From: Puniceicoccales bacterium
Lineage (GTDB): Bacteria > Verrucomicrobiota > Verrucomicrobiia > Opitutales > UBA953
Assembly (NCBI GenBank): GCA_031285745.1
Contig: JAITVQ010000164.1
Coordinates: 1-51,895 of the forward strand
DNA length: 51,895 nucleotides
Direction of reading: 5' to 3'
In this document: piece by piece, positions 1-51,895 of the stretch
How the letters are laid out: the number at the start of each line of letters is the position of its first letter
Position numbering within the stretch: position 1 is the stretch's first letter
The notes under the pieces: model-generated
The model's input: the letters and a program-made list of their open reading frames with translations, nothing else
Databases searched by the model: none
Told to the model about the DNA's origin: nothing
Translations under genes and position numbers: made by a program

Positions 1-1
1 C

Positions 2-907
2 GTATCAGGATTTACCTTGGTGGCGTTGTCTTGCATGGTGGTTCCTTCGTTTGCCTCAGTACGAATTGTGGAACCAATCGTGATTCCGGCCGCCGTGGCT
101 CCAACAGATGCGCCCAAGGATGAGACTATACCGACGACGGCTCCAACTCCTTCTGCCGCTCCAGTGGAGGCGACTGCCAATGCTCGCCAAGGTGAGCCGG
201 TTCCTGCCGCAATTCCACCGGTACAACCGTCAGGCACTGCTTCCTCATCCGCGATCGGGCAGAACGAAGAGGCAATTGGTACACCAATCGTTTCTTCGGA
301 CGCATTGGAACCGGAATTTGCCTTTGCCAGCGCTGGCGCATCGTATGGAGCCCAGTATAGCCCAAGGGCAGTTGCTCCTATGACTGCGCCTCGCGTTGCT
401 TCCGAGCAGCAAATTGAACGGGAAGTGATGAAAACCCGGATGCGCATGGCAGTCGAGGCAGTTGCGGCGGAATATGGAAATCCGACTTTCGTCGAAATCT
501 TTACCAATGATCCAATCCGGGCGCAGGCATTACGCAAGCGATTGCAGTTGCTGCAAAATTACGAAGCCTTGGTTGCCGAGATTGCCGCATTGGAAAAACA
601 GAGAATTGCGGTCGGCCAGGCGGTGAGTCTGGCAGAGCGCCAGCGCAGAGCGCAAGTACAGGGAGAAATTGCTGTGCTGGAGCAAAAGCGGGCTGGAATC
701 GCCCGGTCCATAGACTTAGAGGTGCAGCAACAGAAGTCGGCCATCCGGGCGGAGCTGACCCTCTTGGAGCGTGAAAAATCCACCTTGGCCAACGATGTTG
801 AGTCCAAGCGGACGGAATTAAAAACGTTGCAGGAAAAAGCCGATGCCTTGGGTGAGCGAATTCGGAAAGCCCAATCGGCTCTGGATGCTGCTGCGGCTTT
901 TCAATAA
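2..907 (+). CDS. Exported coiled-coil protein, 5' truncated by window edge
   Basis: Open frame runs from the window start (VSGFTLVALSCMVVPSFAS looks like a signal peptide), with a C-terminal coiled coil rich in K/E/Q/L. Confidence 0.6.
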   Translation, partial: VSGFTLVALSCMVVPSFASVRIVEPIVIPAAVAPTDAPKDETIPTTAPTPSAAPVEATANARQGEPVPAAIPPVQPSGTASSSAIGQNEEAIGTPIVSSDALEPEFAFASAGASYGAQYSPRAVAPMTAPRVASEQQIEREVMKTRMRMAVEAVAAEYGNPTFVEIFTNDPIRAQALRKRLQLLQNYEALVAEIAALEKQRIAVGQAVSLAERQRRAQVQGEIAVLEQKRAGIARSIDLEVQQQKSAIRAELTLLEREKSTLANDVESKRTELKTLQEKADALGERIRKAQSALDAAAAFQ

Positions 908-944
908 TCTCCAACCATTTCTTCCTTAACAAAGCAAAACTGTC

Positions 945-1640
945 ATGGCTACCGACCCTTCCAATCTACCTCAATTTCATCGTTCTGCCCAGTCTCCTGC
1001 CGATGTGGAGTGGCAGAGAAACCTGCTGGAACGCCTGCGGGTTGTTTGTCGGGAGGAGATGATGGATGTAATGAAGGCCTTGGTGGATTCCGGCCACATT
1101 ACTCCTGTCTTGGAAGAAAAATTAACTTCTTTTGAGGGACAGACCAAAACATTGCAGGAAGATGTCCGGCAGGTGGCCAATCTGTCCCGTTCCGCATTAT
1201 GGAAAGCTGTTTTGATTACCGCTGCGATATGTATCCTGGTGTGCGGGGGTGGTATAGCTGCGTTGCATTTTTTGGGCGGGGCTGCATTGGTGAATGAGGA
1301 TTCAGTGAAAAGCCAGCAATTGGCGACCCAGCAAAAAACCCAGCTTATTGCGGAGGTTCAGAAACTAAAGGAACAGCGGACTACACTTGATGAAGAGCTT
1401 CAAAAGATGACATTGCAGTATCAAGCTCTGAATACGGAAATTGAAAAAAGCTCAAAAGCACAGCAGGCATTGGCAGCCAATGCGAGTGCCCTTGAGCAAC
1501 AGCTCCGAAAGCTCCAGCAACTACAGGAGCAATTCCGATTCAAAATGGTGCGTGGCGAGACCGGAGGCGCTTTTGTCGAAATTCCGGCAGAAGCAAAACC
1601 ATTCGATTATCAAGGAAAACTGTATATCCAGGTAAAATAG
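945..1640 (+). CDS. Membrane-anchored coiled-coil protein
   Basis: 231-aa ORF with a single TM segment (AVLITAAICILVCGGGIAALHFLG) followed by a coiled coil; co-directional and closely spaced with its neighbours. Confidence 0.65.
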   Translation: MATDPSNLPQFHRSAQSPADVEWQRNLLERLRVVCREEMMDVMKALVDSGHITPVLEEKLTSFEGQTKTLQEDVRQVANLSRSALWKAVLITAAICILVCGGGIAALHFLGGAALVNEDSVKSQQLATQQKTQLIAEVQKLKEQRTTLDEELQKMTLQYQALNTEIEKSSKAQQALAANASALEQQLRKLQQLQEQFRFKMVRGETGGAFVEIPAEAKPFDYQGKLYIQVK

Positions 1641-1644
1641 AAAA

Positions 1645-2349
1645 ATGCGTATAGTTCTCACATCAGGTTGGTTAAACTTAAGGCAGCTTTGCTGGGTGGC
1701 GTTGCTGGTCTTGTTTTTTCCAGCAACCATGCCCGCGGACATTCATGAAAATATTTCCCAAGGCGTGAAATCTTCCGGGCGTGGGCGTGATGCAATCAAA
1801 CCCTTTAATTTGGATAAGAATGAAGAATTGGACACCTCGCTGCCTGATCTTGGGGTACAGAAAGCACTGAATGCTGCATCTGGTAAAATGGGAGATGCTT
1901 TGGATTTGCTCAAGGCAGGCGGGGATGGGCGGATCCAGATGTTTAGTATTTCCCGCTTGAGTGAGCAGGATTTGAATAACCCTTTCGAAATTCGCGTACA
2001 GGTGCGAGTCGATGTGAGGGAAATTGAGGTCGAAGTAGGCGGCATCATTGAAGATCAAGGGGGCAAGCGCACCACCGCGCTTTTGCTGGTTAAACCTCCG
2101 GTTGTTGTTTCCAAGGCTCAGTTAAAGGCAAGGGAGGATGCTGCGAATAAAGATCAATCAAAGCCCCAAGCGCAAACTCCTCAAAATCAAGGCAGAAAAT
2201 ATCTTTGTTCAGAAGGGGATAAGTTGGAAGGTTTTCAAGTATATGCCATTCGTCGTGATGCCATCATTCTGGAAATGATGGGGAAATACGTGGAGGTGCC
2301 GAGAGGAAAGGCGGTGACGATTTGCGTCCCGCTTTCTTCCGTGAATTAA
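1645..2349 (+). CDS. Exported protein, possibly GspC/PilP-like secretion accessory
   Basis: N-terminal hydrophobic segment; C-terminal stretch GDKLEGFQVYAIRRDAIILEMMGKYVEVPRGK resembles a GspC/PilP HR-like fold. Directly precedes a GspF gene. Confidence 0.5.
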   Translation: MRIVLTSGWLNLRQLCWVALLVLFFPATMPADIHENISQGVKSSGRGRDAIKPFNLDKNEELDTSLPDLGVQKALNAASGKMGDALDLLKAGGDGRIQMFSISRLSEQDLNNPFEIRVQVRVDVREIEVEVGGIIEDQGGKRTTALLLVKPPVVVSKAQLKAREDAANKDQSKPQAQTPQNQGRKYLCSEGDKLEGFQVYAIRRDAIILEMMGKYVEVPRGKAVTICVPLSSVN

Positions 2350-2368
2350 CTGGAAAATTAGTAACAAC

Positions 2369-3577
2369 ATGCCGGCTTATGTTGTCAGATATACCAATCC
2401 CAAGGGGCGCGTTCGCAAGGAAACGATGTTTGCCCCGGATATTGCGTATCTGCAAGGAATGTTGCAGCGAAAGAAATGCTGGCCGCTTTCCATCAAGATG
2501 GAGGAGCGAAAGTCACGTACTTATCGCACTAAATTAGCCACTTCCGATCTCATTTCCATTCTTGACCAGATCGAAATTCAATTGGAGGTAAATATTAACA
2601 TCGACGATGCATTTCGGAATCTTGTCGATGAGTTTCCCCGGGGTAAGCCGAAATTTGTCATAGCCCACATTTCGGATGAAATTAATTCCAGTGGGCGGGT
2701 CGCTGAAGCGTGTGCGCAATTCCCCCGTGTTTTTCCGGAGCATACGCGGCAGATGATTGCCGTTGGGGAAAGTACAGGGAAGTTGGCTAATTCTTTTCGC
2801 CGTTTGATCGAATATTTTCAATCGGCAGATGCATTGAAAGCGACTATTTCGAGCGCCTGTATGTACCCAGCCTTGGTCATTGTGATGATGATAATGTTTG
2901 TGGTTATTATTTTTGGTCTGGTAGTTCCCAAGTTGGTCATGGTTTACAAAGAATTGGGAGTTAAGTTACCGTTGATGACCAGAGTTATATTGGCCACATC
3001 TGACCTGATTACCAACCACCCGATTATCGTGCTAACGGTTTCTATATTAATTCCGGCACTGATAATGGCTTGTTTCAAAGCGAAATTTTTGCGCAAGTAT
3101 GTTGATATAGGCATGGCCAAAGCGCCTATCATTGGCCCTATTACAAAGGATGTTTGTATTTCGCGATTTGCGTCTAATTTGGGCGCTCTTTATGAGTCGG
3201 AAATCCCGATCGTCCAAGGCTTGCTGATTTGCTCAAAAATTGCTGGAAATCATCTTTACAATAGAGGGTTGGAGCTTGTTCGTGAAGCCGTCGAACAAGG
3301 CCGGTCTATTTCCGACGGATTGAAGGAGGTTAAAATATTTCCGACCATGGTGGTTCTTACCATCCGGATAGGTGAAGAAAATGGGAAATTGGATGATTCA
3401 TTGCGTAAATTGGCGAATTATCACAGTAGAAAAGCCAAGGAACGTGTAGAACGTGCGCTAAAACTTTTTGAACCAACCATGCTTATTTTCTTGGTGGTGA
3501 TGGTCGGAATAATGGCCTACGCGTTATTAATGCCGATGATGCAGATGGTTGAGGAAATGTCTAGTGCAAACCGTTAA
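2369..3577 (+). CDS. Type II secretion system F family protein (GspF/PilC)
   Basis: Two GspF-type helical repeats with conserved motifs (AVGESTGKL..., RIGEENGKLDDSL) and three TM segments. Confidence 0.85.
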   Translation: MPAYVVRYTNPKGRVRKETMFAPDIAYLQGMLQRKKCWPLSIKMEERKSRTYRTKLATSDLISILDQIEIQLEVNINIDDAFRNLVDEFPRGKPKFVIAHISDEINSSGRVAEACAQFPRVFPEHTRQMIAVGESTGKLANSFRRLIEYFQSADALKATISSACMYPALVIVMMIMFVVIIFGLVVPKLVMVYKELGVKLPLMTRVILATSDLITNHPIIVLTVSILIPALIMACFKAKFLRKYVDIGMAKAPIIGPITKDVCISRFASNLGALYESEIPIVQGLLICSKIAGNHLYNRGLELVREAVEQGRSISDGLKEVKIFPTMVVLTIRIGEENGKLDDSLRKLANYHSRKAKERVERALKLFEPTMLIFLVVMVGIMAYALLMPMMQMVEEMSSANR

Positions 3578-3585
3578 GGATTTTT

Positions 3586-4677
3586 ATGAAAAAACTTCTC
3601 CGAAATACTCACAACTTTGCAGGTTTCACATTGGTGGAATTGTTAGCTATCATGTGCATCTTGGCCATTTTGGCCGGTATCATGATATTTCCGGCTTATG
3701 GTTTGATTGAGCGAACCCGTTTTGACAAAGAAGTCGACGTTACCCAGAAAATTGCTGAAGAAATAAAAACTTCGTTTAGGATGGATGATTTGACGAAAAA
3801 TATTTCTGCGATCAATGGGAGTATTCCTGATACTGTTACTCCAACCAGATTCGATTATGAGTTGCTGACAGAAGTGGGTACAGATTCCACCGCGTTAACT
3901 TATGATTCTTGGTATTCTCGCTTGGCAAGAGCAAGAGGCGAAACCCCTCCTCCAGACGGGACATTGCTGTCCAATGATTCTCAAGTTAAAGGAGAATTGA
4001 GGGCCATTGTCTTTAATGCATATGGATCGCGTCGATTGTTGCTGGTTGGTCCGGCCAATGATAAAGAGGTTAACCGGGAGGCTCAACGGTATTTGCTACT
4101 TTCATTTATGTTTAGCAATAAGGATGCGGAATTAGCCATCCCTGCTCCGTCTAGTACCGATTACACAGTCTCAGCTGCTGACGGGGATATGACAAGTTAT
4201 GAAAATTGGTTTAATACACTTTATGAACACAACTGGGGTCCAACATGCTCTAGACCGTCAGGATGGGGTGCCGAATGGGATGGTAAAAGCCCAACTGGCA
4301 TGACCTATGCGCAGCGGGTGATCGCCGTGCGTATTGTCCAGCCCCGCCATCGGGTTACCATAAATAATCATAATATCAAAAAGAAGAAAACAGATGGATC
4401 AGACACTTACTATGTTTATGGTGAGGCGCTCACGCTTTATTCCAATTTTAGAACCCATAGTGAGAAAACCAGTGGAAAAATAAAGATTGATGTGGCATCA
4501 GGTGATTCCAGTACAACTATTCCTGGATTCGCTGCTCCTGGTATATTGGAAGGACGCCGTGTGATAATAACCCGGTGGCAACCCGATGATCTTGGTAATC
4601 GGCCTAGTAGTCTTGGCGCCGAGAAGGAAATTTTTTCATTTCTGCTCAACGAGCCGGCGGCTATCACGACAAATTAA
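3586..4677 (+). CDS. Prepilin-type N-terminal cleavage/methylation domain protein (pseudopilin)
   Basis: N-terminus MKKLLRNTHNFAGFTLVELLAIMCILAILAGIMIFPAYGLIERTRF is a canonical G/FTLVELL prepilin signal. Confidence 0.9.
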   Translation: MKKLLRNTHNFAGFTLVELLAIMCILAILAGIMIFPAYGLIERTRFDKEVDVTQKIAEEIKTSFRMDDLTKNISAINGSIPDTVTPTRFDYELLTEVGTDSTALTYDSWYSRLARARGETPPPDGTLLSNDSQVKGELRAIVFNAYGSRRLLLVGPANDKEVNREAQRYLLLSFMFSNKDAELAIPAPSSTDYTVSAADGDMTSYENWFNTLYEHNWGPTCSRPSGWGAEWDGKSPTGMTYAQRVIAVRIVQPRHRVTINNHNIKKKKTDGSDTYYVYGEALTLYSNFRTHSEKTSGKIKIDVASGDSSTTIPGFAAPGILEGRRVIITRWQPDDLGNRPSSLGAEKEIFSFLLNEPAAITTN

Positions 4678-4707
4678 GTTATAACAAACAAAAGAAAGGG
4701 TAAGGTT

Positions 4708-5715
4708 ATGAATCTCTATTTTCGCGTGAGTGTTTTTCATGCGACCTTGGCTTTGTGTGCCGCAACATGCGGATTTACAGCGCACTTGTTGGCGCAGTCT
4801 TCTCCAACGGAAACTACTTCTCAGGAATTGTTTGTTGAAGCGCAGCCTAAAGAAGGAGGTACGGTAGTTGGACAAGGGCGCTATCCCATTGGCAAGGCTG
4901 TCGAAGTTATTGCAGTGCCAAAAGAGCATTATCGCTTTGCCTATTGGGCAGGCGCAGTCGTAACCAATCCAAACAACCCTAAAACAAATATATATATTAG
5001 TAGCCAACCGCAGCGTTTGGTAGCTGCCTTTGAGCCGGAAAAATTCCTTTTAACCATTACCACAGAGCCAAGCCAGGCAGGCGATGTCAGAGGTGGGGGG
5101 TATATCCCCTATGGAGCCATGGCTCCCGTTTCGGTTAAAGCTTATGGGGGTTTTGTCTTTGATCGATGGGAGGGCCCGGTTGCTGACAAAAGCTCAGATA
5201 CCACAATGCTGGCCTCTCCTTTAAAAGGGCCGTTGAGTCTTGTTGCCCGCTTCAAGCCGGAAATTAAGCAATACACCCTGTCTGCGACAGTTGAACCCGC
5301 AGGTGCAGGCACGATAGAAGGATTGGGGACCTTTGATCGTGGAGTTATGGCGAAAGTTAAGGCAATTCCTGCCAAAGGTTATCTGTTCAATGGGTGGGAA
5401 GGTCCTGTGTCTCGAGCCGGGAGAGAAGAAACGGAAGCATTTATTAATGGAGACATTAAATTGAAGGCACGTTTTATTGCCAAGCCTGCGTGGGTTTCGG
5501 CAAAGGTATCTCCCCTAGGTGCTGGGAAAATTGAGGGGGATTTAGGGGCACAACCCGTAGGAAAAATATGCAAAATAAAAGCTTTACCTGAGGCAGGATA
5601 TATTTTTGATCATTGGGGAAATGGGGTATCTAATTCATATGCAGCTGAAACAACATTCACTCCGACGGAGGGAAAAACCGTTGAGCTGCATGCGTATTTT
5701 AGGCCTATTCAATAG
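4708..5715 (+). CDS. Exported Flg_new_2/InlB-B-like repeat protein
   Basis: Signal peptide plus four repeats of the type 'GYxFdxWxGpV....LkArF'. Confidence 0.75.
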   Translation: MNLYFRVSVFHATLALCAATCGFTAHLLAQSSPTETTSQELFVEAQPKEGGTVVGQGRYPIGKAVEVIAVPKEHYRFAYWAGAVVTNPNNPKTNIYISSQPQRLVAAFEPEKFLLTITTEPSQAGDVRGGGYIPYGAMAPVSVKAYGGFVFDRWEGPVADKSSDTTMLASPLKGPLSLVARFKPEIKQYTLSATVEPAGAGTIEGLGTFDRGVMAKVKAIPAKGYLFNGWEGPVSRAGREETEAFINGDIKLKARFIAKPAWVSAKVSPLGAGKIEGDLGAQPVGKICKIKALPEAGYIFDHWGNGVSNSYAAETTFTPTEGKTVELHAYFRPIQ

Positions 5716-5730
5716 AGAAAGCATCTTCCA

Positions 5731-8700
5731 ATGAAAAGTTTTCTTAAGCGACATTTCGCTTATTTCGTCTTTGCGTTTTTTGCTTTGGTGCAGGTACAGG
5801 CTGCATCAATACAAATCAGTGTGGAGAACAGTGCATACGCTGCCTCATGGTCTCCCAATTACGGCAATGCCGCCTACTTAAATCTCACATCCTATACTGG
5901 TGCAGCGGGAGACGAGGTTGTCATCATGGCCAAGGCCAAGGATGGGGCTGCATTCAGTTGGAAATGCAGTGATTCTTATAAAGACAAAGGTGGGCAGACA
6001 ATAAACAACAGTCGTGCAGAAACCATTACTCTTAAGTTGGAGGATTTCGATTATAATCTAACGCTGTCGTTTGAGGAGGCTCTATACACAGTAAGACTTA
6101 CTCCGGCCGAAGATATCACGATCAAGGCGCCTGCAGGATTAAATTTAAGTAAAAAAATCGCCCGGGGAAATTATATTTCCATTGAGGCAAAAGCGAAAGA
6201 AGGGCTGACTTTTACAGGATGGACCACCGTGCCGGAAGGCGTGGTTTTAAGCAGTACCGGACCGCAAACATCTTTTCAGGTTTTGCAGGACACCGAGGTG
6301 ATTGCCAATTATGCCACGACTACTTATTTCTTGGAATTGGCAACATCGCCTTCAGGGACGAGCGGCGCTACTATTGGTGGAACGGCGACAGTGAATGGAC
6401 TTTCCTCCGGATACTTTAACCCGGGTGTCACCCTCCAGTTGGTCGCAACTCCAAGTGTCGGCTTCAAATTTAAAAAGTGGGTATTGGATAATGGGACGGT
6501 TTCCATTGCTTCTCCAAATTCGGCGACAACCAGTGTTACCCTCGGAGCAGCCAATGCGCAGAATAAATGGAAGATTACGGCCTATTTCGAAATTGCCGAT
6601 GTTGATGCTCCCAGCCTCATCGTCAATGCGGCTTCAGGCGGTTCGGTGATTGTCAAAAAAACCGACTCAATAGAGGTGACTGTTGCAGACGGCTCATCAG
6701 AACTTTTTTCAGCGCAGGTGGGTGATGTCTTTGAGGTGACTCCCAAGACCACCAATGCAAACACACACTATTTTCTGGGATGGGATGGCCCGGTTAGCAG
6801 TAACAAGGTAACTGTTACCCGCTCCATGAATATTACTGCAAAGTTTCAGGTTCGGGAATATGATTTTGGAGTCAAAACACGGGTAGAAAATGCCTCCAGT
6901 GGCGGAGAAAAAGGCGGCCTCCTCAAAGGAACTTGTGGAGGTGTCACTATGGTTTCCCAAGGGGGGCCGTGGAAGGGAACCATTCCTGCCACAGGAACAG
7001 TCGCCCTGACTGCTACGCCTGACTCGGGATATGCATTTTTGAAATGGGAGGAGGACAATGCGACAGTTTCGGGATCTTCTGCTGCCGGGTATTATGAAGG
7101 TGTCGTTACTGCCGGGGCTGTTGTTGGCGCAGGCGGAGGTACTGTTACTGCGGTTTTTGTCAAAAAGCCTGAAATGTATACGCTGAATCTGACAGCTGGA
7201 ACAGGTGGCACTCTTCAGTTGGGTGCAAGCTATTTTGATATTACAACAGGCCTGACCAAAACAATCGGCGATATTCTAACAGGAGGACCTCATTCATATT
7301 CGATTCTCAAGGGCACCGAGGTTAGTTTAACCGCGAATCCGGATACCGCGAGTTTTTATGCTTTCGACAACTGGACGGATGTGCCGAGCGGTTCTGTTAT
7401 TACAACAGGAGTAGGCACTGGTAAGGTAACAATGACAGGAACGCGGACTGTCACCGCCAATTTTAAAAGAACCAAGGCTAATATTACAGTCGCGATATCC
7501 CCGGTTGCAGCAAAAACGGATGGAGCGGATGTCAAAATCGGCGGGTCCAGTGTGGTTGGGACAAATAGCTACAATATGCCCTCCACGCTTAATCTCACTT
7601 GGACCCTTCCTGCCGACAGCAGTTGGGAATTTTCACATTGGTCCAGTGGAGTGACAGGGAGTAATCCTGGCACCTATAGTGTAACTGGTGATGCGACTGT
7701 CACGGCCAACTTTACCCGGAAATACCGACTGACTGTAAATGCTCCTGATGGAGTTTGGACAACAAAGACCGGAAGTGGATTGTACAATTATGGGGAAACT
7801 GCCACGGCCAAGGTTGTTCCTGCCGATGGGCGTATTCTAGTGGAATGGACAGGTGACACGGGGACTGCGAATCCGCTTGCGCTGCAGAATACCTCGCTGC
7901 AAGTGACCATGGATCAGGACAGGACTGTTACGGCAAGAATTGAAGAAGGATGCTGGCTTCAAATACATGCAGTTCAAAGCACGGATGCAGGGGCTGGCTC
8001 ACTGTCTCTTGGCGCAGAGGATGCTGATAACATCTATGCGGCGCTGTCGGATAATGCTTTCTTTTGGAAAGGCGGGGTTCGGCTGGAAAAAATTTATCCT
8101 CCCGGTTCCACATTATCAGCAGATCAGGGCTTTTTTCTAAGAGAAAAAACCTTGATGCTTTCTGCACCTCAGTTCCTCCAGAAAGATGGCGGCATCTGGA
8201 AGTTCAAACGGTGGGTCAAGGGAGACAATGACTGGGGTTCAGATACGATTTCTACCAATCCTGTTTGCTCACTGACGGTACCCTCTGGTCAGGCTGCATT
8301 TCATATTTCGGCGGTTTATACAAATCAGCGGAATATGGGTGTCGATGTCTACGTGGATGGAGTCAAGAATGCTGTCAGTGCTCCATCAGTCACAGTGGAT
8401 TCAGCCACGGTTGCTCCTGCGGGAGTCAAACAATTAAGGGCGCTCAGCACGGTTCCCATTGCGGCTCCCAGTGCAACCAGTGCATTGTTGTTTTCGACAT
8501 GGCAGGGCGCGGGGGTTGATTCCGCGACTAAAAGTGATCCCACATCTCAGGTCACCGTAAACTCTGCAGATGATAATCAGGGCCTGCAGGCTTATTACAA
8601 AACCAAACGTATTGTCACGATAGATGTCACAACCGAGGGTGGCACTCCAACGAGTACTATCATGACGAGCCTGATTGGAAAGATTCAGGCTGGTGGTACC

Positions 8701-11700
8701 GCCTTGGTTTCTGCCAGCGAAACACGTACCGTTGGCAATGGCGAAACATTGGCACTGCTTAGCGCAAGTGCTACCAATGCCATTATTGAAATAGATGGCC
8801 AGGCTTGGCGGTTCAAGGGCTGGATTACCAACGGCGGCAGTACTGTTAATAATACTTCCGCCAGCTACACAACGCCAGCCCTCTACGCAGACACAGTGGT
8901 TAAAGCGGTGTTTGTTCGGGTTTATCAATTAACCGTACAAATCTCTCCCGATGAAAGTCCGGCGGTCGGAACGGCATCTCCTGCCAGCGGAGGTTGGCAT
9001 GATGCGGGGGCTACTGTTTCATTGACTGCCTCCGATATTGCGAGTTCAGGCTATGTCTTTGACACGTGGCAGAGTGATACTGGAGCTACATTTACTCCGG
9101 CTGCAGGACAACGCTCTGTGACCATTACGATGTCCAGTAACCATACGGTGACGGCGAAATTCAAATTGGGGAACAATTACCTGACGGTAAATGCCAGAGT
9201 CAATGGGATCGAAAATCCGGTTATCTCCGGATTGAATTTCACTGCAGGAAAGGATGGTAGTGCCAGCACGGAGACCCTTCTTCCCGGAGGAAACAAGGAA
9301 TATAACTCTTTTGATAAAGCGATAATCCAAGCGAATTATCCATCGACCAAGCTAGTTTTTAATAATTGGACCAGTACTCCTGGCAGTCTTTTAACTGCTA
9401 ACACTGCCAATCCTACCATGATAGAGATGGTTGGCAGCCAGAGCATCACTGCCAACTTTACCAGCATCCATACTGTTACTGTCGACACTCCGTTAGTGCT
9501 TGGAGGAGGAGCTGGCGGGGCCGAGTCTGCTACGGATCTCCGCGGAAAGAGCGGCAATGTTTATACTTATTACTATGGGGATCGGCCCCAGTTTACGGCA
9601 ACTGCAGACACTGGGTATCGTTTCCTTGGCTGGCAGATCGATACCGATAACGATTGGAATACCATTGAAGAAACCATTGGAGCAACAAGCCCTTATCCAC
9701 GCACAATTGCCGGGGATTTCCGAATTCGGGCAATTTATGCCAAAGAATATACCATCCAGTTTCTCACGGCTCCTGCAGATGGTTCGGGTGGTACAATTAA
9801 TAAACCTGCCTCGTATGTAGCCTACCATGGCGAAATAATCACCAACATCATTGCCACTGCCAATGATGTGATTGGGTATTCATTCTTCAAATGGACGAAC
9901 TCCACCGGTGCAGTGGATCGGGATGATATACTGATTAACAACAATGCCAGTGACACTATTTCTCTCAAGGTCACCGGGAGTACTGTTCTGACTGCCAACT
10001 TCACCCGGGGAGTGGCTGCTCAGATAAATCTGACTGTCGATATTAAGTTGGATGATGTGGTTAACCCAGCTGGTTGCACACTCACTGTTGCTGCAGGAAA
10101 TTCTACTGTTGAGGGCGAAAGTGCGACAACTTCACTTCTTGGAGGTCAAAGTAAACCTTATTACAAAGGTGATAATCCCGCGCTTGTAGCCAGTGTGCCT
10201 GCAGGCTATGAATTCATCGGATGGGAGGACAATTCTACACTACCTGGCCGGACAATTACTTACCTGCTGGGTAGCAAAACTGTCACTGCGATATACCGCA
10301 CCAAGGTGATTCTCACGATGGCCATTAATCCGGCTGGCATTGGCGATACTACGCCTACCGTGGGTGTCCATACCAGCTTGCCTGCTCCCATTGGGAATCT
10401 TTATCTTAATATGACTCCGAGTATCAGGAGTGATCTTTTTGCAAGCACCATCGATTATTACGCCTTTACTGGATGGACCGTCAACGCGGGGAGTCTGCCG
10501 GGAGATCCTAGCGAAGAGATTACCTCCATTTTGCTAGACGTGGCCGACAAACAGGTCACTGCCAATTATACGGCTGGCCACAAATTGGAGGTTCGGGTAA
10601 AATATGAAAACACGGCAAATACAGGAGATAGCAAAAGTTTTGCGATTGCTAGCGGAACCCGAACATCTGTAGCCAACGGAAACGGAAATCGGGCGGGGAT
10701 ATATTTGAGCAATCCGAATGCCATGGATTACTCTGTGCGGACAATTGCTGCCGGGCAAACGGCCAAGGTCAGCGCAATTCCTGCTGCGCCGGGGTATCGT
10801 TTTGTCGGATGGACTGACAGTCTTACCAGTGATACCCAGAATCTGGGAAGTGCTACCACCATGGATGTGGTCATGAACGGCCCCAAGACGCTGACTGCTA
10901 TCTTTGAGAAGGTCCGGGTCACGCTGGAAATCTATACTATTCCCTCCGGCAATCCTCAGGTTCGAGGGGAAGCCCTGGGTTGTCACCTTACCACAGGCCC
11001 AGAGCCGCGTGTGTATGAAGTCTTTTATGGGACTAAGCCTGCAATTGTCGCCACTTCCGAGGATGCAAGGTACGGGTTTGTTGCTTGGATTTATGGAGAA
11101 GGATATTCGAGCAATCCAACGCAGCGATTCTCTGAAATTGCCTCGACGGTTTATCCCGAGGAGCTTACCCAGCCAGTGACTAAGATTACCGCATATTTCC
11201 TCCCTTATGGGTTGCATCGCCTCATTCTTTTCACGGAACCTGAAAATGAAATAGACATTCATCATGTTAACGTTCCAGGCGCGGTTTATCAGACTTACTC
11301 AATGGTTGATGGACGCCCTGCTTGCATTGCCGATGTTGGGATCAATCATCCTTATAGCGAGATTCCCATCCATGCGGATGCTGGAGCAACAGGTTTGATA
11401 AATGGAAAAGGGTACGGGTTCCTTCGTTGGATTTCATATCCTGGATTTGAAGAATGCCTGACGTGGGTGAAAGAACTCTACAGCAATGATACCACGGTTA
11501 ATTTTCCATTAGGAAAAGAAGTCCGGCTGGTCGCGCTTTTCACCGCTGGTGAAGGCTATGATTTGCACCTAAGGATGGCTCTGGCTGCTGGCGGATTGAC
11601 CGTCATGGACAAGTATAAGGATAATTTCTTCAATATGGACCTGTTTGGGGATCTTCTCGGGAATGTAAAAGGAAATACGATTGATGGGTATTCCGGACGG

Positions 11701-14700
11701 CCACTGCTTTTTGTAAACCGGACGGTTGAACATGCCATGGCAATTTTCTCTACGGGGCATATCGAAATATTTGATACGGATGCGGTATTCCAAGCTGGGC
11801 CTTTCTCCCTCAATTACTGGACGTATGAAAAAGGGTCCAATCCGTTAGAAACACACACAGGAGATACTTTTACCACCACGGCTGGTATTAATGGTGTCAG
11901 TGAGACTGTTACTGCGCATGTTGATGTGGCGACATTTACAGTTAGCATTGATCAGCCTGTTATTCTTCAGCCTGTCAGTTGGACAGCGCCTGCTGTTACC
12001 AGTGGTGGCGACTTCTCCTTCTACGATTATGATACGACTGAATTGCCTCCAGATATTTTCTATCCACTCGACGTTGATCCTGCACCTGCGCCCTATTTGA
12101 AACAAACCAAGCGGGCCAAGGGAGGATCTGCTCCGGTATTGATCGCCAGTGGAGTTCCGACAGGGTTCCGTTTTACCGGATGGGATACAAATGCTGATCA
12201 ATTGGCTGAGTTCTCGGTTTCCAATTTTACATGGATTTCCTGGCCTAGCGCTTGGGACAGGATTATGACGGCAGATCGGGTTGTTGCGCCTGTTTATTTG
12301 CGGCAAATGGACATGACTTTGTCCATTGAGCTTCCCACTGCAAGTTCAACAGATATCGCGTACTTCTCTGCATCACCAGGGATTCAAGTTGATTCTGGAA
12401 ACCTTACCCAAACCAGAACCTACGATTTCAATAGTAAATTCACCGTTGTGGCAGTTCCGCAACAATACCACGTATTATCAAAGTGGATTGTGGAAAAAGC
12501 CACTGCTGACGGAGGTGCGACCTATGATCCGCCTGTCGAAATTCTCTCGGACGGTACTCCGGGGACCAAGACGCTTGATGTTACATTGGACTATCCCACC
12601 AAGGTAACGGCAGTTTTCGCCATGCAGAAGTTTGCGCTGACGGTGAATGTTGCCGATAGCGCTGATGGGGTTCCCCACGGAAAGATCAAGTTGGATGGAA
12701 CGCCAACAGACGGAAGTCTCAGCGAAACTCGTAACTTGGATTACGGATCTTCTCCTTCCATTGAAGCGATTCCTGAGCCGGGTTATGAATTCAAGGGATG
12801 GGTCGTCACGCCTACATCCCTGTCGGCGCCTGCCAATATCGCAGCGGCCAGCACGACGGTACTGGTGGATGGTGCGAAAACCGTGAGCGCCTGTTTTGAG
12901 CGACAGGTCACACTGACAATGCAAGTGAACCCGGCGTCCTTGCCGGCGGCAATCACCACTCCTGCCGTGGGTGTTCATACGCATTATGAAGGGCAGCGAT
13001 TGACAGATAAGTCCACGGTGAACATTCAGGCGGTCAATGATGCCGGCTACGATTTTGTGAATTGGACTATCGTCGATCAAGATGGTGTTAGGAATCGGAA
13101 TTTATCCGGTGCAACCCAGACGTTGACCTTGGACGGTAACACGGTTGCCACGGCCAATTATGCCAAGCTTTATGATTTCAAGCTGACCATCGGGGACGGG
13201 TATGAAAACAGTCGGGCGACTTCCAGTGATACGGCGGGGATCGGGACGACCTTGACGGTTCAGTCCAATGGTACCCAAACAGCCGAAACTTCCTATCGGG
13301 AAAATAGCACAATTCGTCTACAGGGAACAGACGGAGATCATTATGTTTTCAAACAGTGGGAAATTCAGATCGGTAGTGGCGCGGTAATATACGTCACTGA
13401 TAAAATAACTGAAATCACGGTGACAGATGGAATCACAGTGAAGGCGATTTTTGAGCCTAAGCTGTATACGATAACGCTGGTTCCTGCTTCCGACCACGCA
13501 ATGACTCCGATTGCCAGCACCTTGGCTGGTGCCAGCGGTCCTAGTACGCATAATTTCCTGACGGAAGGCACGACTTGGACGCTGCCTTACAAGAGTAACG
13601 TTACGTTCACGACTTCACCGGCTGACTATTATAACTTCTTCTCGTGGAGAAAAGGCAGTTCCGCCGTGGATGAGGGTGATCTTGTGGATGCTGGAAATCC
13701 GACAGGACCTCGCCAACCAAGCTATTCCTTCGTGTTGACCGGGGACTGTAGCTTTAAGGCTTATTTCAAGCGGAGTGAGTTTCTGCTGAAATACACAATT
13801 GCTCCAGACGGGCTTGGCAGCGTGACGAAAGCCGATGGATCTGCACTGGCCGCGCTAAGCGCACATCCGGTGGGCGACACAGTCTCCATCAAGGCGGTGG
13901 AAAATGTCACGCCCGGCTATGGGACAATCTTCATCAATTGGACTGGTGATATTGATGGAGCGGTGACTAGTTCCCAGCAAAATCTGGTCATGAATAAAGA
14001 TCGGGAGGTCACTGCCAATTTCAAGAATGCAGTTGGGTTGACGCTGGCGGTGGCGGATCCTGTGACCGGAACCGTGAAACTTAATTCCAGCTCGATGTAC
14101 CTCCGGCGCATGGAGGGAGAAGTGTACATTTTTGCCGAAGGAGATACTGCCGTTATTGAGGCGGTACCCAATCCCAAGCATTATCTATTTGATAAGTGGG
14201 TCTTCACTCCCAGCAGTGTTGGCGCAAATACCGCAGTGTCGGCCACGTCATTTATCATCGACGGCAATGTTACTGCGACCGCGCATTTTAACCGCAAGCA
14301 ATACACGCTGACAGCTTACGTTGCCGTGAATGGAACCCAGGTTCATCCGGGGAGTACGGTTGCTGCGAAGTTGATTCTCAGTGAAGGCTCTGCCGATGAG
14401 CATAACTTCCTGACAGGAGGGCCTTCGGTTACACGTACCTATTCCGAGGCCGAGCCTGTTGAGAATCTGGAAGTCCAGCCGGTCACGCCTGTTTCAGGAA
14501 AACGTTATCGTTTTGATAAGTGGGTCGAAACCTCACTGAATACATCTTACACGACAAATCCGCTGCCTTTTGTCTTCGATGACAATGCTACCTTTAATGC
14601 TAATTTCATCCGGCAGGCGCGAATTACTGTTAATGGCGGTGTAGACATTACCAAGGGAGAGGATGACTCGCAACGGGTGGCGATGAGTGGAGTCGTTTCC

Positions 14701-17244
14701 CCTGTGGGCACGCAGGACTATGATATCAAGACAGCAGTACAGACCCTTAATATCGTGGCGACTGCGCCGACGGGCTATGAGTTTGTTCGTTGGGAAGGGG
14801 AAACTGCCGGTGCGACTGCTAACACTGTAACAGCCGATAACACCAAGGCCACCCTCACCTTTACCATCAATAATACCTTGGCTGATAGCGGAGATGTCGC
14901 GGTGACACCGTTGTTTAAAAAGAAAAAATTCCTGATCAATGTCCGAACCTTCGAAACTTCCTATCAGGTCACCGGAGTGGGCGGGGTTGTTTCTGTAACC
15001 CCGAATCCGGTTGATCCCGGAATGGCCCAAGGCGGATACTACTATTACGGTGATACTGTTACGCTGACAGTGACTGTCACAGCCACAGGGTACCGGTTTA
15101 TCGGATGGGATATGGATGGGAACAAGGCCTTTGGCGGCTCAGATGTTACGGGCGAAGTGACCACAATTACTGTTACCGATGACCAGGATATTTACGCGCT
15201 CTTCGTCAGGCAGTGTGTTCTTACACTGGAGGCCAATGGAGATGGAACTGCCGAGATCGTTTCACCCTCGGGTGGTGTTCCCGTGGGATTGAACCAGTGG
15301 CGTTTTGATGCAAATACCGAGATAACATTGAAAGCTACACCGATAGCCCCGGCAGAGTTTACAGGCTGGGCGGGTGCAGTTGAAGAACCGGAAAATCCGG
15401 ATACCAAGATCATTCTGGACGACAGTCGCTATGTCTGCGCTCTCTTCGGAGTTCCTGTCAGGTATAAATTGACGCTGCAGGTGGACTCTGCGTCACATGG
15501 CAGTGTCACGATAGATGCGTCCGAGCATAATGGTGAAACTGTGGGTGGGCTTGAACCGGACACCAGAGTGTTTGAATTCAAGGAAGGTACCCAAGTCGAT
15601 CTTTACGTAACTGCTGCAAGCGGGTTTGATTTCTCAGGATGGACCGGGCCGGTTATGCTCAATGACCCGAATATTCCGCAGACCCGGGTGACCATGGATG
15701 GAGATAAGACCGTTCGGGCAAACTTTGCCGTATCAAAACACAAGGTAGAGGTCTATGCGCTTCCCACCAATGGAGGCCAGATCCAGATAGGCAGCAATGC
15801 CCATTCGTCTTCCGACTCCGCAATGGTTTCGCATGGAGGCCTGATTAAATTGACCGCCCATTGTGCTGCAGGATGTGCGTTCCGAGGCTGGGATTTTAAT
15901 AACGATGGAATCGTCGATGAAACCGCAATTTCACCTACGTTGACCGTTACCCAGGATATAATAGCTCATGCCTTGTTTGAAATTCCTACTCCTCCGGGTG
16001 CCTATGCATTGACGCTGATTGTTGAGCCTGAGGGGGCAGCTTCTGCTTCGACATATTATTCTACGGATCCCAGCCACGACCCAAGGACCATGATTATCGA
16101 AATCTATCCCCAGGATGGTTATGATATCAGTGGTTGGGGTGGTACCAGTTCCGGAAACTTGTTTATTGAAGACGAAGTTCTTCCGGGAGGCGGACGCCGG
16201 GCTCGTATCCTCATGAATGAGGACAAGGAAATAAAAATTACGCTATCCGGATACCTGTTCCAATTGGATTGCTTGGCATCGCCTTCAAATAAAGGGTCGG
16301 TGTCGGGATCAGGAATGTATGCCAAGGGAACAGTCGTGGCACTGTCTGCCACAGCTACCGACCCGGGCTGGGAATTTGCTGGACAATGGGATGGTGTCAG
16401 CGGCACGGGATCCTTGGTTTCTGTCACTGTCAACAGCGATCCGACCATTGTTCGCGGGTACTTCTCCAAGAAACGCCAAAAGGTGATTGTTACCGTTAGC
16501 TTTGTCACTCCACACCGGGGTGTGGGGGATGATGAAGTCTATCTGGATGGAACCACTGCCAAGGCTGGCGCAGCCACCTCGTCGGTGACCAAGACAATCA
16601 TGGAGAGCGAAAAAGTCTGGGTAAGATGTACTGTCTCCGACATGGAAAAATATCGTTTTGTCCGGTGGGAGGGCGTCTCCGAGCAATTGCTGGAAAGTGG
16701 TGTCTACGCATCCAGCACGATGCTCAACGTTGATGGCTCTGCCGGAAGGTTGGATTTACGGGCTCTGGTGCTCCCCATTAATCCGATGCTCATCACCAAG
16801 GCGGTTTGTGACGAGATAGACGAAGATGTTCCCGAACAGGAACGCAGTCTTTTGAGCTGTAAAGGTGGAACTGTCACGGAAGCCGGGGTTGGCAAACTGG
16901 ACGATATTGTGATTGTCTGGGCCTTGCCCAAGGAGGGCTGGAAGATCGAACAGTGGAGTGTCCAAGTGTTGAGTGGATGGGGAAATAGTTCAATTTTGGA
17001 TGAAAAATTGGATAATACCCATCCAAGTTGTCCAGACCCGACCAATCCGCTGTACCAAGGGCGCAAAATAAGGGTCAGTGCGGAAATCACCCAAGTGGAA
17101 GTTTACTTTAAGAAAAGTGGTGGTGAAGGCCCGACGCCAATCGGTGTTGGTAATTATGATGATAAAAACCAGCTCCGGAACACAAAATCAAAAGACACGG
17201 GTCATTACCTTGACCTTCAGGGGCCTGCACCTACAACGGACTAG
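5731..17244 (+). CDS. Giant (3837 aa) exported repeat protein, Flg_new_2/InlB-B-like repeats
   Basis: Single uninterrupted ORF; signal peptide MKSFLKRHFAYFVFAFFALVQVQA; dozens of ~70-90 aa repeats of the form 'GY.F.GW.......TVTA.F'. Confidence 0.9.
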   Translation: MKSFLKRHFAYFVFAFFALVQVQAASIQISVENSAYAASWSPNYGNAAYLNLTSYTGAAGDEVVIMAKAKDGAAFSWKCSDSYKDKGGQTINNSRAETITLKLEDFDYNLTLSFEEALYTVRLTPAEDITIKAPAGLNLSKKIARGNYISIEAKAKEGLTFTGWTTVPEGVVLSSTGPQTSFQVLQDTEVIANYATTTYFLELATSPSGTSGATIGGTATVNGLSSGYFNPGVTLQLVATPSVGFKFKKWVLDNGTVSIASPNSATTSVTLGAANAQNKWKITAYFEIADVDAPSLIVNAASGGSVIVKKTDSIEVTVADGSSELFSAQVGDVFEVTPKTTNANTHYFLGWDGPVSSNKVTVTRSMNITAKFQVREYDFGVKTRVENASSGGEKGGLLKGTCGGVTMVSQGGPWKGTIPATGTVALTATPDSGYAFLKWEEDNATVSGSSAAGYYEGVVTAGAVVGAGGGTVTAVFVKKPEMYTLNLTAGTGGTLQLGASYFDITTGLTKTIGDILTGGPHSYSILKGTEVSLTANPDTASFYAFDNWTDVPSGSVITTGVGTGKVTMTGTRTVTANFKRTKANITVAISPVAAKTDGADVKIGGSSVVGTNSYNMPSTLNLTWTLPADSSWEFSHWSSGVTGSNPGTYSVTGDATVTANFTRKYRLTVNAPDGVWTTKTGSGLYNYGETATAKVVPADGRILVEWTGDTGTANPLALQNTSLQVTMDQDRTVTARIEEGCWLQIHAVQSTDAGAGSLSLGAEDADNIYAALSDNAFFWKGGVRLEKIYPPGSTLSADQGFFLREKTLMLSAPQFLQKDGGIWKFKRWVKGDNDWGSDTISTNPVCSLTVPSGQAAFHISAVYTNQRNMGVDVYVDGVKNAVSAPSVTVDSATVAPAGVKQLRALSTVPIAAPSATSALLFSTWQGAGVDSATKSDPTSQVTVNSADDNQGLQAYYKTKRIVTIDVTTEGGTPTSTIMTSLIGKIQAGGTALVSASETRTVGNGETLALLSASATNAIIEIDGQAWRFKGWITNGGSTVNNTSASYTTPALYADTVVKAVFVRVYQLTVQISPDESPAVGTASPASGGWHDAGATVSLTASDIASSGYVFDTWQSDTGATFTPAAGQRSVTITMSSNHTVTAKFKLGNNYLTVNARVNGIENPVISGLNFTAGKDGSASTETLLPGGNKEYNSFDKAIIQANYPSTKLVFNNWTSTPGSLLTANTANPTMIEMVGSQSITANFTSIHTVTVDTPLVLGGGAGGAESATDLRGKSGNVYTYYYGDRPQFTATADTGYRFLGWQIDTDNDWNTIEETIGATSPYPRTIAGDFRIRAIYAKEYTIQFLTAPADGSGGTINKPASYVAYHGEIITNIIATANDVIGYSFFKWTNSTGAVDRDDILINNNASDTISLKVTGSTVLTANFTRGVAAQINLTVDIKLDDVVNPAGCTLTVAAGNSTVEGESATTSLLGGQSKPYYKGDNPALVASVPAGYEFIGWEDNSTLPGRTITYLLGSKTVTAIYRTKVILTMAINPAGIGDTTPTVGVHTSLPAPIGNLYLNMTPSIRSDLFASTIDYYAFTGWTVNAGSLPGDPSEEITSILLDVADKQVTANYTAGHKLEVRVKYENTANTGDSKSFAIASGTRTSVANGNGNRAGIYLSNPNAMDYSVRTIAAGQTAKVSAIPAAPGYRFVGWTDSLTSDTQNLGSATTMDVVMNGPKTLTAIFEKVRVTLEIYTIPSGNPQVRGEALGCHLTTGPEPRVYEVFYGTKPAIVATSEDARYGFVAWIYGEGYSSNPTQRFSEIASTVYPEELTQPVTKITAYFLPYGLHRLILFTEPENEIDIHHVNVPGAVYQTYSMVDGRPACIADVGINHPYSEIPIHADAGATGLINGKGYGFLRWISYPGFEECLTWVKELYSNDTTVNFPLGKEVRLVALFTAGEGYDLHLRMALAAGGLTVMDKYKDNFFNMDLFGDLLGNVKGNTIDGYSGRPLLFVNRTVEHAMAIFSTGHIEIFDTDAVFQAGPFSLNYWTYEKGSNPLETHTGDTFTTTAGINGVSETVTAHVDVATFTVSIDQPVILQPVSWTAPAVTSGGDFSFYDYDTTELPPDIFYPLDVDPAPAPYLKQTKRAKGGSAPVLIASGVPTGFRFTGWDTNADQLAEFSVSNFTWISWPSAWDRIMTADRVVAPVYLRQMDMTLSIELPTASSTDIAYFSASPGIQVDSGNLTQTRTYDFNSKFTVVAVPQQYHVLSKWIVEKATADGGATYDPPVEILSDGTPGTKTLDVTLDYPTKVTAVFAMQKFALTVNVADSADGVPHGKIKLDGTPTDGSLSETRNLDYGSSPSIEAIPEPGYEFKGWVVTPTSLSAPANIAAASTTVLVDGAKTVSACFERQVTLTMQVNPASLPAAITTPAVGVHTHYEGQRLTDKSTVNIQAVNDAGYDFVNWTIVDQDGVRNRNLSGATQTLTLDGNTVATANYAKLYDFKLTIGDGYENSRATSSDTAGIGTTLTVQSNGTQTAETSYRENSTIRLQGTDGDHYVFKQWEIQIGSGAVIYVTDKITEITVTDGITVKAIFEPKLYTITLVPASDHAMTPIASTLAGASGPSTHNFLTEGTTWTLPYKSNVTFTTSPADYYNFFSWRKGSSAVDEGDLVDAGNPTGPRQPSYSFVLTGDCSFKAYFKRSEFLLKYTIAPDGLGSVTKADGSALAALSAHPVGDTVSIKAVENVTPGYGTIFINWTGDIDGAVTSSQQNLVMNKDREVTANFKNAVGLTLAVADPVTGTVKLNSSSMYLRRMEGEVYIFAEGDTAVIEAVPNPKHYLFDKWVFTPSSVGANTAVSATSFIIDGNVTATAHFNRKQYTLTAYVAVNGTQVHPGSTVAAKLILSEGSADEHNFLTGGPSVTRTYSEAEPVENLEVQPVTPVSGKRYRFDKWVETSLNTSYTTNPLPFVFDDNATFNANFIRQARITVNGGVDITKGEDDSQRVAMSGVVSPVGTQDYDIKTAVQTLNIVATAPTGYEFVRWEGETAGATANTVTADNTKATLTFTINNTLADSGDVAVTPLFKKKKFLINVRTFETSYQVTGVGGVVSVTPNPVDPGMAQGGYYYYGDTVTLTVTVTATGYRFIGWDMDGNKAFGGSDVTGEVTTITVTDDQDIYALFVRQCVLTLEANGDGTAEIVSPSGGVPVGLNQWRFDANTEITLKATPIAPAEFTGWAGAVEEPENPDTKIILDDSRYVCALFGVPVRYKLTLQVDSASHGSVTIDASEHNGETVGGLEPDTRVFEFKEGTQVDLYVTAASGFDFSGWTGPVMLNDPNIPQTRVTMDGDKTVRANFAVSKHKVEVYALPTNGGQIQIGSNAHSSSDSAMVSHGGLIKLTAHCAAGCAFRGWDFNNDGIVDETAISPTLTVTQDIIAHALFEIPTPPGAYALTLIVEPEGAASASTYYSTDPSHDPRTMIIEIYPQDGYDISGWGGTSSGNLFIEDEVLPGGGRRARILMNEDKEIKITLSGYLFQLDCLASPSNKGSVSGSGMYAKGTVVALSATATDPGWEFAGQWDGVSGTGSLVSVTVNSDPTIVRGYFSKKRQKVIVTVSFVTPHRGVGDDEVYLDGTTAKAGAATSSVTKTIMESEKVWVRCTVSDMEKYRFVRWEGVSEQLLESGVYASSTMLNVDGSAGRLDLRALVLPINPMLITKAVCDEIDEDVPEQERSLLSCKGGTVTEAGVGKLDDIVIVWALPKEGWKIEQWSVQVLSGWGNSSILDEKLDNTHPSCPDPTNPLYQGRKIRVSAEITQVEVYFKKSGGEGPTPIGVGNYDDKNQLRNTKSKDTGHYLDLQGPAPTTD

Positions 17245-17652
17245 ATGATCGGCTCTTTCTCCATCGCTTACTTTGAAACTACGGACAAACAACCACCCTT
17301 GATCGATGGCAAGGTGGTGGATGTTGCCATGCTGCTGACCGGGATGCTGATTGCCTTGGCAACAATCTGGCTGCAATGGTTCCATTTCAAGAAAGCATAT
17401 CCTCCCACTCATGCCAAAAATGAAAACCCCAGCAACTACCTGCGCTGGCGGAGTCTTTATTGGCGTGAAGTAAGGGCCACTTTTGGATTTGCTTTCATTT
17501 CGCTTTGCTTGGTTGGATTCACGGTTTTTTTCTATAAGAAAATCACCATGGTCTCGCTGGTCAGCGTGATCTTCTGGCTGGGGATGTTTTTCTACAACCT
17601 TTGGCTGGCCCAATGGTATGCCTGGCGGATTTCCACCAAACGGCGCCGATAA
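17245..17652 (+). CDS. Small membrane protein, unknown function
   Basis: ATG immediately follows the TAG stop of the giant ORF; several hydrophobic segments; the antisense ORF over this region is less plausible. Confidence 0.6.
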   Translation: MIGSFSIAYFETTDKQPPLIDGKVVDVAMLLTGMLIALATIWLQWFHFKKAYPPTHAKNENPSNYLRWRSLYWREVRATFGFAFISLCLVGFTVFFYKKITMVSLVSVIFWLGMFFYNLWLAQWYAWRISTKRRR

Positions 17653-17692
17653 GCCAGTTGGCCTGTTTAAACCTTTTAACGCTGTAACTATA

Positions 17693-19192
17693 ATGTCCAA
17701 AAAACTCTTCGTTGGATTTGCTGCCTTGCTCGCAGCGATGATTGGCCCGATCTCTTCCGTGTGTGCAGAGAGTTCCGACCCGGTTATTTCCGGTACTTTC
17801 TCAAAGGAGCATCCGTCCCGCTTTGATTCCGATCTTTACTCTGTTGAGAAGAAACTTCTGGAGCACAACGACGACAGGACGCATTTTAATTACCGGCTCA
17901 CTTTTCGGGCCCAGCGCGATATGAACAATATCCTGCTCGTGGAAAGCCTACCGGAAGGAGTTTCCTTGGAAAAGGCCACTCCTGAGCCTGACCGTATCAA
18001 TGGCAAAGAGATCTTTTGGCGTGTTTCTGAGCTGGCTGCCGGGACCGAGCGAAGCGTTGATCTATCCGTGAAGGCAGAACACCCGGGTACATTTATTACC
18101 CGGAGCTGGGTAACGGCCGATGCGACGGTCGCCCTGCCTATTGTCAGCGATACTCCGGGTGGATTGAACGTAACCAAGATCTGCCCCGAGTATGTCGAGA
18201 CGGGCGAAGTCATCCCTTATAAGATCACGGTGACAAATACCGGCATGCGCATTGCAAAAAATGTTCAGGTCATGGAGATTCCTCCGCCAACATTGAGCAT
18301 GGGGAACTTTCATCCCCAGATCGGAGATCTGAAGCCGGGAGAATCCCGGGAGATTATGCTGACGGGACGCACCACCGTTAAGGGAAAGCATACCAATTTG
18401 GTCCGGGCATTCATGGATGGTGTTGAAATCCCTGCCGAAGCCAAGGCGACGGTGATTGTGGCAGATCCTCCCCAGGTAAACTTTATGAAGCGCGGCGGTG
18501 GCACGGTATTTGTGACCAAGCCGGTTGTTTATCAGATTATTGTCCGCAACGATGGAGACATGCCGGTGCGGAATATTGTTGTGACCGACAGTTTCCCTTC
18601 CGGAGTACAACTCCTTTCTGCCTCGGAATCTCCCAAGGTCACTTGGGCGGGCAAGGAAACGGCTGGCTCTTTGGAGTGGAAAGTTGATAGTCTGGCTCCG
18701 GGTGGAATGATGGCATTTGAGTATTCTTTGGTGTCGAATGCACCCCTCAAGCTGGAAACCGCCGCACGTGTGGAAGCTACGGCGGCCACAGGAAAACAGT
18801 ACAGCGCGCAATCCAAGGCGGAAACACACTGGAAAGGTGTTCCTGGCGTCCTGACGGAAATCTCGGACAACAAGGACCCCATTCTGGTAGGTGACGAAAC
18901 CGTTTACAAGATTCGGGTCGTTAACCAAGGCGAGCATGAGCCTATTAGCACCAAGTTGGTATTGAGGCTCACTTCTGTTTTACGCCCCATGAGTGTCAGT
19001 GGGATTTCCGGGGAAAATATCGATGGCCAGACTGTTCTTCTTCCGGACATTATCCTTGCACCCAAGGAAGAGCGCAGCTTTGAGTTAACGGCACGCGGTC
19101 TTGCTGCTGGAACAGGCAAAATCACTTTGGAGCTACGGGCAGACTTTCTCAAAGAGCCTGTTGTCAAAGAAGAAACCACTCTCGTTTACTAA
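17693..19192 (+). CDS. DUF11-type repeat exported protein
   Basis: Start set at MSKKLFVGFAALLAAMIGPISSVCAE (signal peptide) rather than the longer ORF start; repeated 'YkItVtNtG...a.nVqV.e..P..' units. Confidence 0.8.
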   Translation: MSKKLFVGFAALLAAMIGPISSVCAESSDPVISGTFSKEHPSRFDSDLYSVEKKLLEHNDDRTHFNYRLTFRAQRDMNNILLVESLPEGVSLEKATPEPDRINGKEIFWRVSELAAGTERSVDLSVKAEHPGTFITRSWVTADATVALPIVSDTPGGLNVTKICPEYVETGEVIPYKITVTNTGMRIAKNVQVMEIPPPTLSMGNFHPQIGDLKPGESREIMLTGRTTVKGKHTNLVRAFMDGVEIPAEAKATVIVADPPQVNFMKRGGGTVFVTKPVVYQIIVRNDGDMPVRNIVVTDSFPSGVQLLSASESPKVTWAGKETAGSLEWKVDSLAPGGMMAFEYSLVSNAPLKLETAARVEATAATGKQYSAQSKAETHWKGVPGVLTEISDNKDPILVGDETVYKIRVVNQGEHEPISTKLVLRLTSVLRPMSVSGISGENIDGQTVLLPDIILAPKEERSFELTARGLAAGTGKITLELRADFLKEPVVKEETTLVY

Positions 19193-19216
19193 ATCATTTA
19201 GGTTTCATAGTACGTC

Positions 19217-20995
19217 ATGACAAAACCCGTAATTACTGCGGCTCGCAAGTGGGCCGCAGGCGTAGCATTCTTTTTTTTCGCACAGGCTTTGATGGTTTCT
19301 GCCCAAGATTTTACTGCTGACTCGTGGTGGATGCCTCAGGATGGTAATACAGATTGGTTCTTGTTGGGGAATTGGAGCGAAGGAGTTCCTACCGCTCAAA
19401 AATCTATGGGTTTTTATGACAAATATGGAACAGAGGAAGTCTTATTAGAGATTTCCGGGATCTCAACCGCTTCCAATGGTGAGGACGCATATAGTTCGTA
19501 TGCTTATATTTATAACTATTATGATAGCTCGAAGTTTGCTGTCTCCGTTGTAAGCGGAGCTACTTGGCAAATTAGCTATGATGCGTATTTGGGAGGAGAA
19601 AATTCATCAGGCCGATTATCCGTGGAAAGTGGATCCAATGTAATTATTGGCAATACATTAAACGTGGGAGGACTCGACGGGAACACGGGTGGCAATTTGA
19701 GTATTAGTGGATCGGGATCTGTGCTAAATGTTGGAAGTTCTGCGACTCTGTACTCGTCCAACAGTTCTATTACTGTGGACGATGGAGGTGCATTAAAAGT
19801 GACCAATGGCGTATTGAATGCAGGTTTGGGTCTGGTTTCCGTCTCAGGACTAAATTCTTCCCTTGAGGCAAAAGGGCTTCGCCTAAACGAGTTCTCGTTT
19901 GCTGACCAAGCCAATATAGCAAGCGGACAGACTTATGTATTGGGAGCAGGTACCATTACTGACGGGGCTACTTGGACTCTGACAGATTCTTTACTTGTTG
20001 GAAGTACGGGAGGCAACGTTGCCGAGTTGACTATCAGCGGAGGAGCTCAAGTTGTCGGCGCAAGTGAATATGCGGCTGCAATTGGGCAAAACAATACACA
20101 AGGCAGGGTTATTGTCACAGGCGCTGGTTCTTCTTGGACTCAAACAGGGAGCTTGCAGATAGGCTATGATGCGCTTAGCCAAGGGACTTTGCAGATTGAG
20201 AATGGCGGGTCCGTGCAAGTGACTGGAGATATTATGCTGGCTACACAAGCTGGGTCTCAAGGAAGCATGTCTGTGGCGCAGGGCGCTTCACTTTATGCGC
20301 AAGCAGTGGCCGTGGGGAAAGGCGTTAGCGATTTAACAATACAGGGTACTTTGACCACGACGGTAATTCGTCGGGAAGCCCCGACGGGAGATACTCAAGG
20401 AGCCCGGCGAATTACTTTCGACGGAGCAACGTGGAACTTGCTCAAGCTGGATACCTATAATTCAACGGATGGCCAAAGCATCCTCGGAGGAGATGGAAAA
20501 GTCTCATCCGAAAGTGCAGGATTCCTTTCGGGAGAAGTTACCTTGGGTGCAGGCGGTCTAACCGTAAACACCAAGACCACAGCTGGCGAAGGATTGAAGG
20601 CTACGATTAGTGCGGATTTGTCAGGTACTGGCGGGATCACCAAGGATGGGCAGGGAACCCTGTGGCTTACGGGGAATAACACATTTACCGGAAACGTCAG
20701 AGTGAAAGAGGGTGGCCTTGGGTTGGTCGCAGGAGCGTTGGATTCATCCGTGACACTTTACATAGAAGGAAATGGCTTCTTGGATTTGGAATCGGGGATA
20801 CTATCTGTTTCCAGTGTCGTTGTGAACGGAGTTGAGCTTGGCCAGGGAGAATATACGTCAGCTATGGATTGGATAACGGGCACCGGTACACTCCAAGTCA
20901 TTCCTGAACCGTCAATGATGATGGCACTGGTATTGGCATTCCCGATATCGGTGATCCTGAGAAATAGGATTCGTAAGCGGCGATTTTCTGCTTAG
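19217..20995 (+). CDS. Autotransporter-type beta-strand repeat protein with PEP-CTERM-like sorting tail
   Basis: Passenger-like motifs (GGITKDGQGTLWLTGNNTFTGNVRVKEGGL) and C-terminus VIPEPSMMMALVLAFPISVILRNRIRKRRFSA. Confidence 0.85.
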   Translation: MTKPVITAARKWAAGVAFFFFAQALMVSAQDFTADSWWMPQDGNTDWFLLGNWSEGVPTAQKSMGFYDKYGTEEVLLEISGISTASNGEDAYSSYAYIYNYYDSSKFAVSVVSGATWQISYDAYLGGENSSGRLSVESGSNVIIGNTLNVGGLDGNTGGNLSISGSGSVLNVGSSATLYSSNSSITVDDGGALKVTNGVLNAGLGLVSVSGLNSSLEAKGLRLNEFSFADQANIASGQTYVLGAGTITDGATWTLTDSLLVGSTGGNVAELTISGGAQVVGASEYAAAIGQNNTQGRVIVTGAGSSWTQTGSLQIGYDALSQGTLQIENGGSVQVTGDIMLATQAGSQGSMSVAQGASLYAQAVAVGKGVSDLTIQGTLTTTVIRREAPTGDTQGARRITFDGATWNLLKLDTYNSTDGQSILGGDGKVSSESAGFLSGEVTLGAGGLTVNTKTTAGEGLKATISADLSGTGGITKDGQGTLWLTGNNTFTGNVRVKEGGLGLVAGALDSSVTLYIEGNGFLDLESGILSVSSVVVNGVELGQGEYTSAMDWITGTGTLQVIPEPSMMMALVLAFPISVILRNRIRKRRFSA

Positions 20996-21012
20996 AGACA
21001 TCCTTAAAATTT

Positions 21013-22488
21013 ATGCATCTTGCAACCAAAGGGGAGTCTTTCAATAAATTCGCACAACTGATCTTGGTGTTGTTGTGTGGAGCAACAATTATGCTAATCC
21101 CGCTTAAGATTGCCGGGTTGGGTTATTTACCCGGGGACGATGCATTGCGTCATGCTGCATATGCGGTGGATAATCGGGAATGGTCTGAAGTCCTAGTCTT
21201 AAATCCTGCGCTGAATCCCAAAATGGACAGTCATCCTGGATGGCACGCAGTGTTAAGATTTGTTCACCGGACTCTCAATATTCAGCAAGACGGATTGGTT
21301 GTTCTGGCATTTACGGCCACATTTGTCGGATTCATGTTTACAGGGCTGATCGCTTCACGTTCACCCTTGGCTTGGCTTGTTGCAAGTGGCGTTATGCTGA
21401 TTATGGAACCCTCTATTTACTCACGATTGCTATTGGGGCGGCCATTTGCCGTATCAATGGCAGTGCTTGTTATCCTATTGTTTTTCTGGCTGAAACCCGA
21501 AAAGAGAAGTTTATTCAAGGAATCGGCAATTGTTTTTAGCCTTTTGACTGTAAGCGTATTGATGCACCCCACGATATGGTATCTATGGAGCATTCCTATC
21601 TTTGCACTTTGGATTGCCGGACAGAAACGATCTTCATTGATAACTGCAGGATGTATTCCTTTTTCAATGATTGCTGCTGCGCTGATCCTAGGTGATTGGT
21701 ATGATATTTTCATTTTTCCGCTATACGCCATATTCAACTCAGTCGGTATTGATAACATTATTGTTACCAATCTGGTTACTGAATTACAGCCGAATGCATC
21801 ACCTGTATTTTCTATCGCTCTGATTGCTGCTATATTGATTATAAGAAAAATGCGGGGAGAGGATGTTTTGCTTGAATTGAAAAAAGTTGATTTCTTATTA
21901 ATTATCTTGGGGTGGTTGCTTGGATTGGCAGTCACTCGTTTCTGGTTGGATTGGGGAATTCCTGCATTGATGGTATGGATTTGTCGACAGATGCTTTTTG
22001 TTGATAAATTGGCAATTCGTGAAAAATGGACTGTTGCAGTTATCGGAATGATTGCGATGTTCTTGGGGATTGGCTCCGATTTGGGAGGACGCTATACAAT
22101 GGGATTGAAAACATTAACAGCTCGCCCTGTGGACCAGTTTCAAGAGTCTTTGCCTGATCGCGGAGGTATTTTGTATTGTGCAGATATGACCCCATTTTAT
22201 AGCATTTATTTCAAATTGCCTCATGATCATTTTTTCCGTTTTATCTTGGGTTATGAACCAGGATTAATGCCGCCTGACGATCTGAAAACACTGCGGGCCA
22301 TTCAATCCACTAATGGCGCACTTGCTGAATATGAACCTTGGTTTCAAAAGATGAATTCTGCGGATCGTGTTTTAATTTCATCGGTAACCCAACCGGAAAA
22401 AGAGGGTTTCGAGTTTGCGAGATTTTTCAATTATTGGATTGGAAGAAAGTTGCCAGCTACTTCAACTTCGTCCACAAAGTCATCTTAA
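21013..22488 (+). CDS. Multi-pass membrane protein
   Basis: 491-aa ORF with many hydrophobic segments; followed by methyltransferase, GT2 and GtrA genes. Confidence 0.65.
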   Translation: MHLATKGESFNKFAQLILVLLCGATIMLIPLKIAGLGYLPGDDALRHAAYAVDNREWSEVLVLNPALNPKMDSHPGWHAVLRFVHRTLNIQQDGLVVLAFTATFVGFMFTGLIASRSPLAWLVASGVMLIMEPSIYSRLLLGRPFAVSMAVLVILLFFWLKPEKRSLFKESAIVFSLLTVSVLMHPTIWYLWSIPIFALWIAGQKRSSLITAGCIPFSMIAAALILGDWYDIFIFPLYAIFNSVGIDNIIVTNLVTELQPNASPVFSIALIAAILIIRKMRGEDVLLELKKVDFLLIILGWLLGLAVTRFWLDWGIPALMVWICRQMLFVDKLAIREKWTVAVIGMIAMFLGIGSDLGGRYTMGLKTLTARPVDQFQESLPDRGGILYCADMTPFYSIYFKLPHDHFFRFILGYEPGLMPPDDLKTLRAIQSTNGALAEYEPWFQKMNSADRVLISSVTQPEKEGFEFARFFNYWIGRKLPATSTSSTKSS

Positions 22489-22504
22489 GGGAAAGCAACG
22501 GATA

Positions 22505-23254
22505 ATGACTTCACAAGGAATTAACCAAGAAGTTACGACAGATGCTTTTTATATTAAAGATTTGGAGCAGATGAAGCGCGCCAGGAATTATTTAAAATGG
22601 CAAAATAGTCTTATATTTCCATTTCTTGGAAAGAGAGTCATCGAAATAGGATCAGGCATTGGGAATTTTACTACAACTTTGGCCCAACAAGCGGATATCG
22701 TTGTAGGGATCGAGCCAAACCAGTATTGTTATTCTCAATTGGTTGAAGAAACCAAAAATTTTTCCAATGTGAGTTGTTTAAATATATTTTCCGAGCATAT
22801 ACAGGATCATCTGCCTTTAAATCAGAGATTTGACACGATCGTTTCCACCAATGTATTTGAGCACATTCCTGACGACAAAAAAGTTCTTGATGCGATTTGC
22901 CCCTATTTAATTGATGGGGCTCGGATTATCTTACAGGTTCCCGCTGGAATGTGGGCATACGGAGAAATCGATAAACTTTTAGGTCATTATCGCCGCTATG
23001 ATAAGTCACAAATGAAGCAATTGTTTTCAGGAATACCTGGGCAATTCTTGAAATTGCGTTATTATAATCCTATTGGGGCATTGGGATGGTGGATGAATGC
23101 GCGAATAAGAAAAGCATCCAATCAAAATGACCGGCAGATTTGGATTTTTGATAGATTGATACTTCCACCTCAAAGTATTGTTGAAAAAATCATAAGGTTT
23201 CCGTTTGGGCAGACAATTTTTGCTGTTTTTGAATATAAACGCAAACAAGTATGA
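22505..23254 (+). CDS. Class I SAM-dependent methyltransferase
   Basis: Motif I-like VIEIGSGIGNFTTTLAQQADIVVGIEPN and motif IV-like FDTIVSTNVFEHIPDDKKVLDAICPYL; start chosen at ATG 22505. Confidence 0.85.
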   Translation: MTSQGINQEVTTDAFYIKDLEQMKRARNYLKWQNSLIFPFLGKRVIEIGSGIGNFTTTLAQQADIVVGIEPNQYCYSQLVEETKNFSNVSCLNIFSEHIQDHLPLNQRFDTIVSTNVFEHIPDDKKVLDAICPYLIDGARIILQVPAGMWAYGEIDKLLGHYRRYDKSQMKQLFSGIPGQFLKLRYYNPIGALGWWMNARIRKASNQNDRQIWIFDRLILPPQSIVEKIIRFPFGQTIFAVFEYKRKQV

Positions 23255-24225
23255 AATCTCCCAAAATAGCAATTATTTTACCTGCCTATAATGAAGAATT
23301 GACTATTGCTAGCACAATAGGCGCATTTCATAAGGCATGTCCTCACGCGTATATTTATGTCATTGATAATAATTCCAAGGATAACACAAATCGAATAGCA
23401 CGACAGGTTATAGAAGAAAATAGTATTCAAGGAGGAGTGTTTTTCGTAGCTCGGCAAGGAAAAGCAAATGCCATGCGATGGGCTTTTACCAATATAGAGT
23501 CCGAAATATACGTCATGTGTGATGCGGATGCGACTTATCCTGCGGAAAAAATAAACGACTTGTTACTACCGGTTCTCAAAGGTGAGGCGGAGATGGTTGT
23601 GGGAGATCGGTTATCTGGAGCTTCGCAAGAATATCGTGATGCAACAAATCGGCAATTTCATTCTTTTGGAAATCAACTCATTCGTTTGATTATAAATAAG
23701 CTTTTCCGTGCAAAAATGAATGACATATTAAGTGGATTTCGTGTTTTTAGCCGACGGTTTGTTTTGAATTTTCCTATTTTGAGTGAAGGATTTGAATTAG
23801 AAACTGAGATGACTTTATTTGCCTTGGATCGAAGGTTTGAAATAAGGGAAATTCCCACACCTATTGTATCTCGGCCTGAGGGCAGTGCTTCCAAGCTTAA
23901 TACAATTACTGATGGCACCAAGGTGATTCGGAAGGTATTTTCGATTTTCAGAGACTATAGACCTTTTCTGTTTTTTGGAGGGATAGCATCATTTTTGGCT
24001 ATTATGGGGTTGGGGTTTGGTGCAATTCCCGTATATGAATTTATTTCAACAGGAACAGTGTTGAGATTTCCTACAGCAATACTTGCCAGTAGTCTGATTG
24101 TGCTATCTGTGCTTGTTTTTGCCATAGGCTTAATTTTGCAAACAGTGGAGAGACACCATCGGCTTTCTTTTGAACGTGGACTAATAAATTTTGGACGATC
24201 GAAGAAATTTGAAAAAGAAGAATAA
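23251..24225 (+). CDS. Glycosyltransferase family 2 with C-terminal TM helices
   Basis: IAIILPAYNEELTIASTIGAF, YVIDNNSKDNT and VMCDADATYP motifs; two C-terminal TM segments; 4-nt overlap with the upstream gene. Confidence 0.9.
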   Translation: MKSPKIAIILPAYNEELTIASTIGAFHKACPHAYIYVIDNNSKDNTNRIARQVIEENSIQGGVFFVARQGKANAMRWAFTNIESEIYVMCDADATYPAEKINDLLLPVLKGEAEMVVGDRLSGASQEYRDATNRQFHSFGNQLIRLIINKLFRAKMNDILSGFRVFSRRFVLNFPILSEGFELETEMTLFALDRRFEIREIPTPIVSRPEGSASKLNTITDGTKVIRKVFSIFRDYRPFLFFGGIASFLAIMGLGFGAIPVYEFISTGTVLRFPTAILASSLIVLSVLVFAIGLILQTVERHHRLSFERGLINFGRSKKFEKEE

Positions 24226-24230
24226 ATGAA

Positions 24231-24623
24231 ATGTTCTTCAGGCCGTTTATTAAATATTTCTTAGTCGGGTGCGTTAGCACGGGAATTCATTTTATATGTT
24301 TGTATTTTCTCGTTGAAAAGGTACTGATCTCCAGCGAAATATCCAATGTGTGTGCTTTCCTTGTCGCAAATATATTTTCATATTATTTAAATAGTGTCTG
24401 GAGTTTCCAGTTTTCAGTAAGCAAGGTCAGGTATTTAAAGTTTTTTATAGTGTCTGCTATAGGGGTTGTTTTTTCATATAGTATTATGAAGGTGTGTAGC
24501 CTTCTTGAGTGGCATTATATGATCGCATTTTGTATTCAAGTTTTGGTTATGCCGTTGATTAATTTCTTATTGATTAGATTGTTTGTTTTTCCACAGAAAA
24601 CATCTCAAAACGAACAAGGATGA
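24231..24623 (+). CDS. GtrA family protein
   Basis: 130 aa, four hydrophobic helices, GtrA-like FIKYFLVGCVSTGIHF...VANIFSYYLNSVWSF. Confidence 0.85.
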   Translation: MFFRPFIKYFLVGCVSTGIHFICLYFLVEKVLISSEISNVCAFLVANIFSYYLNSVWSFQFSVSKVRYLKFFIVSAIGVVFSYSIMKVCSLLEWHYMIAFCIQVLVMPLINFLLIRLFVFPQKTSQNEQG

Positions 24624-24644
24624 GCCAGATAGCTCACCCTTGTT
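24613..24644 (+). terminator. Hairpin following gtrA, possible terminator
   Basis: AACAAGG-A-TGAGC/CAGATA/GCTCA-C-CCTTGTT stem-loop overlapping the gtrA stop; no strong U-tract. Confidence 0.4.
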
Positions 24645-24681
24645 GCATATAACTAATCCCAATCGGTTGGGTCGAAGCAAA

Positions 24682-26115
24682 TTACTTCAGGGATGCTGGC
24701 GCTGCCGTGAGGTCAAGGGCCACGACTACAGGGAGACCATCACCAGTTGCCGCAGGTGCCGGAAAGCTTAATCCCTCTGCGGATTTGGTTACAGCAATCT
24801 TCTTGCCGTCGGCGGAAAGTGCAAAGGCGTTCTTAACCTCATTATTGAGGGCAACCGTAACAGTCCCGTCCTTGGGTGTCTCGAAAATGTGCAGGTAAAC
24901 CCGGTTCCCTTTGGTGGTGATACGACCCCAATCGGGTGCTTTTGCAAGCGGTGATGCAGTGGTGCCATAAATGGCATCGCCATTTACATCCATCCATTTG
25001 CCGATGCCTTTCATGCGTTCGATGCTTTCGGGAGGGATGGAGCCATCGGGCATGGGCCCAATATTGAGCAGATAGTTGCCGCCTTTGCTAACAATATCGC
25101 ACAGGTTGCGAACAAGTTGCTGGGTGGATTTCCACTTGGTGTCGTATTTTGACCAGCCCCAGGTGCCGTTCATGGTCATGCAGGTTTCCCAATCGAGCCC
25201 GGGTGTGCCGTCGGCGGGGATGTGCTGCTCAGGAGTGATGAAATCTGCGTAACGGGGATCCAGCATTGTTGTCACAGCACTGGTGCCCATGCCTTTGAAA
25301 CCGGCCTCGGGCCTGCGATAAAGACGATTGTTGGAAATGATTTCAGGCTGTTTTTCCCGGACCATTTTCATGAGTTCAATGCTCTTCCAGGCTTCCTCAC
25401 CATCAAATTGCGTGGAGCTGTAGTCCCACCAGATAATATCTACCTTGCCGTAATTGGAGAGCAGTTCCTTGGTTTGCCCGTGGAGGAATTCGATATATTT
25501 GTCATGATCGCGCGGAGTGTCTCCTGCGGCCTTGGCTTCGCCGGAAGGATAGGGCAGGCCCTTGGCCTTGCGGAAATCATACTGTGGGTGATGCCAGTCG
25601 ATAACGGAGTGATAATAGCCGACCCGCAATCCGGCTGAACGAACTGCTTCCGCGTATTCTTTTACGATATCGAAACCATTGGTATCAACCGAATCGTAGT
25701 CAGTCAGCTTGGAGTCAAAAAGGGCGTACCCTTCGTGGTGTTTGCTGGTGAGGACCACGTATTTGCAGCCTGTCTCCTTGGCGAGTTGGGCCCATTCCTT
25801 GGTAACACCCTTGCGCGGTTTAAACTTGGGGAAAGCTTCTTTGCGGTAGGCATCGCCGGGGATGCCTTTGCGCGACTGGATCCACTCCACGCCGCCTCCG
25901 CCAATGGATTTGCCTTCCCATTCTCCCTCGAGCCCGGAATAGAGCCCATAGTGGATGAACATGCCGAACCGGGCTTCCCGCCACCATTTCATGCGGGCGT
26001 CGCGTTGCGCAGTGGTTTCTTCGGAGGGAGGGGGCGTGATCTTGTCAGCGGCTCCGGCAAAAGGAAGCAGGGTCAGTGCCGCGAGGGCGGAGAGTAAACA
26101 TGCGGGTGAATTCAT
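24682..26115 (-). CDS. Alpha-L-fucosidase (GH29)
   Basis: Signal peptide MNSPACLLSALAALTLLPFAGAA; WWREARFGMFIHYGLYS, YVVLTSKHHEGYALFDS and VDIIWWDYSS motifs typical of GH29. Confidence 0.9.
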   Translation of the reverse strand: MNSPACLLSALAALTLLPFAGAADKITPPPSEETTAQRDARMKWWREARFGMFIHYGLYSGLEGEWEGKSIGGGGVEWIQSRKGIPGDAYRKEAFPKFKPRKGVTKEWAQLAKETGCKYVVLTSKHHEGYALFDSKLTDYDSVDTNGFDIVKEYAEAVRSAGLRVGYYHSVIDWHHPQYDFRKAKGLPYPSGEAKAAGDTPRDHDKYIEFLHGQTKELLSNYGKVDIIWWDYSSTQFDGEEAWKSIELMKMVREKQPEIISNNRLYRRPEAGFKGMGTSAVTTMLDPRYADFITPEQHIPADGTPGLDWETCMTMNGTWGWSKYDTKWKSTQQLVRNLCDIVSKGGNYLLNIGPMPDGSIPPESIERMKGIGKWMDVNGDAIYGTTASPLAKAPDWGRITTKGNRVYLHIFETPKDGTVTVALNNEVKNAFALSADGKKIAVTKSAEGLSFPAPAATGDGLPVVVALDLTAAPASLK

Positions 26116-26261
26116 CCCCAATATATACAAAAGCAGGGAATTTATGTTCCATCCACGGGAATTTTTATGATCGAAGTCTTGCATATTCAGAAATGAACGA
26201 ATTTGCACCGAATTTTGGAATAGAATACATCCTGCGATGCAATGGACATCAAAGAACAGGG

Positions 26262-26801
26262 CTATGCCAAGTTGAGGTCCTTGCGGAAAGAAGCATTATC
26301 GGAGAAATTTCTTAATCTGGTTTTGGCAATAATTACAATACGCACAACTTCTCGAACCTGTTCTTTGGACCAAGTGTACCCTGGCTTTCGCAGAGTCTTG
26401 TGGTTTTTCACCACGACTTGGGCAATCAGGTCAACCATCCGCCCGGAGATGAACTGAAGTCCAAACGGCAACTTGGGCAATGGGGCGAAACCTGCTGACT
26501 CCAGAATCGTGTTCAATAGGCTGCGTTTTTCTTTCGAAGATAAAATGGCGGAGAGTTTTGACCTGGGTTCAAACTTGAACCCAGGCGGCATCTCATGGCG
26601 AAAGGCCGCCCGGAGCCGGTAAAAAGCCCGGAGGGTAAGGCTGCCTGTATCCACGGGTAAGTTGTCTTTCCTTACCCGTGTGTAGATATAATCAATGACC
26701 TCTGCTGGGGTTTTCAAGATTACCGCATCGGACTCGGGAATTTCTCCGAAGTCGAAAACCTCCTCCCACGTCATGATTACTTCGACAAGATCCAGCCCCA
26801 T
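26262..26801 (-). CDS. Acyl-carrier-protein-like protein with C-terminal extension
   Basis: N-terminus MGLDLVEVIMTWEEVFDFGEIPESDAVILKTPAEVIDYI aligns by eye to ACP helices II-III; starts just downstream of the guaB stop on the same strand. Confidence 0.6.
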   Translation of the reverse strand: MGLDLVEVIMTWEEVFDFGEIPESDAVILKTPAEVIDYIYTRVRKDNLPVDTGSLTLRAFYRLRAAFRHEMPPGFKFEPRSKLSAILSSKEKRSLLNTILESAGFAPLPKLPFGLQFISGRMVDLIAQVVVKNHKTLRKPGYTWSKEQVREVVRIVIIAKTRLRNFSDNASFRKDLNLA

Positions 26802-26834
26802 GCTTTTTGTTGCTTGGGATAAAGACTCCGCAAA

Positions 26835-28412
26835 TCAATGCGAAGTCTTGATTTCCACGACATCGTGGGGGGCCGATTCGCGCTGACCTGCTGCCGAGAC
26901 GCGGATATAACGAGCCTTTTCCCGGAGTTGCGCCAAGTCGTGTGCACCAAGATAGCCAAGACCGCTTTGGACCCCACCCGCCAAGGTGGCGAGCACTTGG
27001 TCTATCGAGCCGGAGACTTCCTTTAACGCCTCAATGCCCTCGGCAGCTACCTTGGTCATCTTGGCATTCTTGGCTACGTCGTGTCCGTAGCGAGAGGCAG
27101 AGCCTTTCTTCATGGCTTCCAAGCTGCCCATGCCTCTGTATTCCTTATAAAGCTTGCCGTTGATCTCCATGATTTTTCCCGGGGCTTCCTTGCATCCGGC
27201 CAACATCCCTCCGAGGATGACCGCATCAACGAGGGTGAGGGCTTTGACAATATCCCCGCTCTTGGTAATGCCTCCATCGGCGATAATCCGGACGCCTCGC
27301 TTCTTGGCAGCCAGGGATGCTACATAGAGGGCGGTCAATTGAGGGATGCCCACTCCCGCGACCATGCGAGTGGTGCAGATGGAGCCTGGGCCTTGGCCAA
27401 TCTTGATGGCGTCGGCTCCAGCATCGGCCAGAAAATCAACGCCTTCGCCGCTGGTGACATTGCCGGCAATGATAGTCAGTTTGGGAAAAGTTTTGCGAAT
27501 GAGACGGACCCCGTCACCAACTCCCTTGGAAAGTCCGTGGGCGGTGGAAACGGCCACCACGTCGAGGCCTTCGTCCACGAGATTTCCGAGATGCCCAAGC
27601 AGATGATCGCGGTCGATTTCACCGTCGGGTTTGCGTGGTACCGATATTGCTGCGCCAGCCCTCAGGCGGAATTGATCATCCCGTGAAGGGCGCAGTCCCA
27701 CCTTGGACTCCATCGTGATGCTTTCGACGTCGGACAGCGTGAAAAGGCCGCGCAGAATGTCTTTTGAATCAACCACGAGCAGTTTGTTGATGCCCACATG
27801 TTCCGAAAATGTCCGGTCGGCGGTGGCAATGGGATCGTTGCCCAATTCCTTTTCCCGGATGGTATAGACATCCTTGCGCGGAGTCATTGCCACGGCAACC
27901 TTGAGGTGGCGGTGCCGCTCCTTGACAACACTGCCCCGCAGCAAACCGAGCAGCTTGTGATCTTTGTCCACCACGGGGAAGGTGGTGAATTTGTAATCCT
28001 GCTCCTCAATCAAATGGAGTATGTCAGCGATGCTCTGCTCGGGAGCTACTGTGACCGGCTCGTCGATCATGCCGTGAATGTAGCTTTTGACCTTGTGAAC
28101 CCGGCGGAGTTGATCGGCCTCGCTCATGTTGTAGTGAATGAGCCCGAGGCCGCCATTGAGCGCCATGGCAATCGCCATCTGGGACTCGGTAACGGTGTCC
28201 ATGTCCGAGGAGATGATCGGCAGGGATAGTGAAATCCGGTCGGAGATCGTCGTGTCGATCCGGGTCATCCGGGGCAATATGTCGGAATAGCGGGTCGCGA
28301 GGGAAACATCGTCATAGGTCAGGCCGATGCCGGCATGGTCGAGGAAAAATTTTCCAGCCGGTTTATAAAAGAGTTCGTCGTCGTTGTTTGTCGTGCGTCG
28401 TTTTGTGGCCAT
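26835..28412 (-). CDS. guaB: IMP dehydrogenase
   Basis: LTYDDVSL, two CBS-like segments, and [26 protein letters not shown] active-site loop with the catalytic Cys; start at [10 protein letters not shown]. Confidence 0.95.
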
Positions 28413-28510
28413 AACAGTTGTATTTCCCCAAGGGGGGATAAGGGTCATTTTAATTTATGACAATTTATTTTTGCGTAAAAAATGAAATTACTGATGCTTC
28501 CGCTATCACA

Positions 28511-29518
28511 ATGAAAACACCTCTGTTGCGATGTAGCTGGAAAAGGTACCTGCGGCAATTTCGTACCCCGGTGCGTACCGCCACAGGTGTTTATCGAAAA
28601 CGAGACGGTATCGTATTGAAAATCAGTGATGGTTCGGGGAAGACGGGGCATGGGGAAATCGCGCCGTGGCCGGGCTTCGGGGGTGAATTACTGGCCGATG
28701 CAGAAGAATTTCTGCGCAATGCAGAAGGCGAATTTGCGAACGAAGGCTGGAATATCCTGGAAAACCCATTGCTGGATGGGTTGCCTTGTACCCGGGCTGC
28801 GTTGTCGATGGCCAAGGGTTGGGCGGATGGATGGGCAAATATGCCCCAACTGGTTGAGTCGGTGCAGTCGGCAGGGTTGCTGCAAAGCGGCGGCTTGGCC
28901 GTGGAGTCCCTGTGTATCTTGCGAGATAGGGGCATCTCTGTTTTTAAGTGGAAGGTGGGCATTGGAACTGCTGCCGAGGAAGTCCAGATTGCCAAGGCTT
29001 TGTTGTCGCAAATGCGCGGCAAGGAAAAGCTCCGCCTTGATGCCAACGGGATGCTGGTTGATCTCACGCCGTGGCGCCCGGTTTTGGAAGACCCTCGGCT
29101 CGAATATTTCGAACAACCCTATCTGCCCGGGCGCATGCTTCAGGAGGTTTTTGATGACGGGATTGCCTGCAAGATCGGTCTGGATGAGTCGATTTCGTCA
29201 AATTCAACGCTTCCCGAAGAATGGCCGGGCTTTGTGATTGTGAAACCGCTGCACCTTGGTTGCTGGGAAAAGTTTTTGGAGTGGAGAAAGCGGACTACCA
29301 CCCCGGTGGTATATTCATCGGTGTTTGAGACTGCCATTGGCCGGGAAGCCATGCTGAAGCTTACCTTTGGTGATGAGAGAGTAGATGCCTTTGCCCAGGG
29401 GTTTGGTACCTTGGGCATGCTTGTTCATGATGCTTACGAGGTCCATCCGGGTGGAGTAACCGTGCGACCATTGAACTGGACTCCCTCGCAGTGGGAAATC
29501 TGGTGGGATTCAATTTAA
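28511..29518 (+). CDS. menC: Enolase superfamily enzyme, probable o-succinylbenzoate synthase
   Basis: FKWKVGIG, LRLDANGML, EYFEQP and GLDES motifs; directly followed by an acyl-CoA-ligase-like gene. Confidence 0.75.
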   Translation: MKTPLLRCSWKRYLRQFRTPVRTATGVYRKRDGIVLKISDGSGKTGHGEIAPWPGFGGELLADAEEFLRNAEGEFANEGWNILENPLLDGLPCTRAALSMAKGWADGWANMPQLVESVQSAGLLQSGGLAVESLCILRDRGISVFKWKVGIGTAAEEVQIAKALLSQMRGKEKLRLDANGMLVDLTPWRPVLEDPRLEYFEQPYLPGRMLQEVFDDGIACKIGLDESISSNSTLPEEWPGFVIVKPLHLGCWEKFLEWRKRTTTPVVYSSVFETAIGREAMLKLTFGDERVDAFAQGFGTLGMLVHDAYEVHPGGVTVRPLNWTPSQWEIWWDSI

Positions 29519-29527
29519 AATACTCTT

Positions 29528-30967
29528 TTGGATCAGATGATCTCAGGTGATACCTCCGGGGCGCTTTTTTCTCGCGCATCAATAGAGTGTTTTCTCGGCA
29601 AACAGCTTTTCCCGGAGGTTTCGTCACAGGAGGCGAAGCAGGCTTATGAAAATGCGTTGGCTGAATTGAAAGAAAGCCCGGCTGACAGTGTTGTTATCGC
29701 CTGTTCGTCTTTCAGCAGATATATCGGACTGATGCTTGCATCCCTGGCCGCCAATCGCTCGGTGTATTGTGCCAATCCGCATTGGCGAGAGCAGGAGTGG
29801 GACGAGGCCGGGCGGGAGATTCCTGCGGGTACAGTTTGGCTTGGAAGTGAGGAAAACGCCTCTTGTAATAAAATTATATTTCAGGGTGATGCTTTTCCCA
29901 GTGAAGAGAAGAGTGTCCGGATTTTTATTCCTACCGGAGGCACTGGAGGGAAAGTGCGTTTCATGGCACATAACGAGATGACACTGGCTGCGGCAGCCCG
30001 GGCGCAATGTGCCGTCTTTGGGAAACAACCGCTGGATAGTGTCAGTCCGTTGCCGCCATGGCATATCAGCGGGATCATGCCGGTCGTGCGAGCCATGGTT
30101 TCGGCAGGTCGGTTGCAGTTATGCGACGGTAGTTTTGGAGAATCCATTCCTTTGCCAAATTTGTTTTCAGGGTCGAAGGTTCCATTGTCGGGGAGAAACT
30201 TTCTATTACTCTCTGTCGTCCCGACCCAACTTCGGAGAATCTTGGCAAAACCCGATGGCGCTACGTGGTTGAGGCAGTTTGACTGTGTTCTTCTTGGCGG
30301 CGCGGCGACATCCCCGGATTTGCTGGAGCAGGCACGCGAAGAGGGAATACGCATTGGCATTGGCTATGGCATGACAGAGACGGCGGCTTTTGTTGCGGTG
30401 CATCTTCCTGGGGACTTCTTGGAAGAAAAACCTGTTTCAGGAACCGTGCTTTCTCATGCCGGTATTCGTATCTTGGATACGGAAGGAAATGCTGCTGCCG
30501 AGGGTGAGCATGGACGTGTGGTGATTTCTGCCGATTCACTGGCAGATGAAATCGGAGCCGTGGATAGTGTCGGAAGGAAATGCCTTTATACGCAAGACGA
30601 AGGATTTTTGCGGGATGGTCGCCTTTATTTACTGGGACGTTTGGATCGGCATATTATTACCGGGGGCGAAAAAGTGGATCCCCGTCGGGTGGAGGAAGTA
30701 TTGGCTGGAACATCAATGGTAAAAGCCGTGCTTGTGGTCGGTGAACCTGATGCAGAGTGGGGGATGCGGATCGTTGCATTGGTGGAGCTGAATAATGCCC
30801 CTAAAGTTTCCCCAAACTGGCAGAATCAACTCTCTGAATATGTTCGTAGCCAATTGGCGCGTCACTGTGTTCCCAGGCGCTGGATTGCCGTATCCCGGTT
30901 GCCTTTCAATGAACGGGGAAAGCTGGATCGTGGATTGTTGGCGGAATTGTTAGCCCCGGTAAATTAA
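29528..30967 (+). CDS. menE: AMP-dependent acyl-CoA ligase, probable o-succinylbenzoate-CoA ligase
   Basis: IFIPTGGTGGKVRFMAHN (P-loop-like), GIGYGMTETAAF, LGRLDRHIITGGEKVDPRRVEEVL, NERGKLDR motifs; next to the menC-like gene. Confidence 0.75.
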   Translation: MDQMISGDTSGALFSRASIECFLGKQLFPEVSSQEAKQAYENALAELKESPADSVVIACSSFSRYIGLMLASLAANRSVYCANPHWREQEWDEAGREIPAGTVWLGSEENASCNKIIFQGDAFPSEEKSVRIFIPTGGTGGKVRFMAHNEMTLAAAARAQCAVFGKQPLDSVSPLPPWHISGIMPVVRAMVSAGRLQLCDGSFGESIPLPNLFSGSKVPLSGRNFLLLSVVPTQLRRILAKPDGATWLRQFDCVLLGGAATSPDLLEQAREEGIRIGIGYGMTETAAFVAVHLPGDFLEEKPVSGTVLSHAGIRILDTEGNAAAEGEHGRVVISADSLADEIGAVDSVGRKCLYTQDEGFLRDGRLYLLGRLDRHIITGGEKVDPRRVEEVLAGTSMVKAVLVVGEPDAEWGMRIVALVELNNAPKVSPNWQNQLSEYVRSQLARHCVPRRWIAVSRLPFNERGKLDRGLLAELLAPVN

Positions 30968-31024
30968 CCAAGAAAAATAGCACTTGCTTGACGGCGCGAG
31001 CCTCCAAGCCATATTGCTTGTTTA

Positions 31025-31924
31025 ATGAAACATCTCCTTATCCCGGCGTTTCTGGTCTGCTGCCCATTTGCTCAAGCAGTTATTTATTATGGAGGAGATG
31101 GGGCAGGGAACACGACTGTGCCCGTGGGAGATCAAGGTTTTTCCAATGTCGGAAGTGTAAATGGAACCTCTTGCGTTTATCTCGGCAATTATTCCACGGG
31201 TAATTGGGTTATTACTGCGCTGCATGTCTGGGGCGGTGGCGCATCAACCATTTCTCTTGGCGGCATTGATTATTCCATTGTTGCTGGGTCCAATGTTCAG
31301 ATTGGTGGAGCAGACTTGATGATGTTCCAAATAGAGGATAATCAAAACACGTTATCCAGTTTGAGTAATCTGGCCATTGCTTCCAGTACGCCGACCACGG
31401 GCACCGCTGTGACGATGATTGGCAATGGGCGCAATCGCGCGGCAAGTTTGACTTCTTGGAATGTAGACCAAAGCACAGATCCTTGGACTTGGACTGAGGC
31501 ATCTATGGGTGCCGACATAACGGGCTATAAATGGGCATCAGGACAAGCCATTCGCTGGGGAACGAATACCGTATCAGGCACAAATACTGTTAGTATTGGT
31601 TATGGGCCAACGGAAACATTCTATACCGTTTTTCAAAATGAACTCAACAGTGCGCAGGGTGCTATTGGCGACTCGGGTGGCGGGGTCTTTGTGAAGAATG
31701 GCGACGAGTGGGAGTTGGCGGGAACCATGATTACCATAGGTACTTATAAGGACCAGCCGGGAGAGACTGCGATACTCGGGAACGAAACCTACATGGCTGA
31801 CCTTTCTGTATATCGGAATGAGATTATGGCGCTGATTCCCGAGACCAACACCCTGTTGCCAGTGGCTGGTGTCGGCGCTGTTGCGGCAATGATTGGCATG
31901 GCGGTTCGCCGTCGCCGCCGCTGA
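31025..31924 (+). CDS. Trypsin-like serine protease with PEP-CTERM-like tail
   Basis: ITALHVW (His), GADLMMFQI (Asp) and GAIGDSGGGVF (Ser) motifs; C-terminus LIPETNTLLPVAGVGAVAAMIGMAVRRRRR. Confidence 0.8.
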   Translation: MKHLLIPAFLVCCPFAQAVIYYGGDGAGNTTVPVGDQGFSNVGSVNGTSCVYLGNYSTGNWVITALHVWGGGASTISLGGIDYSIVAGSNVQIGGADLMMFQIEDNQNTLSSLSNLAIASSTPTTGTAVTMIGNGRNRAASLTSWNVDQSTDPWTWTEASMGADITGYKWASGQAIRWGTNTVSGTNTVSIGYGPTETFYTVFQNELNSAQGAIGDSGGGVFVKNGDEWELAGTMITIGTYKDQPGETAILGNETYMADLSVYRNEIMALIPETNTLLPVAGVGAVAAMIGMAVRRRRR

Positions 31925-31933
31925 CGCGTACAC

Positions 31934-32725
31934 CTACTTGACTGCTTGCCACACCCGCAGGCAGCTCTCGACCAGTGCAGGAAATTCTGCGAGCGGAATC
32001 TGACTGGGACCGTCGGAAATAGCCTGGGCAGGGGCTGGATGGGTCTCCATGAAAAGACCATTGGCTCCGGCGGCAAGGGCGGCCTTGGCCAGCATCGGAA
32101 CAAACTCGCGCTGCCCTCCCGAACTTCCTCCAGCGGCACCAGGTAGTTGTACGCTATGGGTGGCATCCATCAACGTGGGAAATCCATTCTTGGCCATGAT
32201 GGCAAAAGAGCGCATGTCCACGACGAGATTTTGATATCCGAACGTAGTGCCCCGCTCGGTCTGCCAGATTTCAGCGGCTTTGCTCTCGCGCAGTTTTGCC
32301 GTGACAAACTCCATCTCGAACGGCGACAGGAATTGCCCCTTCTTCACATTGACGATGCAGCCGGTTTTGGCCGCCGCAACAAGCAGGTCGGTCTGGCGGC
32401 AAAGAAATGCCGGAATTTGCAGTACGTCGGCCACGGCCCCGATGCGGGCGCATTGTTCGGGCCAATGAATGTCGGTGACGACGGGAAACCTAAAATCCTT
32501 TTTCACCATGGCGAGAAGCTCCAGCCCCAAGTCAATGCCTGGTCCGCGTTTTCCTCCCAGCGAGGTGCGGTTCGCTTTGTCGAAGGATCCCTTGAAGACG
32601 ATATTCAGCTCGGGAAATCTTTTTTGCATGGCTGCCAACTCAGTGGCCACAGTGCGGCAGACGGTTTCATTTTCCAGGGAGCAGGGGCCGGCCAGCAGCA
32701 AAAGTCTTTTGGGATCGTGGAGCAT
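31934..32725 (-). CDS. kdsA: 3-deoxy-8-phosphooctulonate (KDO-8-P) synthase
   Basis: [49 protein letters not shown] and [17 protein letters not shown] are hallmark KdsA motifs. Confidence 0.95.
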
Positions 32726-32821
32726 GCAGCAGGTTTAGATGCCGGAGTGGAAGAGGAAAAGGAAAATCCGGGGCCTGTCATCACGATTGACTTACTGGGA
32801 AAACTCAAAAACTTCGGGGGC

Positions 32822-33547
32822 ATGCAATCCTATGACAATCCCTTTGTCGTTGCCGAGGCTCCAGCGGATGCCCGGGCCACATTCTACCGGAAAACCTACG
32901 GTTTGGTGGCAGTCGCTTTTTTGGGCTGGGTCCTGACCCTGTTTGCCATTTTTGCCGTGGGCATGCACATCCCCATTCTGAATGCCATCATGAGTCTGGG
33001 TAGCATCGGCTGGGTGGCGGTCCTCGGGCTATTCTGGATTGCGACATCGGTGGCGCAAAGCATGGCATTTTCCCGGAGTTCGCGGGCTACCCAATACATG
33101 GGGCTGGCCATATATGTTGTCGCAGAGGCCATTATATTTGTCCCGTTGATTGCCATCGTGCTTATGCAGGCAGGGGGCAGTTTGGATACGGCCTTTCGGG
33201 AGATCCTGGGACCGGCAGGCGGCGTGACTGCGCTTCTGATCACTGGCCTGACCGTAACGGTTTTCATGACCCGGACGGATTTCTCTTTCCTGAAAACGGC
33301 TGTGGTTTTGGGATCGTTCGCGGCACTGGGCGTTATTATTGTCGTGGCCGTTTGTGGTCTCTCCCTGGGGGCTTGGTTTTCCATGGCCATGGTGGCGTTG
33401 ATGGCTGCGGCAATCCTCTGGCAGACTTGGAAAGTGAAAAATGAATGTGATACGGACCAGTATGTCGGTGCCGCAGTGGTCCTGTTTGCCGGATTTATCA
33501 CCATGCTCTGGTATGTAATCCGGCTTTTCATGAGCCGGAGGAGTTAG
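32822..33547 (+). CDS. Bax inhibitor-1/YccA family membrane protein
   Basis: Seven hydrophobic segments in an MQSYDNPFVVAEAPADARATFYRKTYGLVAVAFLGWVLTL... context; ATG at 32822 preferred over the longer ORF, whose 5' part is antisense to kdsA. Confidence 0.8.
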   Translation: MQSYDNPFVVAEAPADARATFYRKTYGLVAVAFLGWVLTLFAIFAVGMHIPILNAIMSLGSIGWVAVLGLFWIATSVAQSMAFSRSSRATQYMGLAIYVVAEAIIFVPLIAIVLMQAGGSLDTAFREILGPAGGVTALLITGLTVTVFMTRTDFSFLKTAVVLGSFAALGVIIVVAVCGLSLGAWFSMAMVALMAAAILWQTWKVKNECDTDQYVGAAVVLFAGFITMLWYVIRLFMSRRS

Positions 33548-33936
33548 ATAACTTTTACAAAAGAATCATATTGATTCTTGGGAACTTGTGTTCTCAAGAA
33601 ATGACGGACGTCAATTTTTTCTGGTAAAAAGGAACATTCCCTTCAGAGAAGGCATCTTTTTAAGAAGCTTTTCTCTTCAAATGGATGAATCTTTACTGCT
33701 GTTGGAGCAAATGTGCGTCAAGTTAAGGCCTACACCTCGAAAGAACACTGGCTATGTATCACATAAAGACCGCCAATCCCGCCTGCGGGAGTTGATGGAA
33801 TGCCGGGCGCGGAGCCCCCAGTGTTATCATGAAGCGGATAAAGGAACTCGCATCCAGAAGCTTACCACATTGAGCCAAGCCTATTTTCCCGGGACCTAAG
33901 GAAAGTTTTACCCAACGGAGTTATCTGAAAACTGAT

Positions 33937-35556
33937 TTACACAGCATTCTCTCCTAAGCACTTTTCCCACGTTAAGCCGAAACGAGCCAAATACTTCCTC
34001 AAACGGTCGGCATCATTGCGAGTCCTGCGCTTTTCTCCGGAAATATCGAACAAGTACCGCCCGGCTTCAGAGAGGTTTTTTGATTTTCGACAAGTTTCGA
34101 CCACGACAGACAACTGCACCTGGTCGAAGCGATCAATGTGGGAAAGGTGTTTTTTCCCGAGAACTTTTTCCAGCAAATCCACGGATGCCTGTGTTGATTG
34201 ATTGTCGGCATCGCCGCGCCAATCTTCCAATAACCGGGATCTCTCCTGTTCAAACACCTCCATATTAATCCTTCGACCGCGTGAAAGAGTGGCCATGCGG
34301 ACCAAGGCGGCGTTCAGATCACGGAAGTTTCCGCTCCAACGGGCCTCATGGCTGGTTGCGAAACGAAGAAATGCTTCCTCTGCCTCCTTGTTAAAGCGTA
34401 CCTGCTGGCCGAATTCGCGGGCCAGTTTCTCCAGCTCGTAACGCACGTTGGGCGCGATATCCTCCGGGCGCTCGCGCAGACCCGGCAGCCGAAAGCTCCA
34501 CAGGTTGATTCGGGCCAGTAGGTCGGCCCGGAAGTCGCCTTTTGTCACTGACTGTCGTAGATCCCGGTTGGTACCGCAGATGAACTGAAAATCGCTCTTG
34601 GCATCCTTGTCGGCGCCCAGGGGAAGAAATCGTTTTTCTTCCAATGCCCGTAATAGCATGGCTTGTTCGTCGGCACCCAACTCGCCGATCTCGTCCAGAA
34701 ACAACAAGCCATTGTGCGCCGCCTTGAGCAATCCCGGCCTGTCCGTGGTGGCACCGGTAAAGGAACCCTTTACATGTCCGAACAGGGCGGACATCGCGCT
34801 ATCGCCGCGCAGTGTCGCGCAATTTACCTCGACGAAATTGCCGCTCAACTGTCCCCGGGACTTCTTCAGCTCGTAAATACGCCGGGCCAGTTGCGATTTC
34901 CCCGCCCCCGTTGGCCCCATCAGCAAAACTGGCGCCCGGGAATGCAGTGCTACCTGCTCGATATCATCAATCATCCGATTGAAAGTGTCATTGCTCGTCT
35001 CAATGCCTGATTTCAGGAAGGCGGCGGTCTCCCGTTGCTCTTCCTCGAATCGGGCGGCCAGCCGATCATATTTCGACAGATCGAGGTCAATAATCCCATA
35101 GTTTCCCTCGGGCCCGTCATTGTTCCGCCGGGGTGGAAAGGTCTGGATCAATCGACCGGGCAGATGGCCCGACTCTGTCAGCAAAAACAAACAGATCTGC
35201 CCTACGTGACTCCCGGTGGTGATATGGATCAGGTAATCCTCTGAATCGGGGTCAAAAGACTGCTTCTTGGCATAATCATGCAGCGCGGAGTAAACACTCT
35301 CGAAATCCCAGGGATCCTTGTTGAAATCGACCTCTATCAGCCGAACCTCGGTCTCCGGTGATGCCGTCTGCATATCGGAGCTTACGCTTTCCGCCAACGC
35401 CTTGAATTGCGGTTCGTGCAACAGGTCGAACCGCGCAACCAGCAAATCTTCCTGCTGACAGAGTCCCACCGACGGTCGCCATTTGGACCAACGATCCTGC
35501 GGATGGCGTGAGTCAAGCTGGGTTCCCAGCAAACCAATCACAATCGTCCTTTTCAT
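33937..35556 (-). CDS. rtcR: Sigma-54-dependent regulator RtcR with N-terminal CARF-type domain
   Basis: N-terminus MKRTIVIGLLGTQLDS...RPSVGLCQQEDLLVARFDLL, ITTGSHVGQICLFLL; AAA+ motifs GPTGAGKS, GSFTGA (GAFTGA), LLFLDEIGEL; C-terminal HTH-like end. Confidence 0.93.
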   Translation of the reverse strand: MKRTIVIGLLGTQLDSRHPQDRWSKWRPSVGLCQQEDLLVARFDLLHEPQFKALAESVSSDMQTASPETEVRLIEVDFNKDPWDFESVYSALHDYAKKQSFDPDSEDYLIHITTGSHVGQICLFLLTESGHLPGRLIQTFPPRRNNDGPEGNYGIIDLDLSKYDRLAARFEEEQRETAAFLKSGIETSNDTFNRMIDDIEQVALHSRAPVLLMGPTGAGKSQLARRIYELKKSRGQLSGNFVEVNCATLRGDSAMSALFGHVKGSFTGATTDRPGLLKAAHNGLLFLDEIGELGADEQAMLLRALEEKRFLPLGADKDAKSDFQFICGTNRDLRQSVTKGDFRADLLARINLWSFRLPGLRERPEDIAPNVRYELEKLAREFGQQVRFNKEAEEAFLRFATSHEARWSGNFRDLNAALVRMATLSRGRRINMEVFEQERSRLLEDWRGDADNQSTQASVDLLEKVLGKKHLSHIDRFDQVQLSVVVETCRKSKNLSEAGRYLFDISGEKRRTRNDADRLRKYLARFGLTWEKCLGENAV

Positions 35557-35571
35557 GCGCGCTCTTATTCT

Positions 35572-35599
35572 AAAAAATTAGCTTAAAAGCTAGTTTTTA
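35572..35599. promoter_or_regulatory. AT-rich inverted repeat in rtcR/rsr divergent intergenic region, candidate operator
   Basis: AAAAAATTAGCTT-AA-AAGCTAGTTTTTA; 13-nt arms with one internal mismatch apart from the outer end. Confidence 0.4.
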
Positions 35600-35711
35600 A
35601 TGTAAATGAAATCGAACGGAAAAGGACAGTAACCATTGGTGAAGAAGTTTTATTATTTTAAAGCAATTTAAATTATAGAGTTACATAAATTATAAATTCC
35701 ACTACCGGAAG

Positions 35712-35729
35712 TTGGCATGCTGCTGGCAT
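35712..35729 (+). promoter_or_regulatory. Candidate sigma-54 (-24/-12) promoter of the Ro60/RNA-repair operon
   Basis: TTGGCATGCTGCTGGCAT: GG-N10-GC spacing, 42 nt upstream of the Ro60 start, divergent from a sigma-54 activator gene. Confidence 0.75.
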
Positions 35730-35770
35730 TAATGATGGCTACAAAAACTTCAGAAAGGAGAAATCACATC

Positions 35771-37327
35771 ATGGCCAACAAAACACTCTTCTCAACCATC
35801 GCCTCTCTTGTGGCTCGCCCGGCGGACACCATCAACGAAGCCGGAGGGAAGGCCTACGCCCTGTCACCGCAGCAGGCACTTGCCCAATACGCGCTGACCG
35901 GCTGCCTCAACGGCACATTTTATGCCGAGGCGGAAGTCCAGTTGGCCAGGGTGATCGACCTGTGCTCCCAAGTGGATGACACCTTCATCGCCCGGCTGGC
36001 TGTGTATGCCCGGCACGAGGGTGGCATGAAAGACATGCCGGCACTGCTCTGCGCGATTCTTTCGACCCGGGATACCCGGCTCTTCAACTGGGTGGCGCGT
36101 TCGGTACTCAACTCATCCCGCTTGATCCGCACATTTGTCCAGATCATGCGCAGTGGGGCAGTAGGCCGAAAATCCTTGGGTACCCGTCCGAAGAAAGTCA
36201 TCATCGACTGGCTGAACCGGCTCGATGACGATACACTCTTCCGCCAATCCATTGGCGCGGATCCGTCACTCGGCGACATCATCAAGATGGTGCACCCGAC
36301 CCCGGCAACCCCGGCTCGCGAGGCGCTTTATGCCTACTTCACGGATCGTCCGCACAAGGCGGAAGTTTTGCCGACATTGGTCCGCGACTTCGAAGCCTTC
36401 AAGTTATCACCGCAAACGGTTTCCTTGCCGGATGTTCCGTTCCAGATGCTTACTTCATTCCCGCTCGGGGCCAAACAATGGGCGGATATCGCCCGGCGTG
36501 CCTCCTGGCAGACATTGCGAATGAACTTGAACACCTTGGCGCGTAACGGCGTCTTCTCGCTGCCGGGCATGAGTGCGACCATTGCCTCGCGTTTGCGTGA
36601 TGCGAATGCCATCCGGGCCGCCCGTGTGTTTCCTTACCAGATGCTCTCAGCCGCACGGCATGTTGACACCGCAGTTCCGCAGGAAGTGCAGCGGGTGCTG
36701 GAAGATGCCATGGAAATCTCCGTGGACAATGTTCCGGCCATCGCAGGCGACGTGGTCATCTGTGTTGATGTTTCGGGCTCCATGGAAAGTTCCATCACGG
36801 GCTATCGAAAAGGTGCGACCAGCAAAATCCGTTGTGTCGATGTCGCCGCGCTTATCGCGGCGGCTGTTCTCCGGAAGAACCCGCAGGCGCATGTCATCCC
36901 GTTTGCCGATGATGTGGTCTCGGTCTCATTGCGAACGGGGGCTACTGTCTTGGAAAACACCAATCGCCTGGCGGCAGCGCTCGGCGGCGGAACCAACTGC
37001 AGCGCGCCGTTGACCCGGCTCAACGCGCAGCGGGCCAAGGCCGACCTGATCATCTATGTCTCCGACAACCAGTCCTGGGTAGATGCCCGGTCAACGCATT
37101 GCACGGCGACCATGCAGGAATGGACCAAGTTCAAATCCCGCAATCGTCGGGCCCGGATGGTCTGCATTAACTTGCAGCCTTACGGGACCGCCCAGGCAAC
37201 AGGGAGCGCGGATATCCTCAACATCGGGGGATTTTCCGACCACGTCTTCCAGATGATTGCCGATTTTGCCCAAGGGCAGGATGGCGGCGATAGTCTCATC
37301 AAGCGGATCGAAGCCATCGAGCTTTGA
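35771..37327 (+). CDS. rsr: Ro60/Rsr ortholog (TROVE domain + vWA/MIDAS)
   Basis: TROVE-like N-terminus (YALSPQQALAQYALTGCLNGTFY...), C-terminal vWA with MIDAS VVICVDVSGSMESS; start at MANKTLFST with AGGAG upstream. Confidence 0.93.
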   Translation: MANKTLFSTIASLVARPADTINEAGGKAYALSPQQALAQYALTGCLNGTFYAEAEVQLARVIDLCSQVDDTFIARLAVYARHEGGMKDMPALLCAILSTRDTRLFNWVARSVLNSSRLIRTFVQIMRSGAVGRKSLGTRPKKVIIDWLNRLDDDTLFRQSIGADPSLGDIIKMVHPTPATPAREALYAYFTDRPHKAEVLPTLVRDFEAFKLSPQTVSLPDVPFQMLTSFPLGAKQWADIARRASWQTLRMNLNTLARNGVFSLPGMSATIASRLRDANAIRAARVFPYQMLSAARHVDTAVPQEVQRVLEDAMEISVDNVPAIAGDVVICVDVSGSMESSITGYRKGATSKIRCVDVAALIAAAVLRKNPQAHVIPFADDVVSVSLRTGATVLENTNRLAAALGGGTNCSAPLTRLNAQRAKADLIIYVSDNQSWVDARSTHCTATMQEWTKFKSRNRRARMVCINLQPYGTAQATGSADILNIGGFSDHVFQMIADFAQGQDGGDSLIKRIEAIEL

Positions 37328-37336
37328 CCATAAACA

Positions 37337-37367
37337 TGGAGTGCGGCAGCGCACCTGCCACACTCCA
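37337..37367 (+). other. Stem-loop between rsr stop codon and first Y-RNA-like unit
   Basis: TGGAGTG-C-GGCAG/CGCAC/CTGCC-A-CACTCCA: 12 bp with one C.A mismatch; not followed by a U-tract. Confidence 0.6.
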
Positions 37368-37386
37368 TTGCACCTTTCATCATCTT

Positions 37387-37508
37387 GGCGCGAATGCCGT
37401 GAGAACTACATGGTCTCCCGGACGCCGGGTTCGAGTCCCGGCCCCTTGCCAGCAAGGGTAGCTCAGTGGTAGAGCAAGGAATTGTTTTCACACCACCTTT
37501 GTCGCGCC
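37387..37508 (+). ncRNA. Y-RNA-like unit 1, Ro-type basal stem plus permuted tRNA-like module
   Basis: P1 GGCGCGA/TCGCGCC; P2 GTGAGAAC/GTTTTCAC; T-arm CCGGG-TTCGAGT-CCCGG; acceptor-like CCCTTG-CCAG-CAAGGG; D-arm TAGCTCAGTGGTAGAGC, in that 5'-3' order. Confidence 0.88.
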
Positions 37509-37527
37509 TCCTGTTCTTTTTCAAATT

Positions 37528-37653
37528 TGCGTGAATGCCTTGGGAACTACATTGGTTGCGGGTTCGAATCCCGCCTCTCGCGAAGGACGCAACTGACTGT
37601 CGCGGGAGTAGCTCAATGGTAGAGCAGTCTGTTCCCGGATTCCTTGTCACGCA
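37528..37653 (+). ncRNA. Y-RNA-like unit 2, Ro-type basal stem plus permuted tRNA-like module
   Basis: P1 TGCGTGA/TCACGCA (covaries with unit 1); P2 TTGGGAAC/GTTCCCGG; T-arm GCGGG-TTCGAAT-CCCGC; acceptor-like CTCTCGCGA/TCGCGGGAG; D-arm TAGCTCAATGGTAGAGC. Confidence 0.88.
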
Positions 37654-37682
37654 TCCCGTTTTCAACCCTCTCCCGCCCCTTT

Positions 37683-37780
37683 GGCGCGAATGCCGGGGAA
37701 ACTACATGGTCTAATGTCGGTTCGAACCCGGCTTGCAGGTCTGGATAGCCTGCAAATGTTTCCTCAATCCTTGTCGCGCC
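37683..37780 (+). ncRNA. Y-RNA-like unit 3, T-arm only (no D-arm)
   Basis: P1 GGCGCGA/TCGCGCC; P2 GGGGAAAC/GTTTCCTC; T-arm GTCGG-TTCGAAC-CCGGC; then TTGCAGG-N9-CCTGCAA stem running straight into P2'. Confidence 0.82.
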
Positions 37781-37835
37781 TCCTGTGGCGTCGTCACCTT
37801 GACGGCACTGCCGGGAGAAGACACCATTTCACCTT

Positions 37836-37899
37836 GGGCCGAATGCCGCCGTGACTACATTTACACCATGTCTCCGTCACGGCAACCTCTTGTCGGTCC
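37836..37899 (+). ncRNA. Y-RNA-like unit 4, minimal stem-loop without tRNA-like module
   Basis: P1 GGGCCGA/TCGGTCC; conserved ATGCC internal loop; P2 GCCGTGAC/GTCACGGC (8 bp perfect); 20-nt loop starting TACAT as in the other units. Confidence 0.75.
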
Positions 37900-37929
37900 T
37901 CTTCCCTTTAAAGTTCAACCATCCCTTTC

Positions 37930-38955
37930 ATGTCCCTCATTCACATCGACGGTTCCGAAGGCGAAGGCGGCGGTCAAATCCTCCGTACTTCCCTCGCGCT
38001 TTCCATCATCACCGGCAAGCCCATCCGTATCGACAACATTCGTGCCGGACGCTCCAAGCCCGGGCTGCTCCGGCAGCACCTGGCCTCGGTCAAGGCGGCG
38101 GTGGAAATATCCCGCGCCAAGGCCGAGGGCGTTGCGCTTGGGTCAACCGCGCTCACTTTTCATCCCGGGAACGTTACTGCGGGAGAATACCGTTTCTCCA
38201 TTGGCTCGGCGGGCAGCGCCCTGCTGGTCTTCCAGACGATCCTCCTGCCCCTGCTTCATGCGGATGCTCCGAGCACGGTGACCATCGAGGGTGGTACGCA
38301 CAACCCGTTTGCCCCGCCGTTTCCGTTCATCGAAAAAACCTTCCTCCCCTTGCTGCACCAGATCGGCTACCAGGTCGAAGTGAAACTGGAACGTCCCGGC
38401 TTCTATCCGGCGGGTGGTGGTATCATCACGGCCACCATTACTCCGGGAGGAAAACGCCGCGTGCTCAAGATCGGGCCGCGCACGGAAATTCTGGATCGCG
38501 AAGCCATTGGCGTTGTTGCCAATCTTTCGCGCAAGATCGCCGAACGGGAACTGGAGCGACTGGGCTCCGCGATGAGCCTTGTTCCCGACGAAATGTGCAT
38601 CCACGAAATCAACGACACGCCTGGTCCCGGCAATGCCCTTTTCGTGAAACTGCGCAGCAGCCAGCTTACCGAAACCTTCTCCTCTTTTGGGGAACAGGGA
38701 CGGCATGCCGAAAAAGTGGCGGACGGACTGCACGACGAGGTCCGGCGGTACCTGAAAAGCAATGGTGCCGTCGGCGAACATCTGGCCGACCAGCTTCTGC
38801 TGCCGCTCGCCTTGGCCAAAGGGGGTGTTTTCACCACCCTGCCGCCTTCCCGCCACACCCAAACCAACATTGCGGTCATCGGACGCTTTCTCGATGCCCG
38901 CATCAACGTCCGGAAGATCGACCGCCTCGATTACGAAATCGAGGTCAAACCATAA
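37930..38955 (+). CDS. rtcA: RNA 3'-terminal phosphate cyclase
   Basis: HIDGSEGEGGGQILRTSLALSIITGKPIRIDNIRAGRSKPGLLRQHL, GGTHNPFAPPFPFIEKTFLPLL, GFYPAGGG and HLADQLLLPLALA motifs; start MSLIHIDGSEGEGG. Confidence 0.95.
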   Translation: MSLIHIDGSEGEGGGQILRTSLALSIITGKPIRIDNIRAGRSKPGLLRQHLASVKAAVEISRAKAEGVALGSTALTFHPGNVTAGEYRFSIGSAGSALLVFQTILLPLLHADAPSTVTIEGGTHNPFAPPFPFIEKTFLPLLHQIGYQVEVKLERPGFYPAGGGIITATITPGGKRRVLKIGPRTEILDREAIGVVANLSRKIAERELERLGSAMSLVPDEMCIHEINDTPGPGNALFVKLRSSQLTETFSSFGEQGRHAEKVADGLHDEVRRYLKSNGAVGEHLADQLLLPLALAKGGVFTTLPPSRHTQTNIAVIGRFLDARINVRKIDRLDYEIEVKP

Positions 38956-38974
38956 CCAACGTATCCAACATACC

Positions 38975-40357
38975 ATGACACATCAAGAAATCATCAAACT
39001 CGGCGTCCCCGAGGGTAAACCGCTTTCCCTGGCTTTCCATCTCATCAAGCTCATGGCTGAATCCGGCGCGGATCGGGCTGCCATGGAGGCGCGGATCAGC
39101 GCCGTTGTCCAGGATCCCGCAGCCTTTGCCGACGACCCGCAGGCCGGTCCGTTTGCCCAGGTCCTGTTGTCCGAGCGCTATGTCCCGCGTGCCGAACCGG
39201 CACCCTGGCGACAATGGGGGAGCGGACTGGAAGAAACTGCCGTCCAGCAGATGCGCGTGGCCTGCCAGTTGCCGGTCTCGTTTGCCGGGGCGCTCATGCC
39301 CGACGCCCACGTCGGCTATGGCCTTCCCATCGGCGGCGTCCTTGCCACCCGCAATGCGGTTATTCCCTATGCGGTCGGGGTCGACATTGCCTGCCGCATG
39401 AAGCTCTCCGTTTACGACCTTCCGGTGTCATTGCTCGAAGACGATGAAAACCGCCTCAAGTCGGCACTGGCCCGGGAAACCCAATTCGGGGTGGGCGCGA
39501 CTTTCAAGCAACGCCGCCAACATGAAGTCATGGACCGCGATTGGGGCGTCTCCCCGATCACCCGGCAAAACAAGGACAAGGCCTGGGCCCAGTTGGGAAC
39601 CAGCGGAAGCGGCAACCACTTTGTCGAGTACGGCGTATTGACCTTGGACGCTCCGGCCTTGGGTCTGGATGCCGGGCGATATCTCGCCTTGCTCAGCCAT
39701 AGCGGAAGCCGGGGAACCGGAGCCTCCGTGGCCGACCATTACAGCAAACTCGCCAAGAAAATGCACCCCGAGCTTCCCGACAACCAGCGCAACCTGGCCT
39801 GGCTTGATCTGGATACCCCGGAAGGGCAGGAATATTGGGCGGCCATGGAACTCATGGGTGAATACGCGGCTGCCAACCATGCCTGTATCCACAAACACAT
39901 TGCGGCCCAGTTGGGCGCGCAGGTGTTGCTCGACGTCGAGAATCACCACAACTTTGCCTGGAAGGAAATTCATCAGGGCGAGGAAGTGATTGTCCACCGT
40001 AAGGGGGCAACCCCGGCTGGCGCAGACGTCTTGGGGATCATCCCCGGTTCCATGGGTGCGCCCGGCTATGTCGTGCGCGGACGCGGCAATGCGGAATCAT
40101 TGCACTCGGCTTCACACGGGGCAGGGCGACGCATGAGCCGGACCAAGGCTTTTGAAACCATTACCTGGGAACAAACCCATGCATGGCTCAAGGAGCGCGG
40201 CGTTAAGCTCATGTCTGCCGGCTTGGACGAATCGCCGCTGGCTTACAAGGATATCGCCGAGGTCATGGCTGCCCAGGTCGACCTTGTCGAAACACTGGCC
40301 CGCTTCGATCCCCGCCTTGTCAAAATGGCCCCGGCGGGTGAACGTCCGGAGGATTAA
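38975..40357 (+). CDS. rtcB: RtcB family RNA ligase, divergent subgroup with N-terminal extension
   Basis: MPDAHVGYGLPIGGVLA, AVGVDIACRM, SGSGNHFVEYG, LSHSGSRGTGA, VENHHNFAWKE, IPGSMG and SHGAGRRMSRTKA motifs. Confidence 0.9.
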   Translation: MTHQEIIKLGVPEGKPLSLAFHLIKLMAESGADRAAMEARISAVVQDPAAFADDPQAGPFAQVLLSERYVPRAEPAPWRQWGSGLEETAVQQMRVACQLPVSFAGALMPDAHVGYGLPIGGVLATRNAVIPYAVGVDIACRMKLSVYDLPVSLLEDDENRLKSALARETQFGVGATFKQRRQHEVMDRDWGVSPITRQNKDKAWAQLGTSGSGNHFVEYGVLTLDAPALGLDAGRYLALLSHSGSRGTGASVADHYSKLAKKMHPELPDNQRNLAWLDLDTPEGQEYWAAMELMGEYAAANHACIHKHIAAQLGAQVLLDVENHHNFAWKEIHQGEEVIVHRKGATPAGADVLGIIPGSMGAPGYVVRGRGNAESLHSASHGAGRRMSRTKAFETITWEQTHAWLKERGVKLMSAGLDESPLAYKDIAEVMAAQVDLVETLARFDPRLVKMAPAGERPED

Positions 40358-40366
40358 AAATCAACT

Positions 40367-40399
40367 GCATTCGGTGCTAATAGCCTTAGTACCGAATGC
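40367..40399 (+). terminator. Long hairpin downstream of rtcB (terminator or 3'-stabilising)
   Basis: GCATTCGGTGCTAA-TAGCC-TTAGTACCGAATGC, 14 bp with one G.U; no U-tract. Confidence 0.5.
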
Positions 40400-40521
40400 T
40401 TGCGGAGCGTTCTGATAAGGTCGCAGGGAATTGGAAAACATTGTAACTTTTTGTGATTAACCTGGCGAAGTAGGCTTAAAGAGTTGCCTTTTTTTAATAA
40501 AACTTGTTACACAGGACACCT

Positions 40522-41283
40522 ATGAAGGCTGTTCCTTTTATTTCAGCTTTGGCCTTGCTTGCTTTCTCAAATGCCCATGCTGCAATTGTAACATGGGATT
40601 CGGGATGGATTTCCGGTGTTTCGGATGTTGAAACAACAGGGAGTCTCGTTTTTGCCTATGATTTGGGACCGGGTGGAAAAGCGGGTTCTTCGACAAACCC
40701 TGTTGTTAACGGTGTTACGTTTTCTTCTCAGTCTGTCGGGACTTCAGTGAATGGTTCTGTAGGTGCTCTTTCTTGGGTGACGACTGGTTCCGGTTGGTTT
40801 GGGAATGCCACGCCTAATTATGCATCAACCGCTAATAATGCTACGGCCGTTGCCGGATTGGATCTGGATTATACAAGTTTAATTTCCGATGGATTCTCAG
40901 TCGGAAACGCTGCGGGTTCAAATGTAACAATAACAGCTTCAGGTCTGACAAACGGGCAAAGCTATCTAGTGCAAATGTGGTTTAGCGATGCTCGGACAGG
41001 TTCCAAGGCATTTACAACTACTGTTACTGACACTACTGATAACACAAATCTGATCACTGTTAACCGGCAAAATACCTCTTCTGGCGAATTGCCGCTGGGT
41101 AGTTGGGTAACAGGAACATTTGTGGCTGGGGATACTGGCGAATTCAGTTTTACGTTAAGCGGGGGAAATTATGTTGGTATCAACGGCATTCAATTACGTG
41201 CTATTCCCGAGCCTTCTACCTATGCTTTGGGTGCGGCAGGCATTACTCTGCTAGCGTTGATTATTCGCCGGAAAAGAAAATAA
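40522..41283 (+). CDS. Exported PEP-CTERM sorting-domain protein
   Basis: Signal peptide MKAVPFISALALLAFSNAHA; C-terminus AIPEPSTYALGAAGITLLALIIRRKRK. Confidence 0.88.
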   Translation: MKAVPFISALALLAFSNAHAAIVTWDSGWISGVSDVETTGSLVFAYDLGPGGKAGSSTNPVVNGVTFSSQSVGTSVNGSVGALSWVTTGSGWFGNATPNYASTANNATAVAGLDLDYTSLISDGFSVGNAAGSNVTITASGLTNGQSYLVQMWFSDARTGSKAFTTTVTDTTDNTNLITVNRQNTSSGELPLGSWVTGTFVAGDTGEFSFTLSGGNYVGINGIQLRAIPEPSTYALGAAGITLLALIIRRKRK

Positions 41284-41434
41284 TCAAACTTGGAATGCGT
41301 CATATGTGTTTCATGCCTTGATGAGGCATGATTTGGATTGGCGCAATTCCGACAGGTTTTGTTTCAGGTGATTAGGGCATAAACGTAGCTACCTTTATCA
41401 ACCAACAAGGGCACCAAGTGCAGTGTGGATGTCC

Positions 41435-41795
41435 CTTTTGTTCGCGAACAATGCCACCATGTCGTTGTTCATGGCGTCTCTGTTCACGAACAAATGTATG
41501 AAGTACACTGGCGGTGTTATAATTGTTCGTAAACAAAACCGTGAAGTACACTGTACCTGTAGCAATCGTTCCTAAGCAGAGGTACCCCTGCAATGTAAAT
41601 GGTCCCATTGTTTCCGAACAAAACCATCAAGTACATTGTAGGTGTAATAATCGTTTCCGAACAGAGGTATGAAGTACAGTGTATGTGGCTCCAATGTTCG
41701 TGAACAAAACAATGAAGTGCAATGTACCTGTAACAATCGTTCGCGAACAAAAGAGCCATGACAATGTGGATGGCCCGATTGTTCACGAACGAAAG
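41435..41795. repeat. 42-43 bp tandem array, nine units centred on TGTTCGCGAACA-like palindromes
   Basis: Palindrome centres at about 41444.5, 41486.5, 41529.5, 41572.5, 41614.5, 41657.5, 41700.5, 41743.5 and 41785.5; spacers alternate between two types (~85 bp higher-order period). Confidence 0.85.
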
Positions 41796-42177
41796 AGGCA
41801 TGCACACTGAACTTCATGGTTTAGTTGGGGTCATTTTAGATTAGTTTCCTATTGTTATTGAGTGTCTTGAAAAACAAGGCGGGGTGTGACGCGGAAGGAC
41901 AGACGGTCTCTCATGCATAGTGTTTAAATGGAGCATTGGAACACATGGCGCCGCTTGAGGGTATTGGTAAAAACACTCAACCCCGAATGCTTAAATTTTA
42001 ACGTTCGATGAGGAGAGTTGCAAAACTCTCATCAGAAATTTGCGAATTCCGGTGATTTCTCGTTTTCCTGTCTATTCGCTATCTAATCCTGTCTTTAAAA
42101 ATAGGTTCCATACGCTTATGCCTGTCCACTGTGTATGGTTAATTTCTCAATTTGGAGATAAATATAAGCCGAATGGA

Positions 42178-43314
42178 TCAATTAGCTGAGCTGGGCGCAG
42201 TCCAAAGAACTGCTTCTTGGATGACATATTCCTCTATGTCGAAGGTAAACCGGTTTGGCAGGTGTAATTTTTCACTAACCCAATTCCAGGATGTTACCCA
42301 CCAAGGCGGGAATTTTCCAACCGTGCCGACAATCAACCCTTGATTGTTGATGTCAACGGCCTGGCTCCAATCAGCACCCATGGTGCCAAGATCACAAAAG
42401 CCCTGTTCCTGGCTCCAGAAAAAAGCCCGGGTGTTATTTTTCATTTTAAATATGCCGACGACCTGCTGACTGTCGTTGACATGGAAGGGAGTCGCGGTGT
42501 GGCCCAGATTCCCGATATTCCGGGTGCCGGATTCTTCTGTCCAGAGGAAGACGGGTACGTTGTCGGGAGACACATTTAAGCATCCCAATAGTTGTCCTTT
42601 GATAATAGGAACTCTGCCCCAGTCATTATGTTTGGGAAGTCCCAGGTCCTGCATGCCGTCTTTCTGCGTCCAGCGGAAAACATGAGTGGTCCCGTCTGCC
42701 AATTCCGATTCGCCGATGATGCATCCGGAATCATCGATATACCTAGGATAACTGTCTTTTCCGCCGAGCGTCCCGATGTCCTGTATTCCATTCTCACGGG
42801 ACCAGAAGAACGCATGGGTCTGGTCATTTCCCAGATAAAGATGTCCGGCAATCTGGCCTTTGTTATTGATGGCTGAGGCGAGACTACGGAGTCCGCTCAA
42901 AGTATCCAAGTTCTGCATACCTGACTCCTTGGTCCACAGAAATGCATGGGAGTTTCCGGCAGCAGTAGAGGAGTATCCGACGATCTGGCCCTTGTCATTC
43001 ATGGCAAAAGGCATGGTCATTGTTCCGCCCAAGGTGCCGATATCCTGCATCCCCGTTTCTTGGGTCCAAAGAAATCCCCGGGGAGGTGACTTTGCCAGAT
43101 AAAATCCCATGACTTCGCCGTCTTCATTAATACTAAGGGCGGTACTGAAATGTCCACTTGGGGCGCCCAGACGAATTCCACCTTTGGGTTGTGGTTCGAG
43201 ACAAATGGCCAGCAGGATGATGACAATGCCGGTGGCCAGTGCACAGATGACTATCTTGAAGTGCTTTTGCATACCAATCGCAGCCTTGGCTTTTGTTTTA
43301 AGCGACTTGGTCAT
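42178..43314 (-). CDS. HAF-repeat protein, membrane-anchored or exported
   Basis: N-terminal TM (ALATGIVIILLAICLEP) plus repeats 'HAFLWTKESGMQNLDTLSG..S.A.AINNKGQIAG'. Confidence 0.85.
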   Translation of the reverse strand: MTKSLKTKAKAAIGMQKHFKIVICALATGIVIILLAICLEPQPKGGIRLGAPSGHFSTALSINEDGEVMGFYLAKSPPRGFLWTQETGMQDIGTLGGTMTMPFAMNDKGQIVGYSSTAAGNSHAFLWTKESGMQNLDTLSGLRSLASAINNKGQIAGHLYLGNDQTHAFFWSRENGIQDIGTLGGKDSYPRYIDDSGCIIGESELADGTTHVFRWTQKDGMQDLGLPKHNDWGRVPIIKGQLLGCLNVSPDNVPVFLWTEESGTRNIGNLGHTATPFHVNDSQQVVGIFKMKNNTRAFFWSQEQGFCDLGTMGADWSQAVDINNQGLIVGTVGKFPPWWVTSWNWVSEKLHLPNRFTFDIEEYVIQEAVLWTAPSSAN

Positions 43315-43355
43315 AAGCGTGGGTTACTTTTATCAATGAGCGGGGCTGCCTGCCC

Positions 43356-44561
43356 TTAATCAGCAGAGTCGTTTTTGTTATCTTCAGGATTGTTGACCGC
43401 GAGAGGAGGTGGTGCGAACCAGAGTGCTGCTTCGGAGGGAGCGTATTTCTTCAAATCCAAGAAATATTTTTGGGATAGATCCAATTTCTTGCCAACCCAA
43501 TTCCAGGACTTCACCCACCACGGGGCGAGGCTCCCGACGGTGCCGGTAATCTGCCCTTGATTATTGATACTAGTGGCGCGGCTCCAATCGAGGCCGAGGG
43601 TGCCCAAATCGTGCAAACCCTGCTCCTTGCTCCAGAAGAAGGCCCGGTTGCCGTCCTTGGTCCTGAGCGTGCCGACGATTTGCTGTTTACTGTTGATGCA
43701 ATGCGGGGTGCCGTCACCACCCAGATCCCCGAGGTCTTGGATGCCGGTTTCTTTTGTCCAAAGATAGGCGTGGGTTGCGCCCTGCGGTGTTTTAAATGTG
43801 CCGAGTATCTGTCCCTTGATGAAAGGATTTTTATCCCAATTATCTTGTGCAGGGACTCCCAGATTCTGCATGCCCTGTTCCTTGTTCCACTGGAAAACAT
43901 GAGAGGTCCCGTCGGTCGATTCCGATAGGCCGATGATGAACCCGGTGTCATCAATATATCTGGGATCACTGCCTATCCCACCCAAGGTATCGAGTTTCTG
44001 CATGCCCGATTCCTTTGTCCAGATGAACGCATGCTTTTTCCCATCGAGTGAATAGGCATAGCCGGTGACTTGCCCCTTGTCATTGATGGATCTGGCGAGG
44101 CTTATGTTCCCGCCCAGGGTGCCGAGATTCTGCATCCCGGACTCCTTGCTCCACAGGAACGCGTGGGAGTGCCCATTGGCAAGATTGGACCACCCGATGA
44201 CCTACCCATCACGATTAATCCCGAACGGCATGCTGATGGACCCTCCGAGAGACCCCAAGTCCTGCATGCCCGACTCCTTGTCCCAGAAGAAAGCCCGGGA
44301 GTATCCTTCCGGTTTGGTCTGGATCACCCCGATAATCTGTCCTTTTTCGTTAATGCTACCTGCATAACTTGAAAGTCCCCCCATGGAGCCCAAACGGATT
44401 CCACCTTTGGGCGGCGGTTCGAGATAAACGGCCAGCAGGATGATGAAGATGCCGATGACAAGTGAACAGACGGCAACCCTGAAATGCTTTTGCCTTCCAG
44501 ATGTGGTTTTGATGTGGAGAGGGGCGTTGGGAAGGGAAGAGCGGGGCTCGGGCATAAACAA
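43356..44561 (-). pseudogene. HAF-repeat paralog interrupted by an in-frame TAG
   Basis: ORFs 44202-44561 and 43356-44135 lie in the same frame; TAG at 44204-44202 sits where the paralog has the conserved Gln of 'DGQVIGW/KGQIVGY'. Confidence 0.75.
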
Positions 44562-44666
44562 ACTTTAGCGAGGCCCACTCTCACAAGCGGATTAACCGTC
44601 TGCGAGTTTTAATTGCTGGTTGGCAAAAGACCGAACGCGTTTGATCAGCGTGTAATCAAATGGAGA

Positions 44667-47600
44667 TTACTGTTTGCGCTGGCGGATGCTGTCCAGGAAT
44701 TTGCGGGCCTGTTCATGCTGGGGATCCAGTTTAAGCGCCTGCTCGGCGTCGGCCTTGGCTCCGGCCATGTCTGCCGGCTTCATGCTCTGTTTGGCCACGG
44801 CCCGGAAAAACCAGGCGTTGGCATTGGCCGGATTCCTGGCAATGACGGCGTTCAAAAAGGTAATCATCTCGGAAAACCTGTTTTCCATGAAAAGCACCGC
44901 GCACTTGTTTTGGATCAACTCGGGATCATCCGGCTGGAATTCCAGGGCCTTGTTGGTGTCGATCAGCGCCCCGGCATAATCCCGGGTTTGCATCTTCACC
45001 TTGGACCGATTGCTCCACGCCTCAAAATCCCTAGGCTTGATCTCAATGGCCCGGGAGTAATCAGCCAACGCCTCGGGGAATCGCTGTTGCCTTGTGCGGA
45101 GAGAACCCCGGGCGCTGAATCCTTCCGCACAATCAGTATGTATTTCCAGTGAGCGATTGATGTCAGCCTCAGCCTCCGCCAGTTTCGATATCTTCATCTT
45201 CTCAATGCCACGGTTGCGCAGGGCATCGTGATTGTCAGGATTGATTTTCAATACCTTGTTATAATCTTTTATGGCGTTCTGGCTGTAATCCTTGGTTTGG
45301 CCATACGCAATGCCGCGAGCCAAATAGGCTGCCTCATTCTGCGGATCGAGGGCAATGACTTCGCCAAAGTCCTCAATGGCTCCAAAGGGGGCTTTGAGTT
45401 GATCCAGCTTGAAAATTCCCCGGGTGAACCAGGCTTTGGCATCGCGAGGGTTGTCGGCAATGGCCTGGTCGAATTTGACGGCTTCGGCGTAGGCTTCCGG
45501 CTGTGTCTCTGGAAAGGTGGCAAATTCCGCTGTCCTTTTTTCATCAGATCCCAACTCCCTGGCTTTTTTGGCATCGGCTACCGCCCCCGCCAAATCGCCT
45601 AACATGGTTTTCGCGTTAAATCTGATTTCATAGGCCCGACCTGAATCATCACTGGTATGCTCCAGGATGCGCACTGCTTCACGCGGCTGGCCGACGGCCA
45701 GCAGTGAAGCGCAATAATCGTTCCTTATCTCGACATTGTCAGGCCTCAGTTCCATTGCCTTCCGGGCATCGGCCAGGCTTGCCTCGTATAGTTTCTTCTC
45801 GAATAGCAAAATACCGCGATTGACATAGGCTTGGACCTGGTTGGGGTCGATCTCAATGGCCCGGTCCATATCGGAGAGTGTTCCTTCGACATCGCCCAAC
45901 CGTTTCCTGATAATAGCTCGGTTGAACCAGTGTCGGTAATCTTTTGGCGAAAGCTCCAAGGCCTTGTTGATTTGTTCCAAGGCCTTCTGGTATTCCCCGC
46001 GTTTTTCAAAAACCACTGACATGCAACCGTAGGCTGTGGAGCTTTGAGGATCAATCTGCATGGCCTGCCGGGCATCGGCTTCAGCTTCGTTCAAACGGCC
46101 TAGGTTGGCAAACGTCATGGCGCGGTTGGTTAGGGCTCGGACATTTTGGGGGTTACTCTCAAGAATTCGTGTAAAATCTGCCAATGCCCCGATATCATTA
46201 TTCATCTCGGAAAGTATTGCGCCCCGGCTCATCAGGGCCTCGACATGCTGAGGGTCCAGCGTCAGGGCTTGATTATAGTCGGCCAGCGCTCCCTTGGAGT
46301 CATGCAGTTGTTGGTCTTTCAGGAAACCTCGTTCGTAAAACAGATTCGCCTTAGCCGGATCTGCCTGAATCGCCTTGTCCAGGTCGGCCAAAGCGGCGGA
46401 GGTATCCTCGGCATTCCGGATAAGCTTAAAGACTTTCTCGACGTTATTCACAATAGACTTGTTTGTGGAATCCAGCGCGAGAGCCTGCTGGATCAGCTCC
46501 CGGGCCTTCGGGAAGTTGTTCTTTTGCGTGTAGGCCAGTGCCAGAATGGAGTAGGCGATAGCGCTCTTCTCATCCAGCGCGATTGCTTTTGCCGCGCTAT
46601 CCATGGCCTCGTCTATGTTGCCGAGGTTGAGTAACGCCGTGGCGAGACAAGTGTGAGCAAAGGCATTGGTGGAATTGATAGCCAGGGCACTGTTGGCGTC
46701 GTTCAGGGCCAGGCGATATTCTTCGAGATTAGTATAGACAGCGGACCGGAGAGCCCATGCCGAGGCATTGGTGGGATCGAGCTTGATGGCCTGACTGGCA
46801 TCCTCCACGGCTCCTTTGTAATCTTCTATGTCTCCCTTGGCGGCGGCTCGTTTAAGCCAGGAATCTGCATTCCGGGAATTCAGTTGAATGGCCTTTGTGT
46901 AATCGGAAATCGCCTCGGGGATTTTTCCGGATCCTTTAAACACAGAAGCACGGACATGATAAACGGAGGGATCGTGGGGATCTAATTGAACTGCCTTTTC
47001 TGCGGCAGGCAGCGCTTCCGCAAATCGGCCAAGTTCACCCAAGGCGTTGGCTTTGTTTTTCCAGGCCGTGGGATTTTCCGGTTCCAATTCCAGCACTTTC
47101 TCGGAATCTGCCAATGTTGCAGCATAATCATTCTTCATGCCGAAAGCGGCCCCCCGGTTAAGATAATTATTGGGCTCGGCAGGTGCCAATTCGATGGCCT
47201 TGGAATAGTCGGCGATGGCTCCGTCAAAATTTTTAGCGGCTAATCGAATTTGCGCGCGAGCGGAGTAGTAATTCCCCTTACTCGGATTCAAGGCGATGGC
47301 TTTGTCCAGATCGACGGCAGCCAATGCATGGTTTCTGAAAATACTATCAGCCTCGGCAGCCAGAAAAGATTCTTTCATCGGTACGTTCAGGACGATAATT
47401 GCCCGGGAAAAATAGGCATTGGCATCGTTGGGATTGAGCTCAATGGCTTTGTCGCAATCCCGATACGCGCCGGGTAGGTCTCCCAATATTTGTTTTATTG
47501 TCGCTCGCAATGCAAACGCGCTGGAATAATCCGGCTTTAGCTCAATAGCCTTGTTGATATCGGACGATGCCAGAGAAAATTGCTGGGAGTTAAAATACGC

Positions 47601-47813
47601 CCGGGCGCGTTGGTAATACGCCTCGGCATGGTTGGGATGGTTTGCGATGAATTGGGTAAGCTCGGCAATGGCCGGAGCAAATTCGCGAGCATTGATTTTC
47701 TCGGCCATCGGGGCCAGTTCGGGAGAAACATCGTCAGCGGCGGTCAAAAACGGAACCGCGAGAAACAGAAAAACCGCAACCAAACACCAGCGGGGAAGAG
47801 GGGATAGAGTCAT
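44667..47813 (-). CDS. Exported TPR-repeat protein (1048 aa)
   Basis: Signal peptide MTLSPLPRWCLVAVFLFLAVPFLTAA; many 34-aa TPR units (e.g. AxAYFxRAxxxxxLGDxxGAxxDxxKAIELxP). Confidence 0.92.
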   Translation of the reverse strand: MTLSPLPRWCLVAVFLFLAVPFLTAADDVSPELAPMAEKINAREFAPAIAELTQFIANHPNHAEAYYQRARAYFNSQQFSLASSDINKAIELKPDYSSAFALRATIKQILGDLPGAYRDCDKAIELNPNDANAYFSRAIIVLNVPMKESFLAAEADSIFRNHALAAVDLDKAIALNPSKGNYYSARAQIRLAAKNFDGAIADYSKAIELAPAEPNNYLNRGAAFGMKNDYAATLADSEKVLELEPENPTAWKNKANALGELGRFAEALPAAEKAVQLDPHDPSVYHVRASVFKGSGKIPEAISDYTKAIQLNSRNADSWLKRAAAKGDIEDYKGAVEDASQAIKLDPTNASAWALRSAVYTNLEEYRLALNDANSALAINSTNAFAHTCLATALLNLGNIDEAMDSAAKAIALDEKSAIAYSILALAYTQKNNFPKARELIQQALALDSTNKSIVNNVEKVFKLIRNAEDTSAALADLDKAIQADPAKANLFYERGFLKDQQLHDSKGALADYNQALTLDPQHVEALMSRGAILSEMNNDIGALADFTRILESNPQNVRALTNRAMTFANLGRLNEAEADARQAMQIDPQSSTAYGCMSVVFEKRGEYQKALEQINKALELSPKDYRHWFNRAIIRKRLGDVEGTLSDMDRAIEIDPNQVQAYVNRGILLFEKKLYEASLADARKAMELRPDNVEIRNDYCASLLAVGQPREAVRILEHTSDDSGRAYEIRFNAKTMLGDLAGAVADAKKARELGSDEKRTAEFATFPETQPEAYAEAVKFDQAIADNPRDAKAWFTRGIFKLDQLKAPFGAIEDFGEVIALDPQNEAAYLARGIAYGQTKDYSQNAIKDYNKVLKINPDNHDALRNRGIEKMKISKLAEAEADINRSLEIHTDCAEGFSARGSLRTRQQRFPEALADYSRAIEIKPRDFEAWSNRSKVKMQTRDYAGALIDTNKALEFQPDDPELIQNKCAVLFMENRFSEMITFLNAVIARNPANANAWFFRAVAKQSMKPADMAGAKADAEQALKLDPQHEQARKFLDSIRQRKQ

Positions 47814-48120
47814 GGGAATGAGTGGGTGAGTAATTTATCAGTATATCTCAACATCATGGGATGGGAAGGAATATTTGATAATAAATATCATCCTTTTGAG
47901 ACATAATTGATGGGCAGAAGATTTTGGAGAGAACGAAAAGGAAATAATATAAGACAATACAGAGGGAATAAGTAACACTCGACCAAAGTGCTTCTGGGAT
48001 TTTTCAAATCAGAGGTTTATTTGCCCCATGTTCCCTCGCGTGAAGCTACCCGACTTTATCTTCCTGTTTTCCTGTCGAACCTTATCCTGTTGATCCTGAC
48101 ATCCTGCCTGCCGCTCCCAC

Positions 48121-48855
48121 CTATCCGAACACTCCCAGCAATGTCCGCAGTTCTTCGTCCACCATGCCGGGTTCCGCCAGTGTCTGGCTGATTTCGTCTT
48201 TCAGTAATTCCCGGTAGCGCTTGCGCAGGCGATGCGCAGCCACCCGCAGACTGCCCTCGCTGACACCAAGCTGGGTTGCGACCGCATCGTAGTTGGCCGT
48301 GCTCTTCTCCACCGTGAGGAAGATTTTCAACGCCTCAAAAAGTTCGGTTTGTCCCCGCTCCATCCATTCGTGACGGAGACGTTCCAGCACATATTCCAAC
48401 AATGCCAATGCCCACTCGCGGTCGAAAATCTCGTCCGGACTGGCGGTCTTGTCCGCGACTTCGAATTTTGCGGCTGCTCCCTCATAATCCAGCGAAAGCG
48501 GCATGATTGTGCCACCGCGTTTCAGGCGATGGGCCCGATCATATTCATTGGCCAGATAGTGTTTCAAGGATGCCAGCAGGAATGCCCGGAAACGACCGCG
48601 TTCCGCCTGTAGGCGGGAAAAATCCTTCCGTTGCAGCAATTGCGCGAAAAATCCCTGCGTCAGGTCTTCCGCGTCGGCCTTTGCATAATTGCGCCGTCGC
48701 GCATAGGCATAGAGGGGAAACCAATAGATCCGGCATAATTCTTCCAAGGCCGCCTGCACATCGCGATCGGCAATGCCTGCGGACTCGCTGCCAGCTTTGA
48801 GCACCATTGTCCAACGCGTGGTGGCAAAAAAATCATGCGAGGCGCCGGAGGTCAT
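48121..48855 (-). CDS. ECF-like RNA polymerase sigma factor
   Basis: FFATTRWTMVLKA, YARRRNYAKADAEDLTQGFFAQLLQR (region 2) and VATQLGVSEGSLRVAAHRLRKRYRELL (region 4). Confidence 0.85.
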   Translation of the reverse strand: MTSGASHDFFATTRWTMVLKAGSESAGIADRDVQAALEELCRIYWFPLYAYARRRNYAKADAEDLTQGFFAQLLQRKDFSRLQAERGRFRAFLLASLKHYLANEYDRAHRLKRGGTIMPLSLDYEGAAAKFEVADKTASPDEIFDREWALALLEYVLERLRHEWMERGQTELFEALKIFLTVEKSTANYDAVATQLGVSEGSLRVAAHRLRKRYRELLKDEISQTLAEPGMVDEELRTLLGVFG

Positions 48856-49418
48856 GGTTCAGGGTTAAGCTGCAGGTTTTCCGGAGGCGGCAATTTTTCC
48901 AGTTGCCGGAGTACCCGGTCGATCTCCTCCGGTTTCTGGGTGCCGATCAGGATCCTCTTTCCGTTGGTTAGGATAAGCTGAAGACCTTTGTTGCCGGAGA
49001 CATTCCATGCCCAGCCCTTGCCAAAAAAATTCACCCGGATTCCCCAACCGCCGAAATCAATCAACGGACGGTATTGGCAGGTATAGGCGTTCTCGATCTC
49101 TTCCCAAGATTTTTTCTTACCGATGAGATTGAGTGGAAAAAGCCGGTAATAGACACCGTCTCGTTGAATCCTTGTTTCTAGGCATATCATGAGAAGGATG
49201 GCCAGGGCTAGCAATGCCGCCCCCGATAATGTGAAAAATACCATTGTCCCAAGATTGCTCCCATTGCCGAGCAACAGGAATAGCCCACCGAGTATTATTC
49301 CCAAGCCAGCCAGCCCGACCAACGGCCAGATGCAAAAGGGATTTTGCAGGTAAGTCTGTCGTTCGAAAAACAGAACCTCTTTCGTGCCAGGAGATGGACT
49401 TGTGTCGCCGGGGATCAT
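48852..49418 (-). CDS. Membrane protein with bacterial PH-like C-terminal domain
   Basis: Two TM helices then 'RIQRDGVYYRLFPLNLIGKKKSWEEIENAYTCQYRPLIDFGGWGIR'; start at MIPGDTSPSPG; ATGA overlap with the sigma-factor gene. Confidence 0.65.
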   Translation of the reverse strand: MIPGDTSPSPGTKEVLFFERQTYLQNPFCIWPLVGLAGLGIILGGLFLLLGNGSNLGTMVFFTLSGAALLALAILLMICLETRIQRDGVYYRLFPLNLIGKKKSWEEIENAYTCQYRPLIDFGGWGIRVNFFGKGWAWNVSGNKGLQLILTNGKRILIGTQKPEEIDRVLRQLEKLPPPENLQLNPEP

Positions 49419-49443
49419 TTTTGCTATAACCGTTATGGCCGGG

Positions 49444-50260
49444 CTATTGGATAAAATATCCGGCGGCTTTCCAAGTGCCATCGCTCTCCCTGGCATAAGT
49501 CACTGTCTCGGTGGCCTTTTTCTTGTTGGTGAATTCCGAGGTAAAGGTCAGTATGCAGTAGTTGCCGGTCGGCAGTCCGGGGCGGGTGTCGTAAGCCTTG
49601 CTGGATTGGAATTTCCGGGAGACCACTTTTCCCAGCGGCGGGCGTACCGCCGACAGAGCCTTGCTCCAGTCGGTTTCCTTGACCAGACCCTTGGCAAATC
49701 CGGCGAGCCCCTGATAGCTCTCGGCATATTTACCGGTGTCGATCAGTTCAATCCAAGTAATGACTTTTTCCGTTTGCGGGGCAATCGTGGCGTTATCCCC
49801 GGAACTCGCGGAGAATCCCAGCGACTTGAAGGTCTTGAGGACCAATTCCCGGTCCAATGTTTTTCCCATGCCATAGTACTCGATAACCAACTTGTCTTGC
49901 CGGAGCGAATACGGGGGCAGGTGATCCCAGTTCGACAATCTTCGCATGAATGGTCTTGGCGGCAGCATCATCGGAACCAAGGATGGCATTGATCTGGAGT
50001 GTCTTTCCATCAACCATGATGACGGAGTTGCTCATGCGGGAAATCTTGCCACCCAATTTCTTCTCGAATGCGGTTATCTGCTGGCGTGGAATGACCGTGG
50101 TTTTCTGAAGCTTTATCTCTTGCGGCAGGTTTTTCAAAAAGTCGTCTGCCGGGGTGACAGTTTTTTCCTGAGCCGAGAGAACAGGAAAGGTTGCTACCAT
50201 TGCCACCAGTGCAAGGACAAGGAGTAGAAAGTGTTTTTTATACAGATGGAGAGAAGTCAT
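49444..50260 (-). pseudogene. DUF4019-like exported protein, frameshifted
   Basis: N-terminal half in ORF 49793-50260 (signal peptide), C-terminal half in ORF 49444-50013; joining at the G5 tract 49913-49917 gives ...KIVELGSPAPYSLRQDKLVIEYYG.... Confidence 0.7.
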
Positions 50261-50347
50261 TTTTGTAATGGATAAGAAAGAGAGAAGCCTGTGAGGTTTA
50301 CGTTATTGATTAATCGGGATTCGACGAAGCCATTGAGAGCGACGCGA

Positions 50348-51895
50348 TCACTGGATAACGTATCCAGTAATCAGCCAAGTGCCGTCTTGTGCCTTAACAA
50401 AGGTTACTATTTCGACGGCATTCTTCTTGGCGGTAAACTCGGTTTCGAAAGTCAGTACACGGTAATCTCCATCCGGCATGCCGGGTAGCGAGGTGAGGAC
50501 TTCGTCAGTTTTTATTTTGCGAAAGACTACATTCCCGAGCGGCTTGCGCACGGCTTCCATGGCTGAGACATAGTCGGATTCAGAGATCAACTTCTTGGCA
50601 AATTCAGCAAAACGGGCATAACTTTCTCGATATTTTCCGACGTCGCTAAAAACCAACCATTCAGAGGCCTCGGATTCGAATGGATATTCTGATTTTTCGG
50701 TTTGCCCAAGCATTGGCTCCCATTTGCCATTAGTTTTTTTCCAAAAAGCGGCTTTGTTTAGATCGGGAATATCCGTAACCAACGGCCTCACTGGTTCATC
50801 CTGGACATCGTAGCTCAATATGCGCCAGTGGTCGTTCTCTTGGACAAAAATTACCGTCTCCTCGGTAGCCTTTTTTTCAGAAAAATCTGTTTTGAATTTA
50901 ACCACACGAGCCTTTAGCTCCTGTGGGTCCTTTCCATCAATCTTGGCGATTGCCAGCATGGAGACTTTGCGTTTTCGAGCAACCAGATCTCCCAAGGGAG
51001 TTCTCAATTTGGTTATCTTTTTTGCCCAATCCTGGGAATTTACCTGGGAGGTTTCGCAAAGCGCCAGATGCTGGTAGCCTTCCGGATAATTCTGGGTGTC
51101 GATTAAGGCCAGCCAGGTAAGCGCATCGGTTTCACCGGCAGGAGCCGCATTTCCGGTAGTTGATTCAGGGACGATAAGCGTCACATGCTTGATGTCGGCT
51201 GCAGTCATCCAAACCATGGCATCAATGGCCGCCTTGTAGGCGACGTTTGCAGCAATATTAATGCGGAATTCAATATCGGGTTTTTCAGCTTTTCAGCCTT
51301 GAGCAGTTCATCCAACGGTTGTCCGGTTTCGGCAATAAAGGGGAGGCCTTTGTCGGAAAATCCAATTAGACGGCTGTTAAGTTTATAGGCAGGGTTCCCG
51401 GTTTTTGCGTCCTGCTCGATTGTCAGGATGTTAGGGCTGGCTTTGATTTTGGTACTATTACCCGAGTCAGCGTCTTGGGAAATCGAGGCAATGCTGATAT
51501 CTATAAATCCACTATTCTTTGCCCATTGAACACAATCTATTATCACGTTGTTGGGAAGCACTTCGTCTACATGTATGAGTAACCTGGTATCAGGATTCTT
51601 TTTGTTTTCAGCATCGAGGAACTTTTTGAGGACTTGCTCATCTGACTGGATGTCGACTGTGGTGCTTTGTGCCGATTGGGCTTTGTAGATTGGTTTTTTA
51701 TGTTGCGCATCCCATTCGATAAAGAGGTGCGATATATTATCCGGTGTGACCGGCGTACCCTTTTTTGAGACGAGTGCATCCTGATCCGAATCCTTAAGGA
51801 CAGTGTCGATGCTGACATTCTGGAATCCATTATCTTTTGCCCATTGAAAGCAGTCCATTAGCGCCTCGGCGGGAAGACTCCCCTCCACGTGTATA
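50348..51895 (-). pseudogene. ExbD/TolR-like repeats plus two DUF4019-like domains, frameshifted and truncated by window end
   Basis: ORF 51205-51888 (open past the window edge) and ORF 50348-51217 join as ...AEKLKKPDIEFRINIAANVAYKAAIDAMVWMTAADIKHVTLIVPE if one base is restored in the tract near 51281-51285. Confidence 0.65.

What the first reader, a model, noticed from the sequence alone, without database searches (positions are those of the whole stretch)
37387..37899. Array of four tandem Y-RNA-like units between Ro60 and rtcA
The gap between the TROVE/Ro60 gene and rtcA holds no convincing ORF. It holds four units with the same architecture: a 7-bp basal helix P1, then A-UGCC on the 5' side, an 8-bp helix P2, a conserved UACAU, a variable insert, P2', and a C/U-rich 3' internal loop ending in (C)UUG before P1'. 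P1 is GGCGCGA/TCGCGCC, TGCGTGA/TCACGCA, GGCGCGA/TCGCGCC and GGGCCGA/TCGGTCC, so the bases change while pairing is kept. P2 differs in sequence in every unit and still pairs. This matches the expected Ro-binding stem of Y RNAs. Known bacterial rsr-Yrl-rtcBA loci are established in principle; four graded members in one locus looks unusual to me, but I have not searched.
Basis: partly seen in the sequence, partly recalled or inferred. Interest (0 to 1): 0.93.

Follow-up and report, generated by a model that had tools for sequence, protein, structure and literature searches.

The report
Four bacterial Y RNAs beside Ro60
The gap between a bacterial Ro60 gene and its RNA-repair genes really does encode four Y RNAs in a row, two of them carrying a rearranged tRNA mimic; this is a known kind of locus, and four copies turns out to be the typical number among its relatives.

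Summary
Four hairpin RNAs lie at 37387-37508, 37528-37653, 37683-37780 and 37836-37899, between Ro60 (rsr) and rtcA. A covariance model built only from other genomes finds exactly these four in the window and nothing else (97, 95, 58 and 40 bits). Unit 2 passes Rfam's cut-off for YrlA; units 1 and 3 match YrlA below it. Helix covariation across relatives is strong. Units 1 and 2 carry a circularly permuted tRNA-like module (T arm, acceptor, D arm; the Y stem replaces the anticodon arm). Unit 3 keeps only the T arm, and unit 4 is a bare stem-loop. Four members are not unusual: 55 Ro60 loci from several phyla hold a median of four units (range 1-8; 31 loci have four or more). Unit 4 does not look like a decayed copy of its neighbours: its Ro-binding stem is closer to minimal units in other phyla than to its own array. 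Across loci the tRNA-like and minimal classes carry different signatures in that stem. Most likely these are RtcR/sigma-54-induced Y RNAs that cap Ro60 and, through the tRNA-like module, tether it to partners such as PNPase. New members of a known kind; expression and binding are untested.

The parts
33937..35556 (-). rtcR, sigma-54 activator of the RNA-repair operon, divergent from Ro60
   Evidence: Pfam RtcR 1.5e-78 and Sigma54_activat 1.9e-48
35713..35727 (+). sigma-54-like promoter TGGCATGCTGCTGGC (GG-N10-GC) just upstream of Ro60; inferred
   Evidence: 2 mismatches to TGGCACG-N4-TTGC. Such matches are as common as chance in the window, so only its position, orientation and the neighbouring rtcR support it; locus L004 has TTGGCACGCACCGTGC in the same place
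35771..37327 (+). Ro60/Rsr (TROVE + vWA). Start set at 35771 (MANKTLF), not 35717, which lies inside the promoter-like site
   Evidence: Pfam vWA_Ro60 9.5e-20, TROVE 2.3e-6; homologous starts align at M19 of the longer ORF; PDB 2nvo, D. radiodurans Rsr, E 7e-26 with profile A1
37387..37508 (+). Y RNA unit 1, YrlA type: P1 GGCGCGA/TCGCGCC, P2 GTGAGAAC (37399-37406)/GTTTTCAC (37484-37491)
   Evidence: R1 97.4 bits; RF02553 60.1 bits, below the cut-off of 69
37424..37475 (+). permuted tRNA-like module of unit 1: T arm 37424-37442, acceptor 3' strand 37443-37449, acceptor 5' strand 37452-37458, D arm 37461-37475
   Evidence: R1 alignment; coordinates
37528..37653 (+). Y RNA unit 2, YrlA type: P1 TGCGTGA/TCACGCA, P2 TTGGGAAC (37540-37547)/GTTCCCGG (37631-37638)
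   Evidence: RF02553 77.5 bits, above gathering score 69; R1 95.2 bits
37558..37625 (+). permuted tRNA-like module of unit 2: T arm 37558-37574, acceptor 37575-37581 / 37602-37608, D arm 37611-37625
   Evidence: alignment
37683..37780 (+). Y RNA unit 3, half-tRNA type: P1 as in unit 1, P2 GGGGAAAC (37695-37702)/GTTTCCTC (37758-37765); keeps a T-arm hairpin (37716-37732), with acceptor and D arm replaced by one 8-bp hairpin (37733-37755)
   Evidence: R1 58.2 bits; RF02553 38.8 bits, below the cut-off
37836..37899 (+). Y RNA unit 4, minimal type: P1 GGGCCGA/TCGGTCC, P2 GCCGTGAC (37848-37855)/GTCACGGC (37876-37883), short loop, no tRNA-like part
   Evidence: R2 67.5 bits; R1 40.4 bits; RF02565 YrlB only 20.9 bits, E 0.16
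37930..38955 (+). rtcA, RNA 3'-phosphate cyclase
   Evidence: Pfam RTC 1.7e-77
38975..40357 (+). rtcB, RNA ligase
   Evidence: Pfam RtcB 3.4e-87; start ATG at 38975

Best explanation
The four units are Y RNAs of an RtcR-controlled RNA-repair operon (rsr - four Y RNAs - rtcA - rtcB). Broken tRNA ends activate RtcR, which fires a sigma-54 promoter upstream of rsr; the single transcript is trimmed into Ro60 mRNA, Y RNAs and rtcAB mRNA. Each Y RNA binds the outer face of a Ro60 ring through P1 - internal loop (AAUGC / CUUG) - P2, gating the ring. The distal part sets the partner: the permuted tRNA module of units 1 and 2 (and the T-arm hairpin of unit 3) is available to tRNA-recognising enzymes and to PNPase, while the bare unit 4 would only cap Ro60. 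Shown here: the structures, their covariation, the gene order, a sigma-54-like site in the right place, and a PNPase gene elsewhere in the genome. Inferred from work on Salmonella and Deinococcus: induction by tRNA fragments, Ro60 binding, tethering. Confidence is about 0.95 that they are Y RNAs and about 0.6 for the division of labour. Whether the transcript is cut into single units was not examined.
For: An independent covariance model finds all four units, E <= 3e-8. Rfam YrlA matches. Two-sided changes at 23 of 31 pairs with 98.4% of cells paired, and 0/500 shuffles as high on every measure; the acceptor helix, which was not used to pick units, has 7 of 7 pairs with two-sided changes. The same gene order recurs in many phyla. 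RtcR, Ro60, RtcA and RtcB domains. Ro60 keeps the vWA metal-site residues D351, S353, S355, T426, D450 and an HP motif that is also present in D. radiodurans Rsr. PNPase gene present, 890.9 bits. Literature: induction of rsr-yrlBA-rtcBA by tRNA fragments (PMC7790460); YrlA as tRNA mimic and PNPase tether (PMC8394870).
Against: No expression data. The sigma-54-like site is a weak pattern, with 149 matches in the window against 156 expected by chance. Units 1, 3 and 4 miss Rfam's gathering scores. The energy-only folds of units 1 and 3 do not show P2. PNPase tethering is known only from Deinococcus.
Confidence: 0.85

Rival explanations
1. Decay series: one full YrlA unit was duplicated in tandem and the copies are at different stages of losing the tRNA-like module, so units 3 and 4 are pseudogene-like.
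For: Units 1 and 3 share an identical P1 and their cores differ at only 6 of 36 positions. Unit 3 lacks the acceptor and D arm.
Against: Unit 4's core is 12-15 differences from its array-mates but 5-6 from minimal units in Planctomycetota and Acidobacteriota loci. P1 and P2 of unit 4 are perfectly paired. Minimal units covary across genomes and occur in 23 of 46 loci with finder-detected units. Decay may still explain unit 3.
Confidence: 0.12
2. A cis-acting leader or attenuator of rtcA: the hairpins regulate or process the polycistronic mRNA and are not free RNAs.
For: They lie inside the presumed operon transcript, with unit 4 only 30 bases before rtcA.
Against: In other loci the same units lie before Ro60, after Ro60 without rtc genes, or kilobases away (L005, L161, L134). 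Their closest relatives (YrlA) are free RNAs.
Confidence: 0.05
3. Remnant or permuted tRNA genes, or a tRNA cluster, with no link to Ro60.
For: Rfam tRNA matches at 37452-37582 with 42.5 bits.
Against: That match joins the D arm of unit 1 to the T arm of unit 2 across 130 bases. ARAGORN calls no tRNA. Each acceptor stem pairs within its own unit. The module replaces an anticodon arm with the Y stem, and no host tRNA is a near copy.
Confidence: 0.02

Closest known systems
YrlA (Rfam RF02553), tRNA-mimicking bacterial Y RNA of Salmonella and others
   Same: Same P1/internal loop/P2 layout, same GAAUGC...CUUGUC strands, same permuted T arm-acceptor-D arm module in units 1 and 2; encoded beside Ro60
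   Different: Only unit 2 passes the gathering score; unit 3 has just the T arm; unit 4 has none of the module
YrlB (Rfam RF02565)
   Same: Unit 4 is a short Y RNA without tRNA module, next to YrlA-type units, as YrlB is next to YrlA in Salmonella
   Different: The Rfam YrlB model scores unit 4 at only 20.9 bits (cut-off 97); sequence outside the Ro-binding core is not shared
rsr-yrlBA-rtcBA operon of Salmonella (PMC7790460)
   Same: Divergent rtcR, Ro60 first, Y RNAs in the middle, rtcA and rtcB last
   Different: Four Y RNAs instead of two; rtcA precedes rtcB
Xanthomonas sacchari plasmid NZ_CP010410.1 locus (L024)
   Same: rtcR, Ro60, four YrlA-like units, rtcB, rtcA
   Different: rtcB precedes rtcA; different unit types

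Membership tests
Bacterial Y RNA (general) | Encoded next to a Ro60 ortholog | tested here: met
   Ro60 ends 60 bases before unit 1; Pfam and PDB matches
Bacterial Y RNA (general) | Ends pair into a stem with a conserved internal loop (Ro-binding stem) | tested here: met
   All four units, 7-bp P1 and 8-bp P2; covariation across relatives
Bacterial Y RNA (general) | Binds Ro60 and is expressed as a small RNA | not testable with these tools
   Needs small-RNA sequencing and pull-down
YrlA (RF02553) | Score at or above the Rfam gathering score | tested here: inconclusive
   Unit 2 met (77.5 against 69). Unit 1 (60.1) and unit 3 (38.8) not met; unit 4 does not match at E <= 1
YrlA (RF02553) | tRNA-like domain with T arm, acceptor and D arm | tested here: inconclusive
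   Met in units 1 and 2; T arm only in unit 3; absent in unit 4. Filing: units 1 and 2 as YrlA, unit 3 as a YrlA variant, unit 4 not YrlA
YrlB (RF02565) | Score at or above the Rfam gathering score | tested here: not met
   Unit 4: 20.9 bits against 97, E 0.16. Unit 4 is therefore not filed as YrlB
RtcR-controlled RNA-repair operon | Divergent rtcR, sigma-54 promoter, rtcA and rtcB | tested here: met
   Genes met; the promoter is only a plausible pattern match
tRNA (RF00005) | Complete cloverleaf with anticodon arm | tested here: not met
   ARAGORN none; the Rfam hit is a chimera of two units

The most novel reading that the evidence does not exclude
Ro60 arrays hold two old Y RNA lineages, not one graded series: tRNA-like units whose P2 ends ...AAC|UACA and bare units whose P2 ends ...GAC|UACA. 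They coexist in many phyla with class-specific Ro60-binding stems, so that Ro60 could sort tether-type from cap-type Y RNAs. The within-locus association of unit class with P2 signature exceeds all 2000 shuffles, and the nearest core in another phylum shares the class more often than in all 200 shuffles.
Probability: 0.45. Interest if true: 0.5.

Novelty: new member of a known kind. Interest (0 to 1): 0.3.

Why it matters
Bacterial Ro60-Y RNA particles are known from a handful of species. This locus adds a clean four-member array, with full, half and absent tRNA mimicry side by side, in a bacterium with an intact RtcR-RtcA-RtcB set. The survey around it shows that multi-member arrays are the rule and that unit classes have their own Ro-binding-stem signatures, which makes a division of labour among Y RNAs directly testable with one Ro60 protein and four natural RNAs.

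Tried and rejected
1) 'Four units is unusual': rejected by a survey of 55 Ro60 loci, median 4. 2) tRNA cluster: the Rfam tRNA hit spans two units and ARAGORN finds none. 3) tRNA-like modules as captured host tRNAs: compared with the 30 host tRNAs returned; best summed local scores are 32 of 55 (unit 1, tRNA-Asp) and 33 of 53 (unit 2, tRNA-Lys), with no near copy. 4) Protein-coding gap: the ORFs there are antisense or run out of frame into rtcA; not convincing. 5) More units elsewhere in the genome: none convincing; the next R1 hits (E 0.03-0.3) fall on or next to tRNA matches. 6) Array in the closest relatives: one same-genus genome has a Ro60 fragment (305 of 526 positions) where the fetched DNA ends, and no array was found in it, so a direct orthologous array was not available. 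7) Ro60 tree to place the window: the window branch is long and unsupported, so horizontal transfer could be neither shown nor excluded. 8) Sigma-70 promoters and terminators inside the array: not above shuffles. 9) Key papers on bacterial Y RNAs (PMC4201824, PMC6047535, PMC6281776) are not in the library; what I recall of Chen et al. 2014, that at least one Y RNA per species has a tRNA-like domain, is from memory and unchecked.

Full report
What is there. The stretch 37328-37929 lies between Ro60 (35771-37327) and rtcA (37930-38955); rtcB follows at 38975 and rtcR points away upstream. The gap holds four GAATGC words and four TTGTC words in alternation. Each pair of words brackets one unit: 37387-37508, 37528-37653, 37683-37780 and 37836-37899. 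The P1 arms next to these words pair 7/7 in every unit although the word anchors do not require it; swapped between units they pair fully only where two units share the same P1. P2 pairs 8 bp in each unit and scores worse in every swap.

Beyond chance and beyond this genome. I collected Ro60 loci with a three-sequence Ro60 profile from the window's own phylum (12 of 387 genomes), the phylum of a Pirellulales genome (35 of 343), the phylum of Acanthopleuribacter (9 of 297), three Proteobacteria plasmids and viral contigs. A motif finder gave 151 units on the sense strand, 0 on the antisense strand and 0 in shuffles. From other genomes I aligned 34 full units (A3) and 22 minimal units (A2), leaving the window out. 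On A3, 98.4% of cells form standard pairs and 23 of 31 pairs show changes on both sides; no shuffle of 500 reaches any of the measures, and sliding the partner by one column drops pairing to about 42%. Parts of P1, P2, T arm and D arm were used to select units, so their pairing is partly by construction. The acceptor helix was not used, and it covaries at 7 of 7 pairs with 97.4% of cells paired. Model R1 from A3 then found the four window units, at the same borders, and nothing else in the window. In the whole genome the next match is E 0.03, at a tRNA.

What each unit is. Units 1 and 2 are YrlA-type: inside P2 come a T arm (TTCGAGT or TTCGAAT loop), the acceptor 3' strand, a short loop, the acceptor 5' strand and a D arm (AGCTCA..GGTAGAGC). 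This is a tRNA whose acceptor end is closed into a loop and whose anticodon arm is replaced by the Y stem. Rfam's YrlA scores unit 2 at 77.5 bits (cut-off 69), unit 1 at 60.1 and unit 3 at 38.8. Unit 3 keeps a T-arm hairpin and replaces the rest with one 8-bp hairpin. Unit 4 is P1, internal loop, P2 and a small loop; it fits the minimal-class model R2 at 67.5 bits but not Rfam's YrlB (20.9 bits, cut-off 97).

Is four unusual? No. Joining finder and R1 hits, 55 Ro60 loci hold 203 units; every locus has at least one, the median is 4, 31 loci have 4 or more, and the maximum is 8. Caveats: a few loci are near-duplicates (for example L118/L119, L137/L141, L148/L149), and many hits in the other genomes come from units that built the model. 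A Xanthomonas sacchari plasmid, a Methylosinus plasmid and a Pirellulales genome each have four. Most multi-unit loci mix classes (35 of 38).

One series or two classes? The window's unit 4 differs from its array-mates at 12, 14 and 15 of 36 core positions but from minimal units in Planctomycetota and Acidobacteriota loci at 5-6. Over all loci, full units tend to end P2 with AAC (27 of 53) and minimal ones with GAC (21 of 26), never AAC; the association exceeds 2000 of 2000 within-locus shuffles. The nearest core in another phylum shares the class in 74% of cases, against at most 70% in 200 shuffles; this second test is only modestly strong, and half of the minimal units have a full unit as nearest core.

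How it probably works. [quoted passage not shown] YrlA's basal stem holds Ro60, and its tRNA-like domain binds PNPase and is modified by tRNA enzymes (review PMC8394870; the PNPase tether was worked out in Deinococcus). Here rtcR is present and divergent, a GG-N10-GC site lies at 35713-35727 just before the Ro60 start, and a PNPase gene is present elsewhere. I infer the same control, Ro60 binding by all four units, tethering by units 1 and 2 and perhaps 3, and capping by unit 4. None of these activities was tested here.

Where it stands against the known. The locus type, YrlA and its tRNA mimicry are established. From memory (the paper was not available here), Chen et al. 2014 already reported that at least one Y RNA per species carries a tRNA-like domain, which implies several per species. 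The four units are therefore new members of a known kind. What I did not find described is the class-specific P2 signature and the array-size survey, but the literature open to me was thin.

Noticed in passing
window 35713-35771: The longest ORF start for Ro60 (35717) lies inside a sigma-54-like promoter site; the homologous start is ATG 35771 (MANKTLF) behind a GAAAGGAG ribosome site.
   Followed up: partly
window 37452-37582: Rfam tRNA (RF00005) scores 42.5 bits across two neighbouring units, a chimera of unit 1's D arm and unit 2's T arm. Tandem permuted modules can therefore create false intron-bearing tRNA calls.
   Followed up: yes
L079:2022-2969; L091:1669-5887; L093:3139-3955: IMG/VR contigs classed as viral carry Ro60 with about 7 or more Y RNA units each, as large as or larger than most bacterial arrays.
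   Followed up: partly
L152-L159: A separate, well-supported planctomycete Ro60 clade has no units by the strict GAATGC..TTGTC finder, but R1 finds units, in several loci upstream of Ro60 instead of downstream.
   Followed up: partly
L126:6918-7051, L134:7281-7419, L136:6892-7021: In these three YrlA-type units the acceptor 3' strand is followed by ACCA, like an encoded tRNA 3' end; this raises the question whether RNase P or CCA-processing acts on permuted modules.
   Followed up: no
G036:C36 (L175, L206): A same-family genome has a distant Ro60 relative (E 1.6e-21) and a weak YrlA-like match about 2 kb away on the same contig.
   Followed up: no
window 41517-41817 (-): Two overlapping antisense ORFs have internally repetitive translations (..NDCYRYIALHCFV.. 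/ ..NDCYRYSVLHGFV..), suggesting a DNA repeat between genes.
   Followed up: no
window 42178-44561 (-): Several neighbouring ORFs encode similar repeated 'MQDLGTLGG..INNKGQIVG' segments, apparently a broken or tandem family of repeat proteins.
   Followed up: no

What the first reader, a model, noticed from the sequence alone, without database searches (positions are those of the whole stretch)
37399..37638. Units 1 and 2 carry circularly permuted tRNA-like modules
In both units the order 5'-3' is P2 (anticodon-stem position), T-arm (CCGGG-TTCGAGT-CCCGG; GCGGG-TTCGAAT-CCCGC), acceptor-like 3' strand, closing loop (4 nt CCAG in unit 1; 16 nt in unit 2), acceptor-like 5' strand, D-arm (TAGCTCAGTGGTAGAGC; TAGCTCAATGGTAGAGC), P2'. 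The D- and T-arms match tRNA consensus almost exactly, but the acceptor is closed by a loop and the ends sit at the anticodon stem. The acceptor-like stems differ completely between units (CCCTTG/CAAGGG versus CTCTCGCGA/TCGCGGGAG) and both pair. Bacterial Y RNAs that mimic tRNA are established knowledge. A tRNA-modifying enzyme (e.g. T-loop or D-loop modification) could recognise these.
Basis: partly seen in the sequence, partly recalled or inferred. Interest (0 to 1): 0.85.

Follow-up and report, generated by a model that had tools for sequence, protein, structure and literature searches.

The report
tRNA-mimicking Y RNAs beside Ro60
The odd "inside-out tRNAs" are real, but they are YrlA-type Y RNAs, a known class of bacterial tRNA-mimicking RNA, lying in a Ro60/RNA-repair operon; the less expected point is that related operons carry rows of such RNAs whose heads imitate different tRNAs, including the initiator and leucine tRNAs.

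Summary
At 37387-37511 and 37528-37656 two RNAs fold with T-arm, loop-closed acceptor and D-arm in circularly permuted order. Covariation supports the fold: 92.5% of pair cells form pairs against 74.7% in shuffles, and 22 of 30 pairs show double-sided changes. They are YrlA-type Y RNAs (Rfam RF02553: 77.5 bits for unit 2, 60.1 for unit 1; gathering score 69) in an RNA-repair operon, RtcR <- / Ro60 -> Y-RNA array -> RtcA -> RtcB. tRNA mimicry by YrlA, its modification by tRNA enzymes and its crystal structure are already published, so the core finding is a new member of a known kind.

Beyond the finding: the window holds four units, two with T+D arms, one with a T-arm but no D-arm, one minimal. 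With 48 related loci I detected about 200 distinct units. Eleven carry a D-arm that best matches initiator tRNA and ten one that best matches tRNA-Leu, eight of the ten with a variable-arm-like hairpin. Arrays therefore appear to mimic different tRNAs. I found no report of this in the held library, but the key Y-RNA papers were not available to me.

The parts
33937..35556 (-). rtcR: regulator of the RNA-repair operon (RtcR N-terminal domain plus sigma-54 activator domain), divergent from ro60
   Evidence: Pfam RtcR 262.9 bits, Sigma54_activat 164.8 bits
35712..35728 (+). sigma-54 (-24/-12) promoter-like site TTGGCATGCTGCTGGCA
   Evidence: 1 mismatch to YTGGCAYGNNNNTTGCW; one of two sites with at most 1 mismatch in the window, lying in the rtcR/ro60 intergenic region. 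Consensus match only
35771..37327 (+). ro60/rsr orthologue (TROVE + vWA)
   Evidence: Pfam vWA_Ro60 71.4 bits, TROVE 27.5 bits; Rsr 2nvo E 7e-18 over nearly the whole length. Start codon inferred from an upstream GGA-rich ribosome-binding site
37387..37511 (+). Y RNA unit 1: YrlA type, full tRNA-like head (T-arm 37425-37441, acceptor-like stem 37443-37448/37453-37458, D-arm 37461-37475)
   Evidence: Rfam YrlA 60.1 bits, E 4e-13 (below the gathering score of 69); covariation
37528..37656 (+). Y RNA unit 2: YrlA type, full tRNA-like head (T-arm 37558-37574, acceptor-like stem 37575-37583/37600-37608, D-arm 37611-37625)
   Evidence: Rfam YrlA 77.5 bits, above gathering; covariation
37683..37783 (+). 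Y RNA unit 3: T-arm (37716-37732) followed by one closed hairpin (37733-37755), no D-arm (T-only class)
   Evidence: Rfam YrlA 38.8 bits, E 6e-7 (below gathering); T-only units recur in other arrays
37836..37899 (+). Y RNA unit 4: minimal, no tRNA-like head (YrlB-like)
   Evidence: 7-bp basal stem GGGCCGA/TCGGTCC and the GAATGC...GACTACAT...TTGTC motifs; Rfam YrlB 20.9 bits, E 0.18, not significant on its own
37930..38955 (+). rtcA: RNA 3'-terminal phosphate cyclase
   Evidence: Pfam RTC 260 bits
38975..40357 (+). rtcB: RNA ligase
   Evidence: Pfam RtcB 294.7 bits

Best explanation
Units 1 and 2 are YrlA-type bacterial Y RNAs, the first two of a four-unit Y-RNA array in an RtcR-linked ro60-Y RNA-rtcA-rtcB RNA-repair operon. 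Shown by sequence and comparison: the basal stem, the conserved AAUGC, ACUACAU and UUGU motifs, P2, and a head made of T-arm, loop-closed acceptor and D-arm in permuted order. Inferred from published work on relatives: the basal part is held by Ro60; the head imitates the tRNA elbow, is modified by TruB and Dus enzymes, and docks PNPase, so that Ro60 and PNPase act together on structured or damaged RNA; the operon is switched on when tRNAs are cleaved. Units 3 and 4, with reduced heads, should bind Ro60 but engage tRNA-recognising partners partly or not at all. The confidence given is for the identity; for the PNPase-docking role in this organism it is about 0.6.
For: Rfam YrlA match for unit 2 above gathering; units 1 and 3 match with E 4e-13 and 6e-7. 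Operon context RtcR/Ro60/RtcA/RtcB and a sigma-54-like site. Only YrlA locus in the genome. The same kind of array next to Ro60 in a same-genus genome (L004), in a Pirellulales MAG (L007) and in 46 further loci. Covariation of basal stem, P2, T-stem and acceptor. The D-stem flips from GCTC/GAGC to GAGC/GCTC in 11 units with pairing kept. TruB, two Dus and PNPase present in the genome. Published function: Ro60 tether, PNPase complex (RYPER) and DusA/TruB modification (PMC8394870); operon induced by tRNA fragments (PMC7790460).
Against: Unit 1 is below the Rfam gathering score and its minimum-energy fold does not show the D-arm. The anticodon-stem equivalent P3 is weak in both window units. No expression, binding or modification data exist for this organism. 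Rsr/Y RNA/PNPase function has been studied in very few species.
Confidence: 0.9

Rival explanations
1. Decoy reading, which can coexist with the main one: the heads act mainly as bait for anticodon nucleases or other tRNA enzymes during stress. They resemble tRNA at elbow and acceptor but offer no anticodon loop to cut.
For: Hughes et al. suggest competitive inhibition of the anticodon nuclease by YrlA (PMC7790460). In relatives one array carries heads resembling elongator, initiator and Leu tRNAs, which suits a decoy set better than a single PNPase docking module.
Against: No binding data. T-only and minimal units make poor decoys. PNPase docking is the published role of the head.
Confidence: 0.3
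2. Genuine circularly permuted tRNA genes, as in some algae and archaea: the transcript is cut, its ends joined (RtcB is in the operon), and a functional tRNA released.
For: Permuted order of the halves; RtcB is a tRNA-splicing type ligase; an Rfam tRNA hit of 42.5 bits spans unit 1's D-arm and unit 2's T-arm.
Against: No anticodon loop in units 1 and 2; the P2 helix occupies that place. The tRNA hit joins halves of two different RNAs. ARAGORN finds no tRNA here. Normal tRNA genes for nearly all isotypes are found elsewhere in the genome; Ile was not seen in this draft assembly. Closing loops range from 4 nt to over 40 nt.
Confidence: 0.02
3. Decayed tandem tRNA genes (T-arm of one, D-arm of the next) that only look like Y RNAs.
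For: Real tandem tRNA pairs do give weak YrlA hits (L005, L006: about 30 bits).
Against: Units 1 and 2 score 60-77 bits, carry the basal stem and motifs, and covary within units. Such units lie beside Ro60 in all but one of the orthologue loci examined.
Confidence: 0.02
4. The structures are mainly cis elements of the operon mRNA (leader or attenuator of rtcA) rather than separate RNAs.
For: They lie between ro60 and rtcA, and unit 3 contains a terminator-like hairpin.
Against: Each unit closes with its own 7-bp basal stem; unit number and order vary between genomes; known YrlA RNAs are separate RNAs bound to Rsr.
Confidence: 0.05

Closest known systems
YrlA (Rfam RF02553), e.g. Salmonella YrlA, crystal structure 6CU1 (Wang et al. 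2018, cited in PMC8394870)
   Same: Basal Ro60-binding stem, P2, and a permuted tRNA-like head (T-arm, loop-closed acceptor, D-arm); encoded next to rsr and rtc genes
   Different: Four tandem units here, one of them T-arm-only. Acceptor closing loops of 4 and 16 nt. Two of the three YrlA-like units score below the Rfam cut-off
YrlB (Rfam RF02565)
   Same: Unit 4 shares its stem, the AAUGC and UUGUC motifs and a small hairpin
   Different: Score 20.9 bits, far below the gathering score of 97
Salmonella rsr-yrlBA-rtcBA RNA-repair operon (PMC7790460, PMC9879122)
   Same: RtcR divergent; Ro60, Y RNAs, RtcA and RtcB together; sigma-54-type promoter
   Different: Order here is ro60-Y array-rtcA-rtcB, with more Y units
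Permuted tRNA genes of algae and archaea (own knowledge)
   Same: 3' half precedes 5' half
   Different: Those keep an anticodon loop and are processed to tRNA; these lack it

Membership tests
YrlA bacterial Y RNA (RF02553) | Covariance-model match above the curated cut-off | tested here: met
   Unit 2: 77.5 bits against 69. Unit 1 reaches 60.1 and unit 3 38.8, both below the cut-off but with E 4e-13 and 6e-7
YrlA bacterial Y RNA (RF02553) | tRNA-like head with T-arm, closed acceptor stem and D-arm | tested here: met
   Units 1 and 2, supported by covariation. Not met by unit 3 (no D-arm) or unit 4
YrlA bacterial Y RNA (RF02553) | Basal stem formed by the 5' and 3' ends, with conserved Ro60-binding motifs | tested here: met
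   7-bp stems in all four units; in 24 homologues 95.2% of cells paired, double changes in 6 of 7 pairs
YrlA bacterial Y RNA (RF02553) | Encoded next to a Ro60/Rsr orthologue | tested here: met
YrlA bacterial Y RNA (RF02553) | Binding of Ro60 and PNPase; dihydrouridine and pseudouridine in the loops | not testable with these tools
   Enzymes present in the genome; binding and modification need experiments
Permuted tRNA gene | Anticodon loop present and mature tRNA produced | tested here: not met
   No anticodon loop in units 1 and 2; ARAGORN none. Mature product not testable
RtcR-controlled RNA-repair operon | rtcR divergent from an rtcA/rtcB operon with a sigma-54 promoter | tested here: met
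   promoter by consensus only

The most novel reading that the evidence does not exclude
Ro60-linked Y-RNA arrays in this bacterial class are panels of mimics of different tRNAs: most heads resemble elongator tRNAs, some the initiator tRNA (inverted D-stem GAGC/GCTC), some tRNA-Leu (GGCGGAA..GACGC D-arm plus a long variable arm), and others are stripped to a T-arm or nothing. Ro60 would thereby present several tRNA look-alikes to nucleases, modification enzymes or PNPase during tRNA damage.
Probability: 0.5. Interest if true: 0.65.

Novelty: new member of a known kind. Interest (0 to 1): 0.42.

Why it matters
For the window itself, it places a tRNA-mimic Y-RNA array in an RNA-repair operon and corrects what annotation tools would call a tRNA. 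If the wider pattern holds, about 200 natural Y RNAs with different heads give a ready comparative set for asking what the tRNA-like domain is for: PNPase docking should not care which tRNA is copied, whereas decoy or modification roles should.

Tried and rejected
1. Energy folding as proof: z-scores of -3.5 and -2.0, and about -0.7 for the heads alone; not convincing, so replaced by covariation.

2. Permuted or intron-containing tRNA: the Rfam tRNA hit 37452-37582 joins halves of units 1 and 2; rejected.

3. Rfam YrlA hits in relatives G041 and G053 (L005, L006) overlap real tandem tRNA pairs. The sub-cut-off hits in named control genomes may be of the same kind; not checked.

4. Assigning units 1 and 2 to one particular tRNA of their own genome: the best scores are mostly near-ties, so no specific parent tRNA is claimed.

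5. A strict TGGC-N7-TTGC sigma-54 search found nothing before ro60; a looser consensus did.

6. The genome-contig search with Ro60 gave one relative only; the genome search gave the set used.

7. The first variable-arm test used a faulty T-loop pattern and was corrected. In one search several minus-strand loci were not reoriented; corrected. Loci L137 and L146 repeat L039 and L045; identical unit sequences were counted once.

Full report
Observation. In both units the order is P2, T-arm, acceptor-like 3' strand, closing loop, acceptor-like 5' strand, D-arm, P2'. All named pairings are present. Unit 1 stacks T-stem and acceptor to about 12 pairs if the flanking G-C is counted, as in tRNA; unit 2 has 5+9.

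Identity. Rfam puts unit 2 in YrlA above the gathering score (77.5 against 69). With permissive filters unit 1 (60.1 bits, E 4e-13) and a third unit (38.8 bits, E 6e-7) also match, and a fourth resembles YrlB weakly (20.9 bits, E 0.18). All three YrlA hits of the 2.96-Mb genome lie here. The flanking genes are RtcR on the minus strand, a TROVE+vWA Ro60 orthologue upstream, and RtcA and RtcB downstream; Ro60 matches the solved Rsr (2nvo) over almost its whole length. A -24/-12-like site with one mismatch lies between rtcR and ro60. It is a consensus match only, but the Salmonella operon likewise has a sigma-54 promoter before rsr (PMC9879122).

Is the fold real? Energy folding is only moderately unusual. 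The comparative evidence is strong. In 24 full-head units, 92.5% of pair cells form standard pairs against 74.7% for shuffled partners, 22 of 30 pairs show changes on both sides, 0 of 500 shuffles reach the observed values, and sliding the partners by 1-3 columns gives 36-48%. In a larger set without a multiple alignment, acceptor strands pair 6.04 of 7 with their own partner against a mean of 3.93, maximum 4.34, with swapped partners over 2000 shuffles. The D-stem never varies among the 24 elongator-type heads, but in 11 other units it is inverted to GAGC/GCTC with all four pairs kept. These shuffles do not preserve relatedness, so the counts overstate independence; the slide control and the number of distinct helices (64 acceptor helices in 93 units) argue that the signal is real.

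Array anatomy. All four units share a 7-bp basal stem and the AAUGC, ACUACA(U) and UUGUC motifs. Units 1 and 2 carry full heads. Unit 3 has a T-arm and one closed hairpin but no D-arm. Unit 4 has no head. In the same-genus genome G006 (L004) a full unit is followed by a T-arm-bearing unit without a recognisable D-arm and a minimal one, the same order (read by eye; the detector found the first and last). A Pirellulales MAG (L007) has minimal, T-only, full, full. So the graded set is not a local accident.

Wider comparison. Ro60 orthologues were collected in two more families of the class and a stem-and-motif detector was run on 52 entries, the window included. Two entries repeat others (L137 = L039, L146 = L045) and one (L181) gave no unit. 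The rest gave 211 units, 201 of distinct sequence, at most nine per locus. The detector is my own and admits some false units: two entries longer than 200 nt are doubtful. Most heads are elongator-like. In one family 11 units have D-arms that best match the initiator tRNA and 10 have D-arms that best match tRNA-Leu among 47 distinct tRNAs of genome G308; in that genome only the initiator tRNA has the inverted D-stem. The D-arm classes were picked by pattern, so this match is partly built in, and for some short initiator-type D-loops the lead over the next tRNA is small. An independent feature agrees for the Leu-like class: a hairpin of at least 4 pairs just before the T-arm, where type II tRNAs have their long variable arm, is present in 8 of 10 Leu-like units against 9 of 107 others (Fisher p 1.4e-6; related units are not independent). 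Seven of the ten Leu-like units have lost the standard T-loop sequence. T-only units also recur; 16 of 20 have a closed stem of at least 5 pairs after the T-arm against about 20% of shuffled sequences.

Mechanism. From published work reviewed in PMC8394870, the basal stem of YrlA binds Rsr, the head binds PNPase to form RYPER, and DusA and TruB modify the loops. [quoted passage not shown] This genome encodes TruB, two Dus proteins and PNPase. The likeliest reading is a stress-induced RNA-repair operon whose Y RNAs link Ro60 to tRNA-recognising partners. Identity is shown by sequence; binding, modification and induction here are inferred.

Not a tRNA gene. Units 1 and 2 lack an anticodon loop, ARAGORN finds nothing, and the genome has ordinary tRNA genes for nearly all isotypes, including an initiator cut by a contig end; Ile was not seen in this draft. 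The Rfam tRNA hit at 37452-37582 joins two Y RNAs. The reverse error also occurs: tandem tRNAs score as weak YrlA (L005, L006).

Novelty. tRNA mimicry by YrlA is established, so units 1 and 2 are new members of a known kind. From memory, not checked here, Chen et al. 2014 reported that many species have several Y RNAs with at least one tRNA-like. I found no mention of initiator-like, Leu-like or T-only Y RNAs in the held library, but the central Y-RNA papers and the 2020 review are not held, so absence of a report is weak evidence.

Limits. No expression data were available.

Noticed in passing
L041, L042, L046, L166, L168-L170, L173, L174, L178, L184 (arrays after Ro60): Y-RNA heads with the inverted, initiator-type D-stem GAGC/GCTC; the D-arm best matches initiator tRNA in 11 of 11.
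   Followed up: partly
L040, L041, L042, L046, L164-L166, L169, L171, L178: Y-RNA heads with a tRNA-Leu-like D-arm, 8 of 10 with a variable-arm-like hairpin before the T-arm; seven have an altered T-loop such as TAACCAAC or TATCCAAT.
   Followed up: partly
Last elongator-type unit in many f26-family arrays, e.g. L041 9993-10121 (minus strand), L166 3827-3956: A 7-nt loop resembling an anticodon loop (TTCGTAA, CTCATAA) precedes the T-arm; L041's stretch ATCATTCGTAATGACCAGGTC is close to part of G308 tRNA-Thr(CGT).
   Followed up: no
Acceptor closing loops, e.g. L044, L173, L186, L188 ACCATCGAC; window unit 1 CCAG (37449-37452): Several closing loops begin with ACCA or CCA right after the acceptor strand, as if a CCA end had been retained.
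   Followed up: no
window 37452-37582; L005 and L006: Annotation trap: tandem Y RNAs produce a false tRNA hit and tandem tRNAs produce weak false YrlA hits.
   Followed up: yes
L041 about 9500-9980 (minus strand): About 500 bases, apparently including a coding sequence, sit between Y-RNA units of the array.
   Followed up: no
window 41524-41749: 86-bp tandem repeat, 2.6 copies, 73% matches.
   Followed up: no
window 42178-44561, minus strand: Neighbouring ORFs full of 'GTLGG...A..IN..GQIVG' repeats; they look like HAF-repeat proteins by eye.
   Followed up: no
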